A stretch of DNA of 64,000 nt from Lentisphaera profundi (GTDB lineage: Bacteria > Verrucomicrobiota > Lentisphaeria > Lentisphaerales > Lentisphaeraceae): NCBI RefSeq assembly GCF_028728065.1, contig NZ_CP117812.1:1860001-1924000 (forward strand), read 5' to 3'. Position 1 is the first letter of the stretch. The number at the start of each line of letters is the position of its first letter. The notes beneath the pieces were generated by a model. The model was not told the origin of the DNA. It was given only the letters and a program-made list of their open reading frames with translations, and made no database searches. Positions 1 through 64,000 of the stretch are shown piece by piece. A program made the translations under genes and the position numbers.

Positions 1-1
1 A

Positions 2-283
2 TTGCTCGTCCTTCGACACGAGGCTTATCGCAAAATTGCCGAACTCGAAGAACAAGTCAATAATATAGTGGGCGACGAAGGCACCTTTGAATTTGACGCA
101 CCAGAATTCGACGTCGCTTTTGGCGGTAAATCACCCAAGAAAAAAGCACCTACTAAATCGACTAGCTCAAATACAAATAAAACTCAACTTAATAGTGATG
201 AAGATACCGATTCAGAAGATCCTATCGAAGACACTCCTAAAGAGAAAATCAAAAATACTGTAAGTAAGGACAAAGCTGAATAA
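2..283 (+). CDS. 3' end of an unrecognised protein (truncated by window edge)
   Basis: The reading frame is already open at the first base of the window, so this is the C-terminal part (about 93 residues) of a longer protein. It starts with a short helical, probably coiled-coil stretch (KIAELEEQ), then an acidic segment containing FEFDAPEFDV, then a low-complexity Lys/Ser/Thr/Asp/Glu tail that is probably disordered. I do not recognise the family. The next gene starts 15 bp after its stop codon and also has a helical N-terminus followed by an EFKIPAVP segment, so the two probably form an operon and may be distantly related. Function unknown. Confidence 0.55.
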   Translation: MLVLRHEAYRKIAELEEQVNNIVGDEGTFEFDAPEFDVAFGGKSPKKKAPTKSTSSNTNKTQLNSDEDTDSEDPIEDTPKEKIKNTVSKDKAE

Positions 284-298
284 ACCCAGCCCTTAACT

Positions 299-688
299 AT
301 GACGCCTAATGATCACATCCGTTTGCAAGAACTGCTTCTCCAGAGGCAGGAACTCTTTGCGTCCATATTCAAAGCGGAAAGTGAAATGATTTCTTTGACT
401 GAAGGGGAATTTAAGATCCCTGCTGTACCTATTGCTTTAGCTTCCTCACAAAAATTTATTACTAAGAAAAATGCGAAACCAAAAACAAGTAAAGTGAAAA
501 TCCCTGCACTTCCCCATCGTCAAGCCTTTTACCTCATCAAAAGCGGAGAAACCAGGGAAGAGACATACGAGAGCCGCGCCCTACTCATGGCTCGACTCAA
601 ACTCCAAGACATCCCCATTACCAGTTCCCACCTCGCACATTACCGCATGGGCCTGCTAGAAATCATATCTGACTTCTCCACTCATTAA
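299..688 (+). CDS. Unrecognised 129-residue protein
   Basis: An ATG start 15 bp after the preceding stop gives a protein of 129 residues. The first 35 residues are predicted helical and rich in Leu/Gln/Glu. A basic linker (KKNAKPKTSKVK) follows, then a compact C-terminal part with LPHRQAFYLIKSGETREETY. No signal peptide or membrane segment is visible. Family not recognised. The head-to-tail spacing suggests co-transcription with the gene before it. It could be a small DNA- or protein-binding accessory factor, but nothing in the sequence proves that. Confidence 0.6.
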   Translation: MTPNDHIRLQELLLQRQELFASIFKAESEMISLTEGEFKIPAVPIALASSQKFITKKNAKPKTSKVKIPALPHRQAFYLIKSGETREETYESRALLMARLKLQDIPITSSHLAHYRMGLLEIISDFSTH

Positions 689-797
689 GTTTTCACTACT
701 TCATCAACAAAGTATCAAGAAAACTCTCGTCACTCGCTCTCTCCTTAGTCCTGTGAATTGATTTTCTCTCCTACAATGGGTAAACTATCCCAACAAA

Positions 798-1961
798 ATG
801 AGTGTAGACATGACCACCCTAAGTGAATCTAAAGAAGAGCAAACCCTGCTAAATTGTTTGCGCGATCCGCAAAACTACGACTTCTCCACCACTTATGATT
901 TCGATAAGCTCCAAGAACTCTGCAGCTATCACCGTATCAGACCTCAACTTTATGAGATGCTTAAAAACAATCCCTCTTTACCCTCAGAATTCCGATCCTA
1001 CCTCAAATCACATCGCGAGCAATGGGCCTTTCGCAACCTCGCTTTTTTAGCCGCTGCACAACAAATCAATACCGCTTTTAAAGATTCCCATATTGATCTC
1101 CTTTTCTACAAAGGCGGACTCCTTTCTCAGGCTATTTACCAAGATTTTTCTTTACGTGAGTCCTCTGATCTCGACATTATTGTATCCCCGGAAAACCTCA
1201 AAGAAGTCACACTCATCCTTACTGAACTTGGTTACTCACTCTGCCGTGACAATAATCTTTGGAATAAAGAACTTTTCATCTCCTCCGATTCGGAGATAGA
1301 ATGGTTCCATCCTGATAAACAAATCACTCTTGATCTGCATTGGCGTCCTAATCACCCCCGCACCGGACTCAACTTTTCTTTTGAGGACTGCCTACAACAT
1401 AGTCAAAAACTCGAAATTCAGAACTACTCTTACCCCATCATGACTGAAGCTTTTTCATTCCTCGTCTTATCCTGCCACCGTGTAAAATCACCACAAAGGA
1501 GACTTTGTCATTTACTCGACCTTATCCGCCTCAGCGAAAAAGACACTTTTAACTGGCAAGAACTCGCTCAGCTTAGTCAACACTTCCAACTTGAAAAAGT
1601 CATTGCGAAAACCCTGATTTCTATTCAATCAGTTAAGCCCACTTGGCAGACCTCCACTGAAATCATTAGAATACTTCCTTGTAACTGGAAACAACTTGAA
1701 CAAAAAACCGAAGATCTTCAACCTGTAATAAATATCCCCGCACTTTCTCTAACGCGGGTAGCACAAGCGATAAGATTCCTTCTTTACTCTACCTCTAATC
1801 ATTACTCTATTCGAAAAAAAATAAGCTCTAGTACTTTTGTCTTTTTTCATCCCAGCGTACAGGTCATGCGACAAGTACTGCTCCCTAACAAGCTGCGATA
1901 TCTTTACCCTCTTATCATCCCCATGATTTATTTACGTATGGCACTCACAAAATCAAGATAA
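798..1961 (+). CDS. Nucleotidyltransferase-fold family protein (NTP_transf_5-like)
   Basis: 387 residues. The segment FYKGGLLSQAIYQDFSLRES followed by DLDIIV (residues 103-128) fits the uncharacterised nucleotidyltransferase family PF14907: a conserved KGG, then a Tyr/Arg region, then the D-x-D metal-binding pair (D124, D126) of the polymerase-beta nucleotidyltransferase fold. A tryptophan/histidine-rich segment (LDLHWRPNHP, about residue 180) is also usual for this family. It is known next to peptide-modification and polysaccharide clusters, but no such cluster is visible here. Substrate unknown. It stands alone, about 110 bp after the previous gene and 146 bp before smpB. Confidence 0.75.
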   Translation: MSVDMTTLSESKEEQTLLNCLRDPQNYDFSTTYDFDKLQELCSYHRIRPQLYEMLKNNPSLPSEFRSYLKSHREQWAFRNLAFLAAAQQINTAFKDSHIDLLFYKGGLLSQAIYQDFSLRESSDLDIIVSPENLKEVTLILTELGYSLCRDNNLWNKELFISSDSEIEWFHPDKQITLDLHWRPNHPRTGLNFSFEDCLQHSQKLEIQNYSYPIMTEAFSFLVLSCHRVKSPQRRLCHLLDLIRLSEKDTFNWQELAQLSQHFQLEKVIAKTLISIQSVKPTWQTSTEIIRILPCNWKQLEQKTEDLQPVINIPALSLTRVAQAIRFLLYSTSNHYSIRKKISSSTFVFFHPSVQVMRQVLLPNKLRYLYPLIIPMIYLRMALTKSR

Positions 1962-2107
1962 AACATCTCTCACTTTAAGGCCTTAAAAGTAATCCTTTAC
2001 TAAGTACTATCTTAAGACAGTTTTTGTTTAACTTAAAGAGTCCACTTATCTACTTGACCCATCCACAAGCTTACCTATATTAAGGTCTAATTTTTTTAAG
2101 GACACAC

Positions 2108-2551
2108 ATGGAACTCGCCAACAACAAAAAAGCTCGCTTCAATTACGAAATTATTGAAAAATACGAAGCTGGAATCGAACTTCAGGGTACTGAAGTTAAA
2201 TCCTGCCGTAAAAAATCGATTTCTATTGGCGAAGCCTTCATTGCCTTTGAAGGCGGAGAAGCTTGGATGCGCGAATGCCATATCTCTACTTACGAACAAG
2301 GAAATCGCAATAACCATGAGCCCAAGCGCAAACGTCGCCTACTGCTCCATAAACGCGAAATCAAAAAACTCATGCGCGAAGTTGACCATAAAGGCCTCTC
2401 CGTCATCCCCCTGGGTGTGCACCTGAAAAGAGGTAAAATCAAAGTCTCTATAGCTCTCTGCCGTGGTAAAAACACCGTGGATAAACGCCAGACTATGAAA
2501 AATCGCGATAACGACCGCACCTTACAGCGCTTCAAAAACAAAACTCTCTAA
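2108..2551 (+). CDS. smpB: SsrA-binding protein SmpB
   Basis: 147 residues, the usual length. SmpB binds tmRNA and takes it to stalled ribosomes for trans-translation in the cytoplasm. The N-terminal NNKKARFNYEIIEKYEAGI, the GTEVKSCR loop, the MRECHISTY segment and the basic, unstructured C-terminal tail (KRQTMKNRDNDRTLQRFK) are all diagnostic. An AAGGA ribosome-binding site lies just upstream of the ATG. tRNA-Arg starts 7 bp after its stop codon. The tmRNA gene itself (ssrA), often near smpB, is not recognised in this window. Confidence 0.97.
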   Translation: MELANNKKARFNYEIIEKYEAGIELQGTEVKSCRKKSISIGEAFIAFEGGEAWMRECHISTYEQGNRNNHEPKRKRRLLLHKREIKKLMREVDHKGLSVIPLGVHLKRGKIKVSIALCRGKNTVDKRQTMKNRDNDRTLQRFKNKTL

Positions 2552-2557
2552 AAACAC

Positions 2558-2631
2558 GCTTTGGTAGCTCAGTAGGATAGAGCGACAGTTTCCTAAACTG
2601 TGGGTCGGCGGTTCGAATCCGCCCCAGAGCA
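2558..2631 (+). tRNA. tRNA-Arg (anticodon CCU)
   Basis: A 74-nt cloverleaf reads clearly. The 7-bp acceptor stem is GCTTTGG/CCAGAGC with discriminator A and one G-U pair. The anticodon stem ACAGT/ACTGT (2585-2589 and 2597-2601) closes the loop TTCCTAA, giving anticodon CCT at 2592-2594. The T-arm is CGGCG-GTTCGAAT-CCGCC-like with the normal TTCGAAT loop. CCA is not encoded. The 3' half, from the anticodon stem on, is the left attachment site of an integrated element, so the element restores an intact tRNA. Confidence 0.95.
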
Positions 2632-2634
2632 CTC
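2585..2634 (+). repeat. attL, left copy of the 50-bp attachment repeat
   Basis: The repeat begins at the anticodon stem (ACAGTTTCCT...) and ends 3 bases past the tRNA discriminator base. It is identical to 16650-16699; the flanking bases differ on both sides (G against C before, T against C after). The crossover must lie within this interval. Confidence 0.93.
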
Positions 2635-3046
2635 TTTTAAGCACAAACTTCACCTACATGCATTACATATTACAAGACAAATGATATGGACTTTAATAGG
2701 GACTAGCATCCCTACATTGCTAATGAAATCACACTTTTAGTTTATCACGCTAAATAAAGTTGTGTACCTTCGGATTTACATCGAGTTTTTTTAGAGGGTT
2801 AAGTATGCTAAATTCTTGTTTCGATATGGGGAATTTGAAAAAAGTTCGACCTATTCAATTATTAGCCATCAAAAACATATCAATTCACCCTAAGCAATCA
2901 GCTTTACGCTTACTCTGACGTAATAGATAAGTACGTATATCTAAGCTCAAAAATATTATATACGATAAAAACACAATTATGTACTCAATAAAACTGTGAA
3001 AATCAGTTAGAGCTTTTAGCTTACTAAGAATAACGGAGGATTCATA
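2635..3046. other. Non-coding left end of the element
   Basis: No gene with a plausible start and composition is seen. There is one perfect 6-bp hairpin, TAGGGA-ctagca-TCCCTA, near 2697-2714, and AT-rich DNA with short A/T runs. Integrase arm-binding sites could lie here, but none is recognisable by eye. The last bases carry GGAGG, the ribosome-binding site of the next gene. Confidence 0.5.
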
Positions 3047-4228
3047 ATGGATATAAGAACAACACACCGAACTAATTTAGACATGAGTTATAGATATAAA
3101 ATGAAACGATATATTTTTATATTGATTCTTATTGCATCTACCTGTAATGCTGTAGATGAAGATAAGATAAAAAAAGAAGTCTTAGCAGAGCTGAACCTTA
3201 AGGCTGTACCTACAGAAACTGATATATCTGACTACCTTATTCTTGTAGACAAATTGGTTAGTGAAAAATATCCAAAATCTGCATTAGAGGATTTAAAGAA
3301 GAAATTCAATTCAAAGTATCCAATCATTAAGATTGGTGACAATGTAGATCTACAATTAAATAATGTGAAAATTGAGGGTCAATTAAAGTCTGTTAGCAAA
3401 CAAACTATTATCATCGAAGACAATAGTTATTCATTAAATCTTTTTAGCAAAGACGTACAACTTAGAATAGATAAGAAGAAACGGTATGATTATTACAAGA
3501 AGTACCTAAATACACTTTACTATAAAAGGGTTAATACTTTTAAAGAGAGTCTTCTTCATTCTCCCAAAAACCCACGCAATGCTACAGATACACACCGTGC
3601 TTTACTTACTTCTAAGCTTAAAATGGCACACCAAAGAGAGTTTAAAGATCTTTACAATTCTTTCTTAAACGCAGATGAAATACCATCTAAGAGAAATAGC
3701 GCACAATTAACTAACGATTATTACACGAATCACTTTCGTTATTTAAAATCAGAATGCCCTCAAGATGTTAAAGATTATATTGACAACTTTGATGACGACA
3801 TTAAAAAGATAGACTCTAATCAACAGCTACAAGGATGGGTATTAGCGAGAGAAAAATTAAGATCTTGGTGTAAAAAAACTAAATATAAACCATTACCTCA
3901 AACAGGAGCTTCACGTTCACGTTCAGGATACGTACGCTCAATCCAAGCAGGTAGTGAAGATGCAAAGAGAAGAAGTATCGAGGTTAGGGCTCAGTTAGCT
4001 CATCTGAATAATCACATGGAACATTACATGCTTGATGATTATGAAACAAAATACATAAAAGAAAAGAATTCAGGTGATTGGATTTATCTTTTTGAAATAA
4101 CTACCCTAACATTGAAGTCGGGAGGTTCGAACATAGCTGGAGAAGCCTATGCCTATGTAACTATGACACCTATGGAAAGACAACTAAAATTTCAAGAAAT
4201 TAACATTAAATATCTCAAGACAAAATAA
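3047..4228 (+). CDS. Exported protein of unknown function
   Basis: 393 residues from an ATG preceded 7 bp upstream by a strong GGAGG. A signal peptide-like segment (MKRYIFILILIASTCNA) begins only at residue 19, so the ATG at 3101 is an alternative start giving a standard Sec signal. Residues about 85-130 read as beta strands of a small barrel (GDNVDLQLNNVKIEGQLKSV), like a short SH3- or Sm-like fold, followed by a Lys/Tyr-rich helical region and a C-terminal strand-rich part. Family not recognised. It is the first cargo gene of the element and is followed by a secreted-type nuclease in the same direction. Confidence 0.7.
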   Translation: MDIRTTHRTNLDMSYRYKMKRYIFILILIASTCNAVDEDKIKKEVLAELNLKAVPTETDISDYLILVDKLVSEKYPKSALEDLKKKFNSKYPIIKIGDNVDLQLNNVKIEGQLKSVSKQTIIIEDNSYSLNLFSKDVQLRIDKKKRYDYYKKYLNTLYYKRVNTFKESLLHSPKNPRNATDTHRALLTSKLKMAHQREFKDLYNSFLNADEIPSKRNSAQLTNDYYTNHFRYLKSECPQDVKDYIDNFDDDIKKIDSNQQLQGWVLAREKLRSWCKKTKYKPLPQTGASRSRSGYVRSIQAGSEDAKRRSIEVRAQLAHLNNHMEHYMLDDYETKYIKEKNSGDWIYLFEITTLTLKSGGSNIAGEAYAYVTMTPMERQLKFQEINIKYLKTK

Positions 4229-4333
4229 AGAGCAACAATTCTTCTACAATTAATCATTTAGATTCTATAGCTTTAAATTGAATAAAAGAATAAGTATTAC
4301 TCGTATCAATTATAGGTGAGATTGAAGTACACT

Positions 4334-5338
4334 ATGAAATCAATTATTAATAAACTCTTAGTAACCATCTTAATTGGTATAATTGGCTTTGTAGCCTATA
4401 GCAATAAAGACCAACTGCCAGAGATAGCTGAACGTACTAAAACTAAAGCTGTTGAAGTCAGTGAATCCGTTAGTACTGCAATCAACAATAACTCTCCTAA
4501 AGCCACTCCTAACAAGGTAGTCCAAGAAGAATCTAATTACGAGACAACTGATAAGCGATTAAAGAGCGGTTACAAGCCAATCGTGCTCACTGAGAGCTAC
4601 GAGCATGACAAATGGACTACTGAGCCACAAGAACTCGTCAGAGAGTTTAGAGCCTACATTGTGAGCTTTGATGATAACTCTGACAATATATTAACCCGTA
4701 ACCCCGACTGGGTAGCATACGAGATGAGAGCTAAACCTTCAAACATGCCTGATGGTAAAGCTCCTAATCGTCCTTCTACTTGGATTGAAGATGATAAATA
4801 CAACGATGAAGCACCCCATGATAAATCATATTTACACAGTGGCTTTCATAGAGGTCACTTATGTATGAAACATATTGCTTGGAGGCTGGGAGCTAATGCT
4901 GATTGGAATACTCACACGACAATTAACGCTTCTCCACAACACGCTAAGTTCAATACTGGTGTTTGGTTAGATATGGAGAATAAAACCAAAGACTGGGCTG
5001 ATGAGTACGGGCGAATATGGGTTATATGTGGTGGTGCTTATAAAGATAAGAAACCCTCTCTATGGATTGGTGATGAAGGCGAAGAAAGAGTTGCAGTACC
5101 TGAATACTTCTGGAAGATCGTTATTCGCTTAGATGGTGAAGAAATTAAATCATTGGCTTTTATGTATCCACACAAGGACATTAAAAAGAGTCTTACCACT
5201 AAGAAGTACTTTCATGCTAGATATTTAACGTCAATAAATGATATTGAAGACTCAACTGGGTTAGATTTCTTAACTACGATTGAAGACGAAAAAGAAGAAG
5301 TCATTGAAGCATTGATTGCTACTGATATTTGGAAGTAA
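4334..5338 (+). CDS. Membrane-anchored DNA/RNA non-specific endonuclease (DRGH family)
   Basis: Start chosen at the ATG at 4334 (334 residues); an in-frame GTG at 4316 is possible. Residues 7-22 form one hydrophobic segment, either an anchor or an uncleaved signal, putting the rest outside the cytoplasm. A linker runs to about residue 75, then the Endonuclease_NS domain. The motif HRGHL (172-176) corresponds to the D-R-G-H active site with H175 as general base; here the first position is His rather than Asp. The metal-binding Asn region is TTINASPQHAKFNTGVW (N198, N207). Such enzymes cut DNA and RNA without sequence preference. A decayed tail of a second such enzyme lies at 6065-6145. Role could be nutrient scavenging, attack on neighbours, or DNA degradation; not decidable here. 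Confidence 0.87.
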   Translation: MKSIINKLLVTILIGIIGFVAYSNKDQLPEIAERTKTKAVEVSESVSTAINNNSPKATPNKVVQEESNYETTDKRLKSGYKPIVLTESYEHDKWTTEPQELVREFRAYIVSFDDNSDNILTRNPDWVAYEMRAKPSNMPDGKAPNRPSTWIEDDKYNDEAPHDKSYLHSGFHRGHLCMKHIAWRLGANADWNTHTTINASPQHAKFNTGVWLDMENKTKDWADEYGRIWVICGGAYKDKKPSLWIGDEGEERVAVPEYFWKIVIRLDGEEIKSLAFMYPHKDIKKSLTTKKYFHARYLTSINDIEDSTGLDFLTTIEDEKEEVIEALIATDIWK

Positions 5339-5394
5339 ACACTAACCATACTTTTATATAAAATTAGAATATTAGCTAAAAAAGGAAATATAAT

Positions 5395-5916
5395 ATGAAA
5401 TACATTTTAATTATTTTAATTATTGCTTTTACAACAAGTTGCTCTTCATGGTCAACACAACTTAAATACCGTAAACAAAGTTATATTCCTGGATCAAACA
5501 GAGCTGTCATTGGCTATGATGAAACAAAAATCAGTGACTTGCGATATGAAGTGTATGCAGGTCAAGCATGGCCTAAGGACTATCATAACCTACATAAGGT
5601 TGCTTTATACAGAGCCGCAGAATTAACACAAGAGCACGGTCATAATTTTTTCTACATTATTGATCAAGATATGAGCATGCAGCATTACGGGATGCCTATC
5701 TATCAAAACACTCATACCAATGGCTACATAAATGATAATACATTATATTTAAACAGTCATACAACAACAACAGGCGGAGGAACTATTTCTGGAGGTAAAT
5801 ACTACTTAGACTTCCTCATTGTGCCTGACTATAAAACAGAAGGATTCGACAATATCATTTCAGCAGAAAAAGTAATAAAATCACTTAAATATTTTATAGA
5901 CAGAAGACGCAACTAG
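5395..5916 (+). CDS. Small lipoprotein, unknown function
   Basis: 173 residues with an AAAGGA ribosome-binding site. The N-terminus MKYILIILIIAFTTSCSS is a short hydrophobic signal ending in a cysteine, typical of a lipoprotein although the lipobox is not a perfect LxGC. The mature part contains YDETKISDLRYEVYAGQAWPKDYHNLHKVALYRAAELT and a Thr/Gly-rich loop (TTTTGGGTISGG). The N-terminal arrangement (a short family with AAELT...GHNFFYIID) resembles small outer-membrane stress lipoproteins but I cannot name one. It sits 56 bp after the nuclease and between it and the remnant of a second nuclease, so a partner or inhibitor role is conceivable (inference only). Confidence 0.7.
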   Translation: MKYILIILIIAFTTSCSSWSTQLKYRKQSYIPGSNRAVIGYDETKISDLRYEVYAGQAWPKDYHNLHKVALYRAAELTQEHGHNFFYIIDQDMSMQHYGMPIYQNTHTNGYINDNTLYLNSHTTTTGGGTISGGKYYLDFLIVPDYKTEGFDNIISAEKVIKSLKYFIDRRRN

Positions 5917-6064
5917 AAAATCTATCGCTATAATAAAAGACCGTTTTTACCCCGTACTACGGCTCAATCGGTAAGTTACAGCTATAAAGAACACTCTGAC
6001 TTAATAGGGATTTGTGAAAAATTAGACGACCCCAAAACTATTGGAGATATTATCGAAGACTCTT

Positions 6065-6145
6065 ACAGGTTTAGATTTTTTGACTAAGCTTGAGGATGAG
6101 AAAGAAGAGGAAATTGAAGGCCTAATCTCCAGTGAACTGTGGTAA
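6065..6145 (+). pseudogene. Remnant: C-terminal tail of a second DRGH-type nuclease
   Basis: Translating from 6065 gives 26 residues, TGLDFLTKLEDEKEEEIEGL then ISSELW, then TAA. This matches the last residues of the nuclease at 4334-5338 (TGLDFLTTIEDEKEEVIEAL, IATDIWK). No matching frame for the rest of the enzyme is found between 5917 and 6064, so only the tail survives. The DNA differs at several positions, so it is a diverged paralogue and not a recent exact duplication. Confidence 0.8.
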
Positions 6146-6172
6146 TAAATTAATAATGAAAACCATAAAATA

Positions 6173-6937
6173 TTAAATATACTTAATTAAGTAAAGACTA
6201 ATAGTTCCACAGCCAACTAAGAAAAATAATAACGTTAGATAACCAATTACTAGTTGTATATTTCTTAGAGTCATTTCGATAGTTAATAATTTTTTCTTAT
6301 CGTCAGCTTTCCTGTTGTTTGAATCTTGATCGCTAAAATTATGACCCTTAGATATTGGGAATAGATCCTCGGTTACTCTATCTTTGTTGTTAGCCCAGTT
6401 CTTATCAATAGTATTAATGAGAAAATCATATTTTTCAGAAGCTAAATTATAATTTTGATTACAAGCTGATTTAAAGTAGAGTAAGAACTCATTCTGTAAG
6501 CTATTGAAGTCATTTAAAGAATTTATGAATCCTTCATCATCCTTCTTTTGTAACTTGGATAAAACATAATTAGAAAAGGTAAAATCGGCAAGACTAAATA
6601 CGAGTGTTGCTATTAACATAAATATCCCAAACTGAAAATCGTTTGTTACAACTAAATAAGGGGAGTTATTGACAGTAGTAAACGCAAATAGGATATACCC
6701 CACAGAGATCGTTATGATCATTTGATCTTTGGCTTTATTATTATTAGAAAATGCGCTAGCAGTTCTATCGTGATTACTATTATGTTGATTAGTTAAGTTA
6801 AGACGCTCATTAGCAAAGGCGTTTCTAATTGCGATATCATTTTGAGCTTTATAGTAAAAATCATCTTTTAGTCGGTTAGTTTTCTCAAGCTCTAACTTTA
6901 TTAACTCTATTTTTTTCTTAAACTCTTCTTCAGTCAT
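6173..6937 (-). CDS. Membrane protein with N-terminal coiled coil, unknown
   Basis: 254 residues, strong GGGAGAGGAAAAG ribosome-binding site. Residues 1-35 are a charged helix (FKKKIELIKLELEKTNRLKD). Two adjacent hydrophobic segments lie around residues 72-115 (MIITISVGYILFAF and FGIFMLIATLVFSLADF), then a long polar, mainly helical loop, and a last membrane segment (VIGYLTLLFFLVGCGTISLY) close to the C-terminus. Family not recognised. It is transcribed opposite to the nuclease and lipoprotein genes before it. Confidence 0.7.
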   Translation of the reverse strand: MTEEEFKKKIELIKLELEKTNRLKDDFYYKAQNDIAIRNAFANERLNLTNQHNSNHDRTASAFSNNNKAKDQMIITISVGYILFAFTTVNNSPYLVVTNDFQFGIFMLIATLVFSLADFTFSNYVLSKLQKKDDEGFINSLNDFNSLQNEFLLYFKSACNQNYNLASEKYDFLINTIDKNWANNKDRVTEDLFPISKGHNFSDQDSNNRKADDKKKLLTIEMTLRNIQLVIGYLTLLFFLVGCGTISLYLIKYI

Positions 6938-7277
6938 CTTTTCCTCTCCCTATTTCGTTTCACGAATATAACAGGCTTTGGGCAAAAAAAACTCAACTCC
7001 TAATTAAAAGAGCTGAGAAATCGCAGAGGATTAATCTTTGTTTTTAGATTGTTATTGTATTGAGAATTGGCGTATTAATATTGACGACCTTACAATCTTT
7101 CAAAAACTTATTGCGTGCGATCATATAAGCTTTGTGTCTGTCGCTTTATCTGTGATAACCACAACATGAGAGTACCCATTAAAACTCTCTATTCATCTGT
7201 ATAAACCTTCTACACAGCTATTTATCTGAAGAATATTAATAGTTACATACCTATATTCTACCCTACCCATAAATGGT
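6938..7277. other. Intergenic, no gene seen
   Basis: Divergent promoter region between the leftward membrane protein and the rightward gene at 7414. It is AT-rich. An imperfect hairpin (CTCAACTC and GAGCTGAG) lies near 6991-7017. No conserved reading frame is visible. The 3' part joins the duplicated segment starting at 7278. Confidence 0.5.
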
Positions 7278-7408
7278 TCAAAACTTAGAGGCGAGCTAGT
7301 TTTATACAAACACGCTTCAATTCGAGAATATTAAATCTATTCATTCAAATCTTTTAACTACAGGATTTTGAAAAAGGGGCTAAGTTGGGAGTAATCAAAA
7401 AAAGGGAA
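7278..7408 (+). repeat. Duplicated leader segment, copy 1
   Basis: About 130 bp, similar to 11606-11738. Shared blocks include TCAAAACTTA, GGCGAG, TATTCATTC, then ACTACAGGATTTTGAAAAA and GGGA(G/A)TAAT. In this copy it ends at the ribosome-binding site of the membrane protein gene at 7414. In the other copy it lies upstream of a decayed or small gene. It may be a leader or promoter region that was duplicated with its genes. Confidence 0.75.
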
Positions 7409-7413
7409 AGGAA

Positions 7414-7848
7414 ATGGATATACTAAATACTTTAGTGACCGTACTGATAGCAGTATCTGGAGCTAGCTACTTCTTAGCTAGACAAAGTGACAAAGTATAC
7501 ACAATGGCAAGAAAAACATTTATGTGGCCAATGATAGTTTTAGCTTTTTTTCTTTGTATAAAATATGCAGAGCGAATAAGTCCATTAAGTAAATGGATAA
7601 GTTATGATTATTTCTTTGATACCGACATCAAAAGAGAAGAACTAAAAAGCATTATTGAATTAGAATCAGACAAGGTAGAAATTAAATTAAAAATAATTTC
7701 CCTAGAAAGAGAAATCGCAGAATCCAATAGAGATAGAATAAGAATAGGTTTATCTATATTAGGTATTTTATATGCTTTTATTATGTTTGGCATTATAGGG
7801 AGTATACATAATTCACAAGATAGAATTGCTAAAGCTAATAAAACATAA
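7414..7848 (+). CDS. Small membrane protein, unknown
   Basis: 144 residues with GGGAAAGGA as ribosome-binding site. Hydrophobic segments are at about 5-22 (TLVTVLIAVSGASYFLA), 36-50 (FMWPMIVLAFFLCIKYA) and 112-130 (IGLSILGILYAFIMFGIIG), with a charged coiled-coil region (LKIISLEREIAESNRDRIR) between the last two. No family recognised. The lipoprotein gene starts 13 bp downstream with its own strong ribosome-binding site, so the two are likely co-transcribed. Confidence 0.75.
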   Translation: MDILNTLVTVLIAVSGASYFLARQSDKVYTMARKTFMWPMIVLAFFLCIKYAERISPLSKWISYDYFFDTDIKREELKSIIELESDKVEIKLKIISLEREIAESNRDRIRIGLSILGILYAFIMFGIIGSIHNSQDRIAKANKT

Positions 7849-7861
7849 TAAAAGGAGGGAG

Positions 7862-8218
7862 ATGAACAAAACAATAGCATTCATACTCATGCTTCTTTTT
7901 GTCTCATGCAGTGAACCCAAGCTAGATGAACTCACTTTGGACTACTCCAGTGAAGAGGCCATGAATGATAGCTTTAGTGATATTTATGCAACTCTTACTA
8001 AGGAGCAATGGCAGAGGTTTATGCAAGTGCTTTCGACCGTCACCCAAAACGAGATAAAGAAGCTCATGCCAATGGAAAAGAAGCTATCTTCAGAAGAATG
8101 GAATCAACTAATCTACGATATTAGGCAAAAAGCCTTTGATGGCAAGAGTGTCAAAGAAATACTTGATATGCAAAAGGCCCTTCACGGTAAAAGGGTAATT
8201 GACTTGATTGAGCATTGA
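7862..8218 (+). CDS. Small lipoprotein; paralogue of the fragment at 12562
   Basis: Start taken at the ATG after AAAGGAGGGAG, the best ribosome-binding site in the element; 118 residues. The signal MNKTIAFILMLLFVSCSEP ends in a probable lipidated cysteine. The mature part has two copies of a weak motif, LTKEQWQRF and LSSEEWNQL, each followed by a helix, and ends KALHGKRVIDLIEH. The same motifs occur in the 66-residue reading frame at 12562-12762. Function unknown. Confidence 0.8.
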   Translation: MNKTIAFILMLLFVSCSEPKLDELTLDYSSEEAMNDSFSDIYATLTKEQWQRFMQVLSTVTQNEIKKLMPMEKKLSSEEWNQLIYDIRQKAFDGKSVKEILDMQKALHGKRVIDLIEH

Positions 8219-8266
8219 TTGCTAATTAAGTTTGGTGAATAAATAAAAAACAATGGAGTATGATAG

Positions 8267-8668
8267 ATGAGTATTGATACATTATGCACAAGTTGTGGTG
8301 ATGTTGTAAAGTCGGAGCAATCAATGATCGGCTTAACTATGGACTGCCCTTACTGTGGCAATGCATTTGAAGTTTCACCTCGCAGAGACTCACAAGCAAG
8401 CAAAGTCAACAATAAGACTTCTACGCTAATAAACTGTGAATCCTGTAACAAAAGTATCTCACCTGAAGCACACGCTTGTCCATCATGCGGTCATCCTAAC
8501 AAGAAGATACAGAAGAAAGCAAAAAACAAAGAGTACGACAATAAACAAAGAAGTGGCTGTCTTCTATTGTTACTCGGCTTAGTTGTTGGCGCATTTAACC
8601 CCACTATAGGTGGTATCATGGTTGTGATTGGAATTATTATAGCAGTCATAAATACAAGAGTTACATAG
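8267..8668 (+). CDS. Double zinc-ribbon membrane protein
   Basis: 133 residues. Two CxxC pairs make a first zinc ribbon (CTSCG, CPYCG, residues 7-30) and two more a second (CESCNK, CPSCG, residues 57-76). A Lys-rich linker follows, then hydrophobic segments from about residue 100 (CLLLLLGLVVGAF and IGGIMVVIGIIIAVI). The zinc ribbons probably face the cytoplasm. Such proteins are common and usually lack a known function. It follows the lipoprotein gene by 48 bp in the same direction. Confidence 0.75.
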   Translation: MSIDTLCTSCGDVVKSEQSMIGLTMDCPYCGNAFEVSPRRDSQASKVNNKTSTLINCESCNKSISPEAHACPSCGHPNKKIQKKAKNKEYDNKQRSGCLLLLLGLVVGAFNPTIGGIMVVIGIIIAVINTRVT

Positions 8669-8783
8669 TGATTACTATTATTTCAACTAGGATGATGAAG
8701 TAGTATTGATTGCTAGGGAAATTTGGTAAGTACTAGAATAGGTTTATTAACATGATTATAATGCGAATAAACTATTTACAGTT

Positions 8784-9266
8784 TTACCGATCATTAACCT
8801 TTTTTGCTATTAAATCTCTAAGTCTTGCTATAAGTAATTCTTGTGCATATTTTTTTTCTATGGATCTTTCTTTAGCAATTACACTAGCTTTTTGTGACCT
8901 CTCTTTTTTTTCAAGCTCCTTGGCCTCTCTATGGATACCTTCAATCACTTTCAGACTCTTCTTTTTAACTCGAGTAAAAATAACCTCTGTCATATAAACT
9001 AAGTGTTTCCCATCTTTCTTTACTGAATCTTTAAAACTATCCGAGAGTTGAATATCTCTCTTGAGATTAAGGAACCATCTCTGTATATCACGCCGACCTG
9101 CTATACAGAATATAATAATAATAGGTAAGGAGAAGCTCAGTATAATTGCTAACGTCTCATTTGCATCCTCTAAGCCAATCGCCCCAAATAACCAGCTAAA
9201 ACCAAGCATACTCGCCATCATCAAGAGCATTAGTACTCCGCCAAAAAAATCATCCTTACGACTCAT
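8784..9266 (-). CDS. Membrane protein with C-terminal coiled coil, unknown
   Basis: 160 residues. Two hydrophobic segments (GVLMLLMMASMLGFSWLFGA and LAIILSFSLPIIIIFCIAG) occupy residues 9-56. The remaining hundred residues are highly charged and helical (IHREAKELEKKERSQKASVI), likely a cytoplasmic coiled coil. The ribosome-binding site is weak. Family not recognised. It lies downstream of, and in the same direction as, the 620-residue endonuclease-like gene, with 73 bp between them. Confidence 0.65.
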   Translation of the reverse strand: MSRKDDFFGGVLMLLMMASMLGFSWLFGAIGLEDANETLAIILSFSLPIIIIFCIAGRRDIQRWFLNLKRDIQLSDSFKDSVKKDGKHLVYMTEVIFTRVKKKSLKVIEGIHREAKELEKKERSQKASVIAKERSIEKKYAQELLIARLRDLIAKKVNDR

Positions 9267-9339
9267 TACACTACCATTTTATAATATTAACACCATCAAA
9301 TACAAATGAAGTTTAAATAATCATATTGATTTAAACCAG

Positions 9340-11202
9340 TTATTTCCCAATAGCTTTAATGATACGATCTTCTTGAATCAATACATCCCTTAACAATAAC
9401 TTATAAGGAAAGGTTTTATGCTTTGTAGTAGACTTAAAAGCCTCTAAAATCTTTAGTAAAGATTCGGCTGTAATCAATGATAAATTAAGTTCATATTCTT
9501 CAGCCGTCTCTTCTACAAAATCTTCGCTAAAATCAGGAGCTACTAAAAGCGACTTAATAATCTTACAATCCATACCCTCTGCCAATTTAGTATATGACTG
9601 CATCTGCCTTGAAACCGCACTGAATTTATTATATCCGCTCTCTTTGATAGTCTTACACTCGACAAGAATAAGTTCATTATTACCCAAGTTCAGCAATATA
9701 TCAATTTTATCTTTCTTTGTGTTAAGCTCTTTCTTTAAAACCTCATCCACATTGAAACCTAATTGCTCAAAAATTGATTTGGTTAAATCCTCAAATTTAA
9801 TTCCTAATTCTGCTTCTTTGATTACAATACCATTCTCTTTTAGTTCATTTAGATTTCTAAAACCAATATTTGCATAGTTCTCCAAATAAAGGTTTTCAGA
9901 GTCTTTATAACCATCTAATATATTTTGAATATTATCTCCACGCACTTTCAGCTCTCTATCTTTACAGAAAGCTTGTAACTCCACGCCGTTAATTAAATCT
10001 AAAATATCTCGAGGTTTAATATTATAATCGAGTAAAAGATCACTTTTCAAAACAACTTCTTCTTGTAACTCAAATTCATTTTTAACGGCTAAATTTAATT
10101 TAGGCAAGAAATCTCCCAAATCAGTCAGTAATTGTTCATAACCATCAATCGAAATACCTACTTTATCGTCTCTCTCTACCTGCTCAAAGTGTAAGATTAT
10201 ATTATAGATTTTCTCCTCTAAAGTCACTCCTTTTAAAGGTGTATCATATTTTAAATTCACACTCCACAAGTCATTAATAGTCTTCTTTTTACTCGTTAGA
10301 TTTGATCCTTCTTTATGAATTTCTTCTGACAGAAAACTAGAAAAAGAGATCCCCTCTTCTATGACACTTCTAATTTTTGCTTCATGATCTAGAGATTTAG
10401 TATTTATATTATGCCTTCTGCATACTGCATTTATCTGAGGTTCTTTAATACTCCGTAATACTCTTCTAAAGAATTTATCGGCAATCTCTTTTTCTCTTAC
10501 ACATCTTAAAAGCTTAACCATTTCATCTGCTATATAGATGGTGCTAGTTTTTTTAGATATGAAAATAATACCTAAATTTTTCAGCTCAGCCAACACTTCG
10601 TCAATTTCAGCTTTCTGGGGTGGTAGTACGTTATAATTCATCAACCTTACTTCACTCTGTGTGAATTCCATTTCTTTAGCTAAGGTCAATAAAATAGATA
10701 ATTCATCATCTGTAATTTTTGCTTCTCTATTAGAGGCTAGATCATTATTGAAAGCTGTAAATATACAGGCTTTGTATATACTATAATCTCTCTTTCTAAT
10801 ATCACTTAAATCTGATTTAGGATTCTCGATATCAGCTTCTAATTCTTTGATCTTCAAACTCAAAGTTTTTAATTCCTTTTCGTAGAGTCTCGCAAACCAA
10901 TCTTGTTTCATAATGCAATTACCATCCCTGATGATGATATCAATCAATATATCTAATTGAGAAGCAATATTTACAAATTCAGAATTTATTTTTTGGAGAA
11001 ACTCATCTTCCACTAAAGAAAAAATCTTTGATATAACTACATTATCTAATCCTTTTAGACCCGATTTATCTGTATCTGAAATAAGCTTATCTATAGCTTT
11101 GATATTTTTAGGTTTTGCTCCAATAATACCGTCTATTACTTTAATAAATGAGTTTTTTTCTAACGAATTTAAGTTATTTAAGATTTTCTCTAGTTTCATC
11201 AC
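9340..11202 (-). CDS. Large protein with C-terminal restriction-endonuclease-like domain
   Basis: 620 residues. The C-terminal third carries a PD-(D/E)xK nuclease signature: a helix with FEDL near residue 465, KIDILLNLGNNELILVECKT around 500-518 (acidic D, then E-x-K), then a Gln/Tyr helix (SRQMQSYTKL). This is the Mrr-like or related restriction-endonuclease fold. The N-terminal 440 residues are mostly helical, with a possible winged-helix part near 205-240 (EIDEVLAELKNLGIIF), and not recognised. It has no methyltransferase neighbour. A defence or DNA-processing role is a reasonable inference from fold and location in a mobile element, but no specific system is recognised. Confidence 0.75.
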   Translation of the reverse strand: MMKLEKILNNLNSLEKNSFIKVIDGIIGAKPKNIKAIDKLISDTDKSGLKGLDNVVISKIFSLVEDEFLQKINSEFVNIASQLDILIDIIIRDGNCIMKQDWFARLYEKELKTLSLKIKELEADIENPKSDLSDIRKRDYSIYKACIFTAFNNDLASNREAKITDDELSILLTLAKEMEFTQSEVRLMNYNVLPPQKAEIDEVLAELKNLGIIFISKKTSTIYIADEMVKLLRCVREKEIADKFFRRVLRSIKEPQINAVCRRHNINTKSLDHEAKIRSVIEEGISFSSFLSEEIHKEGSNLTSKKKTINDLWSVNLKYDTPLKGVTLEEKIYNIILHFEQVERDDKVGISIDGYEQLLTDLGDFLPKLNLAVKNEFELQEEVVLKSDLLLDYNIKPRDILDLINGVELQAFCKDRELKVRGDNIQNILDGYKDSENLYLENYANIGFRNLNELKENGIVIKEAELGIKFEDLTKSIFEQLGFNVDEVLKKELNTKKDKIDILLNLGNNELILVECKTIKESGYNKFSAVSRQMQSYTKLAEGMDCKIIKSLLVAPDFSEDFVEETAEEYELNLSLITAESLLKILEAFKSTTKHKTFPYKLLLRDVLIQEDRIIKAIGK

Positions 11203-11605
11203 ATCCCCTAAGATTAATTATACTCCACTAGCATTTATTAAGTGGCAATAGCTTTTATGCATAGAACATAAAGGAAAATCTGTAATCACTCAAGTCTTTT
11301 TTAATAAAACTAGTCCTGATACATCACTAATTTCTACTATTATTACAGTTATTAACTCCATAATCAGTAGCTAGTTTACTCGTAACTAACTAAGTCTAAA
11401 TTTAACTTATTTATATCCTTTTGTATTATAATTAAATAGCAAATTACTAACCCTAGTAAAAATAAGCATATAAAGTTGATTTTAGTTAAGTAAGTCATAA
11501 TGGCATTAAATCCTTTATGAAGTAAAATATGTTTTTAATACATCCTGCTATCATGAAATATTTAATGATATGATTTATATCACCTCTAGACCTCTATGAA
11601 ATCAC
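11203..11605. other. AT-rich intergenic region, no gene seen
   Basis: Together with the next repeat this forms a 670-bp gap upstream of both the leftward nuclease-like gene and the rightward small gene. It contains many A/T runs and short imperfect dyads but no frame with a ribosome-binding site. Promoters for the leftward gene must lie here. Confidence 0.5.
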
Positions 11606-11738
11606 TCAAAACTTACGGGCGAGTTAGTTAGGGTTTATTTATTTTAAAATGGGGAATTTTAAATTTATTCATTCCAATCTTTGAACTACAGGATTTTGAA
11701 AAATGGGCGAAGGTGGGAATAATTAAAAGAAGGGATGA
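11606..11738 (+). repeat. Duplicated leader segment, copy 2
   Basis: Second copy of the segment at 7278-7408, in the same orientation. The most conserved part is ACTACAGGATTTTGAAAAA at 11690-11708. Downstream lie a small frame (11874) and, about 800 bp on, the truncated paralogue of the lipoprotein at 7862, which suggests the whole module was copied and then decayed. Confidence 0.75.
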
Positions 11739-11873
11739 AACTGAGGGTGAAACCGAGACTAGAACAACCGACAAGAGTAGAGCCAAGACCCATTGGCCCA
11801 AGACCATCCTAGCAGGTAACTAAGCCACACACCGTTGAAACATCATCATAGCTAAAAAAAGGACTAAATACTA

Positions 11874-12083
11874 ATGAAAACACTACTGGCTGGCGCTCCT
11901 CATTCGAGTGATTACCAATATGATTATACTGGTGAATCTCGATATGAAGGCTATAACGGGAGATTAACGGGGGGCTCAAGTGAGTCTTCAGGAAATAGCG
12001 ATTTTTGGATGTTTGCTATCATCTTAGTGATTGCTCTATGCCTTAAATCTAAGCCAGTTTGGGCTAAAAAAAAGGACTTGTGA
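11874..12083 (+). CDS. Short membrane-spanning protein, possibly frameshifted
   Basis: 69 residues. A polar Gly/Ser/Tyr-rich N-terminus is followed by one hydrophobic segment (FWMFAIILVIALCL) and a basic end. The frame stops just after a run of eight A at about 12066-12073. In another frame the sequence stays open for some 38 more codons to 12192, reading TKLFKSLGEGFYWVLDLLRM, so a longer gene may have been broken by an A-run slip. Family not recognised; it may be non-functional. Confidence 0.35.
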   Translation: MKTLLAGAPHSSDYQYDYTGESRYEGYNGRLTGGSSESSGNSDFWMFAIILVIALCLKSKPVWAKKKDL

Positions 12084-12561
12084 ATTCACCAACGACACAA
12101 CAAAGCTGTTTAAAAGCTTGGGCGAAGGTTTCTACTGGGTGCTAGACCTGCTGAGAATGAATAACCATTCCAAACAAATACCAACCCGATAGTGAGGGGG
12201 GGGATGCCCCAGAAGCTCCATCCATATATACTAATCCACCCCATACAAAATTATACGATTTTTCAAAACACGATACAGGCTAGTCCACCCCCAAAAGCAG
12301 GAAAGGGAAAGTCCAGGTTATTTGTAAATCATATAACCATTCCCTAGGGTCACGGCATGTTTTTATTTGGGGTGTTTTAGAGCCAAGTCTATAAAAGTTC
12401 CGAGATCTCCAGTATAGAAATTAGTGCTAGGGTCTTTCTTTCGGATAGACTTGTCGTCTTTGTATCCATGAGATTGGGCCACTCCATTAATTGCATATAT
12501 ACTTACATGCACACGCTAGGGATAAAAGACATAGAGCGCAGAGGCTAGACAGGCTAACTTA
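12084..12561. other. Gene-free stretch between two small frames
   Basis: Contains the possible frameshifted continuation of the previous gene (to 12192), a run of eight G at about 12196-12203, and DNA with longer G and C runs than the rest of the element. No convincing gene. It occupies the place where the 5' half of the truncated lipoprotein paralogue would be expected. Confidence 0.45.
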
Positions 12562-12762
12562 GTGGAGATTAAATCGAAGCTTACAAGCGAGCAGTGGCAG
12601 AAGTTTCAAATGGCAAAAGCTAATATCACTACCGAGGCATGCAGGAAATACATCAAAGAAGGTAAGGCGCACTCAAGTGAAGAGTGGGACGCTCTAGTAA
12701 ATGAGATTACCAAAGAAGCCTTACACGGCAAAAGGGTTATTGACTTGATCGAGATAGATTAA
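12562..12762 (+). pseudogene. 5'-truncated paralogue of the lipoprotein at 7862
   Basis: 66 codons from a GTG, with no good ribosome-binding site and no signal peptide. It reads LTSEQWQKF ... SSEEWDALVNEITKEALHGKRVIDLIEID, matching LTKEQWQRF ... SSEEWNQLIYDI and KALHGKRVIDLIEH of the gene at 7862-8218. The lipoprotein N-terminus is missing. It could be translated as a short cytoplasmic protein, but loss of the export signal argues for a remnant. Confidence 0.65.
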
Positions 12763-12836
12763 TAGTATCTATTATTGACACTGAAGCCTCATAGATTGCT
12801 CTACAATAGCTTTTAAATATCGTTAACTTATTTTGC

Positions 12837-14186
12837 TTACGCTATCAACTCTTGCTCAAATTTAACCTCATAGCCTGTTTTACTGAAAACTAAGTTCTCA
12901 ATGAATGAAGTATCGACCTCATTTAATATAATAAGTCCATCGTGCATATTTACTTGGATATTCTCATTGCCTAAATACTCTTTAACAAAACTCATTATAA
13001 ATTGCTCTTTATTTTGATAGTACCAAGATATTTGCTCAGGCCTGTTTAATCTATGCGAAGGGTAATTATCAAATTCTAGATTTTCATAAACACACTTAAT
13101 ATCGCTAAGTAAACCTTTATATAATTCATGTGCCTTGAGTTTCTCGATATATTTCCCTGCCTGCTCAAAATTACATTGCATTAACGACATTATATTTAGT
13201 CTGTAATCATTCTTTTTCTTTGCTGGCTTATGTTTATGTACCTCACCACCAAACACTAAAGGCATAATCGTAGATTTTATGAACTTTATAGAGTTACCAT
13301 CACTTCGATGAAATATATCATTAGACAGTTGTTCTCTTACTATTTTTCTATCATTCACCATCATAGAAAGGTAAGGCAGATTGTCTCCAGTTTGGCGTGA
13401 GTAATCTTGGCTTAATATTGTATGTGCACAAGCTTCAATATCAATTGACCTCATCCCTTTACATATTTCATTACGGAATCGCTTAGGTTTGTTTTGTATG
13501 TGAGCTGATGTGATACCATACATCCTACCTGTGTCGGTTTTACAGTGCTTATAAGGCTGTATAATCTTATTCTCATTCACAAAGCCTTTATGCTTGGCTA
13601 TATAGAAATGCATATCCAGTGAATCGATGAATTTAACTTCGGGCAAATTAAAGAATGTATTAACCAAGTGTTTGTCAGTAGGAGGTTGTTTAATATCTAA
13701 CTCCTTAATAGCACAGGATTTCGACCAATCATTATTATCTGTTATAGATCGTCTATAGTTACCTGATAGACTAATTCGCATTTTTATATCCTGTAATGCT
13801 TTCTGGAACTCAACTGTAGTCTTCCAAGTTGAGCCATGACCAGCCATTAAAGACTTACTCATTTTTGTGTTACGCCCTACTAAATCACGATATATCAAAT
13901 TATTAATAGCAGATTCCCTCGCAATCAATTTCTTGTACTCTGTTGCGCCAAAATTTAATTTAAGGTCTTTGTGGTAAAAATAATAAGCACCATCAATAAG
14001 CTGATGTTGAATTTCCTCTTTATCATCAAGGATAGACTGCACAAGCCTTATAATACTTCGAGAAATAATTCTATTATTTAAAGCTTTACTACCATCTATG
14101 TATTTGGTTAAAATATACATAACAATAGGTTCATCAAGGATATGAGCACTAAACTCAACATCTCTTATTCTACTACAACCACTCAT
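12837..14186 (-). CDS. Divergent family-A-fold polymerase (TV-Pol-like)
   Basis: Start chosen at the ATG at 14186, eight bases after GAGGGG, giving 449 residues; a GTG lies three codons upstream. The C-terminal half carries the three palm motifs in order. TDTGRMYGITSAHIQNKP (217-234) matches the T-x-T-G-R-L...L-Q-N-I-P block of PolA. Motif A is SIDIEACAHTIL with D249, lacking the usual Q-I-E-L-R. Motif B is KFIKSTIMPLVFGG (301-314). Motif C is NMHDGLIIL with H415-D416, where PolA has HDE and T7 RNA polymerase HDS. There is no 3'-5' or 5'-3' exonuclease domain. The family related to both PolA and T7-type RNA polymerases and found in transposons and viruses (TV-Pol) fits best. It likely replicates the element. 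DNA- versus RNA-polymerase activity cannot be decided from sequence. Confidence 0.75.
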   Translation of the reverse strand: MSGCSRIRDVEFSAHILDEPIVMYILTKYIDGSKALNNRIISRSIIRLVQSILDDKEEIQHQLIDGAYYFYHKDLKLNFGATEYKKLIARESAINNLIYRDLVGRNTKMSKSLMAGHGSTWKTTVEFQKALQDIKMRISLSGNYRRSITDNNDWSKSCAIKELDIKQPPTDKHLVNTFFNLPEVKFIDSLDMHFYIAKHKGFVNENKIIQPYKHCKTDTGRMYGITSAHIQNKPKRFRNEICKGMRSIDIEACAHTILSQDYSRQTGDNLPYLSMMVNDRKIVREQLSNDIFHRSDGNSIKFIKSTIMPLVFGGEVHKHKPAKKKNDYRLNIMSLMQCNFEQAGKYIEKLKAHELYKGLLSDIKCVYENLEFDNYPSHRLNRPEQISWYYQNKEQFIMSFVKEYLGNENIQVNMHDGLIILNEVDTSFIENLVFSKTGYEVKFEQELIA

Positions 14187-14294
14187 TCCACACACCCCTC
14201 TAATCCTCTTCTATTACATAAGGATGAAGTTATGGATAACTTACTGTAAATCATATTCTTATGACTTAAATTAAGAAGTGTCATGATAACCACA

Positions 14295-14645
14295 CTATCT
14301 AGAACGAGTTAGCATGTTCTTTAACTTACCCTCTAGATGATAAACCGCAGTTTCAAGTTGATTAATTGAGCATCCCTCAAACAAAATTGTTTTGTGGTGA
14401 GTGAAATCTTCAATAGTCAGACCTTTTTTGTCCAGTGGACATCCTTGGTTGATATCCGTGGTGGACATTTTGGGTGGACATCCTTGGTGGACATTTTTAG
14501 GTTTCGAAGTGGACATTTTTAGGTGGACATTTTTTATTGTCCTTTGAACTGTCTTGACACTTACATCTAGTTCTTTTGCAATCTGTTTGTGAGTCATAGA
14601 AGAAGACATTTCTATGATTTTAATATTCCTCTTTTTTTTATCCAT
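14295..14645 (-). CDS. Helix-turn-helix protein, candidate replication initiator or regulator
   Basis: 116 residues, AGGA ribosome-binding site. Residues 17-37 (TQ-like MTHKQIAKELDVSVKTVQRT) are a clear helix-turn-helix of the resolvase/HTH_23 type. The next part is internally repetitive (KMSTSKPKNVHQGCPPKMST) because its DNA contains six copies of an 8-bp word (see the repeat entry). The C-terminus is helical (INQLETAVYHLEGKLKNML). It is followed after about 108 bp by the polymerase gene in the same direction. Placement and embedded repeats suggest an initiator that binds within its own gene; a plain repressor is the alternative. Confidence 0.65.
   Translation of the reverse strand: MDKKKRNIKIIEMSSSMTHKQIAKELDVSVKTVQRTIKNVHLKMSTSKPKNVHQGCPPKMSTTDINQGCPLDKKGLTIEDFTHHKTILFEGCSINQLETAVYHLEGKLKNMLTRSR
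14435..14530 (+). repeat. Six iteron-like repeats, candidate replication origin
   Basis: The word GTGGACAT occurs at 14435, 14461, 14474, 14487, 14509 and 14523. Start-to-start distances are 26, 13, 13, 22 and 14 bp. Copies are followed by either CCTTGG or TTTT. All lie inside the helix-turn-helix gene, on its non-template side. Regular spacing near one and a quarter helical turns, and an AT-rich tract just beyond the last copy, are what iteron origins show. Confidence 0.6.
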
Positions 14646-14724
14646 TTTATATCCTATAGGTATTTTTCATGCGCAATTCAACAAAAGTGAATTTTTCAGC
14701 GTTATTATTTTAGGGAGTGGGATA

Positions 14725-14778
14725 ACCTCTTTCGAGGTCAGGTCTAACTATAAGGAAGGCGTAATACTCAGCTTCCTT
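14725..14778 (-). other. Two small hairpins between the excisionase-like and HTH genes
   Basis: ACCTC-tttc-GAGGT (14725-14738) and AAGGAAG with CTTCCTT (14752-14758 and 14772-14778) lie directly after the stop of the excisionase-like gene and before the HTH gene on the minus strand. They could be a terminator, attenuator or part of a small regulatory RNA. No U-tract follows, so a simple intrinsic terminator is unlikely. Confidence 0.35.
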
Positions 14779-14788
14779 AGCACAGCAC

Positions 14789-15052
14789 TTAAGCTGTTAA
14801 TCTTTCTATCTCAGAATGTTTAATACGAGTGATTCCGCCTATCTTTACTGCACCTACTTCACCACGTTCAATTAAATTCCACACATGGCGTGATGAACAA
14901 TGTAACTTATCAGCAACTTCTTTGATCTTGTAGAATTGCTCAAAGTTTGACGTTTCATTACTCTCAAGAATCGAGAGCTTTTGTAGTGTTAAATTAGGGA
15001 TATGGTCTTTCAGGATATTTTTTGCTGTTTCAAATGCTTGACTCTTATTCAT
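14789..15052 (-). CDS. Excisionase-like DNA-binding protein (HTH_17/MerR type)
   Basis: 87 residues with AAGAGGCAG as ribosome-binding site. The second half, YKIKEVADKLHCSSRHVWNL then IERGEVGAVKIGGITRIKHS (residues 41-80), is the winged helix-turn-helix of excisionases and related HTH_17 proteins. Such proteins bend att-site DNA and direct the integrase toward excision, and often also repress. It lies between the integrase gene and the replication genes, the usual position. Confidence 0.75.
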   Translation of the reverse strand: MNKSQAFETAKNILKDHIPNLTLQKLSILESNETSNFEQFYKIKEVADKLHCSSRHVWNLIERGEVGAVKIGGITRIKHSEIERLTA

Positions 15053-15281
15053 TATACTGCCTCTTGGTTCACTAGGTTTTAAATTATCTCATTGCTTGAG
15101 ATGTAATTACCGTGCCATGCCATGAGCTATGTTTCTAAGATAACATCAAAGAAATTATACAATATATTTTAAGAAAATGGATGAAAATAGCACAAAATCT
15201 TTTTATAGGCTTTTTTTTGCAATTTCCGCAAACTCCATAATACAAAAAGATGATTTTTAAGAACCCCATCAATAATGCTAT

Positions 15282-16538
15282 CTATGCTTTCAGAATTTGA
15301 TTCTTAATTGTTTCCCAGTTCTCAGAATTCATTTGAGAAACAAGTTTTTTAACTTCTTCGAGACTCATTGCTTTTCCCTCGTCAGATAGTTTCATTATCT
15401 GCTGTTGAGTCATTTCTGCATCTATATTTGTGTAATGGCGAGTCATTGCTGTATTACTATGGCCTACTACCTCTTGCACTATTGCTAGAGGTACACCTGC
15501 TTTCGCACAATCCGAAACAAATGTGTGCCTAAGACTATGAAAGCCTACTAAACCCAGTTCGTCAGAACTAATCTTTGCATCCTTAAATGCTTTTTTAAAG
15601 TCTTTCTTAAGATTGGATCTATGCGACAAATAACGTGAAGATAATGAGGGTAAGATGTATTCGGACTCATCACTATAACCAAACAACTTCAATTCACGTT
15701 TAAGCTGTGATATGATAGGCATATTCACGTATTGATTATATTTCGCAGTCTTTGCTGGTTTTATATGAATACTATTTGTAGTAAAATCAATATTCTCCCA
15801 TTTACATAAAACTGCGTCTTTAAGCCTCATGCCTGTATAAACCGCAATGGCAAATAACAACCTTAATTCACCCTCTGTAGCTTCTAGTAATCTATCAACT
15901 TCTTCTTTAGTGAAATTACGTCTAGATGTCCTTTCTACGGTTCTACTACCCATATTCTGAAAAGGATTTGAGTTTAAATTAGCTGTATCCATTAATGTTT
16001 TTATTATACATCTACACTTATTAATAATGCGATTATAATTTGAATCCGAATGAACTCTTATTTTTTTTTCATCTAAACGTAATAGATGTTTGCCAAATTC
16101 TTTCACATCATTTGCCATGATTTCATGTAGGTATACTTCTTCACCAATAAAGGATACAAATAATTCCCAATGGTGTTTATACTGCCTTATCACCTCATTT
16201 GATGGAGTAGGTCTATCTGGCTCAGCAAGAAACATCCGAAAAGCTTCAGCCATTTTTATATCCTTACCTGTGTGCCTATCCAATACTTTTTTAATGGAAT
16301 CAATTTGCTCTGACTTTAAACCTTTACTTTTAGCTACTGCTTCAATGAAGTCACCTTTAGACTCAAGGTCATTGTGTAAAGCCATGAATTCTTTGGCTTT
16401 TATTTCAGCTTCTTCTTTATTAGTTACTCGTAGACTTTTTTGCTTAAGTTTACCATCCATGTAATACTGTATATAATAATACTTACTTTTCTTATTCTTA
16501 AAAAGTGTCCCATCACCCTTTCTTCTACGCTGTTTCAT
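15282..16538 (-). CDS. int: Tyrosine recombinase, element integrase
   Basis: 418 residues. An N-terminal arm-binding-type region with strands (YYYIQYYMDGKLKQKSLRV), a core-binding domain around 95-185, and a C-terminal catalytic domain. Catalytic residues seen: R238 (TGMRLKD), a Lys near 263-266, H334-x-x-R337 (HSLRHTF), H360 (VVGHSN) and the nucleophile Y369 (TRHYTNID). All are intact, so the enzyme should be active. It lies 111 bp inside attR and reads inward. It joins attP to the 3' half of tRNA-Arg(CCU). Confidence 0.95.
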   Translation of the reverse strand: MKQRRRKGDGTLFKNKKSKYYYIQYYMDGKLKQKSLRVTNKEEAEIKAKEFMALHNDLESKGDFIEAVAKSKGLKSEQIDSIKKVLDRHTGKDIKMAEAFRMFLAEPDRPTPSNEVIRQYKHHWELFVSFIGEEVYLHEIMANDVKEFGKHLLRLDEKKIRVHSDSNYNRIINKCRCIIKTLMDTANLNSNPFQNMGSRTVERTSRRNFTKEEVDRLLEATEGELRLLFAIAVYTGMRLKDAVLCKWENIDFTTNSIHIKPAKTAKYNQYVNMPIISQLKRELKLFGYSDESEYILPSLSSRYLSHRSNLKKDFKKAFKDAKISSDELGLVGFHSLRHTFVSDCAKAGVPLAIVQEVVGHSNTAMTRHYTNIDAEMTQQQIMKLSDEGKAMSLEEVKKLVSQMNSENWETIKNQILKA

Positions 16539-16649
16539 TATCTACTCGCTTGGTTTTCGTTATCCTGCATCACAATATAACAAATAACTAGAATTCCCAA
16601 CTTTAATATGGATATTGATATGGACTTTTTAATTTTACTTAGTAAATAC

Positions 16650-16699
16650 ACAGTTTCCTAAACTGTGGGTCGGCGGTTCGAATCCGCCCCAGAGCACTC
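16650..16699 (+). repeat. attR, right copy of the 50-bp attachment repeat
   Basis: Identical to 2585-2634, containing the anticodon stem-loop and T-arm halves of tRNA-Arg. The upstream part of the tRNA is absent, so this copy is not a gene. It is the original chromosomal 3' end displaced by integration. Confidence 0.93.
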
Positions 16700-17084
16700 C
16701 CCCTCATACTTGTCCGAATACAGTAGTTTTGCTCATTTCTATACGTCTATAGAAGTTCACTTATTATTATATAGACTCAAATATTCCTATACTCTCGCGA
16801 TTCATTTTCATTAATGAACTCCTTAAAAATCCTCTCGCACATTAACTACTTCTGTCATAGTGTACATTTTTCTGGAAGTCAAATATCTACCAAATGGTGT
16901 TTTAAGGCATAAATGAAATTTTACTAATGAGTACAAGAAGTGCTTTTCTGACCTCAATAGACTCAATATTAGCCCTAATATGAATAATAAATGAATAACG
17001 GTAGTGCTTTTTAAGAATTACACATTATTATATCCCTGCACAATATTTCGTGCGTTTTTAATTAAAATATATATGGATTCTATT
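16700..17084. other. Chromosomal spacer and cold-shock gene leader
   Basis: No gene seen. This DNA lay directly after the tRNA before integration. The last 100-150 bases probably form the long 5' untranslated leader typical of cold-shock genes. No tmRNA-like structure was recognised although smpB lies just across the element. Confidence 0.5.
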
Positions 17085-17288
17085 ATGGAAACTGGTACAG
17101 TTAAGTGGTTCGCGGATGATAAAGGCTTTGGTTTTATAACACCTGATAGCGGAGACAAAGATCTTTTTGTACACCACACTGAAATTCAAACAAGTGGTTT
17201 TAAGACATTGGCTGAAGGCCAAAAAGTTGAGTTTGAAGTTGGACAAGGTCAAAAAGGCCCATGTGCAACTAACGTAAACCCACAGTAA
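17085..17288 (+). CDS. Cold-shock domain protein
   Basis: The start METGTVKWF gives 67 residues, the normal size; longer starts at 17073 or 17004 add residues not found in the family. RNP1 is DKGFGFIT (residues about 13-20) and RNP2 is DLFVHH. The single beta-barrel OB fold binds single-stranded RNA or DNA and acts as an RNA chaperone. Expression is probably controlled through the long AT-rich leader, as for CspA. No strong ribosome-binding site is visible. Confidence 0.95.
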
Positions 17289-17336
17289 AAAGTTTTTGAG
17301 CATCTCTTCTAGGGATGCTTCAACAAACGATTGATC

Positions 17337-17402
17337 GGACGCCGAAACGGATAATAGCTTGTTTATTCAAGCTTATATACTTAACATTCGGCGTCCTTCA
17401 TT
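17337..17402 (+). ncRNA. Structured RNA element or large terminator after the cold-shock gene
   Basis: A perfect 10-bp stem GGACGCCGAA (17337-17346) pairs with TTCGGCGTCC (17387-17396). The enclosed 40 nt hold a second hairpin (AGCTTG-tttatt-CAAGCT, 17356-17373). TTCATTTTTT follows. It may be the transcription terminator of the cold-shock gene or the 3' end of a small RNA. Confidence 0.45.
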
Positions 17403-17493
17403 TTTTATAAATATAGTTGGCACATTGATTCACCCACAGGTGCACACGTCATGTCCTCCAATAAATTATTCAATACTAATATACGAGAACTCA

Positions 17494-17646
17494 ATGGCCA
17501 AGCCCAATTACGCATTTGAAAAAAGACAGAAAGACCTTGCTAAAAAGCAAAAGAAAGAAGAAAAACGTCTGAAAAAATTAGCTGCCCGTAATGACAAAGC
17601 TAATGGCGAAACAAGCCCTTCTGAAGACACACCACAAGAAGATTAG
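17494..17646 (+). CDS. Small basic charged protein
   Basis: 50 residues starting MAKPNYAFEKRQKDLAKKQK; an upstream start at 17359 would add an unrelated leader and overlaps the structured RNA. It is almost entirely Lys/Glu/Arg with a coiled-coil helix and an acidic tail. Very similar short proteins (MAKPNY-FEKRQ...) are annotated as hypothetical in many bacteria, which supports it being real. Function unknown; possibly nucleic-acid binding. Confidence 0.7.
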   Translation: MAKPNYAFEKRQKDLAKKQKKEEKRLKKLAARNDKANGETSPSEDTPQED

Positions 17647-17875
17647 AGTCGAATTCCATTCCTCTCATAAGCAAAGTCATTCGACTTAGCTACACAAATA
17701 ACACATACCCTCAGCACCCTATTATTTAATAATAGAATTAAAACATCTAACATTTATTAAATAATATTCTATTTCGCACGCTTATAAGCCTCATTTAAAA
17801 CTGAACTTAAATAAGCGTCGCTACGAATGACCCTATTTCATAGTTGGTCCCCTGCTACACATCTACATAATTAGA

Positions 17876-20800
17876 TTACTTCAGCAAACGTAAAAGCTCA
17901 TCGGCACTCATTTTTGAAGCCGTATCTTGCCCGCCTAATAAAAAATCGGCAAACTCTCGCTTACTTCCATGCAAATCAAGAATCTTTTCCTCTATACTCC
18001 CTTCACTAATTAAACGATAAACCGTGACGGCCTTATCCTGACCAATTCTATGGACCCGATCAGTGGCCTGATCTTCCACAGCCGGATTCCACCAAGGATC
18101 CATATGAATCACATAATTAGCTGCCGTTAAATTAAGACCAAAACCCCCTGCTTTTAAGCTAATCAAAAAAATCGGTACATCCCCTTGCTGAAAATCATTC
18201 ACTAAGCCTTGGCGTTTTTTTGCAGGCGTCGATCCATCTAAACGCAGATATTCACAAGACTCTTGATCCAAAGCTTTTTGGACAATATCCAAAAAACTTG
18301 TGAATTGAGAAAAAACTAAAGCCCTATTCCCCGAAGCTTTGATCTCTTCCACCAATGCCAATAAACGATTAACCTTGGCACTATTTGCCTTAAATTGCTT
18401 ATCTAATAAACCTGGACTACAAGCAGCCTGTCGCAAACGCGTTATTTCTTCCAAAATAAAGAACTTATCTTGCCCATCCCTCCCACGCTTACCCAAGCGT
18501 TCAGCAGCACGAGCGCGCAAGCCATTATAAATAGCCTGCTCTTCATCCCCCATCTTAATCCTAAGATTAACGTCCGTCCTCTCAGGTAAATCCTTAAGGA
18601 CATCCTTCTTCATTCTTCGTAAAATAAATGGCTGTACTCGCCTACGAAGACGATCCCCTAAACCGCCCATTGCATGGGTCATACCACCGGAATTAACTTC
18701 TTTACCAAAACTTCGCTGATTCCCTAAATAACCTGGATTAAGAAAATCAAATAAAGCCCAAATTTCACCCGGATGATTCTCAACTGGAGTACCCGTGGTC
18801 GCTATTTTGAATTTCGCGGACAAGGCACGCGCAGCCTTGGATCTGCCGCTCATGGGGTTTTTTATTGCTTGAGCCTCATCTAATACTAAACCATTCCACT
18901 GTACATCTTTAAGCTTATCTAAATCCCTTTGCAACATTGTGTACGAACAAAGTAAGATATCGAAATCACCCAGCCCTTCAATGATCGACGCATTGAGAGA
19001 CGATTCATAAATCCTACTTTTTAACTGAGGGGCAAAACGCGTAATCTCCTCCTCCCAATTACTACAAACGGAAGTCGGCGCGACAACTAAGCTAGGACCC
19101 GATTTTGCACGCGCTAGGAGCACACCTAAGGCTTGCATCGTCTTCCCCAAGCCCATATCATCCGCCAGACATGCACCCGCACCCCAAGCTGCCATACGAC
19201 TAAGCCACTGAAAACCCTCCAATTGATAAGTTCTCAATTCGGCATTCAGACCCTCAGGAAGAGGGACATCATGCTTAAATATTTTCCGAAGATTTCGTAA
19301 GTCGACATCCCAGTGCTGAGGTAATACCACATCTGGCATTGTATTAATTGCTTGAGCAATTTCACTTTGACCTAGCCGAGAAAAACCTAAGGCTCCATTA
19401 TATTCCCCTAAATTAGCTTTCAGAATCTGAATCTGATCCTTAAGCTGGCTACTTAATTTCACAAATCTTTCATCGCTTAGCTTTACATAAGCGCCATCTT
19501 TAGACAAATTTTCAAAGAGCTCGGCGAAGTGCATAGCCTGACCATCGAACTCCGCTTCACCCGAAAGCTTAAACCAATCGCTATCCTTTTCGATTTTAAC
19601 CGACATCCGCCCAGTTAGCTGCTTAACACTCCATGATTTCTTTGGCCAAAAGATTTCAATTTCTTTTTCATGCAAAGCCATCAAGAAATCTAGCGACTGC
19701 TGCTGATCGTAAATTGATAAAAATCCATCCTCCTCTAAATCAGGTAAGTCTGGAATCATAGTCATTATATTTTTTAAATTCAGCCGCTCTTGATCTACAT
19801 CGCGTAAACACTGCTTGCCATCTTTCCAAATAACCACAGCTCCTTCACCAGGAGTAAACTCAGGAGTTCCAGATCCAAAAACAGGAACACGTAAGCGAAA
19901 ATTAATTCCCTCATCTTCTACCATAGGCTCGGCAATAACACGAATATCACAGAATGATTCCATTAGTTGCCCGGCATTGGTATTTTCATCTCTCCAATTA
20001 CTCATAACTGGCATGTACTGACTTACCCGAGGCAATAAACCCCTAATTCGCGATCCTTGACTTTTAGGAATCTTCAAACCCTCATGGGTCACATACTGCT
20101 GAAGCTCTTCAAAACATTCTGGAAAACGATAATACTTATATTTATACGCATCCGTTCTTTTCAAAATCACATTGCTCTTATACTCATCAGGCAAATCTAA
20201 AATAAAGAAATCATCACTCTCATCTAAACAAATCCCCCCCTCTTCGACCTCAAGACTTACTTGAGCATCTAGGTCATATAGATCATAAAGCAAAGGATGC
20301 TTGGCTACTAATTCTAAAACCTCATTCCCACTCCACTCAACATAACTCCCCGTTTGATAAACGACTTTTGCAAGAATCTGCTTATCAAGCTCACTTAAAT
20401 AAGTTTTATTTTGGACTTTATCAAAACTAATCTGCTTGCCTTTGAGCCAACCTGACTTGCCCTGTTTTTGTTCAAAAGGACGTAAATCCCAGCCCGCTTC
20501 ATTCAAAGTAAAACGCCAAATCAAGCGACTTTGTTCTTCAGGAGAAAAAAACTTTTCAATAAAATCTAAACCGCTTTCCCAAGCTTCTTTAATCTCCAAA
20601 AAGGACACAAAGGAAGGAAATGGTAATTGAGCTTCTAAAGATGCCAATTCATTTTCGTTTATGCGAAAACCTGCAAGTTGAAACAAGGAGAGCCACTCAC
20701 GGTAAAGCAAACGATTATCACGATCATTTAATGCCGCTGCCCAACAGAAGTCTTCATCTGAACCTACGAGTTTTCTCTTTTCCATAAAAAGCCGCAAAGC

Positions 20801-21802
20801 CTTATAGTAATTAAGCTCCACCCCTCGCAACATAACTTCACGAGAAGGCGGGAATTGAGCCGTTTCCCGGTATTCATTAAGATGTAACAAGGCCTGTTTT
20901 TGTGAATTTTTCATTTGTCGAGACTCTAGGATTTTGCGGTCTCCGCGAGCCCCACTTAAGGCTAGACAACGAAGATAAATCTCATCTAAATAAGAAGGGA
21001 AATAACTCCACTTATCTAATTTTTCCTTTGCCAAACGACTTAAACCTCTGGACGCTTCACGATAATCACCTTTAAAAAAACAATCCAATGCTTTAGCCAA
21101 ATCAGCGGCACAAGCCTGCTCCCAACAAGAAACCAAATCCCTTAATTGATGAAACTCATTTTCGTGAAGATACTTAGCCATGAGATAAACATTTTGTAAG
21201 TCCACATCTCGTGCGATCCACGACTTAAATTCTTCACTGTAATCTCGCGGGAGATGTCCCGTAAAAAAATCATCTGCCATCATTTCATACCAAAAATCTT
21301 TGAGTAAGCCTGGATTAATCTTCGCCGTATAATCAAAACCTTCACACTGAGGTTTTATTAGTGTCTTTGAGTAAAAATTAACCCCTCTTCTCATCTCTTT
21401 ACTTGGCTGGCCCGAAAGATAGAAATAACGAAGATATAGTCGCTTCTCTGCAATATCCCAAGCTCTAATGGATCCCAAGTGAGGTCCTATGCACGTTAGA
21501 TAAAAATCTTCTAAGCTCTTCTCCTCAAGCATTTCCATAAGCACCTCTTTTTGAAAGAGACTAGAAAAGTTATTTGAAAAAGAAAATACATCAATTTCCA
21601 ATTCTCGCAGAAGCTTAATCTCATCTTTGATTAAATCAGTCCCTAAGACACAAGAAAAATCTATTTGCGTATCCCGCAAAATCTTGGCTATATGAAAGGG
21701 TGTAAAGTACTGGGGTGCCATTGCAAAAAGTTTAATGATATAAACTTGAAGCTGAGTGAGGCTCATTTTATAAACAAGCCATTTTTCACCCGAAGTTTTC
21801 AT
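17876..21802 (-). CDS. SNF2-family DEAD/DEAH-box helicase
   Basis: 1308 residues. The last 450 contain a complete SNF2 motor: Walker A in LADDMGLGKTMQALGVL (near residue 880), DEAQ in LVLDEAQAIKNP (near 975), STGTPVENHP-like motif III, and the second RecA domain ending with HRIGQDKAVTVYRL. The N-terminal 850 residues have no recognisable domain except a helical and strand mix common to long bacterial SNF2 proteins. It probably translocates on double-stranded DNA to remodel or displace proteins such as RNA polymerase. The ATG overlaps the stop of the upstream gene (ATGA), so translation is coupled in an operon with rsmD. Confidence 0.93.
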   Translation of the reverse strand: MKTSGEKWLVYKMSLTQLQVYIIKLFAMAPQYFTPFHIAKILRDTQIDFSCVLGTDLIKDEIKLLRELEIDVFSFSNNFSSLFQKEVLMEMLEEKSLEDFYLTCIGPHLGSIRAWDIAEKRLYLRYFYLSGQPSKEMRRGVNFYSKTLIKPQCEGFDYTAKINPGLLKDFWYEMMADDFFTGHLPRDYSEEFKSWIARDVDLQNVYLMAKYLHENEFHQLRDLVSCWEQACAADLAKALDCFFKGDYREASRGLSRLAKEKLDKWSYFPSYLDEIYLRCLALSGARGDRKILESRQMKNSQKQALLHLNEYRETAQFPPSREVMLRGVELNYYKALRLFMEKRKLVGSDEDFCWAAALNDRDNRLLYREWLSLFQLAGFRINENELASLEAQLPFPSFVSFLEIKEAWESGLDFIEKFFSPEEQSRLIWRFTLNEAGWDLRPFEQKQGKSGWLKGKQISFDKVQNKTYLSELDKQILAKVVYQTGSYVEWSGNEVLELVAKHPLLYDLYDLDAQVSLEVEEGGICLDESDDFFILDLPDEYKSNVILKRTDAYKYKYYRFPECFEELQQYVTHEGLKIPKSQGSRIRGLLPRVSQYMPVMSNWRDENTNAGQLMESFCDIRVIAEPMVEDEGINFRLRVPVFGSGTPEFTPGEGAVVIWKDGKQCLRDVDQERLNLKNIMTMIPDLPDLEEDGFLSIYDQQQSLDFLMALHEKEIEIFWPKKSWSVKQLTGRMSVKIEKDSDWFKLSGEAEFDGQAMHFAELFENLSKDGAYVKLSDERFVKLSSQLKDQIQILKANLGEYNGALGFSRLGQSEIAQAINTMPDVVLPQHWDVDLRNLRKIFKHDVPLPEGLNAELRTYQLEGFQWLSRMAAWGAGACLADDMGLGKTMQALGVLLARAKSGPSLVVAPTSVCSNWEEEITRFAPQLKSRIYESSLNASIIEGLGDFDILLCSYTMLQRDLDKLKDVQWNGLVLDEAQAIKNPMSGRSKAARALSAKFKIATTGTPVENHPGEIWALFDFLNPGYLGNQRSFGKEVNSGGMTHAMGGLGDRLRRRVQPFILRRMKKDVLKDLPERTDVNLRIKMGDEEQAIYNGLRARAAERLGKRGRDGQDKFFILEEITRLRQAACSPGLLDKQFKANSAKVNRLLALVEEIKASGNRALVFSQFTSFLDIVQKALDQESCEYLRLDGSTPAKKRQGLVNDFQQGDVPIFLISLKAGGFGLNLTAANYVIHMDPWWNPAVEDQATDRVHRIGQDKAVTVYRLISEGSIEEKILDLHGSKREFADFLLGGQDTASKMSADELLRLLK

Positions 21803-22419
21803 TTTTTTAATGTTCGTAACTTAGTGAGGTGGCCTATCATCTGGTCATGTATTTGACGAAGGTGCCCCATCATAGCTACGGTAATAGTCAAATATCGTTT
21901 ATTGTGTTCACCTAGCCTCTCCATTAAACCCAAAGCATCATTTAGGTTTTGCAACCCGCGCTTTCCTGCTGAAATAAATGACGCCGGTAGATCGTACTTA
22001 CCATCGGCTAAGGATCCCTGATAATAGGCCAAAGACCTTCCTAAATGAAAAATGATCTTGACTCCAAAGTCGCGATCTTCTTTTAGCAACAAGGTAGAAA
22101 AAATATTACACCAACCCACAGAAACCTGTCTTAATAAGAGGTAAGACTTATCCCTTTCATAAAAGTACGCTGGCGTATTCATCTCTATGGGGTCAAAAGG
22201 CTCACTTTCTATATCAAAATCAAGGTCATCTTCCTCCATTCCTGGCAACTGGAACTCTTCTAATTGCTCCATAATATAAGCATCCGCATCAGTAATTTCA
22301 CCAAATTCGCTAAACAGCTTCATATACTTATTTGCATATAAATCTGACTGACGCATGACACGCTCCCAATCAAACTCATCCCAACCATCATTTGGCTGTA
22401 TACTATCCACGAGAATCAA
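21799..22419 (-). CDS. Unrecognised protein in the rsmD-SNF2 operon
   Basis: 206 residues. It is acidic in the N-terminal half (MEEDDLDFDIESEPFDPIEM), then helical with a hydrophobic core (LLLRQVSVGWCNIFSTLLL, KIIFHLGRSLAYYQGSL). No signal peptide or membrane segment. It overlaps rsmD by 17 bp and the helicase gene by 3 bp, so the three are translationally coupled. The helical second half may be a bundle that partners the helicase; this is inference from context. Confidence 0.75.
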   Translation of the reverse strand: MILVDSIQPNDGWDEFDWERVMRQSDLYANKYMKLFSEFGEITDADAYIMEQLEEFQLPGMEEDDLDFDIESEPFDPIEMNTPAYFYERDKSYLLLRQVSVGWCNIFSTLLLKEDRDFGVKIIFHLGRSLAYYQGSLADGKYDLPASFISAGKRGLQNLNDALGLMERLGEHNKRYLTITVAMMGHLRQIHDQMIGHLTKLRTLKK

Positions 22420-22969
22420 CTCGCGTAAAAAATGAAAAACTAGTGGGTCTACAATGCTTCACTTTCACCTGTTTCCACCTATCTGATATCAATTGACTTA
22501 TTGTTAAATGCTCAATCACCAAAAAACTCTCTCCATGACCCGCTTTAACTAATTGCTCACTCTCTATAAGTTCTTTAGCTAATTCACTGTCCTCGCCATA
22601 AGGCGGGTCGCTGATAAAAACATCTACCTCATTAGATATATTCATTAATGCTTGCCGCCAGTCACTATTAAGAAACACCACCTCTCCACATTCTGCTCGC
22701 ATGGATTTCTTAACTTTCTCATAATTATTCTCAATGACCCGCATAGTATGACGATCATTTTCAATAAAATAAACTTTTTTAGCTCCTCGAGAAAGCGCCT
22801 CAAGACCCAATGCTCCTGAACCGGCAAAAACATCCACTACCACATCACCCTGGAGACAACCTATCATATTAAATAGAGTTTCTTTCAAACGATCCGTTGT
22901 AGGACGAGTGGCAGGATTATCTCCTGCTTCCAGACGAATACCCCTTGCTGCCCCACCTATTATTCTCAT
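22403..22969 (-). CDS. rsmD: 16S rRNA (guanine966-N2)-methyltransferase RsmD
   Basis: 188 residues. It starts MRIIGGAARGIRLEA and has the RP-T-D-R-KE-T-LFN block (RPTTDRLKETLFNMIG), the SAM-binding VVDVFAGSGALGLEALSRGA, and the catalytic DPPYG motif. It methylates G966 of 16S rRNA during 30S assembly. It overlaps the zinc-ribbon gene upstream by one base and the next gene by 17. Confidence 0.96.
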   Translation of the reverse strand: MRIIGGAARGIRLEAGDNPATRPTTDRLKETLFNMIGCLQGDVVVDVFAGSGALGLEALSRGAKKVYFIENDRHTMRVIENNYEKVKKSMRAECGEVVFLNSDWRQALMNISNEVDVFISDPPYGEDSELAKELIESEQLVKAGHGESFLVIEHLTISQLISDRWKQVKVKHCRPTSFSFFTRVDSRG

Positions 22970-23211
22970 TATATTTTCGTCCTATCTGTAACGTGATTTA
23001 AATCATCGCACTGAGGACAGCGTGACATTGTCTCATAACGAGATATCAGATGAATATGCGAACAACTTTTACATCGACAAAGACGCTCCATAGAAAGATC
23101 TGATTTGGGCTTAGCTCGCTTAACTTCATTATAAATCCATAAGCCAGCTAATATCGCTACGATTAAGATGCAATATATAAGGAGGATATCTTCTGCATTA
23201 ATTTGAAACAT
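22969..23211 (-). CDS. Membrane-anchored zinc-ribbon protein
   Basis: 80 residues. One N-terminal membrane helix (LLIYCILIVAILAGLWIY) is followed by CRCKSCSHIH and CPQCDD, a four-cysteine zinc ribbon facing the cytoplasm. Family not recognised. It is the first gene of the rsmD operon; its stop overlaps the rsmD start. Confidence 0.75.
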   Translation of the reverse strand: MFQINAEDILLIYCILIVAILAGLWIYNEVKRAKPKSDLSMERLCRCKSCSHIHLISRYETMSRCPQCDDLNHVTDRTKI

Positions 23212-23554
23212 TTATGGCTCTCTAAAATTTGCTGCAATATGCCTTTACTTTGCTCTCTGACAAGTGTTTTGAATTTCATAAGAGCTTTCTTTCGCTCTTT
23301 TACTTATCGATTCTAAATTTTCTTGCTTAAAATCATTTCGCTATCGATGCCCCCTATAAGATGATTTCAACTATAACTTAGTACACACAAGCTCTTGCAC
23401 CACTGAGTCACTCGCTTGATTCCCCTCTTTTTTACGCTAAATTTTGATTTAAATAAATTTAACAAAAAGAGTACGATTTATTGCACAGATACCGAAAAGC
23501 TGAACAAAAACGTAACTTTTTAGCACTTTTTCCAAAAAAAATACAATAAATCTA
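23212..23554. other. Divergent intergenic region
   Basis: Non-coding DNA between the leftward rsmD operon and the rightward porin gene. It contains an AGAGC-tttctttc-GCTCT hairpin near 23282-23301 followed by TTT. No gene is visible. Promoters for both directions should be here; only the porin one is recognisable. Confidence 0.5.
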
Positions 23555-23582
23555 TTGACCTCTTATTAAATCCACTTAGAAT
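23555..23582 (+). promoter_or_regulatory. Sigma70-type promoter of the porin gene
   Basis: TTGACC (23555-23560), 16-bp spacer, TAGAAT (23577-23582). Each hexamer matches the consensus at five of six positions. Transcription would start near 23590, about 35 bases before the ATG at 23624, and AAGGA lies about 10 bases before that ATG. Confidence 0.6.
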
Positions 23583-23623
23583 AGAATCACCCTAAACAAA
23601 CAACACTATAAGGAACATACGCA

Positions 23624-24406
23624 ATGACTAAAAAATTCATATTCGCACTACTCACAGCGTCATCTTTCGCCGCTATAGCTCAAGAAGAAGCTCCTGCAGC
23701 TGAAATGACAACATCAGAAGAGTCTGCACTTAGCCTTAATGCTACTATTGGATACACGAGCCGTTATGTATGGCGTGGTCTTACTTTTGGTAAAGAATCA
23801 GCACAAGCTGACATCTCAGCAACTTACGACGCTGGTGACATCGGTTCATTCAACCTAGGCCTATGGGGCACACTCGACCTTACTGATGAAGTCAACGACG
23901 AAGAACTCAACTTCACAGAAGTCGATATCTACGCTGGTTGGGAAAAATCTTTCGACATCATTACTCTTGGTGCTGGTGTAATCAACTACCAATTCCCTGG
24001 TGAAACTGGCTCTGGTAATGCTGCAACAACTGAAGTATATGCATCTGTTGCTCTTGACGTTATTCTTGCTCCATCAGTAACTGTCTACTACGATGTAGAA
24101 GAAGCTGATGGCGATGCTATCTATGTCAGTACTGGAATTGGTCACGATTTCGACCTCGGTTTCTCTACCCTTTCAGTAGGTGGTGCAATTGGTTGGGCAA
24201 ACAGCGATGGTGGCGACTTCCTTTATGGCTCAGGCGATGGCTTCACAGATGTTGCTGCAACTGTTTCACTCAACTTTGACTTAACTGAAAGTCTCAGTAT
24301 GTCACCTTTCGTATCTTATACTGCTCTTATCGAAGATGCTAAAGATGCAAATGGTAACGACAACGAAGAAATCTTCGGTGGTATTAACTTAAGCTACTCT
24401 TTCTAA
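23624..24406 (+). CDS. TorF-family putative porin
   Basis: 260 residues. A Sec signal (MTKKFIFALLTASSFAAIAQ) is followed by LNATIGYTSRYVWRGLTFGK, the hallmark start of the TorF/Gcw_chp outer-membrane family (PF09694). The rest alternates strands rich in Gly, Asp, Ser and aromatics and ends in an outer-membrane type terminal strand (FGGINLSYSF, final Phe). It probably forms a beta-barrel for solute passage; the substrate is unknown. A strong promoter and terminator suggest high expression as a single gene. Confidence 0.9.
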   Translation: MTKKFIFALLTASSFAAIAQEEAPAAEMTTSEESALSLNATIGYTSRYVWRGLTFGKESAQADISATYDAGDIGSFNLGLWGTLDLTDEVNDEELNFTEVDIYAGWEKSFDIITLGAGVINYQFPGETGSGNAATTEVYASVALDVILAPSVTVYYDVEEADGDAIYVSTGIGHDFDLGFSTLSVGGAIGWANSDGGDFLYGSGDGFTDVAATVSLNFDLTESLSMSPFVSYTALIEDAKDANGNDNEEIFGGINLSYSF

Positions 24407-24423
24407 TAGAAAGAATTACTTAT

Positions 24424-24454
24424 TAAAAAAGGCGGTCTTTTGACCGCCTTTTTT
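24424..24454. terminator. Bidirectional intrinsic terminator
   Basis: GGCGGTC-tttt-GACCGCC (24431-24448) is flanked by A6 on the left and T6 on the right, so it can stop transcription of both the rightward porin gene and the leftward protease gene. Confidence 0.92.
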
Positions 24455-24477
24455 ATTGCCTATATCAAGAGCTCCGA

Positions 24478-25329
24478 TTAATTAACTTCTTTCAATACCT
24501 TTAAAAGAAACTCCACTACGGCTGAATTTGGCACCGCAAAATTCAAACTATTCGTCTCAGGAATCTGAGCTGTATTCACGCCCACCCAACCACGCACTAA
24601 AGAAACTAAAGGCCCTCCTGAAGAGCCAGGGTTTATGGCTGCATCTGTTTGGAGATAAGAAATATTCTGAGCTTCTTCATTCATAAAACTAGATAAATCT
24701 CTATGCTGCTGAGAGACAATCCCCATTGTAACTGAATGACCAAAACCATAGGGATTACCTATCGCAATCACCAAGTCTCCTTCAAGGTCTCGATTAACAG
24801 AACACATCTCTAAATAAGGAAATGCTCCCTGGAAATTTTTTATCCTCAATAAAGCCAAGTCTTTACTAGGCTCTTCTGCTAAAACCTCCAATTCATAACG
24901 CTTACCCATAGAGTCAATGGCGGAAATAACCTCCCCATTGCGAACGACATGCTCATTAGAGATAATATAGCCATCTGGATGAATACAAAAACCAGACCCT
25001 AGGCTTTGCCCCTTAACGGCTACTTTCACTTTGGGACCCGGTAAAAAAGATGGTAACAAGTGCAGATTTTTTTGTGATTGACCATTTATAAACAAATTCA
25101 AAACGGCTCGTTTTGATTGACTTGCGATACGTGAAATATCATTCACTTGCAGCTTCTCTTTAAACTCATTACGAACTTTCAAAATATCTTGTAACTGCTT
25201 GCCCTTTAAAGACTGTGCTTCATCCCCTAAAAATACACCTGCTTTGATTGGCTGTTGATATTCACTCACACAGGAAGCTCCACTAAAAAGAACTCCTGCC
25301 ATAAAAATCTTTGTCCATAGATTCGACAT
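24478..25329 (-). CDS. Trypsin-like (HtrA-type) serine protease, lipoprotein
   Basis: 283 residues. The N-terminus has a hydrophobic signal ending SGASC, a probable lipidation cysteine. The catalytic triad is visible: His in ISNEHVVRNG, Asp in KDLALLRI, Ser in INPGSSGGPLVS. It has the HtrA/DegP layout but no PDZ domain after the catalytic domain, so it is not a full DegP. It is likely a periplasmic quality-control or processing protease. The unrelated protease at 47714 has the same domain type. Confidence 0.9.
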   Translation of the reverse strand: MSNLWTKIFMAGVLFSGASCVSEYQQPIKAGVFLGDEAQSLKGKQLQDILKVRNEFKEKLQVNDISRIASQSKRAVLNLFINGQSQKNLHLLPSFLPGPKVKVAVKGQSLGSGFCIHPDGYIISNEHVVRNGEVISAIDSMGKRYELEVLAEEPSKDLALLRIKNFQGAFPYLEMCSVNRDLEGDLVIAIGNPYGFGHSVTMGIVSQQHRDLSSFMNEEAQNISYLQTDAAINPGSSGGPLVSLVRGWVGVNTAQIPETNSLNFAVPNSAVVEFLLKVLKEVN

Positions 25330-25399
25330 TTATATATCTCCTAATTAAATTTATAGAATAAACCCTCATAGAAGGATTCTGTAAATCTATGGAATATAT

Positions 25400-26002
25400 T
25401 TATAGCTCTTTAATCTCTACCGAACCTCGTTGCGTTACTCCACTTGGCAAAGAATCAATTTTTATTAATTGCGGATTACGCATAGCAAAGTCACCCTGAT
25501 ATTCACCTAACAATACTTTTATAAAGGTCGGTAAGTCACTTGTTTTCTTACGTACAGTAAAGTAACAAACATGCTCTTTCCATTCAGGAGAAAAATCTGT
25601 ACGCGAAGCCATTAGCCCCAAATTCTGTCCTTTCTGCTCTTTCTTAGATTTGACTTTCTTTTTCTTTTGTTTCCCTCCAAAAATATCCCCATAAGTACCA
25701 TACCCATAAGTTATCACGCCTTCGCCCTTTGTTTTCACCTCAACTGTAAACATATATTTCTCGCCTTCCTCAAGCTCCAATTGATGATAAAGCGCTAGAT
25801 AAGTTTTAGCAGAAGATGCTGGCGTAAAAAAAGAAAAAATACCTTTTTTATACGTCTCTTTCACACTCTTATATTCTTTTGATTTTCGTAAAAACCAATT
25901 ATCCTCGGCTTTCTTAAAAGCGGGATCAGAAATCAAATTAGCTGTTCCTGCCTCTAATATCACAGCAGAAAAAATTAAAATAATCATATACAGTTTACAC
26001 AT
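25400..26002 (-). CDS. Exported protein, possible carbohydrate-binding jelly-roll
   Basis: 200 residues with a signal peptide (MIILIFSAVILEAGTA). The mature part begins NLISDPAFKKAEDNWFL, continues with LALYHQLELEEGEKYMFTVE and ends with an aromatic, strand-rich half. That order resembles the single CBM_4_9-type jelly-roll modules many exported proteins of this group carry, but the match is by eye only. A Lys-rich stretch (KQKKKKVKSKKEQKG) is inserted in the middle. It lies 70 bp upstream of the protease gene in the same direction. Confidence 0.55.
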   Translation of the reverse strand: MCKLYMIILIFSAVILEAGTANLISDPAFKKAEDNWFLRKSKEYKSVKETYKKGIFSFFTPASSAKTYLALYHQLELEEGEKYMFTVEVKTKGEGVITYGYGTYGDIFGGKQKKKKVKSKKEQKGQNLGLMASRTDFSPEWKEHVCYFTVRKKTSDLPTFIKVLLGEYQGDFAMRNPQLIKIDSLPSGVTQRGSVEIKEL

Positions 26003-26081
26003 AGCGCAATCATCCTTTATAGTTAGTAATTAAACACCACTACGTTTCATCTACCCCAAATCTAACAAATAAAAACTTACC

Positions 26082-26744
26082 ATGAATAAGATTCTCACTT
26101 GGATTGACAACACGCCTCTACCATCCTCAAATAATAAAATCTTTTGCATTGGTCGCAACTACAAAGCCCACGCACATGAACTAGGCAATGAACTCCCTCA
26201 AGAACCCGTGATATTCATGAAAGGCTCAAACGCAATAAGCTCCCTAAGTCCTCACTTTTCCTTACCTGAAAATCGTGGCTTAATTCATCATGAGCTAGAA
26301 ATTGCATTGCTCATTGGAGAAACTTTAAAAAATGCTTCAGAAGAAGAATGTCGACAAGCTATCATTGGCATTGGCTTAGGACTCGACCTCACACTAAGAG
26401 AATTACAAAATCACTTGAAATCAAAACAATTGCCTTGGGAACGAGCTAAGAGCTTTGATGGTAGCGCTCCCATAAGCAACTTTATCCCTATCTCACAAAA
26501 CACTGATTTACAAAACTTATATTTTTCTCTTAAAGTAAACGATGAATACCGTCAGCAAGGATGGACCGGTGATATGATATTCCCCTGTACAAAACTCTTA
26601 AGTTTCATATCACAGGAATTCACTGTTGACGCGGGAGACATCATCCTTACAGGGACTCCGAAAGGTGTATCAGAACTCAAAGCTAAGGATACGCTTGAAT
26701 GCACCATACAAGGACAGCAAACTCACTACTCAGTCGTTGTATAG
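26082..26744 (+). CDS. Fumarylacetoacetate hydrolase family protein
   Basis: 220 residues, the size of the short FAH-domain proteins such as YcgM or FAHD1. FCIGRNYKAHAHELGN, PVIFMKGSNAI, the metal-binding HHELEIALLIG and the Asp in GLGLDLTLRELQ, then KSFDGSAPI and GDIILTGTPKGVS all fit. The family includes oxaloacetate tautomerases and decarboxylases and 2-hydroxyhepta-2,4-diene-1,7-dioate isomerases. The exact substrate cannot be told. No pathway partners lie nearby. Confidence 0.88.
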   Translation: MNKILTWIDNTPLPSSNNKIFCIGRNYKAHAHELGNELPQEPVIFMKGSNAISSLSPHFSLPENRGLIHHELEIALLIGETLKNASEEECRQAIIGIGLGLDLTLRELQNHLKSKQLPWERAKSFDGSAPISNFIPISQNTDLQNLYFSLKVNDEYRQQGWTGDMIFPCTKLLSFISQEFTVDAGDIILTGTPKGVSELKAKDTLECTIQGQQTHYSVVV

Positions 26745-26903
26745 GGACCATATGATCCATGGTAATGATCAGTAATATAACGTAGCTATTTTCAAAATAA
26801 GTATAATTATTAAGGATTCTTCCCTCAATATTAACTGAAAAGTATTTAATTATACAAATCATTATAGTATAGTAAAGCCGTCAATAATCTTAATGAGTTT
26901 GCT

Positions 26904-27359
26904 ATGTCTAACCGCACTTATCAATGCCATGCTTGTAATCGTGTCAATAATTACAATCAAAAATTTTGTAATAATTGCGAAACCCCTGCCGCAGTTGCTG
27001 CTCTCAGAAGCACCGGCAAAGATATTTTACCCTGCGATTTCCTCTTCGCTCTACTCCCCATTGAACAGTCTGTAGGCTCAGGCATTCATTCTGACGTACT
27101 CTTACCCCTCAATGACATTCCCGCTCATCATTGTAACTTGGAGTTTTCACGAGACTTATTCACCATCACTTCTCCAGCAAGTCATTTGGCTATTCGACTC
27201 AACGGCAAAGCCATTAAAGTTAACCAAAAATACCGACTTGAGCACGGTTGCTTAATAAGCTTCGCCAATGAGGAATTTGAACTTATTTACTTTAACAAAA
27301 AAACCGCAGCCCAAAACTACAAAAACCTAAACTCCAAGACCTGGCTTATAATGCCGTAA
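26904..27359 (+). CDS. Zinc-ribbon plus FHA-like domain, 5' half of a split gene
   Basis: 151 residues before the stop. It begins YQCHACNRVNNYNQKFCNNC (a CxxC-CxxC zinc ribbon), then an FHA-like region about 45-125 (SGIHSDVLLPLNDIPAHHCNLEF, IRLNGKAIKVNQKYRLEHG). FHA domains read phosphothreonine. After the A7 run at 27297-27303 the frame soon stops, while the -1 frame continues without stop into the GAF gene. I think the original gene product is FHA-GAF, about 405 residues. Confidence 0.65.
   Translation: MSNRTYQCHACNRVNNYNQKFCNNCETPAAVAALRSTGKDILPCDFLFALLPIEQSVGSGIHSDVLLPLNDIPAHHCNLEFSRDLFTITSPASHLAIRLNGKAIKVNQKYRLEHGCLISFANEEFELIYFNKKTAAQNYKNLNSKTWLIMP
27297..27303 (+). other. A7 run, probable frameshift point
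   Basis: Seven A at 27297-27303. The upstream frame reads AAA AAA ACC; a -1 shift (or one extra A) reads AAA AAA AAC and stays open to 28120. Such runs are prone to polymerase slippage in transcription and to sequencing or mutation errors. Confidence 0.6.
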
Positions 27360-28120
27360 GTACATCCACAACTCGTCAATTACAGAGTATCGTCTTCAAA
27401 AACAAACTAATGGATTGCTACTCAGCGGAAGATATCTTTTCTTTAAGTGCGGATACTATTTTACTGATGACGGGCCTAGAACGTGCCTATGGCTTTCTCA
27501 TTGAAAATAATAACGAAGAAATGAATCTCAGAGAGATCATAGCAAAAAATTCAAATTTCTTGCCTATCAAAGAAAAGAATTTTACCATTTCTCAATCCAT
27601 AGTAAATAAAGTTTTAGATAACCAAAATTCCGTATACATCAGCAATGCCGATAGCAATAACAACAAATCACAATCTATGTTCGATTTCGATATAAAAACA
27701 GTCATCTGTATCCCACTCAGTCATACAAATGAAAAATTAGAAAAAAAACTGATCGGCATTTTATATATTGATAAACAATACAGTTCCCACCCCTTACCAT
27801 CTAAACTTGAAACCAGCCTAAAAACAATCGCTTCGATGACCGCCAACTCAATACTTAGCATAAAGAATCCATCCCTAGCCAAAATGACACCTGAATTTAG
27901 ACAAAAATACCAGTTTATCAATAGCGAGATTCACAATATAAAATCAACGCTAAGTACAAGTTCGAAACTTATTAATAAATTTGATTATGGAAATCCGAGC
28001 GCTTTAAAAACTATTCTTCGTGAATGTCGCAAGGACTTAATGCGATTGACAAGAACTATTTCACCTCCGATTCAGCACACTACAAGTAAAAGTATTGAGG
28101 AACAAACTAGCCATTTTTAA
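27302..28120 (+). CDS. GAF-domain protein, 3' half of a split gene
   Basis: The frame is open from 27302; an ATG at 27410 would start mid-domain. Residues after TTRQLQSIVFKNKLMD give a GAF domain: FSLSADTILLMTGLERAYGF, ISQSIVNKVLDNQNSVYISN, IKTVICIPLSHT, KLIGILYIDKQYS. A helical C-terminus follows (LKTILRECRKDLMRL). GAF domains bind small ligands or dimerise in signalling. The gene lacks a kinase, phosphatase or cyclase output domain. A ferredoxin gene starts 37 bp after its stop. Confidence 0.65.
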   Translation, partial: NRSPKLQKPKLQDLAYNAVSTSTTRQLQSIVFKNKLMDCYSAEDIFSLSADTILLMTGLERAYGFLIENNNEEMNLREIIAKNSNFLPIKEKNFTISQSIVNKVLDNQNSVYISNADSNNNKSQSMFDFDIKTVICIPLSHTNEKLEKKLIGILYIDKQYSSHPLPSKLETSLKTIASMTANSILSIKNPSLAKMTPEFRQKYQFINSEIHNIKSTLSTSSKLINKFDYGNPSALKTILRECRKDLMRLTRTISPPIQHTTSKSIEEQTSHF

Positions 28121-28157
28121 ACTTTGTGATATTATTTATCCAAACGCAGGAACTAAA

Positions 28158-28427
28158 ATGGCTTACTCAATACTTTTCAGCTTATCTAAAAAAACTATAG
28201 CATACGACCCTAAGGCCAATAGTTTTTACTCAATCCTAGATTTAGCTGATAAAGCAGGACTTAACATACGTCGAGGATGCCGTAGCGGACATTGCGGCAC
28301 TTGCTCCGTGCCTTTAATAAAAGGTAAAGTGGAACATATTTTTGGTGATAAAATGGCGAATCAATCTCCGCCAAATATCCTCTCTTGCTCTTTTAAACCC
28401 AAATCAGATTTAATCATAGAGGCCTAA
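28158..28427 (+). CDS. 2Fe-2S ferredoxin
   Basis: Start at MAYSILF (89 residues); a longer start at 28095 overlaps the preceding gene. The cluster ligands are CRSGHCGTC and the later Cys in ILSCSF, the plant-type pattern. It carries electrons at low potential. Its stop overlaps by one base the start of the 4Fe-4S protein, so the two are translationally coupled and probably work together. Confidence 0.9.
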   Translation: MAYSILFSLSKKTIAYDPKANSFYSILDLADKAGLNIRRGCRSGHCGTCSVPLIKGKVEHIFGDKMANQSPPNILSCSFKPKSDLIIEA

Positions 28428-29035
28428 TGGAAAATCGACGCAGTTTATTTCGAGGTTTTAAAAACTTTGGCTCGCTCATGCGTGATGTTGTACATGAGCA
28501 CAAAGAAATTAAAAAAGAAGAAAATAAGAACCCCCAAGCTCCTGCCGAATTTTTTCGGCCTCCTGGGGCTTTACCTGAGAATGATTTTCTAAATAAATGC
28601 ACACAATGTAACGATTGTATGGAAGCCTGTACTCCCGGCGCTATTTATAAACATTTTGACCCAAGCTCAAAAGCAAACTTAACGCCCATCATTGCCCAAG
28701 AGGTCATCCCTTGCGAGCTCTGTGTCGACACACCCTGTGTCACTGCCTGCCAAGAAGGCGCACTAGTCTTAAATGAAGGCGAAGCCCCCATTGTCGGCAA
28801 AGCACAGATCTACATCGATCATTGCTATTCATGGAACGGAGAGGATCCCGAGTGTTCCGCCTGTTCAGATGCTTGTCCTTTGCCCGAAAAAGCCATACAA
28901 GCAGATTCTCAAGGACGTATGCGCGTCAAATCATCGCTTTGCAATGGCTGCGGTCTCTGTACTCATGTATGTCCAGAGTACCACAATGCAATCAAAATCG
29001 TCCCTCTTACAGAAGAACGTACAACGCCTCAGTAA
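28427..29035 (+). CDS. 4Fe-4S ferredoxin (NapF/NapG/MauM-like)
   Basis: 202 residues. Four cysteine-rich blocks are visible: CTQCNDCMEAC, CELCVDTPCVTAC, CSACSDACPLPEKAI and CNGCGLCTHVC, enough for about four 4Fe-4S clusters, as in periplasmic nitrate-reductase accessory ferredoxins. There is no Tat motif here, so it is cytoplasmic. No nap genes are nearby. It likely shuttles electrons for an unknown partner with the preceding 2Fe-2S protein. Confidence 0.85.
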   Translation: MENRRSLFRGFKNFGSLMRDVVHEHKEIKKEENKNPQAPAEFFRPPGALPENDFLNKCTQCNDCMEACTPGAIYKHFDPSSKANLTPIIAQEVIPCELCVDTPCVTACQEGALVLNEGEAPIVGKAQIYIDHCYSWNGEDPECSACSDACPLPEKAIQADSQGRMRVKSSLCNGCGLCTHVCPEYHNAIKIVPLTEERTTPQ

Positions 29036-29037
29036 AA

Positions 29038-30009
29038 CTAAGCGTCAAATTTGATCCCGAAATTATCACAAATCTCTTTGAAATCATCCTGTAAAGGTGC
29101 TGTAAAAGTCATGATTTCTTGAGTTCCTGGATGGATAATTCTCGTTCTCCAAGCATGTAATATATGGCGATCGGGAGATTCTTTTTCATCTAAACGTCTT
29201 ACTCCGTAAAATTTATCGCCGACGATCGGATGATTAATTCCCGCCATATGCACTCGGATCTGATGCGTTCGCCCAGTATCAATTTTCAACTTCACCAAAG
29301 AGGCCCCATTATTATCTGCAAGAACTTTATAATGACTAATGGCTTCCTTACCACGATTTGCATCGTTTGTGTTTTCCATCTTCTGCCTATTTGAGCGAGA
29401 TCTACCGATATTCGTTTTAATCGTATCACGACCTACACGTATTGTTCCACGGCAAAGTGCTACGTAGTACTTCTCTACATCACGACGGGCAAAAGAGCGA
29501 CTTAATTTATCAAGATTCTTTGCGCTTTTCGCAACAATAATAACTCCGGAAGTTTCTTTATCTAAGCGATGAACTATACCTGGACGACTATTACCTTCAT
29601 CCATTGAAGAAAAGGTCGCTAAATCACGGCCAAGCAAAGCGTTAACCAATGTACCGGAATGATTGCCTGCACCAGGATGCACCACCATACCAGCAGGCTT
29701 ATTCACAACTAAAATATCATCATCTTCATAAATAATATCTAAGGGAATATCTTCGGGAAGCAAAGCACTTTCTTCCTGTTCATCTGGCATTTTATAATAA
29801 ACCAAATCTCCTTCAATCACATTCTCAGATATTCGCGCAGGAAGTTTTGCTCCTGAACGAATGAGCTCAAAAGCACCTTCTTTTAAACTTTTCTGTAAAA
29901 ACGTTCTTGAACGATCAGGTAGCTGTACCGAAATATATCTATCTAAACGCTGACATTCGGAAATCTCATCCACAACCCATCCATGAGTAAAACCTTCTGG
30001 AATTTCCAT
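29038..30009 (-). CDS. RluA-family pseudouridine synthase (RluD/RluC type)
   Basis: 323 residues. An N-terminal S4 RNA-binding domain (ECQRLDRYISVQL, SRTFLQKSLKEGAFEL) is followed by the catalytic domain with the active-site block GIVHRLDKETSGVIIVAKS (catalytic Asp in RLDKxTSG) and GRTHQIRVHMA. It modifies uridines in large-subunit rRNA. RluD-like is favoured by length and S4 domain. The gene starts 4 bp after the lgt stop codon. Confidence 0.92.
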   Translation of the reverse strand: MEIPEGFTHGWVVDEISECQRLDRYISVQLPDRSRTFLQKSLKEGAFELIRSGAKLPARISENVIEGDLVYYKMPDEQEESALLPEDIPLDIIYEDDDILVVNKPAGMVVHPGAGNHSGTLVNALLGRDLATFSSMDEGNSRPGIVHRLDKETSGVIIVAKSAKNLDKLSRSFARRDVEKYYVALCRGTIRVGRDTIKTNIGRSRSNRQKMENTNDANRGKEAISHYKVLADNNGASLVKLKIDTGRTHQIRVHMAGINHPIVGDKFYGVRRLDEKESPDRHILHAWRTRIIHPGTQEIMTFTAPLQDDFKEICDNFGIKFDA

Positions 30010-30012
30010 ATA

Positions 30013-30852
30013 CTAATCCTTCTCTAATTTGGGAAAATCATATTCCCGATTACGACGACACAAGGCAATTATTACACAACCAAGTGCTAATGTACCCAAT
30101 GCAATATATTGCGCCAAAGACAAACCAGCAGTTAAATCCTGATCGTCACGAAAAAACTCTACTGTAAAGCGCCAAAGACTATAAACACAAAAATATAATC
30201 CAAAAATCATCCCTGGCTTTGCTAGCTTCTTACTTACATAACATAATAAAATACAAATACTCACTAAAGCAAACACTGCATATAAGGGGGCTGGATGCAC
30301 TGCCATTGACAAGTCTGAACTCGGCTCAATCAAACCTCGCTTTAAGTGATCTGACCAAGGAAAACTCCCTTTAGGGTACTGAACTGCTAAAGCTTGTATA
30401 TCACATTTCCCGCCGAAGCAACAACCATTAAGAAAACAGCCCACTCGCCCAAAGGCATGAGCCAAGGCTATACAGGGCGCAGCTATATCTAAAGCTGTCA
30501 AAAACTTGATCCCATTACGTCTACAGACAAAGTAGGCAATTATCAAACCACCGATCAAGCCTCCTTGAAAAACCAAGCCTCCTTCCTGAAAAGCAAAAAC
30601 TTTCGAAAATGGGCGATTAGCAAAATTCTCCTCCCAATAACGCACAACAAATAATAAGCGTGCACCCAAAATAGCCCCAATCATAGAGTAAAAAAGCGTG
30701 GTCTCCACCTTCTCTGGATCTTGTCCATAAAGCTTTGATCGTCTCTTTAATAGAAACAAAGCAGCCAAAAAGCCACTGGCAGCCATAACCTGAAACCATC
30801 GTAGTGTTATATGTGTTCCAAAAAGATCGAACTCTAAAAAAATTTCTTTCAT
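30013..30852 (-). CDS. lgt: Prolipoprotein diacylglyceryl transferase
   Basis: 279 residues, several membrane segments. The Lgt signatures are present: LRWFQVMAASGFLAALFLL, GAILGARLLFVVRYW and AHAFGRVGCFLNGCCFGG, which holds the key Arg and Asn-Gly. It transfers diacylglycerol to the cysteine of lipoprotein precursors at the inner membrane. The window encodes several lipoproteins that need it. It shares an operon with the pseudouridine synthase. Confidence 0.95.
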   Translation of the reverse strand: MKEIFLEFDLFGTHITLRWFQVMAASGFLAALFLLKRRSKLYGQDPEKVETTLFYSMIGAILGARLLFVVRYWEENFANRPFSKVFAFQEGGLVFQGGLIGGLIIAYFVCRRNGIKFLTALDIAAPCIALAHAFGRVGCFLNGCCFGGKCDIQALAVQYPKGSFPWSDHLKRGLIEPSSDLSMAVHPAPLYAVFALVSICILLCYVSKKLAKPGMIFGLYFCVYSLWRFTVEFFRDDQDLTAGLSLAQYIALGTLALGCVIIALCRRNREYDFPKLEKD

Positions 30853-31025
30853 AAATATCTTCTAATATTTTTTGTTTTGTGATTTTAGTCGGATTAGTAA
30901 GTAATTCCACAGAAATCGGATACTTTAGTAGACTTATTTGATAATGGGCTAATTCTTAATTAGCTTTTCAAGAGTAAAAAACTGTAGAAAAAACTAAACT
31001 TTTGCGCTTTCGCACCTCATAAATT

Positions 31026-32753
31026 ATGACCAAAAAAAACTACACCTATTACTTATTTTCCTCTGTAATCATATCCCTAGCCTTTCACGCATTGTTAGCT
31101 CTTCTTTTCTCCACACAACTAAAGCACGTCTTCAATACCCTACAGACGAACAACACAAAACCACTTCCAAAAGAGCAGTACCGTAGCCCCGCTCCCAAAG
31201 TTACAAAATGGAAAGCAAAAAACAAAAAAGAACTTGAGAATGAACTCAAAAATGCTCTACGACCTTCTTTAACTCCCGCAAAAATAGATCTCAATGATCT
31301 AAAAATCAACGCTGACATAGCTCCTAAAGTAGATTCTTCTTCACTCGCAGAACTTCAAATGCATAAAAGTTCACAGATCCCTGGTCAATCACTCTCCACA
31401 CAACTTCCTCCACAGATCTATGAAATTAAACCTTTAATTTCAAACAAACACCTATCCGAAGCCAACAAAAGCTTAATTGATCAAAGACTTCCTGATTCAG
31501 ATGACATCGCCACTGAACCCTTGTCTTTTAAAGCGAACCAGGGCAACGGCATTGATGGGTCTGGATCTGGAACTCTCTCAACACCCTCTATTACTCTCCC
31601 TGTAAATAGTATTCGCCCGACAATTCAATTATCTGCTCCCACTGATCCTCGAAAACAGAACTCACTAAGCCTTATTAATAAGCCCAGCCTTCCCCAAATT
31701 TCCGTTAATGAACAGACACAAGGGCAGCTCGATGACGTTTTGAAAATAACTCCACAAACCTATATTGATCCACGAGATCAACAAGGTTATTTTCGCGTTG
31801 ATATAACTCTAGACAAAAACTCTAAACGCCTTATTTCACAAGCAAAAGAAATAATGTTCATACTCGATACCTCCACCAGTATTCGCTATCAACAATTCAC
31901 CAACTTCACTTACGCCATAAAGAAAGGTATTGAAAGCCTCTCTCCTCAAGATCGTTTTAATATCGTAACTTTCAATATCAAAGACCGACGCTGCTTCCCT
32001 GATTATGCACCCGCTAATGAACAGAATATCACTAGAGCACTTGACTTTTTAAGCAATACCAAAAGAGGTGGCAAAACAGATGTCTACAAAAGCCTACGCC
32101 CCTACATATCACAAGGTACTAAACGTGGCTATCCCCGTATTATATACCTAGCCAGCGACGGCAACACCACTAGACGAGGGGGAATTGAAGGCGTCGAGAT
32201 CATCAGTAAAATCACCCAAGAAAACCAAGCTCGCACATCAATCTTTGCCATCAGCAATGGCGACGACACATCTCCTTTCCTCCTTGATTTGCTCACACTA
32301 AGAAACCGCGGTTTTAGCACCCTGCAAGAAGAGCCTGAAGGCTCTGGCCTCATGTTTGAAAATTTTATCAAAACCTATTCCGACACCGTAGTCAGTCAAC
32401 TCAACTATCGCTTTTCTTCACAGATTGACTCAGACGAAATCTTTCCTAAGGAACTCCCCCACTTATATAGAGGTGGAACACTCTCTATTTATGGGAAATT
32501 TAATCCTAATCAAAACTCCACCCTTGTTCAAGTTAAAGGACAAGGCGCAAAAGGCCTTGAAGAAATCACCTTTAAAATTGATTTCAAAAAGTCAGCTCAA
32601 GGAGGCGCGAGCCTTGCGCAGAACTGGGGACATCATAAAATCTTATACTTATTAGGCGAATTAACCGACGACCCTACTGACACCAATATCAAAAACCAAC
32701 TACGACACCTAGTAAATAAATTTAATATCCCTATCCCTTACGAGATAAAGTAA
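31026..32753 (+). CDS. Membrane-anchored vWA-domain protein
   Basis: 575 residues. An N-terminal membrane helix (FSSVIISLAFHALLALLF), then a Pro/Ser-rich, probably disordered linker of about 240 residues with TonB-like features (LPKEQYRSPAPKVT), then a von Willebrand A domain. The MIDAS motif is DTSTSI (near residue 280, D-x-S-x-S), with later T and D metal ligands in GGKTDVYKS and LASDGNTTRRGG. It probably binds a protein partner or matrix outside the inner membrane. No MoxR ATPase or TonB partners are next to it. Confidence 0.8.
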   Translation: MTKKNYTYYLFSSVIISLAFHALLALLFSTQLKHVFNTLQTNNTKPLPKEQYRSPAPKVTKWKAKNKKELENELKNALRPSLTPAKIDLNDLKINADIAPKVDSSSLAELQMHKSSQIPGQSLSTQLPPQIYEIKPLISNKHLSEANKSLIDQRLPDSDDIATEPLSFKANQGNGIDGSGSGTLSTPSITLPVNSIRPTIQLSAPTDPRKQNSLSLINKPSLPQISVNEQTQGQLDDVLKITPQTYIDPRDQQGYFRVDITLDKNSKRLISQAKEIMFILDTSTSIRYQQFTNFTYAIKKGIESLSPQDRFNIVTFNIKDRRCFPDYAPANEQNITRALDFLSNTKRGGKTDVYKSLRPYISQGTKRGYPRIIYLASDGNTTRRGGIEGVEIISKITQENQARTSIFAISNGDDTSPFLLDLLTLRNRGFSTLQEEPEGSGLMFENFIKTYSDTVVSQLNYRFSSQIDSDEIFPKELPHLYRGGTLSIYGKFNPNQNSTLVQVKGQGAKGLEEITFKIDFKKSAQGGASLAQNWGHHKILYLLGELTDDPTDTNIKNQLRHLVNKFNIPIPYEIK

Positions 32754-32892
32754 TTAAATCATTTAGCTAAGACCCTCTAACTGCCCTGGGTGAACGAAGC
32801 TCATTATTGCCTAATGAGGAATGGCCATTTCTTACAGAGCCTATCTCTATGGGCCTAAGTTCCTACTACTTTTATAGCTAATGGCAACATAA

Positions 32893-34791
32893 TCAAAAGT
32901 AATAATTAAAGCTCAAACCAAACTCATTCCAATCTTGGTGAAAGGAATCAGTCCATTTAAAAAAACCATTGACATTTAAGCTCTTACTTAGGCTCCAGTT
33001 CAAACTACTTTTTAGCTCAGTCATTTTATTACTCTGACCCAAAACCGCCCAAGACTGCCTTCCAGATAACTGAGCTGAACTATGCTGATTGATATAATAT
33101 ATAGTCCCTAACTCTGGGCCTATAGAAAGCATATAACTGTCATTAAGCACACCTGAAAAATGCGCTGATGGACGCAACAAACCGTAAACCAAAAAAGAAT
33201 CATTCAACTCTGAACTCTGCCCAAAACCCGTATCCACATAAGTAGCCACATGCAAATCGTCATCATCCTCTCTCAAACGCATTGATTCCGCTCCTATATC
33301 AACAATCCATGACATAGGATTAAAATATTCATCCACAGGACTTAAAGAATTTATACTCACCAGCTGAAACTTTCTTAACTCCACATCTTTATCATCGTAA
33401 AAGTAATATAGGTCAGTATTGAGCACCTCAATGGAACTACCTTTCAAATACCCCGCCCAATCATCCTCTAGAGCATGATATGCCGCCCTTAGACTCAAAC
33501 CCACAAAACCTTGATCATCATACGCACCCGTTGTCATTTTTACTCTCATCGAGTCATGACCTTCTGCAGGATCAAAGGGTCTTTCAAAAGTATAAGGCAC
33601 TTCATTTCGCCCAAGCTTAGCACGCTTACGCAAGGTCTCTAAATAGAGGTCTTGATACTCCTCTTGTGTCATTTCTCCCGCAGCTAAATGAATCAGCATC
33701 AACTCTATCGCGACATCATAAACTCTCCTTTGCTCATCTAAAGCGTAGCTCGACAAAAGCAATTCATCTTTTTCATCCGCCACTCTTCTCGATAAAACTT
33801 TTGAGAGATATTTTTGACTTGGCTTAAGAGGAGAGGCTATCGTACGTATTCTAGTTGATTTAGAGGGCCGATAACGGCCCATTTCAACCAAGTCATTAAC
33901 TTTAACTAACTTGATTGTATCCACAGGCAATACCCAATAATCATTGGCTTGCCGAGCCAAATTCATTCCAGGTCGAGCTGCATCAATTGCAAACAATAAA
34001 TTATAAGAACAGTTTTCATCAAAGAAATAATAATCCGAACGAATTTTTTCCATTTCAATAACATGCATTAAAACTCTTTCGACTTCCTTCTGTGTAAACT
34101 TAAAATCATACTCCCACACATCTCTCATATTATGATCCGAGTACTCAATGACTTTTTCAAAGTATCGAACAATACTGAACGTACCTGGGTACATGCCTAA
34201 CACGCCTTTTATAGCAAACTTTAAACCATCCGTTTCCTCAGTCCTTGCTGAGTAATTCACTGAATACGCCATTAATTTCTTATTGCGCTTACCTTCAATA
34301 TTCAACAAAGTGTGACCAAATAAGGAAGAGGGGTTATTCATGTACTGACTCGGAAAAATCAACTGGACTTTGTTTGGATCTATATTTTTCAAGATCCTTG
34401 CAAATTTGGGACTGTAATTTGCTACAAAAACTTTTTTAGCTTCAGGAAGCTCCTCTAACAACCAATCTAAACGTGCAGGAAAAAGATTAATCGCATGCTC
34501 ATTATCACTTGGATCACCTACAGCGAAAGCCTCAAGACAAGCTTCTAACTCTGCCTGTGGATTAAATTTACCGGTCGGCGATAAAAAAAAGTTTTCATCA
34601 TCAACAACACTGGCTTGTGAAAAAAAACCATCATCATAATGAAGTAAATTTAACCAATGATCCTTACTTGCTACATTTCTATTTTTTGCGAGCTCTTTTA
34701 AACTCGCTAAGTCCATCGCACCTACCGAAATAGTCAGTAGGAAGCATATAAAATACTTCATCATACCCCTTAATATATTGATCTCTTTCAA
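32893..34791 (-). CDS. DUF4105 outer-membrane-type protein
   Basis: 632 residues with a signal peptide (MKYFICFLLTISVGAMD after an alternative start). The DUF4105 core is recognised by MNNPSSLFGHTLLNIEG, then FDENCSYNLLFAID around residue 260; a Cys and His arrangement suggests a papain-like fold. The C-terminal 230 residues have repeated amphipathic strands ending in FGLSFNYYF, typical of an outer-membrane barrel. Function unknown in the family. It is transcribed as a single gene with its own terminator-free 3' end. Confidence 0.8.
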   Translation of the reverse strand: MKEINILRGMMKYFICFLLTISVGAMDLASLKELAKNRNVASKDHWLNLLHYDDGFFSQASVVDDENFFLSPTGKFNPQAELEACLEAFAVGDPSDNEHAINLFPARLDWLLEELPEAKKVFVANYSPKFARILKNIDPNKVQLIFPSQYMNNPSSLFGHTLLNIEGKRNKKLMAYSVNYSARTEETDGLKFAIKGVLGMYPGTFSIVRYFEKVIEYSDHNMRDVWEYDFKFTQKEVERVLMHVIEMEKIRSDYYFFDENCSYNLLFAIDAARPGMNLARQANDYWVLPVDTIKLVKVNDLVEMGRYRPSKSTRIRTIASPLKPSQKYLSKVLSRRVADEKDELLLSSYALDEQRRVYDVAIELMLIHLAAGEMTQEEYQDLYLETLRKRAKLGRNEVPYTFERPFDPAEGHDSMRVKMTTGAYDDQGFVGLSLRAAYHALEDDWAGYLKGSSIEVLNTDLYYFYDDKDVELRKFQLVSINSLSPVDEYFNPMSWIVDIGAESMRLREDDDDLHVATYVDTGFGQSSELNDSFLVYGLLRPSAHFSGVLNDSYMLSIGPELGTIYYINQHSSAQLSGRQSWAVLGQSNKMTELKSSLNWSLSKSLNVNGFFKWTDSFHQDWNEFGLSFNYYF

Positions 34792-34840
34792 TATACTTTA
34801 TCTGTCTAACTTAAATAGTAATAACACGCTATCTAGGCAC

Positions 34841-34869
34841 AAAAAAGCCATCGATTTTCATCGATGGCT
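34841..34869 (-). terminator. Intrinsic terminator of the DUF3015 gene
   Basis: On the minus strand AGCCATCGA-tgaaaa-TCGATGGCT is followed by T6. It lies 24 bp after the stop codon. Confidence 0.9.
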
Positions 34870-34892
34870 ATCAACTACAAGTTAGCTAAGAC

Positions 34893-35339
34893 TTAGCTTT
34901 TAGCAATATCCATGATATTGGATACAACTTCAGTGTGAGTCACTTCATTTGTAGTGTAGATATTAGCAAAGTTTTCTTGAAGCTCAGCTCTGAAAGCCTC
35001 TGTGTCTTCAACTTTAAGAATGCCTGCAATTGTATCAACTGCTTCGCCTTCGCCCATAGCGATATCTTTCGCTACGTTATCCATATTACCCGCAATGAAA
35101 ATATTCATCTGCTCTTGAGCCCAAAATTCTGCTGGTTTTTCAGCATCTAGTGTACCAGAAGTAATAGCAAATGTTTGATTACAAAAAATATGATTAGTTG
35201 TTACAGCTGCAGTCTGAGACATTAGACCATCTGAATCCTTAAAGATCATTGTACCAACACCAACACCAACGTTGTCTTGCGGTACTGCAAACGCGCTTAC
35301 TGCACCAAAGAATAAGATTGACGATACGAATTTTTTCAT
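34893..35339 (-). CDS. DUF3015 exported protein
   Basis: 148 residues with signal MKKFVSSILFFGAVSAFA. VGVGTMIFKDSDG, SQTAAVTTNHIFCNQTFAITSGT and later KPAEFWAQEQMNIFIAGNMD match the DUF3015 family (G-x-G-x-M-I ... NQTFAITSGT). Expected in the periplasm. It has no known function. It has its own terminator and probably its own promoter. Confidence 0.85.
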   Translation of the reverse strand: MKKFVSSILFFGAVSAFAVPQDNVGVGVGTMIFKDSDGLMSQTAAVTTNHIFCNQTFAITSGTLDAEKPAEFWAQEQMNIFIAGNMDNVAKDIAMGEGEAVDTIAGILKVEDTEAFRAELQENFANIYTTNEVTHTEVVSNIMDIAKS

Positions 35340-35618
35340 TGTACTACCTCTTTATTTTTGTTAGGGTTGCATAATTCTACAAGATCAAATTACACAAGGC
35401 AAGATTTTTACCCACCTCAAGGCTCACATTAATGAATTTTTAATATATCTTAGTCCTCAAAAATTAATCGCATTTTTTCTATCTAAGCCCCTTGCAGGAA
35501 ATACTTTTTACGATACCTTAGCCACTCTTCAATTGATCGCACCAGCTCTCTCATACCAAACGACGTGCCATCGAGTCTAGATTTAATATTATATGAATTA
35601 AGCTATAGGGACAAATAC

Positions 35619-36224
35619 ATGTCTATCATACTCAAAGCCGCTAAACGTGAAATCGTTGGCAAAAAATCCAAGCAACTCCGTCGCGAAGCAATCGTTCCAG
35701 GCAACCTCCAAGGTCGCAAAATCGAGAACATTAACATCCAACTCGCAGAAAGAGACCTCCAAGTTGCTATCAAAGCAGCTGGTACAACTAATATCATCGA
35801 TCTTGATATTGATGGAACTGTACACGAAGTACTTCTTCGCGAAGTCATTCGTACAACAAGCCAACAGCATTATATCCACGTAGAATTCTACGCTCCGGAT
35901 ATGAACACTCCAGTTAAAACTTCTGTTCCTGTTAAAGCTACTGGTGAGTCTCCTCTCGTTACTTCTGGCGGTATCTTAGTAACTCCTCAGTCAAATCTTG
36001 AACTGTCAGCTTTACCAAAAGCACTTCCTGCTTTCATTGAAATTGATATTTCTGTACTTCAGAAATTCTCTGATGTTATTACTGTTGCTTCACTACCTGC
36101 AATTGAAGGTGTTGACTTCCTCAGCCCTGCTGGTACTGCACTTGCTTACATCGCAGAAACACGTGCTACACGCTCCGCTTCCGCTACTGACGCAGACGCA
36201 GAGACTGCTGCAACAGCAGAATAA
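35619..36224 (+). CDS. rplY: 50S ribosomal protein L25 / general stress protein CTC
   Basis: Start at MSIILKAAKREIV (201 residues) after AGGGA; a longer start at 35565 is unlikely. The N-terminal L25 domain (GKKSKQLRREAIVPGNLQG, then VLLREVIR) binds 5S rRNA, and the beta-rich C-terminal TL5 domain follows. The acidic and Ala-rich tail is common. The length fits the CTC form. A strong terminator lies after the stop. Confidence 0.95.
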   Translation: MSIILKAAKREIVGKKSKQLRREAIVPGNLQGRKIENINIQLAERDLQVAIKAAGTTNIIDLDIDGTVHEVLLREVIRTTSQQHYIHVEFYAPDMNTPVKTSVPVKATGESPLVTSGGILVTPQSNLELSALPKALPAFIEIDISVLQKFSDVITVASLPAIEGVDFLSPAGTALAYIAETRATRSASATDADAETAATAE

Positions 36225-36242
36225 GTACAAAAAAAATCTTTG

Positions 36243-36272
36243 AAAAGCCGACCTTTTGGGTCGGCTTTTTTT
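36243..36272 (+). terminator. Intrinsic terminator after rplY
   Basis: AAGCCGACC-ttttg-GGTCGGCTT at 36245-36267 followed by T-rich DNA. It ends just 14 bp before the next gene's ATG, so that gene must have a promoter overlapping it or depend on readthrough. Confidence 0.92.
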
Positions 36273-36285
36273 ATTGAGGCCCATT

Positions 36286-37635
36286 ATGCAACTACCCGAC
36301 TCATTCCCTAGCACTATTCAATCTTGGTTAAACAAACAAGACTTCGAACAACTTCTCCCTATCCAAGAACTTGTCGTAGAACATTCAAACGAAGAAAAGC
36401 AACTTATCATTTCGTCCCCGACTGGCTCGGGAAAAACGATTGCCTTCCTCATTCCCGTAGCTAGGAAATTACTAGAGAATCCAAAGGCACGCATCCTCAT
36501 ACTGTCACCATCCCCTGAATTGGCGATGCAAAATATTAAAGTTATTCGCGACATCCTGCCACAAACCAAAGCCACTGCCGTCATCAGTGGCGTCAGTACC
36601 GATCGTCAAAAAGATCAACTTAAGAAGCGTCCACAAATCATCTCCGCTACACCAGGACGCCTACGCGACTTTATGCTCAGAGGCATCATTAAGCCACAAG
36701 ACTTCAACATGCTCATTATTGACGAGATCGACGCACTACTCAGAGAAGGAATAGAGAACTTAGTCGCCGAACTCATGGAACTGATGCCCCCAGAAACCCA
36801 TGAATGTATTGTTGCATCTGCTACCGTCATCCGCTCAACGGAAGAATTACTCAACTTTTGGCGCCCTGAATTTTTCCTTATTGAGAACACCGAAACGGCA
36901 AAAATTAAACACGCTTATATCTTCACCAACCCCAATAGACGGGATATCTGCTTAATGAAATTAATCAGAAGTGAGAAAATCAAAAAAGCGATCATTTTCG
37001 TCAATAGCTTTGAACACACACGCCACGCACTGAAGTTCTTTGAGAAAAACCAACTTAAAGCCGCTTTCCTAGAAGCCGCCATAAGTAAAACAGCGCGAGC
37101 AGAAAGAATCAACGACTTTAAAAACGGCAAAATAAATTTCTTAATCACAACCGACCTGCTCAGCAGAGGATTTGACTGTAAAGATAGCGCAGTCATCCAC
37201 TACCACTGCCCGATCACTATAGAAAGTTTTAAGCACCGAAGCGGTCGTACTGCACGCGGATCTCAAGATGGCGCCAACTACCTTGTCGTCACTGAAAAAG
37301 ACCTACACTACATGGGTCGATTCGAAAAGAAAATGGATTTCAAATTCGAAGAAATTAATTTAGCCCGCAACTTCTCACCCAAACCACTCGTAGATCAAGA
37401 CGCTATAGAAAGCGATGCTAGCACTCAGAATGACGAGACTGCCACGAAGCCTAAAGCCCTAACAGACTCTGCTAATCCTGTAAAGAAGAGCAAAACCAAG
37501 CCTCACAACAAAAAAACGAAGGCCAAGGCCAAACTCGCCAAAGTCGAGAAGAAAGAAGTCCTCAAGAAAAAACCGAAGCACAACAAGCGCAAAGGCAAAC
37601 CGGGTTCACATAAAAAGAAAGGGGCTCAGGAATAA
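36286..37635 (+). CDS. DEAD-box RNA helicase
   Basis: Start at MQLPDSFPS (449 residues), with GAGG nine bases upstream. The Q-motif region, Walker A (SSPTGSGKT), DEAD-type motif as DEID, SAT, and the second domain (HRSGRTARG) are present. A Lys/Ala-rich low-complexity tail (residues about 385-449) likely aids RNA binding. It probably acts in ribosome assembly or RNA turnover at low temperature. The variant DEID in motif II is uncommon but acceptable. Confidence 0.92.
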   Translation: MQLPDSFPSTIQSWLNKQDFEQLLPIQELVVEHSNEEKQLIISSPTGSGKTIAFLIPVARKLLENPKARILILSPSPELAMQNIKVIRDILPQTKATAVISGVSTDRQKDQLKKRPQIISATPGRLRDFMLRGIIKPQDFNMLIIDEIDALLREGIENLVAELMELMPPETHECIVASATVIRSTEELLNFWRPEFFLIENTETAKIKHAYIFTNPNRRDICLMKLIRSEKIKKAIIFVNSFEHTRHALKFFEKNQLKAAFLEAAISKTARAERINDFKNGKINFLITTDLLSRGFDCKDSAVIHYHCPITIESFKHRSGRTARGSQDGANYLVVTEKDLHYMGRFEKKMDFKFEEINLARNFSPKPLVDQDAIESDASTQNDETATKPKALTDSANPVKKSKTKPHNKKTKAKAKLAKVEKKEVLKKKPKHNKRKGKPGSHKKKGAQE

Positions 37636-37723
37636 ATCCCTCACCCCTTCAAATATTACTTAGCTCTATAAACAAGAGGGCATGATACTATCACCCCTCT
37701 CTGTAAGAATTAAATAAAGCTAA

Positions 37724-37957
37724 CTAGATACCACTATTTGATAAGAAAGTTGAAACACGAGAAAGCAAACCAGTTACTTGCGGGTGCGAGGATTCAAAAT
37801 CCTCAATCACCTTAGTTAAATCTGTTACCAAGCCTTCTTTCTCTGATTCTTGCTCAGTCTTGAGTTTCGCAACTAAGGTTTCCAGCTCTTGTTTCTTAGT
37901 ATCACTTAAGTCCGCATTGCGAATTTCTTGCTCTAATTTTTCTAAAGTCTCATTCAT
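37724..37957 (-). CDS. DUF4404 family protein
   Basis: 77 residues, fully helical and acidic, MNETLEKLEQEIRNADLSD ... VIEDFESSHPQVTGLLSRVS. It fits DUF4404, a short cytoplasmic family of unknown role. It is the only gene between the helicase and the ATP synthase operon and points to the left. Confidence 0.8.
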   Translation of the reverse strand: MNETLEKLEQEIRNADLSDTKKQELETLVAKLKTEQESEKEGLVTDLTKVIEDFESSHPQVTGLLSRVSTFLSNSGI

Positions 37958-38166
37958 TAATAAATCTCCTGTTTTTATTAATATAAATCATTGCACAAGA
38001 AAAAAAGCCTTGGCGAACGAAAAACATGACAAATTTCGTGTCAGACCCCCTTTAGAAAAAACCCGACCTTTACAAGATGTGTAAGTATGTCATAAAACCA
38101 TACGCTTTTCGTAAAAGAATCTATAAGTCCATGTTCTTCACGCACTTGAATGATCTTATAAAATAT

Positions 38167-38184
38167 CTGTTAAATATTTAACAG
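38167..38184. promoter_or_regulatory. Perfect 18-bp palindrome upstream of the ATP synthase operon
   Basis: CTGTTAAATATTTAACAG is a perfect 9+9 inverted repeat centred 54 bp before the atpZ start. A possible promoter (TTGAAT at about 38146, then TTAAAT within the palindrome) overlaps it. That is the geometry of a dimeric repressor site. Confidence 0.5.
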
Positions 38185-38229
38185 CCTATCTTGATTTCCT
38201 CATTCCATCAATTATTTTATGCGCCAATT

Positions 38230-38517
38230 ATGAATAACCAAGAGAAGATTAAAGAAAACAAAGCAGCTGAACCTCCACATAGATCTCCAGTGATTTTGGG
38301 ATCCAGTCTTGGAACAGAACTCGCCGTCGCAATTTTCCTATTTGGCGGTGCAGGTTACTGGGCCGACAAGAAGTACGGTACTAGCCCTTGTTTTTTATTA
38401 ATTGGAATTGCCCTCTCCTTTATATATGGAGGCTATGCAGTTTGGAAACTCGTAAGAATGATGTCGAAACCGAAACCTAAGAAGGATGAAAATAAAAGCA
38501 ATGAAAGCGACACTTAA
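38230..38517 (+). CDS. atpZ: AtpZ/AtpI-type small subunit of the ATP synthase operon
   Basis: Start at MNNQEKIKEN (95 residues). Two membrane segments: GSSLGTELAVAIFLFGGAGYWA and FLLIGIALSFIYGGYAVWKL, with a GYWADKKYG turn typical of the F0F1-ATPase subunit family. It is thought to assist c-ring assembly and Mg transport. It is the first gene of the operon and overlaps or abuts the next start. Confidence 0.85.
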   Translation: MNNQEKIKENKAAEPPHRSPVILGSSLGTELAVAIFLFGGAGYWADKKYGTSPCFLLIGIALSFIYGGYAVWKLVRMMSKPKPKKDENKSNESDT

Positions 38518-38881
38518 TCCGCTTCACATTACAGCTCTATTTCTCGGTCCACTGCTAATTGCTGCTTATGCAATTTTCAGCAAGGTTGCCTTTTCATCCA
38601 AAGAATTCCTCCTCGCAATCGCACTCTGCCTCTTTAATACGGCAGCTGTCTTTGTCCTCGACTACTTCGCATTCAAACTAAAAAAAGAACTTTTTATTGG
38701 CATCTTACTCAAGTTTGCCAAATCCGCCGCAATGATCATTATCCTCGGCGTCCTCCTCTTTACTAAGTCAGTAAACAATCCCCAATTTCTAAGTATCGCA
38801 TTTCTGATTGGCTTTGCGGCCACCATGATTTGTGAAACTGCATCACTCAAAAAACAAAACCTTAAAACCAAAGTTATTTAA
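38501..38881 (+). CDS. AtpI-like membrane protein
   Basis: 126 residues (an ATG at 38486 is also possible; both overlap the previous gene). Four hydrophobic segments (ITALFLGPLLIAAYAIF, FLLAIALCLFNTAAVFVLDYFA, SAAMIIILGVLLF, FLSIAFLIGFAATMI). Its position between atpZ and atpB is where the second accessory membrane gene (atpI) sits in many operons. Sequence similarity to AtpI is weak by eye. Confidence 0.7.
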   Translation: MKATLNPLHITALFLGPLLIAAYAIFSKVAFSSKEFLLAIALCLFNTAAVFVLDYFAFKLKKELFIGILLKFAKSAAMIIILGVLLFTKSVNNPQFLSIAFLIGFAATMICETASLKKQNLKTKVI

Positions 38882-38883
38882 CT

Positions 38884-39732
38884 ATGAATATACTCAACAA
38901 CCTCCTCGCAGCTTCTGGCGGCGGTCACCCCACTAAAATGGAAGCAGTTATTGCTTGGATCAAAGATCACATGACTCTCGCAGGAAATCACTGGTCACCC
39001 ACTGGCTTCATTGAAATACCAAACGAAAGTATTTTTTCTAATAACTTCACAACTCAATCGCTTTTTCTTATTATAAGTACTGTCATCACTTTTATCCTTT
39101 TCGGCGTGATCTATAACAAGAAACAAGAAGTCCCTACTGGAATGACAAACTTCCTTGAACCCTTCGTACTTTATGTTCGCGATGAAATTGCCGTAAAGAA
39201 CATGGGTGATAAAGATGGTAAAGCTTGGACTCCTTTCTTTTGCAGCCTGTTCTTCCTTATCCTTGGTTGTAATCTTCTTGGCCTCATCCCTGGTAATGCA
39301 ACTGCTACTGGTACTTTCTGGGTAACAGGCTCACTCGCACTTATTGTTTTCCTTTGTATGACAGTTGGTACGACTATTAAATATGGTCCCGTAAAATTCA
39401 TCAAAGCTTTTATGCCACCAGGTGTACCGGGCTGGGTTCTCGTACTTCTTACTCCTCTCGAAATGATTGGCCTTGTTGTTAAGTGTGTTTCACTCACAAT
39501 TCGACTTTTCGCTAATATGCTTGCAGGTCACATCGTTCTTTTCTCAATCATGGCCCTACTCTACGTTTTCAGCTACTATGCACTCTTGGCTTACCCCATT
39601 GCAGTCGGCATCTACGCACTCGAAGTATTCGTAGCTTTCCTTCAGGCTTATGTCTTTACTTTCTTAGCAGCTCTCTTCATCGGCGAAATGTTTCACCATG
39701 CACATGGTCACGACGAAGAGCACGCTCACTAA
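38884..39732 (+). CDS. atpB: F0 ATP synthase subunit a
   Basis: 282 residues starting two bases after the previous stop. The C-terminal helices hold the essential Arg in SLTIRLFANMLAGH. FLEPFVLYVRDEIAVKNMG and LGCNLLGLIPG also fit. The His-rich end (HHAHGHDEEHAH) is common in this group. It forms the proton half-channels beside the c-ring. Confidence 0.97.
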   Translation: MNILNNLLAASGGGHPTKMEAVIAWIKDHMTLAGNHWSPTGFIEIPNESIFSNNFTTQSLFLIISTVITFILFGVIYNKKQEVPTGMTNFLEPFVLYVRDEIAVKNMGDKDGKAWTPFFCSLFFLILGCNLLGLIPGNATATGTFWVTGSLALIVFLCMTVGTTIKYGPVKFIKAFMPPGVPGWVLVLLTPLEMIGLVVKCVSLTIRLFANMLAGHIVLFSIMALLYVFSYYALLAYPIAVGIYALEVFVAFLQAYVFTFLAALFIGEMFHHAHGHDEEHAH

Positions 39733-39804
39733 ATCCCACTTCTTGAATAACAAGATCTTTAACAAAAACTAATATAACAAAAATAAAAAAAACGGAGAAC
39801 TAAT

Positions 39805-40089
39805 ATGTTCAACTCAATCCTCGCACAAGCAGACACAACAGTAGCACTAGAAACAGTATCTCAAGCAACAGCTCTTATCGGACCTAAAGCTGGCGCAGCA
39901 ATCGGTGCTGGTATCGTAGCAATCGGTGCTGGTCTTGGTATTGGTAAACTTGCTGCTTCAGCAATGGAAGGTATCGCTCGTCAGCCAGAAGCTGGTGACA
40001 ATATCAAAGGCGCAATGATTGTTGCTGCTGCACTTATCGAAGGTGTTTCACTCTTCGGTGTTGTTGTTTGTCTTCTCGCAGCACTTTAA
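39805..40089 (+). CDS. atpE: F0 ATP synthase subunit c
   Basis: 94 residues with a GGAG ribosome-binding site. Two helices: GAAIGAGIVAIGAGLGIGKL and AMIVAAALIEGVSLFGVVVCLLAAL, joined by the polar loop ARQPEA. The essential Glu is in ALIEGVSLFG; the following Gly-Val (not Ser/Thr) argues for H+ rather than Na+ coupling. The first 20 residues add a short N-terminal extension. Confidence 0.97.
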   Translation: MFNSILAQADTTVALETVSQATALIGPKAGAAIGAGIVAIGAGLGIGKLAASAMEGIARQPEAGDNIKGAMIVAAALIEGVSLFGVVVCLLAAL

Positions 40090-40109
40090 TCCGCTAGCGG
40101 TTGATTCTT

Positions 40110-40679
40110 ATGAACAGTGTAAAAGTTAAATTATTAGCTTTTGCCTGCTTCGTTCTAACAGCTATGCCAGCAATGGCAAGCGGTAGCGATGCGGGAGCTT
40201 ACGGCGAAAACGCCGCTGTACCTATGGCAATTATTGCCTGGGTATGCTTCCTCACGCTCCTCTTTGTCGGCGGAAAAGTCGCATGGAAGCCTATCCTCGC
40301 TAATCTTGATGCACGTGAGACTCGCATTCGCGAATCTCTCGAAAATGCAGCTCGTATTGAAAGCCAACTCGCTGACGCGGAAGAGTCAAGAAAGAAACTT
40401 CTTTCTGACGCCGATTCATCAGCAAAAGCTATCATTACTGAAGCCAAAGAAACAGCAGTAAAGCTCGCTAAGGAAATTAACGAACAAGCCAAAGAAGAGT
40501 CACAAACTCTTCGTGATGGCGCTCTCAAAGATATTGAGAACGCTCGTTCACAGGCCGTTTCTAGCCTCCGTCGCGAAAGCGCAGACCTAGCTGTAACACT
40601 TGCAGGTAAACTCATCGGCGAAAACCTGGACTCTGAAAAGAGCCGCGTTCTCACTGATAAATTAATCGATAATCTTTAA
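40110..40679 (+). CDS. atpF: F0 ATP synthase subunit b
   Basis: 189 residues from the ATG at 40110. The N-terminus MNSVKVKLLAFACFVLTAMP then AMASG is a signal-peptide-like segment not found in usual AtpF. It is followed by the normal single membrane helix (MAIIAWVCFLTLLFVGGKVAWKP) and a long charged coiled coil. It forms the peripheral stalk. The next gene starts 2 bp after its stop. Confidence 0.93.
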   Translation: MNSVKVKLLAFACFVLTAMPAMASGSDAGAYGENAAVPMAIIAWVCFLTLLFVGGKVAWKPILANLDARETRIRESLENAARIESQLADAEESRKKLLSDADSSAKAIITEAKETAVKLAKEINEQAKEESQTLRDGALKDIENARSQAVSSLRRESADLAVTLAGKLIGENLDSEKSRVLTDKLIDNL

Positions 40680-40681
40680 TC

Positions 40682-41221
40682 ATGTTGACCTCAAAAGCAG
40701 CCAAACGATATGCACGAGCGTTCTTTAGCTTGGCGCAGGACAAGGGCAAGTTAGATGAAGTAAGAGCTGATTTTTTAGCTATTGCCAATCTCTCTACTCA
40801 GTCGGAAGAATTCAATGTACTTCTTTCATCTCCACTCGTAGCCCATGCAAAACGGCTTGAACTTTTGAAGTCTCTGCTTGAAGGAAAAATCAACGCGGTA
40901 TCAATGAGTTTTATCACTTTCCTTAATACGAAAGAACGCTCAGAGATCCTCGTTGAAGTTTGTGCTTACTTCGAAATTTTCTGTAATGAGGCTGCTAATG
41001 TACAGCTCATCACTATTACCTCAGCTGCCGAACTCGGTGTTGCTCAGGTCAAGGCAATCGAAGTGAAAATGGAAGCTAAACTGAACAAAACTATCAAAGC
41101 CTCGACTGAAGTTGATCCTTCACTCATGGGTGGTTTTAAAATTCAGATCGGCGATCAAGTTATTGATCACACCATCACAGCACAACTCAATTCCCTCAAA
41201 CAGAGTATCGTTAACGCGTAA
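40682..41221 (+). CDS. atpH: ATP synthase subunit delta
   Basis: 179 residues. KAAKRYARAFFSLAQDKGKLDEV at the N-terminus and the C-terminal VDPSLMGGFKIQIGDQVIDHTI are family signatures. It links the b stalk to the top of the alpha3beta3 head. Confidence 0.96.
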   Translation: MLTSKAAKRYARAFFSLAQDKGKLDEVRADFLAIANLSTQSEEFNVLLSSPLVAHAKRLELLKSLLEGKINAVSMSFITFLNTKERSEILVEVCAYFEIFCNEAANVQLITITSAAELGVAQVKAIEVKMEAKLNKTIKASTEVDPSLMGGFKIQIGDQVIDHTITAQLNSLKQSIVNA

Positions 41222-41233
41222 AGGAAAATAATT

Positions 41234-42799
41234 ATGGCAACAGATATTAAACCAGAAGAAGTTTCAGCCATCCTCAAAGAGCAGTTCGCTGCTTTTGAGT
41301 CAGGTGCTCAAACTTACGAAACTGGTAAAGTCCTAAGCGTTGGTGATGGTATCGCCCGCGTATACGGTCTAGAGAATGTCATGGCCGGTGAACTCGTTGA
41401 GTTCGCTTGTGGACTCCAGGGTCTGGCGATGAACCTCGAAGAAGACAATGTCGGTGTAGCGATTTTTGGTGAAGACAAATCAATCTGTGAAGGTATGGAA
41501 GTAAAACGTACCAAAACTATTGCTTCTGTTCCCACTGGCGACGCTCTCCTCGGTCGTGTAGTTGATGCATTGGGTAAGCCTATTGACGGCAAAGGTCCAA
41601 TCGACACTACTAACTCACGTCCAATTGAATTTAAAGCACCTGGTATCATGGAGCGTAAATCCGTTCATGAGCCTCTCCAGACTGGTGTTAAAGTTATTGA
41701 CGCCCTCACTCCTGTAGGTCGTGGTCAGCGTGAGTTGATCATTGGTGACCGTAAAACTGGCAAGACTACTCTTGCTATCGATACGATCATTAACCAGAAA
41801 GGTAAAGGCGTTAAGTGTTTCTATGTAGCTATGGGCCAAAAACGTTCAACTGTGGTACAAATCGCAGAAACGCTTAAGCAGCATGGCGCTCTAGAATACA
41901 CGACTATTATTGCAGCTACTGCTTCTGATCCTGCTCCTATGCAGTTCCTCGCTCCGTACTCAGGTACAGCGATGGCAGAACACTACTGCTACCTCGGTTC
42001 TCCGACTTTCGGTGGTACTGAAGGCGTTGCAGGCGGCCATGCACTCATCGTTTATGATGATTTGACTAAACAGTCACAAGCTTACCGTCAGCTTTCACTC
42101 CTCCTCCGTCGTCCTCCAGGACGTGAAGCTTTCCCAGGTGATGTTTTCTATACTCACTCACGTTTGCTCGAACGTTCCGTTAAACTTTCAGAGTCAGAAG
42201 GCGCCGGTTCTATTACTGCCCTCCCGATTATTGAAACTCAAGCGAACGATGTTTCTGCTTATATCCCCACAAACGTAATTTCGATTACTGATGGCCAGAT
42301 CTTCCTAGAATCTGACCTCTTCAACGCTGGTCAGCGTCCTGCTATTAACGCGGGTCTTTCTGTTTCACGTGTTGGTGGTGCTGCTCAAACTAAATCTATG
42401 AAGAAGACAGCCGGTACACTCCGTCTTGACTTGGCTCAATACCGCGAACTCGCGGCATTCTCCCAGTTTGCTTCTGACTTAGATCCTGCCACTCGTGCTC
42501 AGCTCGAGAAAGGTCAACGTTTGATGGAAGTATGTAAGCAAGGTATCAATGAGCCTCAGTCAGTGGCTGAACAAGTTTGTCTTATCTATGCAGGTACCAA
42601 TGGTTACCTCAACGATATTCCAGTAAACAAAATTGTTGAATACACTGCCTCACTCAATGAATCCCTGTCAACTCGCTACAAAGATTTCAGTGACAAGTTC
42701 GCTGTTGAAGTCAACAATGATGACTTCTCTAAAGGTCTTATAGCTGAAATGACAGACATTGTTAAATCTACCACAGAAAGCTTCAGTAGCTCACTGTAA
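41234..42799 (+). CDS. atpA: ATP synthase subunit alpha
   Basis: 521 residues, standard size, with AAGGAAA upstream. Walker A is [38 protein letters not shown] follows, and the Arg finger lies in [14 protein letters not shown]. It forms the catalytically non-active nucleotide sites of the F1 head. Confidence 0.98.
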
Positions 42800-42814
42800 T
42801 AAGCGGATAGAATT

Positions 42815-45110
<2,296 letters not shown>

Positions 45111-45112
45111 TC

Positions 45113-45370
45113 ATGTCATTTCAACTAAAAATCATTACTCCCGAACGTCTCGTTTTTGAAGGCACTGTAGATTCAGTTCGCCTCCCAGGACTCGACGGGG
45201 ATTTTGGTGTACTCGACAATCACGCAGCCCTCATCTCTGGTATTGCCATTGGTGCCCTGCAGTATGATGTCAACGGCCAACGCAAGAGCATCAAGCTCGA
45301 CGGCGGCTTTGTTGAAGTGAACGACAATCAGGTAAGTGTACTCGCGGATAGCGCTCAGCTCCCAGAGTAA
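45113..45370 (+). CDS. atpC: ATP synthase subunit epsilon, short form
   Basis: 85 residues only. They form the beta-sandwich domain: MSFQLKIITPERLVFEGTVD, VRLPGLDGDFGVLDNHAALI and GFVEVNDNQVSVLADSAQ. The C-terminal two-helix domain of about 50 residues, which in other bacteria inhibits ATP hydrolysis, is missing. No frameshift is visible and a terminator follows at once. Short epsilons of this type occur in some other bacterial groups. Confidence 0.95.
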   Translation: MSFQLKIITPERLVFEGTVDSVRLPGLDGDFGVLDNHAALISGIAIGALQYDVNGQRKSIKLDGGFVEVNDNQVSVLADSAQLPE

Positions 45371-45392
45371 ACTCACCTTACTGTGCTTCCTA

Positions 45393-45427
45393 AAGCCCCG
45401 CCTTCGCAAGAAGTCGGGGCTTTTCTT
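45393..45427 (+). terminator. Intrinsic terminator of the atp operon
   Basis: AAGCCCCG (45393-45400) pairs with CGGGGCTT (45415-45422), inner CTT/AAG pairing adds to the stem, and TTTTCTTG follows. A second, decayed copy of this stretch is at 47016-47051. Confidence 0.88.
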
Positions 45428-45455
45428 GTATTGCTGTCACAGTCGAAGACGTCTC

Positions 45456-45660
45456 CTTATCCCCAGTCATATGCGAACTCCGCAAGCTTGGCAAAAAATT
45501 GCAAACTCCGCAAATATGGGTACGCCGAGCACCAGCTTGGCAGGCTCCTATTCGCAAGCTAAAGCTTAAACTCCATGCCTTTCTTAAGTAGCTAGAGCAC
45601 CCCCTATTCGGTATGCACATTATACGCAAGCTAAGCTTCAACTCCATGCCTTTCACAAGG
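45456..45660 (+). repeat. Dispersed repeat R1, copy 1
   Basis: About 205 bp, similar to 52292-52478 in the same orientation. Identical core of 26 bp at 45518-45543 (GGGTACGCCGAGCACCAGCT and on). Within it, the phrase CGCAAGCTAA(A)GCTT.AACTCCATGCCTTTC is itself repeated (45553-45583 and 45624-45655). No reading frame; may be a repetitive non-coding element. Confidence 0.75.
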
Positions 45661-45760
45661 ATGCATCCTAAAGCCAATGAACTCAAAATATAAATTGATC
45701 TCTGGGCTTGCTATTCCTATCAAGAATACTTAATTTATCTTTTTAAATCAAGGAGAATAA

Positions 45761-46168
45761 ATGGGCATCATACTCGTCCCCCTCTTTCTAATCTTATTTT
45801 CTGCCGTGATTCCTGCTAGTTACTTAGCGATCAAAGGCTATAAAAGTGACTTAGAAAAATCATCTGTAAAAACTATCATTTTCTCTTCTTTTGCATCATC
45901 CTTACTTTTCAGCAGTCCCGTGCCCTTCATTGTTTATGCCGGTCAAAGAGTCTATATAATCTCGCTGCTCGTCAATTATTTATTCATCGTCGCAGTATCT
46001 TTGGGTTTAATTGGAACTATTTTAACAATTTTTGGCTATCGTCAAAAAAATACGAAAGCCAAATTAATGGCTTCGGGTTTTTTCTTTGCTGTGGCAAGCT
46101 CCCCGATTGCGTGGTTTTTTATCAAGGATCCCTTATGCCAAATTTTACGCATAAGTACTCATCATTAG
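45761..46168 (+). CDS. Four-helix membrane protein, unknown
   Basis: 135 residues, AAGGAG ribosome-binding site. Hydrophobic segments at about 3-22 (LVPLFLILFSAVIPASYLA), 40-62, 67-92 (LLVNYLFIVAVSLGLIGTILTIFGY) and 102-123. No family recognised. It sits in the repeat-rich stretch after the atp operon. Confidence 0.65.
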   Translation: MGIILVPLFLILFSAVIPASYLAIKGYKSDLEKSSVKTIIFSSFASSLLFSSPVPFIVYAGQRVYIISLLVNYLFIVAVSLGLIGTILTIFGYRQKNTKAKLMASGFFFAVASSPIAWFFIKDPLCQILRISTHH

Positions 46169-46327
46169 TTTCTAGCTACTCATCACAAGTATCTGCTAGC
46201 GATACGCAGTAAAAACACCCTCGCTCATGGTGGAATTTTTCTTCAGGCCGCTGCACTACAAGCTTTAACTCATCTAGACTTGTTTCCGCTGCTCCGCAGT
46301 CGTACATTTTAATAAAGGATATATATC

Positions 46328-46567
46328 ATGGACACAAGTATACACACACTAAAAATGCTCTTCCTTCAACTGGGTTTAAAAAATAGCGATGATGCTATGA
46401 GTGAATTTATTGCAAGCCACCAACTCAGTAAAAACCAGGCCATCGAAAAAGCAAATTTTTGGAATACTTCCCAAGCACAGTTCATTAGTGAGTCCTGGAA
46501 TGAGGATGCCGACTGGTGTGTCATTGTTGATCAACTCAATAGCTTACTTCACCAAAAAAGTGCCTAA
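46328..46567 (+). CDS. DUF2789 family protein
   Basis: 79 residues. MDTSIHTLKMLFLQLGLKNS, then IASHQLSKNQAIEKANFWNT, and EDADWCVIVDQLNSLLHQ match DUF2789 (M-D-x-S-x-H-T-L-x-x-L-F-x-Q-L-G-L ... FW...). A small cytoplasmic protein of unknown function known mostly from gammaproteobacteria, as far as I recall. The next gene begins one base after its stop. Confidence 0.8.
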   Translation: MDTSIHTLKMLFLQLGLKNSDDAMSEFIASHQLSKNQAIEKANFWNTSQAQFISESWNEDADWCVIVDQLNSLLHQKSA

Positions 46568-46568
46568 G

Positions 46569-46844
46569 ATGAGTGGCGTTCATTCGCATCCCAAGCATTG
46601 TTTTTGTCAGGTACCCGAGTCAGAACTCAGCTACTGGGCCATAAAACGTTTCCAAGAAGATCACCGCACGGTGGACTTAATGAATTCAACTGATGACCCT
46701 CATCAAAAAGAACTTATTAGCATTGTCGGTTTGATCGATGTCGATGAAGCCTCCATGCTGAGTATGATGGGCAATGTCGACATGCCCGATCATCACCTCA
46801 TTCACTGCCGTCAAAAAGTAAAAGCTCTACTCGGCCTTGATTGA
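46569..46844 (+). CDS. Unrecognised 91-residue protein
   Basis: Start at MSGVHSHPKH; a longer frame from 46401 overlaps the DUF2789 gene and is not credible. Residues include SHPKHCFCQVPESELSYW and a C-terminal HHLIHCRQKVKALLGLD, with His/Cys residues that could bind a metal. It is directly coupled to the DUF2789 gene. Family not recognised. Confidence 0.6.
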   Translation: MSGVHSHPKHCFCQVPESELSYWAIKRFQEDHRTVDLMNSTDDPHQKELISIVGLIDVDEASMLSMMGNVDMPDHHLIHCRQKVKALLGLD

Positions 46845-46905
46845 AGCCCGAACAAGAAGACACAAATTCATAAATCAGTAAACTTCACTCTCAAAATAAA
46901 ACTGC

Positions 46906-47051
46906 CCTTGCTGCCCTATTGTATGATGTCAAGGGCCAGGCAGACGCTTGTTGAAGGTGAATTACTTAAGTACTCGCGCGGATAGCGCTCAGCTCCCAGA
47001 GTAAGCTTATCGCTCTTACTAAAGTCCCTCTTCGTAAGAAGTCGGGTTTTT
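46906..47051 (+). pseudogene. Decayed duplicate of the 3' end of atpC with its terminator
   Basis: Matches 45260-45427. The 28 bp CGCGGATAGCGCTCAGCTCC and on (46977-47004) are identical to the last 28 bases of atpC including its stop codon. Upstream pieces (GTATGATGTCAA, GTTGAAG.TGAA) and the downstream terminator half (CTTCGTAAGAAGTCGGGTTTTTGC) are also recognisable but broken by small deletions. No open frame remains. Confidence 0.88.
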
Positions 47052-47146
47052 GCTTTCTATGTAGCACACTCTTAGAGTAGCGAAAATCATATCACTACAC
47101 TTCTTAAAAGCTTGAACTACATAGCTTTTACTTGCTACGACCTCGA

Positions 47147-47252
47147 ATGACTGATTTTCATTTCATACTTTTGTCCGTGCTTCTTTATGGGGCGTAATGG
47201 AAGCTGGGAGCTGGGAGCTGGGAGCTGGGAGCTGGGAGCATATTTTATGTTA
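47147..47252 (+). repeat. Dispersed repeat R2, copy 1, with heptamer array
   Basis: ATGACTGATTTTCATTTCAT and the following 35 bases match 52049-52130 in the same orientation. The copy contains six tandem 7-bp units at 47199-47240 (GGGAGCT, first and last unit altered), absent as an array from the second copy. Confidence 0.8.
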
Positions 47253-47713
47253 GAAGGTTGAGCCTGATAAAATTAACGCGTTATTTAACTGAATAACAAA
47301 AATATAACCGCTGAAATTATATCTGTATTACTCAAGACTAATGGACAGCAACCTCTACTGAATTCTCTGGCGAGATATTGTACCTACGACAAGGGGAAAC
47401 GGTTGAATTTTTCAGAAAAAATGGAGCTCGCTTTTGAGTCTTGGAGCTTAGTTTGACGTGTATGGCGGTACGGGCAACTATTATTTCCTGATCTGATTCA
47501 TGAAAATCAACACGGCTTCGGGAGCTCCCCGATCGCCGAAGGCACTCATTAAGTCTCGCTTTCTAACTACCACTTTTTTGATTCTAGATCTTTATTAGGT
47601 GATTGTGACTCGTCATTGAAGGCTTTTCTTTTATTAGTTGACCGCGCTTACCTTGCATATTATTAATATTCGAGATAAGCGTAGCCAACTTTTAGGATAA
47701 CTTCACTTAGGAA
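47253..47713. other. Gene-poor DNA before the propeller-protease gene
   Basis: An unbroken frame of about 55 codons occurs near 47297-47456 but lacks a start codon and ribosome-binding site. The rest has no plausible gene. Short inverted repeats (for example GGCTTCGGGAGCTCCCCGATCGCC) are present near 47513-47538. Confidence 0.45.
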
Positions 47714-50700
47714 TCATTTCTTTTTCAATGCAGCTTTAAGGAATTTGAGCATTGTATCTGGGGGTACGGCGAAACCGGCACCTTCCATTCTAGCCTTCAT
47801 AGTCACCACGCCGCACACATTACCATATTTATCAAAAATAGGGCCTCCACTATTCCCTGGATTAATGGCCGCACTGGTTTGTATATACTTCTTACCATCA
47901 AGAATGCGATTATTATTTGACACAATCCCAGTCGTCATAGTATTACTCAAAATAAGGTTGCCTGCTCCAGGATTACCAATAACAACCAGCTGTTCACCCA
48001 TTTCCGGCATTCGCTTTAATTCTAAACCTACATAAGGACTACTAATGTAAGGCACTGTCTGCAGCAAGGCCAGATCATTAACACTATCTGTACCAACAAT
48101 TGCTACCTTAACTGTTTTTACATCACCTTTGGAGTCCTTAAACCGCACCGTATTCTCCTGTGATAAAACGTGTGCACAGGTAAGGATCAAGCCTCGTTTA
48201 TTGATAAAAAATCCTGTTCCTGAGCCTCTGTTGTTTTTTATCAAAACAGTTGCTTGATTATACTTTTTAGCTATAAGACTCGCCTTCTGTAAAGTTCTAC
48301 TTTTACTACTCACTGAGTCGACCTTAATTTTATTGATCTCCTCTTGAGAAATCCTCAAAGTCGATTTTGGAATTAATGATGTTTGTACAGATAAATTCTT
48401 TTTTATCTGAGAAACTATAACTGAAGTAGCCGGCAGTTTTGTCACTAATGTATTTTGGTGTTTTACCATCGCTGCAGATAAGCCAGATAAATCGAGTACA
48501 GTAAATAAATCGCCTTTCTGAGATACACCTGACTGGCGTGATAAGCTGGTGTTTTTTGCTAAAATGTATAAATGCTGACCATCTTTACTGAAAAGCATTT
48601 TTTGAATCTGATCGCCTAGAGAAAGTTTTATTTCTTTAGTGATTTGAATGCCCGTTTTTGAATTATGTAAGGTGATTTTTTTACCATTATACGTCGCTAC
48701 TACTCCTGTACTAAGGTCTACTGCCACACCTGACGGGTAAGATCCTGTATTATAACTCGTCACTGCCTTACTGACATCTGTTGGATCAAACAGAGGTATT
48801 GTATAACCGTTCATTTCCTTCGGGCCACTTCGGTACCCACCTCCCGAAACGTAATACACACCTCGCCCAAAGGGGTCTACCACCAAGTCCTTGGCATTGG
48901 AGCCCGGACTAGAATTTAATCTTAGACCATCTAAGCTATCATCTTTCTTAATCGCAAAGGCAAATAAAGTCTGATCGTTACTGGATATGGTTCTAACATA
49001 CTGACCACCAAAGTAATCACGTAGTAATTCCCTCTGCATATGACTGACTTTTACATAGGAGTACAAAATCTTACCAGACGGATGCACGGCTACTTTACTT
49101 CCGAGAATATTATCGTAAAAACGGAACACGCCTTTAACAAAGTCAAAATAAATGATCTTCTGTTGTGAAATTCTGTCATCCTCTCCCCCCTTAAGAGAAG
49201 CAAACCAAATCCTCTTATTGACCTTATCAAAGGCCCCATCTTTAAGATCATAGCCTCCGATTTTAAAGCTCCTAACTGGTTTAAGCGATCTGTAGTCTAT
49301 AATATCTAACTGACCATTGACCCAGGCTGCGATTTTATCACCACATGCCAACAGGTCATTATATTTATGCTTCAAGGGAATTTTCTTTATTAAGGTATTA
49401 GAACTCAAGTTAACAACTGATAAAGTAAGATTATTTTGTATAGCTACCAGGCCATTCGACAACACCGTAAAGTTACAACTGTTTTCACCCTCAAAGATGA
49501 ATTTATATATTGGTGCATGCTCTTGTGAATCATCACTTTCAACTGCCGTAGCGTTAAGTGAATCCACTTTAGGGAGCACATCAATGTCATAGCCAATTTG
49601 TTTAACTTCTCCTGCACCATTCTTAAACTCCAAAGCGACTCGTGTTTTACCTACACTGGACAAACTCCCTGGCACATCCCACTTAATTAATCCATCTGAA
49701 CTGATTGAAAAACCAGAGGGCCCCTTTAACAATTTAACTTCAACGCCCCCTTTCCCTAAGAGCTTTAATTGCTGCTCATAAGAGTTCCCTGTGTAAAGTT
49801 TTGTTTTTAACTCTGACTGTAAAACTAAATACTCATTCGAAATTTCACTGGACATCATATCCTTAAGGTTAAATTTTCGAATTGTCACTCCATCTTTTTT
49901 AAATTCATTTTTAAAGGCAAAAAAACCTAATTCACTATCGAATACCATACGAGATAATAAGGATTCATAACCTTTAAATTTCTTCGAATCCTTTGAGTCA
50001 TTTTTTCGTGCTGTGTGTATGCTGACAAATAAAGATTGATGTCGTCTACCTGTATTAGCCACCCACGGCAACCTTCCTAAAGAACAAAATTCCTTAGTTT
50101 CGTTTGAATCTTTAAAGTAGTTATTTAAATAAAGCTTACAGTCCCCAATTGTAGAAATGCGAATATTGCAAGCACCGTTTTCATCAGGTAAAAAAGCCTC
50201 TGTATTACTTGTTAAGGATACGCCATCATCCCGCGAACGACTACTCCCTCTCTTATATACTGTATTTCTAGCAATGAACCCTCGCTCATCACCTTCGAAA
50301 TGAATGTAATTTGTAGAACTATGAATATTCTGTACTTTACTATCATTGAACGGATCTATAGTGTTAATACCTGTGGGAGAAACAGATATATTTGTATAGC
50401 CGACTGTTTTAAGATCTTTCGATGCAAATAAATTCGGCCCTCCAGAACGCGTGTAACCAGAACTTTCCCCATGCCTAAAAGTTTTACCGTTTTTCAGGTC
50501 ATATAAATGCCAAAACATAATATGAGAATCTTTTCTCACTGCTACAAATACGTAGCGCGAGTTATGTGACCCCATTATAAAACTGGATACTTCGCCATTA
50601 AAATCCCAGTCACATTTTTTAATTATTTTGCCAGACGTCAACTCCACTACTGTAAAATCACGCGTTATACTCGATGCAAACAAGGCATATTTTCCACCCG

Positions 50701-51478
50701 CAGTCCATTGCTCACTAATTAATGGAATAGGCTCATTCTCTTTTTTTACTTCTTCCAAATTAACCAAATACAATTTTTTATCCGCGCATTCAACAACCCA
50801 ATATTTATCTCCAAGCGCTTTTTTGGCTCGTACAAATTCTCCCGGCAAATCAACAAAATATTCCTCATATAATACTTGCGCGTCTACCTTTTCGCTAGGA
50901 GCGTCATCATTAACTAAAGCTTGAGGTTTCTGGCTCTTATTGGCCGTACTCTTCAAAGCCTGTGTTGTATGTGATTTCGTAGATTTTTTTGCTGTCTGTA
51001 CAACGACGACTCGTTCCGGCCCCCTGTTTTCAGCCTTTGTTTTATAGACTTTTAATACTTTGTTTTCTGCAATGAGGTTCTTCACCTTTGCATTCTGACC
51101 AATTCGTTCCTCTACACCGGCCTGTGCAGTAAAAGCTAAAGTTTTATGCGCTTCATCCTGCTTAAAAGTAAAAACTCTATCAACATACGCTGGAACTGTA
51201 TAAACTAGAACATTCACCGTTTTGGGTCGCAGGTTAAACTTTATATCTTCAGCAAGCTCATTACTCATTTTATCAGGATCAATATTACCAAACATAAACG
51301 GACGTGTATAAATTTTTCTAGAAAAATACCCTGTAGGCATGTAACTCACTGACAGATTACTTGTTTGGTCAACATCAATTGACTCCTTCAAGTACACTAC
51401 CACAAACTGCTCTCTATCTACACGTGTGAAATCTAAATTTGGTAAACGAGATGTACTAAACACTTTCTCGTAGTTCAA
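47714..51478 (-). CDS. Beta-propeller protein with C-terminal trypsin-like protease
   Basis: 1254 residues from a TTG; the frame is open upstream into the preceding gene. Residues about 240-1000 contain repeated four-strand blades (LYLVNLEEVKKE, ELTSGKIIKKCDW, HPSGKILYSYVK, VAVDLSTGVVATYNGKKITL) as in WD40/YVTN-like propellers, with an Ig-like part near 620 (GFSISSDGLIKWDVPGSLSS). The C-terminal 190 residues are a trypsin/HtrA-type protease: His in LTCAHVLS, Asp in NDLALLQT, Ser in INPGNSGGPIF. No signal peptide is seen at this start. The zinc-ribbon membrane gene just upstream may be the N-terminal anchor through a frameshift or coupled translation. Confidence 0.85.
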   Translation of the reverse strand: MNYEKVFSTSRLPNLDFTRVDREQFVVVYLKESIDVDQTSNLSVSYMPTGYFSRKIYTRPFMFGNIDPDKMSNELAEDIKFNLRPKTVNVLVYTVPAYVDRVFTFKQDEAHKTLAFTAQAGVEERIGQNAKVKNLIAENKVLKVYKTKAENRGPERVVVVQTAKKSTKSHTTQALKSTANKSQKPQALVNDDAPSEKVDAQVLYEEYFVDLPGEFVRAKKALGDKYWVVECADKKLYLVNLEEVKKENEPIPLISEQWTAGGKYALFASSITRDFTVVELTSGKIIKKCDWDFNGEVSSFIMGSHNSRYVFVAVRKDSHIMFWHLYDLKNGKTFRHGESSGYTRSGGPNLFASKDLKTVGYTNISVSPTGINTIDPFNDSKVQNIHSSTNYIHFEGDERGFIARNTVYKRGSSRSRDDGVSLTSNTEAFLPDENGACNIRISTIGDCKLYLNNYFKDSNETKEFCSLGRLPWVANTGRRHQSLFVSIHTARKNDSKDSKKFKGYESLLSRMVFDSELGFFAFKNEFKKDGVTIRKFNLKDMMSSEISNEYLVLQSELKTKLYTGNSYEQQLKLLGKGGVEVKLLKGPSGFSISSDGLIKWDVPGSLSSVGKTRVALEFKNGAGEVKQIGYDIDVLPKVDSLNATAVESDDSQEHAPIYKFIFEGENSCNFTVLSNGLVAIQNNLTLSVVNLSSNTLIKKIPLKHKYNDLLACGDKIAAWVNGQLDIIDYRSLKPVRSFKIGGYDLKDGAFDKVNKRIWFASLKGGEDDRISQQKIIYFDFVKGVFRFYDNILGSKVAVHPSGKILYSYVKVSHMQRELLRDYFGGQYVRTISSNDQTLFAFAIKKDDSLDGLRLNSSPGSNAKDLVVDPFGRGVYYVSGGGYRSGPKEMNGYTIPLFDPTDVSKAVTSYNTGSYPSGVAVDLSTGVVATYNGKKITLHNSKTGIQITKEIKLSLGDQIQKMLFSKDGQHLYILAKNTSLSRQSGVSQKGDLFTVLDLSGLSAAMVKHQNTLVTKLPATSVIVSQIKKNLSVQTSLIPKSTLRISQEEINKIKVDSVSSKSRTLQKASLIAKKYNQATVLIKNNRGSGTGFFINKRGLILTCAHVLSQENTVRFKDSKGDVKTVKVAIVGTDSVNDLALLQTVPYISSPYVGLELKRMPEMGEQLVVIGNPGAGNLILSNTMTTGIVSNNNRILDGKKYIQTSAAINPGNSGGPIFDKYGNVCGVVTMKARMEGAGFAVPPDTMLKFLKAALKKK

Positions 51479-51495
51479 ATCTTGAGCGACAAGAT

Positions 51496-51723
51496 CTAAT
51501 TTAGAATATGAGCTGTTACCGAAGTTAAAATCGAGCTTAATACTAGCCCAATTATTATACTTACGAGTGCTATCACGCCATACGGAACTATGTTTATGGC
51601 TTCTCTAATTACTTCCTCAGAATCTGAGTTTATACTTTTGCCGTTAGTATAAACTCCACAATCAACACATAAAATATCATGTGCATTTAACTCTTTCTGA
51701 CAACTTGGACATATATTTGTCAT
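51496..51723 (-). CDS. Zinc-ribbon membrane protein, partner of the propeller-protease
   Basis: Start at MTNICPSCQKELNA (75 residues). Two CxxC pairs (CPSCQ, CVDCG) form a zinc ribbon, followed by an acidic linker and one membrane helix (IVPYGVIALVSIIIGLVLSSIL). It stops 17 bp before the TTG start of the propeller-protease, and the protease frame is open through this gene's 3' end in the -1 frame. It could anchor the protease to the membrane. Confidence 0.65.
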   Translation of the reverse strand: MTNICPSCQKELNAHDILCVDCGVYTNGKSINSDSEEVIREAINIVPYGVIALVSIIIGLVLSSILTSVTAHILN

Positions 51724-51741
51724 AACACCTCTTTCCTCCAA

Positions 51742-52048
51742 TTACATTTTCAGTGTATAAAAATTAAATTCTGTTTAGCACTATACAAGCAGACCTCTTG
51801 CTTTCTTTTAAGGTATCATATAAGCTCTCCATACACCTAGAGTTAGCTAATTCCTGAATCAGTGAGCTACATTAAGTTAATCATCTTGGTCTTTCACCTT
51901 CATTGACTTACAACTTTTTTCAAAAGACCTACGGGTATTCCTGCAAAAAGTTGTAAAGTTCTGAAAATAAAATCCCTACGAGATTATTCCAAAGCCAGTT
52001 CACGGATTCAGGTAATTGATATATATGTCTGTTTTTATTAAATAAATG
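51742..52048. other. Non-coding DNA upstream of the zinc-ribbon gene
   Basis: Holds the promoter region of the leftward zinc-ribbon and protease genes. An inverted pair (TTACAACTTTTT near 51908-51919 and AAAAAGTTGTAA near 51944-51955) could form a hairpin. No gene. Confidence 0.5.
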
Positions 52049-52130
52049 ATGACTAATTTTCATTTCATACTTTTGTCCGTACTTCTTTACGGGGTGTAAT
52101 GGGAGCTGGTAGCATGTTTTATCTTAGGTT
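52049..52130 (+). repeat. Dispersed repeat R2, copy 2
   Basis: ATGACTAATTTTCATTTCATACTTTTGTCCGT and the GGGAGCT.GTAGCAT end match 47147-47252, but the heptamer is present only once or twice. Confidence 0.8.
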
Positions 52131-52291
52131 GATATATTATATCTTGTTCGACTTTATTTAAGTTTTTTATTGATGGTCATTTAAAGTACTCATCAAGTGA
52201 CTTTTCTCTGAGTCAGTCAATTACTTCTTATGGAGTGTTTGTGAGCTTAGTTTTTGGAAAAAAGCGGGGATAGCTAATTTTAGTAGCTCTC

Positions 52292-52478
52292 TTACCCAAT
52301 CATATGCGACCTCCGCAAATCTGGGTACGCCGAGCACCAGCTTGGCAGACTTTTATTCACAAGTAAAAGCTTGATACTACATGCTTTTTTTAGGTAGCTA
52401 GTCCACTCTTTAGAGTGCAGAGCACCCCTATTCAGCATACATATTATTCGCAAGCTAAAACTTGAACTACATACCTCA
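52292..52478 (+). repeat. Dispersed repeat R1, copy 2
   Basis: Matches 45456-45660; identical 26-bp core at 52324-52349 and further similarity in GAGCACCCCTATTC and CGCAAGCTAA. Confidence 0.75.
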
Positions 52479-52620
52479 GATACTGGGCCTTTTAAAAATG
52501 GCTTTATTGCTTTTAATCCCCCGTGGTTTTATAGTAAACTAAAGTCAGAAGGAGCTTAGGGATGGGTATTAAATTTGAGTTTGATCAAATTTGACCGGCT
52601 CAGCAAGCAAGGAGTTTGTT

Positions 52621-53094
52621 ATGAAGCATCTAAAAAGCTATGAAAATAGCCCCTTAAAACCCGCAGATAGTCTCATTGCCTCACTACGAATTTTCGTCGG
52701 ACTTGTTCTCTTATGGAAGGGTATCGGATTTTTTTTCGATCAAAACACTTTTATTCAGTACTTCGCTAATATTGGCGAATTTTGGTTTGCTCCTGTCGCG
52801 TGGTTGCACTATGTCTTCCTCGCACATTTATTTGGCGGGATTTGCCTCATCGGCGGCATGGGAACTCGCTGGGCGGCGCTGATGCAATTACCTATTTTGA
52901 TTGGTGCAGTACTTTTCATTCATCCACTCAATCCGCACCTCATTGCTAATACCGGCGAAACTGCGCTGGCAACTTTCACGCTAATGCTACTGACTTTTTT
53001 CGCGGTTCGCGGCTCAGGAATTTATTCCATTGATCACAAAATGGCCGTCGAAGAAGATCAAGAGCAACACCCACACGCAGTACAGCATGCCTAA
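52621..53094 (+). CDS. DoxX family membrane protein
   Basis: Start at the ATG after GGAG (157 residues); a longer start at 52591 lacks a site. Four hydrophobic segments: SLRIFVGLVLLWKGIGFFF, FWFAPVAWLHYVFLAHLFGGI, ALMQLPILIGAVLFI, LATFTLMLLTFFAVRGSG. The RIFVGLVLLWKGIGFF start is typical of DoxX-type proteins. The function in the family is mixed (thiosulfate:quinone oxidoreductase subunit or unknown). Confidence 0.82.
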   Translation: MKHLKSYENSPLKPADSLIASLRIFVGLVLLWKGIGFFFDQNTFIQYFANIGEFWFAPVAWLHYVFLAHLFGGICLIGGMGTRWAALMQLPILIGAVLFIHPLNPHLIANTGETALATFTLMLLTFFAVRGSGIYSIDHKMAVEEDQEQHPHAVQHA

Positions 53095-53188
53095 TTAGCC
53101 CTATGGTTGTAGTACTCACAGAATTAGGGCTCATCGAAAATACTGTACACAGCGCTACTAAGATCCAAATTAATTTATCCTAAGACCT

Positions 53189-53947
53189 TTAATCTAATAG
53201 CTTAAAGCGAATGAAGTCGCGTGGCCCAAATTGCGCGAGCAGATCTATATCCGCAGAAATGACATTGAAGATACGTGGATAACCGCCAATTGTCTGACGA
53301 TGACGTAGCAGAATAAAAGGCCCTGACGGAGTCATTTGCATCGTACCATCTGCAACCGCAGAAGAAATCATATTCTGCTGGTCTTTGAGTTTAAGTTTTT
53401 TGGCCCATTTCGTTAAAGACATGCCCATGGGGCTCAATTGACTTCCCACTTGCCAATCACGATCTAAAATAACTTTGGGATTTGCGAGTTTCGCAAACTC
53501 AGGTCCTTTCATTAAACGGATATAAGCTTGCGCATCCGCTTGAGGGTTTCTTTCTAAATAAGAACTTGGATCAAAAGCGCATTCAGTAATTTTATTGGTG
53601 TAAGTCAAATAAGTTCGAAAGCCCCTGAGTCTTTGCGAAAAGCGCAACACCTGTCCACTCTTCACATGATAAACTTTATGAAAAGATAAAGCTTCACCAT
53701 CGAGTAAAACGCTTTGATGAGGCGCACCCGTCAGCACGATGCTACCTGCTTCAGAAAACTCAATTTCTGGCGCTAAACTAAATTCAAGACATCTCGCTTT
53801 CATCCCTAATAGAACACAGGCCTCATTATAGGCCCCTTGATCCATCACGCCTTTAGGACTCAGACCTCGATGCTGTTCTCCATAAACTGGCAAGCATTCA
53901 TCAGGCTGATAAAGATTGCTCATACCTTTTTTGATAAATTTAAGCAA
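53189..53947 (-). CDS. pxpC: 5-oxoprolinase subunit C (short)
   Basis: 252 residues. EQHRGLSPKGVMDQGAYNEA, then LEFSLAPEIEFSEAGSIVLTGA and the end QTIGGYPRIFNVISADIDLL match PxpC (KipA domain). It is 50-60 residues shorter than usual, missing part of the middle. With PxpA and PxpB it forms the ATP-dependent enzyme that opens 5-oxoproline to glutamate. Its ATG overlaps the pxpA stop. Confidence 0.88.
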   Translation of the reverse strand: MLKFIKKGMSNLYQPDECLPVYGEQHRGLSPKGVMDQGAYNEACVLLGMKARCLEFSLAPEIEFSEAGSIVLTGAPHQSVLLDGEALSFHKVYHVKSGQVLRFSQRLRGFRTYLTYTNKITECAFDPSSYLERNPQADAQAYIRLMKGPEFAKLANPKVILDRDWQVGSQLSPMGMSLTKWAKKLKLKDQQNMISSAVADGTMQMTPSGPFILLRHRQTIGGYPRIFNVISADIDLLAQFGPRDFIRFKLLD

Positions 53948-54653
53948 GCATCCTCCTTAGCCCCTGAGCAAGCTCTAAAGCAATTTTCGCGTCGGAATGT
54001 AGACAAATCGTCTCACCATGTATTTCACGCTTTATACATGTAGAATCAGCCTCATGGCTTAAGACATTACCTTTTATCAAATCTTCACTCTGTCTCAAGG
54101 CGTCTTCAAGCTCCTCTAAAACCGCGCCTTCTCTAGCACGGGGCATGAGAGAAAATTGCTCTTTAAGGGGATCAAAAACATAAGCTCGCTCAGCAAATAC
54201 TTCAGGAACAACTTGAATAAGCCCTTTTTCTTTACAGATTTTGGCTAATTCAGAATTTTGTGGGCTAAGTACAAATTCAATCTCGTGCTTTTTTAGCCAA
54301 GTATAGATTAAGCGCGCCAGGTTTTGATCATTATTGAGATCATTGTATAAGGCTCCATGAAATTTTATCCATTTAACATCATTCATCAATTCATATTGTT
54401 CATCTAATGAAAGCAAGAGTTCATCATCAGTCAGCACCACACTTACACGACCAAAATTTTCTTTGTCGGGATAGGATAGATGAGCGCTTACTTGCACATC
54501 ATTTTCTCTTGCGAGCTGACGAAAAAATTTAACTGACTCAAGATCCCCCGCATGACCTCCACAGGCAATATTGGCAATATCGATCAAAGTCATTAATTCG
54601 CGGTCAAGTAAATTCGCGATTCCTCTTTCGCCTATATCACAATTGATCTTCAT
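53940..54653 (-). CDS. pxpA: 5-oxoprolinase subunit A (LamB/YcsF family)
   Basis: Start at MKINCDIGER (237 residues). IDIANIACGGHAGDLESV, VSAHLSYPDKENFGR are the family signatures with metal-binding His/Asp; ANIACGFHAGD is the usual form. It overlaps the pxpB end by 17 bp, so translation is coupled. Confidence 0.93.
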   Translation of the reverse strand: MKINCDIGERGIANLLDRELMTLIDIANIACGGHAGDLESVKFFRQLARENDVQVSAHLSYPDKENFGRVSVVLTDDELLLSLDEQYELMNDVKWIKFHGALYNDLNNDQNLARLIYTWLKKHEIEFVLSPQNSELAKICKEKGLIQVVPEVFAERAYVFDPLKEQFSLMPRAREGAVLEELEDALRQSEDLIKGNVLSHEADSTCIKREIHGETICLHSDAKIALELAQGLRRMLA

Positions 54654-55278
54654 GCTCAACCTCAAAAAATTTGACTTTATCTCCCGGCTCTAAAAGCTTT
54701 AAGCCCTCATTATCCATACGTCCTATTAAATTCCACCCACCGGGCGAGTTGCATGGGTATATACCTGTTTGCTCTCCGCCTATGGCTACAGAACCTGCAG
54801 GCACTTTCGCTCTAGGATTTTCTAAACGTGGCACATGTAAGGATTCATCTAATCCAATTAAATAGGGGAAATCAGGCAAAAAACCAATCATGGCTACCGT
54901 ATATTCTGCCGCCACATGCCTAGCTATCACCTCATTGCGATGCAATTTAGTGAGCTGAGCGACACGTTCTAGATCTTCTCCATCGTAGATCACGGGGAAT
55001 TTATGAAGCTTTACTTTCGCTTCCAGCTCGAGAGATAAATTCTCTATATGCTTTCTCACGATCACTGTAAGTTCTTGTGAACTAATTATCTGAGGATTAA
55101 AATGTACCGCTAAGTCACAATAGGCAGGTACTAAATCTAAAAAGTCTCTTTCACTCTTTAAAGAGCGAAAAAGACTTAGTATGAATCGACTATGTTCAAT
55201 CGAAATTCGATCAAAAAATACAAAAAGTAAGCAGGAGTCACCAATTTTTTGGCAATTAAACTCTCGCTCACTTTTCAT
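54637..55278 (-). CDS. pxpB: 5-oxoprolinase subunit B (KipI-like)
   Basis: 213 residues. FPVIYDGEDLERVAQLTKLH, GFLPDFPYLIGLDESL, RAKVPAGSVAIGGEQTGIYP and SPGGWNLIGR are the PxpB/KipI signature. It is the first recognised gene of the pxpBAC set; the unknown gene at 55280-55807 ends two bases before its start and is probably part of the operon. Confidence 0.93.
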   Translation of the reverse strand: MKSEREFNCQKIGDSCLLFVFFDRISIEHSRFILSLFRSLKSERDFLDLVPAYCDLAVHFNPQIISSQELTVIVRKHIENLSLELEAKVKLHKFPVIYDGEDLERVAQLTKLHRNEVIARHVAAEYTVAMIGFLPDFPYLIGLDESLHVPRLENPRAKVPAGSVAIGGEQTGIYPCNSPGGWNLIGRMDNEGLKLLEPGDKVKFFEVEHEDQL

Positions 55279-55279
55279 C

Positions 55280-55807
55280 TTAAAATTCTAGTTGTTTGTA
55301 CTTTGCTGGCACCTTCCACTTAGGGTGAATAGGATTTAGCTGGAAATTCAGTGTTAAACCAACTTCTGGCTTTAACTTAAAAGGCATTAAGATCGGTTTG
55401 AGTGCAGCTCGTAAATTATATTCAAAAGCCTCATCCATATGATCTTGAGTTTTAATAAAAAGACCAGGCTTTTTACCTGTTTTTCCACCTATCATACTAA
55501 TTGCAATTGTACCATAAGCACGTGACTCATCATCTTCTGCAAGATGCATAAAGCCCCCGCCTTCATGATAATCGCGACTACACATATACATAAGAAGATC
55601 TTCCACTTCATGTATTTTATCTTCCATAAACTCAGGCGAGATGTAACGACGCATGAGTATCGGTTCAGGTACCAAAGTGAATTCTGTAAGCTTCACTGGA
55701 CTTTTCTCATGAACTTTAAATTTGTCCATAGTGAAGTCTATCCACTCTTGAGCGAGCGGCATTGGTCTAAACGTCAAACAATGGCTAAGATTTTTCCAAA
55801 ATCCCAT
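55280..55807 (-). CDS. Unrecognised protein upstream of pxpB
   Basis: 175 residues, no signal peptide. WIDFTMDKFKVHEKSPVKLT, EVEDLLMYMCSRDYHEGGGF and FKLKPEVGLTLNFQLNP are visible but fit no family I know. It is the first gene of the pxp operon, so a link to 5-oxoproline or amino-acid metabolism is possible (inference). Confidence 0.65.
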   Translation of the reverse strand: MGFWKNLSHCLTFRPMPLAQEWIDFTMDKFKVHEKSPVKLTEFTLVPEPILMRRYISPEFMEDKIHEVEDLLMYMCSRDYHEGGGFMHLAEDDESRAYGTIAISMIGGKTGKKPGLFIKTQDHMDEAFEYNLRAALKPILMPFKLKPEVGLTLNFQLNPIHPKWKVPAKYKQLEF

Positions 55808-55919
55808 AAATAACCTACTTAAATCTATATTGTAAAATTGGGAAATAACTTAACTGATGATATAGATAATGCCATTCAGAGTTCACACATGATCCACAAA
55901 AGATTAGGGAGTTTAATTA

Positions 55920-56789
55920 ATGGACCGCACTTTGCTGACAATACTCAATTTATTACCAAAAAATCTTATTAGCCGCTTCATTGGCTTTTTCGCTAACCTG
56001 CCCATGAGTAAAACTCTCATTCCTTGGTTTGCTAAACGCTACAATATTAATTTAGAGGAAGCGGAAAAGGATATTTCAGAGTATCCATGCCTCAATCAAT
56101 TTTTTACGCGTCACCTCAAAGCAGGTGTACGTCCTATCCATCAAGTCGATAATCCTCTCAGTGTCGTTAGTCCCGTAGATGGTAAAATCGCTCAAATGGG
56201 CGAGATCATCAACGGCACTCTCATTCAAGCCAAAGGTCTCGATTATCAACTCAATCACCTGATTGGCTCCACTATGGAAGCCGAAGCTTTTCAAGATGGC
56301 TACTACATGACCATTTATTTAGCTCCGACTGATTATCATAGAATGCATCATTACGCTTCTGGTTTTATCAAAAAGATGAGAGTCATCCCAGGACAACTCT
56401 TCCCCGTGAACGTGCTTGCCGTTAATAACGTGCGCAACCTCTTCCCCATCAATGAACGTATCACGACCTATATTGAAAATAAAATTGGTCAGAAATCCGC
56501 TATCGTTAAAGTGGGTGCTACTGTTGTGGGCAAAATTAAATTGGCTTATCACAAAGCAGAATCAAACAAAGGTTTGGCCATGGCTAAAACTTTTGAAACC
56601 CCCATAGAAGTCACCAAAGGTGATGAATTGGGCTATTTTGCCATGGGCTCAACAGTCATCATGCTCTTTGAAAAAGATTCCTTCAAAGTTCAAGCTTCAC
56701 TGAAAGCTGGAGATGCCGTTCAAATGGGTCAAGATCTTGGCCACTTTATTGATCCTAACACTCAAAAATCTAACAGCCCTGCCAAGTAA
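55920..56789 (+). CDS. psd: Phosphatidylserine decarboxylase
   Basis: 289 residues. SPVDGKIAQMG, DYHRMHHYASGFI and FPVNVLAVNNVRNLFPINER fit. The autocatalytic pyruvoyl site is in FAMGSTVIMLFE (Gly-Ser). Decarboxylates phosphatidylserine to phosphatidylethanolamine at the inner membrane. The self-cleavage splits it into a large beta chain and short alpha chain. Confidence 0.95.
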   Translation: MDRTLLTILNLLPKNLISRFIGFFANLPMSKTLIPWFAKRYNINLEEAEKDISEYPCLNQFFTRHLKAGVRPIHQVDNPLSVVSPVDGKIAQMGEIINGTLIQAKGLDYQLNHLIGSTMEAEAFQDGYYMTIYLAPTDYHRMHHYASGFIKKMRVIPGQLFPVNVLAVNNVRNLFPINERITTYIENKIGQKSAIVKVGATVVGKIKLAYHKAESNKGLAMAKTFETPIEVTKGDELGYFAMGSTVIMLFEKDSFKVQASLKAGDAVQMGQDLGHFIDPNTQKSNSPAK

Positions 56790-56884
56790 TCAATTATTTT
56801 TCAGGGAAAGTCAGCACTCTCAAAATTGTTTTATTATTGACGAGAGCTTATCTTTATATCATCCAATTAATTAACAGGTTTAAC

Positions 56885-57325
56885 ATGAAACTCCATCTTA
56901 CTTTACTACTTTTTATCTGTACTCTTTTTACAAGTCAAGCAGACGATGCATACACCACTACTTTAAGTGAGTTCTTACAAGTCTCTGGCGTAACTGCTGG
57001 ACACGAAGATATTGTCGCTAAATTAGCTGGACAGCTTGGCGTCTCCACCGACAGTTCAAAATACACTAAACTACTTGGCGAACAAATCTCAAAACTTAAT
57101 AACAGCCTCTCTCCCGTATACCAAAAATACGTCAGTGAAGACGACTTGAAATCTCTTATCAAATTCTTTAAAAGTCCCGTTGGTGAAGGTTTTGTCAAAT
57201 CTCAACCTCAGATCTTAGAAAAATCTCTTGACGTCGTTGCCGATTGGCAATCGGATTTGAAATCTACGCTTATAACAACGGGTAGTGAGTTGCTTAAGAA
57301 AAAAGGCCTACCTTTTTCTTTTTAA
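56885..57325 (+). CDS. DUF2059 exported protein
   Basis: Start at MKLHLTLLLFICTLFTSQA (146 residues), a signal peptide; the longer start at 56837 is unlikely. The C-terminal KYVSEDDLKSLIKFFKSPVG then EGFVKSQPQ is the DUF2059 signature (FYxSPxGKK). Periplasmic, unknown role. It follows psd by 96 bp. Confidence 0.8.
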   Translation: MKLHLTLLLFICTLFTSQADDAYTTTLSEFLQVSGVTAGHEDIVAKLAGQLGVSTDSSKYTKLLGEQISKLNNSLSPVYQKYVSEDDLKSLIKFFKSPVGEGFVKSQPQILEKSLDVVADWQSDLKSTLITTGSELLKKKGLPFSF

Positions 57326-58179
57326 GACAAATTATAAGTTATTCCCCAGTCTAATTGCTCAGCAAGACCTAAGTCCTGAATCAGAAATGGTTCGGGACTT
57401 ATTGTTTTCTCATTATACCACAGGGGTAATTGCGCGACCTTAAAATGACAATCTATTGAGAAATCATCTAAGACTTTATGCTGGATGGGCAAATTCAGAC
57501 TCGTTGATTTTTGATTCGCTTTGCCCATTGCAAAAGTATTGTGCTTTACGGGATCAAAATCCTGTGGTATCTGAGTAAGAAGTTCATTTTTTTTATTTAA
57601 TGTATAATTGTCATTAGCTTCCAGCTTCACCGGTAGTTTCCCGATAAGACCATCTTCACGATGAAAGAAAAAGGGATGGGCAAACCAAGAAACGGGTAAA
57701 ATTTTATCTCCGCAATTTTTGAGACTAAAGCGCTGTTCAAGCTTCCCCTCTTTGAGCTCAACCGTTTTCACCAATTCATAAGACCATGCATCATAGCTAT
57801 CTGTGCATGTGAAAATAATTTGATTATCATTTTGAGTAATCTTCCACTCAAGAGCTTTCTTAACTTCTCTATTTTCGCAAGCAAAGAAATTCACTATCGG
57901 GTCACTGTACTTAACCAAGCCCACTCCTATAACAAATATATCATCGCCTAGTTCTGCCCCTTCTAGATTAGGATAGGAATTAAAAGCATCTGGAAGTCCC
58001 TGTGAATCAAAGGGATTGTAGTCTTCTGGGTAGACCGGACCAGAAAACAAATCTCTCCCCTCGCTATTCTTCACTTGAAAAATCTGACCCCCGCGGCAAT
58101 AACGCGCGCCCAACAGGTCTTGATCTTGCTTGGGGTCTAAAATCTCGACTGTAAACTTATTATTCTTTAGCTGGAACAT
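57322..58179 (-). CDS. Aldose 1-epimerase family protein
   Basis: 285 residues. Strand-rich throughout, ARYCRGGQIFQVKNSEGRDL, FKLVKTVELKEGKLEQRFSL-like region and WFAHPFFFHREDG fit the galactose-mutarotase-like fold with a His in SWFAHPF. It may act on a sugar or on an uncharacterised carbohydrate. It lies two bases from the dienelactone hydrolase gene in the same direction. Confidence 0.75.
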   Translation of the reverse strand: MFQLKNNKFTVEILDPKQDQDLLGARYCRGGQIFQVKNSEGRDLFSGPVYPEDYNPFDSQGLPDAFNSYPNLEGAELGDDIFVIGVGLVKYSDPIVNFFACENREVKKALEWKITQNDNQIIFTCTDSYDAWSYELVKTVELKEGKLEQRFSLKNCGDKILPVSWFAHPFFFHREDGLIGKLPVKLEANDNYTLNKKNELLTQIPQDFDPVKHNTFAMGKANQKSTSLNLPIQHKVLDDFSIDCHFKVAQLPLWYNEKTISPEPFLIQDLGLAEQLDWGITYNLS

Positions 58180-58180
58180 C

Positions 58181-58921
58181 TCAAGCCTTTAAATTGCGAG
58201 TAAAAACATCCACTGCCATGCCGTAACATTGACGAGCTAATTGTGGATTATAACGCTCACCTTCATCGCGCATAAATGCGTGTGCCGCATTAAATTCATG
58301 CCAGGTAAAACTCACTAACTCATCACACATCTTGTTGTAGATTAGCTGTCTCCCTTCTTTAGGAACATGTGGATCTTGGCGTCCCCAAACCATCATCGTT
58401 TCTCCGCTTAACTCACCAATACGATCAAAAGTATCACAATTCTTCCCCTTGCCCAAAGTACCTGTATGTATATCTGTACCATAGAAACTTACGCAGGCAT
58501 TAACTTCTGGCTCTAATGCAGCTCGAAAAGCGAGATGTCCTCCTAAGCAAAAACCCATAGTTCCAATTTTACCCGTGCAATAATCTTGTTTTTGTAGAAA
58601 CTTTATTAGTGATTGAGCACCGCCATCAAAACTCTCAATAGCTGTTTCCCATTTTAAATTATTACCCACTTCTTTGCCTTCGTCATCATACTCTAGAACC
58701 GTACCTGCTTCCAAATTATCATAATAAACCTCGGGGCACGCTACGATAAAACCGTGACCTGCCATCATTTGCGCTGACCGCAAAATGGGACCCGTTAACT
58801 GGAAAATCTCTGAATAAAGCATGATTCCAGGGAACTCACCCTCTTCTTGCGGGCGAAAAATAACTGTGCGCATGGGAACTGTTGCGGTGGGAACTAGAAC
58901 TTCTTCTTCTCTGATATTCAT
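58181..58921 (-). CDS. Dienelactone hydrolase family protein
   Basis: 246 residues, alpha/beta hydrolase. Cys nucleophile in GTMGFCLGGHLAFRA (G-x-C-x-G-G), Asp in VWGRQDPHVP and His in FNAAHAFMRDEG. The N-terminal EGEFPGIMLYSEIFQL fits. The true substrate is unclear; the family opens dienelactones and other esters. Likely co-transcribed with the epimerase gene. Confidence 0.87.
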   Translation of the reverse strand: MNIREEEVLVPTATVPMRTVIFRPQEEGEFPGIMLYSEIFQLTGPILRSAQMMAGHGFIVACPEVYYDNLEAGTVLEYDDEGKEVGNNLKWETAIESFDGGAQSLIKFLQKQDYCTGKIGTMGFCLGGHLAFRAALEPEVNACVSFYGTDIHTGTLGKGKNCDTFDRIGELSGETMMVWGRQDPHVPKEGRQLIYNKMCDELVSFTWHEFNAAHAFMRDEGERYNPQLARQCYGMAVDVFTRNLKA

Positions 58922-59125
58922 AATGACCTTTAAATTTAATTTCTCGCTTACTATAAAAAGCCTTTTCTTTAACTCAAAGTCTCATCTCTCTGAAGTCGAT
59001 AATTAAGGAACTACTCACTATTTTTTCTAAAATAAGTTACGTTTCTTCATCTGTACTGTTAATTAATGTATGCACTCGGTCGTATTAAGTATAATACAAA
59101 CTTGCTCAAACCAAAGGATATCATT

Positions 59126-62100
59126 TTGATCAGTAAAAAAATCGCCATTTCCCTTGCTTTGCTATGCTCTTCCGGAGCCTTGGCTAAGCCTATTGATTTC
59201 ACGACTCAAATCAAACCCATCTTAGAAAAAAACTGTATCGCTTGCCACGGCATAGAAAAAGACAAAGGTGATCTCAGACTCCATACTCACAAATTCATGA
59301 TCGAAGGTGATGTCGTTGAAGCAGGCAATATTAAAGAAAGTTATTTAGTCGATCTTATTAGCCTTGATCACGACGACGATGATATCATGCCTCCAAAAGG
59401 AAAAGGCGAACCTTTAACAAAAGATCAAATCACACTGATCAAAACATGGATTGCGGAAGGCGCAAAATGGCCAAAAGGTTTAGAGCTAGAAGATAAAGCA
59501 GAGCCGAAAGGTGAAGTGGTTCAAATGAAAGCTAAGACTAAAACTTTTGAACACTTAGTTCCAATTATTAATCAGTACTGTATCGAATGTCACAACGAAG
59601 ACAAACAAAAAGGCGATTTCCGTATTGATAACATGGATCAAGACCTCGTTCATGGTATCCATGCTCAAAGATGGTACGAAGTCCTCGACATTATTAATCT
59701 CGGTGAAATGCCTCCAAAAAAAGCCGACCAACTCCACGATAAAGAGCGTCGCCTTATGATTGAAACTCTGACTGCGGAGCTCCAAAAAGCAAAAGAAGTT
59801 CGCAAGGGTGAAATCAGTACGGTCATGCGTCGCCTTAATAACGACCAATATAACAATACACTCAAAGATCTCTTAGGCATTGACTTCGACTTTGCGCGCG
59901 ATTTACCCGAAGATGCTTTTTCTCCTGAAGGCTTTAAGAACAACGGCGATACTTTAGATGTATCCACACTTCAAATGGAGTACTATTTAGACATTACTCG
60001 CAAGGCTTTAAATAAAGTTATTTCTTCGGAAAAAGAACCCGAAATCATGAACTTCAAAATTGATTTTGGGAGCAGCGCTAACCCTTCACACCGTGAACAA
60101 CTTACCATGGGCCCTGGCGCTCAATTAATTCCTACACATGAATATAAAGTAAGCGAACCTACCCCCATACATAAGTACCCCTTTATTCATCGGAAACTTA
60201 AAACGGACTACGTTTTCAGCGAAGGCTACAAAGGCAATAGCACCGTGAAAGGCGACAAAGAATTTAAAGGTTTATTTCACGCAGTGTACCCTGAAATGCG
60301 CAGTAATAAGGGCAAAGTCATTAAAGAGGGCGTAACTTTAAGTCCTCGTGGCGATCTCAATTTTGGCAAAGCTGGCGGCAATGGCCCCTCGGGCCAAATG
60401 AAGCTCGTCTTGCGGGATTATCCCAGGTCTGGCCCGATAACGATACGAGTAAAAGCCTCTATGGGTCCCAACTCAACTTTTATGAAAAACACTAACTTAA
60501 GCCCCTCTGCTTCTTTTAATGAAGAAACTAAAAACTTTAATGGTTTTAGTACTATTCTACCTGACTTACAGTGCATCCCTTCCTACCCACCTAATGCCAA
60601 TATGGAAAAACCTAAGTTCATCATTGAAGATACACTTAAGATAGAAAAAGCGGGTCATTATCAAATCGATGCACAACTTCTTAGTGAACTTGATGGTCCC
60701 ATCAATCTTCGCATTGGAAAAACCTTACTACAAAATATTAAAGTGAAAAAAGGTGCCCAAAAGCTCATCGTCCCCATCGCTATTAGTAATTTAAAGAAGG
60801 GTGATATAAACATCCAAATAACCGCGAAAACAAAACCTCAATTTGCTCACTTCATTCTTTCGCCATTAAAAGGTACTGATGGCAAAATTAAAGGTCTCAA
60901 GAAAGCCACCAGAAAATCCAAAGATCTAGCTATGGTTTACAAGAAAAATACGATCGCAAAATTTAATGATAAAACGGGTACTTTTACAGGAGACGCTCTA
61001 GCCTTTAACATAAGTCCGGCAAGAGCTATCAAAGAAGGCGAGTACGAATTACCTAAACCTATTGACCATACTATTAACCATAGTTTTTCTTTAGCAGATG
61101 AAGGTGGCCTGTATCAAGTCGAGCTTAAACTACAAAAGAAACCAAGCAGTGGTATTAATATACATATCAATAATGCAGCGATTAAGAATGTTAACTTTTC
61201 TTATAAAGATGATAAAAAAATCTATGCTGCTGGCTTAATCAAACTATCGAAAGGCCATCAACACCTACATATTTATTCTCGACATGATATCCCTGTAAGC
61301 GATGTACTTTTAACTAAAGTCAGCAACTTACAAACCGTCCAAGAATTCAATGAATATTCTCAAAACCAATATTCATATCTACGTCCTTATATTGGTAATC
61401 GTCGCGATGACGGCCAAGAATTTCGAATTGTTGAGCAAATACAAAAAGTTAACGCGCCACTTGATTCTCCTCAAGTATATGAGTTCACCACTTTTATTGA
61501 TGACTATCCCCTTCCTGCCTATGACCCTACAAACAAAAACTATCTCGCTAATCTACTGCACCTTGGTTTTTGGAATACACCATGGAACCAAAATAAAAAT
61601 ACTGATCTCGTTATTCATTCAATTGAATTTGAAAGTAATGCTCATAAAACATGGCCAAGTGCACAGCAGAAAAAAATATTCATTGAATCGAAAAACAGTA
61701 CTAATGAAGCCCTTTATGCTAAAGAAATCCTAGCTAATTTCCTTCCGAAAGCTTTCCGACGCGCCATCAGCGAAGAAGAACTCAAGCGTCATCACAAGTT
61801 TTGGACTATCATTTACAAGCATAAAAAAGATTTTAATGAAAGTATCAAAGAAACCTTGGCGATTGCTCTGAGTTCACCACAATTCCTTTATATCAATGAA
61901 CCCGAGGGAACTCGAAGTAAGCAGCTAACAGAATATGAATTAGCTTCTCGCTTATCTTATTTCTTATGGAATACCATGCCTGATGAAGAACTCTTTAGCG
62001 CTGCCTCAAATGGAACTTTACATCGCGATATCAAACAACAGATCAAGCGTATGATCAAAGATCCACGCAGTTTTAACTTCTCCAAAAACTTCTCAAGTGA

Positions 62101-62923
62101 GTGGTTAGACGTTGAACGTTTAGAGCGTGTAGTGATCGATAAAAAACACTCTAATGGTTATAATCAAGATATTAAAAATAGTTTTAAAAAAGAAACTTAT
62201 TCTTTCTTCCAACATGTCTTACAAAATAATTTTAGCATTATGAATTTTATCGATTCGGATTATGCGATTCTTGACTGGCGTTTAGCTCAATTCTATAATC
62301 TCCCACCAGTCGATAGCTTAGGATTCACAGCGACTCCAGTAGAAGCAAAGCATCAACGAGGTGGCATTATCACCAATGGCGGACTACTCACAGCTCTTTC
62401 TACGGGAACACATTCTAGCCCCATTAAACGTGGTGTTTGGCTCGCCCGTAAGCTCGTCGATTCACCTCCTCCCAAACCACCACCCAATGTCCCTGCGCTT
62501 GATGAAGAAAATGCAGCTTTAGCAAAACTCACAATTAAAGAACAGCTCCAGCTTCACCGCGACAAAGCCGCATGCCGTGACTGTCACATGAAGATTGATC
62601 CCTGGGGACTGCCTTTTGAGCATTATGATACGACGGGCCGAATTAAAGCTCCTTCGGAACTCATTTCAGCTGACACAGTCTTTCCTGATGGCACTGAGGT
62701 TAATGGTTTAAACGAATTGAAAGCCTATCTCATCAATGAAAAAGCCGATCTCGTTTCACGTTCTCTCGTGCGTCACCTAAGTGCTTATGCTATGGGACGT
62801 TCACTATCCTTTGCTGATGACTATGAAATCAAAGCTATTCTCAAAGACGCTAAATCATCCAACTATCAAATACATTCAATAATTGAATCGATTGTGAAGA
62901 GCGATCTATTCCTCAAGTTTTAA
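59126..62923 (+). CDS. Planctomycete-type cytochrome c / DUF1587-DUF1592-DUF1588-DUF1585 protein
   Basis: Start placed at a TTG (59126) preceded by AAGGA; it gives the signal MISKKIAISLALLCSSGALA and 1265 residues. The open frame continues upstream to 59066. PSCyt1 heme motif CIACHG, then a second CIECHN, DUF1587 (MRRLNNDQYNNTLKDLLGID), a long middle part with a jelly-roll-like module (GGLYQVELKLQKKPSSGINI), then DUF1595/DUF1592 (ELASRLSYFLWNTMPDEELF), DUF1588 (GGLLTALSTGTHSSPIKRGV) and the CRDCHMKIDPWG motif, and DUF1585 at the end. Common in Planctomycetes and relatives and thought to act in periplasmic oxidation or polysaccharide breakdown. It is followed by the DUF1552 gene. Confidence 0.93.
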   Translation: MISKKIAISLALLCSSGALAKPIDFTTQIKPILEKNCIACHGIEKDKGDLRLHTHKFMIEGDVVEAGNIKESYLVDLISLDHDDDDIMPPKGKGEPLTKDQITLIKTWIAEGAKWPKGLELEDKAEPKGEVVQMKAKTKTFEHLVPIINQYCIECHNEDKQKGDFRIDNMDQDLVHGIHAQRWYEVLDIINLGEMPPKKADQLHDKERRLMIETLTAELQKAKEVRKGEISTVMRRLNNDQYNNTLKDLLGIDFDFARDLPEDAFSPEGFKNNGDTLDVSTLQMEYYLDITRKALNKVISSEKEPEIMNFKIDFGSSANPSHREQLTMGPGAQLIPTHEYKVSEPTPIHKYPFIHRKLKTDYVFSEGYKGNSTVKGDKEFKGLFHAVYPEMRSNKGKVIKEGVTLSPRGDLNFGKAGGNGPSGQMKLVLRDYPRSGPITIRVKASMGPNSTFMKNTNLSPSASFNEETKNFNGFSTILPDLQCIPSYPPNANMEKPKFIIEDTLKIEKAGHYQIDAQLLSELDGPINLRIGKTLLQNIKVKKGAQKLIVPIAISNLKKGDINIQITAKTKPQFAHFILSPLKGTDGKIKGLKKATRKSKDLAMVYKKNTIAKFNDKTGTFTGDALAFNISPARAIKEGEYELPKPIDHTINHSFSLADEGGLYQVELKLQKKPSSGINIHINNAAIKNVNFSYKDDKKIYAAGLIKLSKGHQHLHIYSRHDIPVSDVLLTKVSNLQTVQEFNEYSQNQYSYLRPYIGNRRDDGQEFRIVEQIQKVNAPLDSPQVYEFTTFIDDYPLPAYDPTNKNYLANLLHLGFWNTPWNQNKNTDLVIHSIEFESNAHKTWPSAQQKKIFIESKNSTNEALYAKEILANFLPKAFRRAISEEELKRHHKFWTIIYKHKKDFNESIKETLAIALSSPQFLYINEPEGTRSKQLTEYELASRLSYFLWNTMPDEELFSAASNGTLHRDIKQQIKRMIKDPRSFNFSKNFSSEWLDVERLERVVIDKKHSNGYNQDIKNSFKKETYSFFQHVLQNNFSIMNFIDSDYAILDWRLAQFYNLPPVDSLGFTATPVEAKHQRGGIITNGGLLTALSTGTHSSPIKRGVWLARKLVDSPPPKPPPNVPALDEENAALAKLTIKEQLQLHRDKAACRDCHMKIDPWGLPFEHYDTTGRIKAPSELISADTVFPDGTEVNGLNELKAYLINEKADLVSRSLVRHLSAYAMGRSLSFADDYEIKAILKDAKSSNYQIHSIIESIVKSDLFLKF

Positions 62924-62933
62924 AGGAATTATT

Positions 62934-64000
62934 ATGAAAAACTCTAAATGGAAATTACCACGCAGGACTTTTCTCAAAGGCCTTGGCGTATCTCTTGCCC
63001 TACCCTGTCTCGAAGCTATGGGCGAAGAAGCTCAAAAGGAACAAGACAATATTCGTCGCAGTTGCCATATGTATTTCGGCAATGGAGTAAGTCTACCTCC
63101 AGAAAGTAACCCTGCACACAAAGACTGGCATTGGTTCCCTCACGAAACGGGTTCAAACTATACAATGACAGAGCCCCTAAAACCTTTAGCTCCTTTCCGC
63201 AACAAAGTAAGTATCGTCGGTGGCCTTCACCATCCCAATGCAGCCTTAGCAGATGTTCACGTCTGTAGTGATTTTTGGATGACAGGAGCTAATTTAGGCG
63301 GTAGCGAGTATGCCAACACTATATCAGTTGACCAAGTGGCAGCAGCTGAATTCCGTTCAAAAACTCGCTTTCCTCACCTCAACATCTCTTGTGATGGTGG
63401 TGTTGGTTTCAAATCACGTATAGGAACTATTTCTTTCGATCGCAATGGTCGACCTATTCCCTCGGAAAATGATCCTAAAAGAATTTTCGAACGTCTCTTC
63501 AAGCAAGGATCTGGTTCTATTGATGCACAACGAAAAGAACTCAATTACGAGGGTAAACTTGTAGATATGGTTCTTGACAATGCTCGCGAACTCAATAAAA
63601 AACTCGGCAAGAATGATCGTGAAAAAATGGAGCAGTACTTAAGTTCTGTAAGTGAAATAGAAGATAATGTCAATCGTAGTTCCAAATGGCTTGACACCCC
63701 CATAAAAGATGTCGATTCGAGTCATTTAAACTTAGATGTCGATATGACTATCCAGCCAGACAAATACTATGAAACGATGTTTGATCTCATCAGCCTGGCT
63801 TTTGAAGCTGACCTCACACGTACTGCGACCTTTATGATGACTCGTGAAGATGGCATGGGCATTGCTGATACCTTCTCATCAATATTATTAAAAACCGGTG
63901 GTCATCATAGCCTTTCTCATGGAGGTAATCACGAAGGTGGCTATCTAAATTGGTCACGCTATGACCAATTTCTCGTATCACGCCTCGCCTACTTCATGAA
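62934..64000 (+). CDS. DUF1552 protein with Tat signal (truncated by window edge)
   Basis: ATG 10 bp after the previous stop, AAAGGAA ribosome-binding site; 355 codons visible, then the window ends. A twin-arginine signal (PRRTFLKGLGVSLALPCLEA) is followed by DUF1552: MYFGNGVSLPPESNP, SIVGGLHHPNAALADVHVCS, LLKTGGHHSLSHGGN. The gene almost always follows the cytochrome-DUF1592 gene, and the two products act outside the cytoplasm, probably as an oxidoreductase or hydrolase pair (inference). Confidence 0.95.
   Translation, partial: MKNSKWKLPRRTFLKGLGVSLALPCLEAMGEEAQKEQDNIRRSCHMYFGNGVSLPPESNPAHKDWHWFPHETGSNYTMTEPLKPLAPFRNKVSIVGGLHHPNAALADVHVCSDFWMTGANLGGSEYANTISVDQVAAAEFRSKTRFPHLNISCDGGVGFKSRIGTISFDRNGRPIPSENDPKRIFERLFKQGSGSIDAQRKELNYEGKLVDMVLDNARELNKKLGKNDREKMEQYLSSVSEIEDNVNRSSKWLDTPIKDVDSSHLNLDVDMTIQPDKYYETMFDLISLAFEADLTRTATFMMTREDGMGIADTFSSILLKTGGHHSLSHGGNHEGGYLNWSRYDQFLVSRLAYFM

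Follow-up and report, generated by a model that had tools for sequence, protein, structure and literature searches.

A TV-Pol-type polymerase as the probable primase-polymerase of a 14-kb integrative element in a tRNA-Arg gene of Lentisphaera profundi

The window (the whole 64-kb stretch of Lentisphaera profundi DNA that was analyzed) contains a gene for a 449-amino-acid family A polymerase of the TV-Pol type (12837..14186, minus strand), which is carried by a 14-kb element integrated in a tRNA-Arg gene. The protein family, the family fold, the catalytic residues, the ends of the element, an iteron array, and the gene order were computed. The reading that we favor, and hold to be probable, is that the enzyme serves as the primase-polymerase of this element, which would be self-replicating.

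The open reading frame is intact, running from an ATG at 14186 to a stop at 12837, and is identified by its motifs and by profile matches; an alternative GTG start would extend it to 14195..12837 (452 amino acids), and the plus strand across it contains many stops. The sequence AGAGGGG, upstream of the ATG at 14186, is a plausible Shine-Dalgarno element. Motif A reads RSIDIEACAHTIL, with SIDIEACAHTIL at D249; motif B has K304 in NSIKFIKSTIMPLVFGG together with F312-G313; a further motif stretch includes Q391 and E394; and motif C is QVNMHDG (H415-D416-G417), with MHDG at D416. The first-pass annotation had described a 449-residue protein with an unusual motif A at D249 and MHDG at D416, all of which is as claimed, on the minus strand, which it left unstated. 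It overlooked TGRMYG..SAHIQNKPK (R221), the counterpart of TGRLSS..PNLQNIP in PolA, and TGR...QNKPK is the strongest single signature in the protein. None of the models in Pfam, PHROG, or NCBIfam matches the polymerase, and the scans against these three collections revealed no exonuclease or other nuclease domain, bearing out the earlier statement that no exonuclease is attached. A PDB sequence search with the polymerase gave nothing relevant. The L. profundi genome carries a normal chromosomal PolA, and a second copy of the element polymerase was not found in it.

Scans of viral and genome collections with the single protein returned nothing, and relatives emerged from alignment scans that used the conserved motifs. 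The tblastn matches to the polymerase were confined to two plasmids of Polaromonas, pW9NP1 and pH8NP1, whose polymerases are 21-23% identical to the window protein over the palm. From these plasmids, a chain of relatives leads to a Desulfovibrio phage and on to gp30 of the Microcystis phage Ma-LMM01 and its sister phages, and it also reaches viral contigs and one Comamonadaceae metagenome-assembled genome (MAG); the identity of the window protein to any relative is only about 14-27%. A profile of nine relatives, including Ma-LMM01 gp30 and excluding the window protein, finds the window ORF at E=8e-16 among 4756 ORFs (next unrelated ORF, 0.3), and the window protein alone matches this profile with a probability of 96.7% (P=4e-10). 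Ten residues are invariant in the ten aligned proteins: G220, R221, D249, K304, G313, Q391, E394, H415, D416, and G417. With catalytic residues invariant in ten proteins and a leave-out profile match of this strength, the motif pattern exceeds chance. In the tree, a long branch leads to the window protein, whose neighbors (support, 91/85) are two stand-alone proteins from phages, 385 and 394 amino acids in length. The paper defining the family (PMC2579912) names Ma-LMM01 as having a TV-Pol, and the gene of this phage matched by the present searches is gp30. The assignment of the polymerase to the TV-Pol family is well supported, and an earlier placement in this group is upheld by the profiles that link the protein to Ma-LMM01 gp30.

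Among the features by which TV-Pols are recognized, the palm has its two catalytic aspartates in D249 and D416, both invariant in the ten aligned proteins, and the conserved arginine of the beta-hairpin corresponds to R221 in the invariant TGRMYG, aligned to TGRL of PolA. In the RxxxK motif of the fingers helix, K304 is invariant and position K-4 is Ile; each of the 11 relatives tested, among them Ma-LMM01 gp30, likewise has a residue other than Arg there. The protein gave no nuclease match, the nucleases of the element sit in its cargo part, and the context of the gene is mobile, with a tyrosine integrase gene (15282-16538) and 50-bp att repeats. A linked or fused D5-like helicase was not found, as there is no helicase among the element ORFs; such a helicase is a trait of one TV-Pol subset, and the subset linked to integrases or resolvases has been described separately (PMC2579912).

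The genomic settings of the relatives are varied. The stand-alone TV-Pol-like proteins of 385-394 amino acids that are nearest in the tree are encoded on phage contigs (L085:2643-6663 and L086:5419-6603), and the one in L085 has a probable helicase gene nearby. On the 7.2-kb plasmid pW9NP1 (L002:37-2497), the polymerase gene, annotated as hypothetical, lies about 10 bp upstream of repA. Its counterpart on pH8NP1 (L003:6095-7600) bears the label of a Clp protease N-terminal domain protein, which probably arose by misannotation from a weak Clp_N match. A viral contig of 10864 bases (L010) encodes a TV-Pol, ParA, and, as judged by eye, terminase-, portal-, and capsid-like proteins, and resembles a small phage-plasmid. 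A 6.5-kb stretch of the Comamonadaceae MAG (L014:1636-8178) combines a TV-Pol gene with a tyrosine integrase gene and, again by eye, an AbiE-like pair, and is probably another integrated TV-Pol element. Other genomes of the class contain two divergent PF00476 polymerases of about 665 and 626 amino acids (L079 and L080) that do not show the standard motif A, DxSxxExR, and may be additional family A polymerases carried by elements. Two weak genome matches were rejected as relatives, one being a topoisomerase/gyrase B protein (L005) and the other a short match with stops (L004).

When the family was searched against PDB sequences with hmmsearch, no real match came up; the relation to PolA was found by profile-profile comparison. 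In hhalign, the family matched a profile composed of the host-clade PolA, two divergent copies, and the DNA polymerases of phages T7, SP6, and phiKMV at P=4.3e-5. The alignment pairs TGRMYG..SAHIQNKPK with TGRLSS..PNLQNIP, the two motifs A with each other, K...FG with K...YG, the residues around Q391 with PIQG, and HDG with HDE. Reversed-profile controls gave P values of 0.64-0.85, and the comparison score of 50.8 stands against a maximum of 21.8 in 100 column shuffles. The corresponding comparison with a phage RNA polymerase profile (T7, SP6, and phiKMV RNAP) gave no signal, its score of 20.7 lying below the shuffled maximum of 21.0. Of the profiles proposed as checks, PolA and TV-Pol were thus matched, and the phage RNA polymerases stayed at the level of shuffles; a motif order and spacing suited to PolA or T7 RNA polymerase had been claimed earlier, and the profiles link the protein to PolA. 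Structural evidence for the fold comes from a relative. The AlphaFold model of the window protein, built from five alignment rows, has a pLDDT of 44, too poor for fold comparison, whereas that of the relative from the phage-plasmid-like viral contig (seven rows) reaches 72 and matches Klenow (E=4e-8; TM, 0.38), as well as Pol I, apPol, Pol theta, T7 DNA polymerase, and then, more weakly, T7 RNA polymerase. Among viral models, it matched phage proteins that are uncharacterized, along with replication proteins from the Zamilon and Qinghai Lake virophages. The TM-scores are modest (about 0.4-0.5) and support a fold class rather than a close match. A family A fold of the window polymerase is therefore supported by way of the modeled relative.

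These comparisons bear on the suggestion that the protein is a T7-like RNA polymerase of the single-subunit kind, with transcription of the element as its role. That role would agree with the Ala at D+5, where PolA has its steric-gate glutamate, and with the Met at K+4, a residue shared with T7 RNA polymerase, which is also among the weaker fold matches of the modeled relative. We nonetheless regard it as extremely unlikely, given a phage RNA polymerase score that shuffled profiles equal, the PolA-type TGR...QNxP and IQG in register, and a length of 449 amino acids, in which a promoter-binding domain such as T7 RNA polymerase possesses would find little space.

The active-site residues would predict relaxed sugar choice. 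Position D249+5, which corresponds to the ribonucleotide-blocking glutamate of PolA (E710 of Escherichia coli Pol I [PMC9324360]), is Ala here and in the two nearest relatives, and His in most others; K304+8 is Phe, and K304+4 is Met. Every family member has Gly directly after HD. Since a PolA-type phage enzyme with Ser at this position is active (PMC9324360), Gly there does not imply inactivity. The same residues enter into the question of whether the gene is a decayed, inactive relic, as the long branch, the divergent motif C glycine, and the missing motif B arginine could suggest. HDG and the absence of the RxxxK arginine are, however, common to every relative and are thus traits of the family, and the 449-amino-acid frame is open with all catalytic residues kept; a relic is very unlikely on this evidence.

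The element that carries the polymerase is bounded exactly. Its left end, attL (2585..2634, plus strand), is a 50-bp direct repeat that forms the 3' part of tRNA-Arg(CCT) (2558-2632), as found by repeat and tRNA searches, and its right end, attR (16650..16699, plus strand), is an exact second copy beside the integrase gene. On the minus strand, the genes follow in the order of the tyrosine integrase (15282..16538; 418 amino acids; adjoining attR), an excisionase-type HTH protein (14789..15052; 87 amino acids; HTH_17, with TIGR01764 over the cutoff), a second HTH protein (14295..14645), and the polymerase. The GC content is 33% inside the element and 40% outside. Two congeners lack the element at this locus: their sequence agrees on the smpB-tRNA-Arg side but differs on the right flank, and neither congener offers a perfect empty site. 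The acceptor strand of the tRNA-Arg reads GCTTTGG, compared with GCTCTGG in the two congeners, which gives a wobble pair with the 3' end contributed by the att repeat. The nearest integrases are only 31-35% identical to that of the element. A tRNA-integrated element with its own HTH and integrase genes, as proposed in the first-pass annotation, is thus real, with a 50-bp repeat, two HTH genes, and a tyrosine integrase. Among the element ORFs, scans found no helicase, D5 ATPase, recognizable single-stranded DNA-binding (SSB) partner, capsid, or relaxase.

The cargo region (2635..12800) encodes nucleases, small membrane proteins, and lipoproteins. A DNA/RNA nonspecific endonuclease with an N-terminal hydrophobic segment (4316-5338, plus strand) matches PF01223 at E=1e-34, and an Mrr-like protein of 620 amino acids (9340-11202, minus strand) has a weak C-terminal Mrr endonuclease match. 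The latter matches phrog_34709, of unknown function, over its full length (E=3.5e-108) and has no tblastn match among phage records. Two related plus-strand ORFs (12562-12762 and 7826-8218) share the ending HGKRVIDLIE and represent a DUF6694-type protein and a shorter copy, a duplication within the element. With conflict-type genes of this kind in the element, the polymerase might itself be anti-phage or abortive-infection cargo, and stand-alone polymerases such as the Abi reverse transcriptases do act in defense (PMC11077055). This we consider very improbable: the polymerase found no match in a defense library and belongs to the int-xis-HTH block outside the cargo, and its relatives reside on plasmids beside repA or parA and in phages.

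The gene adjoining the polymerase encodes a 116-amino-acid HTH protein (14295..14645, minus strand) with Homeodomain-like/HTH_23 matches over the Pfam cutoff and is a candidate for an origin-binding initiator. Inside this gene, six iteron-like repeats of ATGTCCAC (14435..14530, minus strand) form a candidate origin. The copies (GTGGACAT) start at 14435, 14461, 14474, 14487, 14509, and 14523, with spacings of 26, 13, 13, 22, and 14; the protein consists of an N-terminal HTH followed by an iteron-encoded stretch. The repeat is translated as KMST, NVH, and GCP, with two copies per reading phase; because it is read in all three frames, selection on the protein offers no explanation, and the repeats are a DNA signal. 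In 2000 synonymous recodings of the gene, no 8-mer exceeded four copies and six were never reached; the cluster is the only one in the 64 kb in which a non-simple 8-mer has at least four copies per 120 bp, and none of 60 resampled elements reached four copies. An AT-rich gap (14196..14294; 30% GC) between the HTH and polymerase genes may be a region of strand opening. No exact DnaA box occurs between 11000 and 17000. In 289-388 genomes (a sample of the phylum), plasmids, phages, and viral contigs, no relatives of the HTH gene or the array were recognized beyond chance HTH matches, so the role proposed for them rests on one sequence. Directly beside other TV-Pol genes, no iteron clusters were seen; elsewhere they were found only on pH8NP1 (after repA) and on L016.

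From this arrangement, a route of replication can be proposed. The integrase and the Xis-like protein would recombine the 50-bp att repeats and excise the element as a circle, after which the HTH protein, as putative initiator, would bind the six iterons inside its own gene and open the neighboring AT-rich DNA in the manner of lambda O. The TV-Pol would then start and extend strands at the opened DNA, with the host providing the helicase, which would need to be recruited, and bulk synthesis. We infer these steps of excision, iteron binding, priming, and circle replication. The precedent is CCPol, the TV-Pol of SCCmec, which can extend primers on its own but starts strands de novo only together with its partner MP (PMC7581432, PMC10061031), a partner role that the HTH protein could possibly fill. 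The position of the pW9NP1 polymerase gene directly upstream of repA is a further case of a polymerase coupled to an initiator and lends support to the proposed route. The weak points of that route are that a helicase and a counterpart of the OB-fold partner (MP of CCPol) are absent among the element genes, and the long branch, the low pLDDT of the protein's own model, and the absent RxxxK arginine speak against the reading as a whole.

The absence of a helicase and of any proven Rep protein would also be expected if the enzyme were a genuine TV-Pol-type DNA polymerase engaged in repair, whether in gap filling after integration, recombination-associated synthesis, or translesion synthesis, with the element copied passively or, once excised, by host enzymes. 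The Polaromonas TV-Pol plasmids also carry a full RepA initiator, so that the polymerase need not initiate, and on pH8NP1 it is repA that is followed by the iteron-like cluster. We judge a repair role to be unlikely, as the adjoining HTH gene with its iterons points to an origin carried by the element, autonomous replicons and phages repeatedly encode TV-Pols, and the one TV-Pol that has been studied is a primase (PMC7581432). We therefore retain the primase-polymerase as the preferred interpretation. A bolder form of it, offered tentatively and as something less than probable, would make the element a family A counterpart of pipolins: a helicase-free, tRNA-integrated replicon whose entire apparatus for initiation would be two adjoining genes, one for an HTH initiator and itself the iteron origin, the other for a priming TV-Pol in which the small residue at the steric gate (Ala at D249+5), with Phe at K304+8, would allow a start with either ribonucleotides or deoxynucleotides.

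The occurrence of TV-Pols beside lambda-type integrases, and in verrucomicrobia, was reported in 2008 (PMC2579912), in a paper that also proposed that virophage replication enzymes derive from this group. The family A primase of SCCmec was proven biochemically in 2020, at which time CCPol was the only TV-Pol studied in this way (PMC7581432), and relatives in elements of Bacillota were surveyed in 2023 (PMC10061031). The pipolin concept covers self-replicating elements integrated in tRNA genes that use a family B enzyme (PMC7385651). The class of element is accordingly less new than the earlier description of a poorly described class of replicating element suggested, the association of TV-Pol with integrase having been known since 2008 (PMC2579912). 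New here are a divergent TV-Pol invisible to databases, an exactly bounded helicase-free element, and a candidate origin inside the neighboring gene. Pfam, NCBIfam, and PHROGs miss such enzymes, and one of the nearest named relatives is labeled a Clp N-terminal protein. The element is a small, sharply bounded case from outside Bacillota in which polymerase, candidate initiator, and candidate origin lie within about 1.8 kb, and this compactness opens the old prediction of TV-Pols acting as primase-polymerases of their own elements to direct test.

The TV-Pol family, described by Iyer, Abhiman, and Aravind in 2008 (PMC2579912), includes the enzymes of Ma-LMM01, Sputnik V13, and SCCmec (CCPol). 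The window protein resembles it in the two aspartates of its palm, the arginine of its hairpin (GR), the lysine of its fingers, its lack of a nuclease domain, its size range (400-600 amino acids), its residence in an integrase-bearing mobile element, and its detectable homology to Ma-LMM01 gp30. It differs in lacking an adjacent or fused D5 helicase, in having Ala at the steric-gate position in place of the His found in most relatives, and in lacking the R of RxxxK, which is likewise missing in Ma-LMM01 gp30. With the PolA-SSB primases of SCC-like elements (CCPol-MP; PMC7581432, PMC10061031) the element shares an element-encoded family A polymerase, its own site-specific recombinase, and a proposed role in priming; SCC-like elements, however, belong to Bacillota, have a helicase and an OB-fold partner, and mostly use large serine recombinases, whereas the present element has a tyrosine integrase in tRNA-Arg, no helicase, and no recognized partner. 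Pipolins (PMC7385651) are similar in their integration into tRNA genes, tyrosine recombinase, excisionase-like gene, att direct repeats, and own polymerase, but theirs is a primer-independent family B enzyme (piPolB) unrelated to the family A polymerase described here. As in phage lambda, where ori-lambda lies in the O gene (PMC5043065), iterons are found inside the gene of a DNA-binding protein; the likeness is one of arrangement, the repeats here have 8-bp cores 13-26 bp apart, and the initiator function is putative. The nearest named relatives of the polymerase are carried by the RepA_C plasmids pW9NP1 and pH8NP1 of Polaromonas (PMC6015842), which, unlike the element, are autonomous, encode RepA and ParA, and have longer polymerases (501-538 amino acids) annotated as hypothetical or Clp_N.
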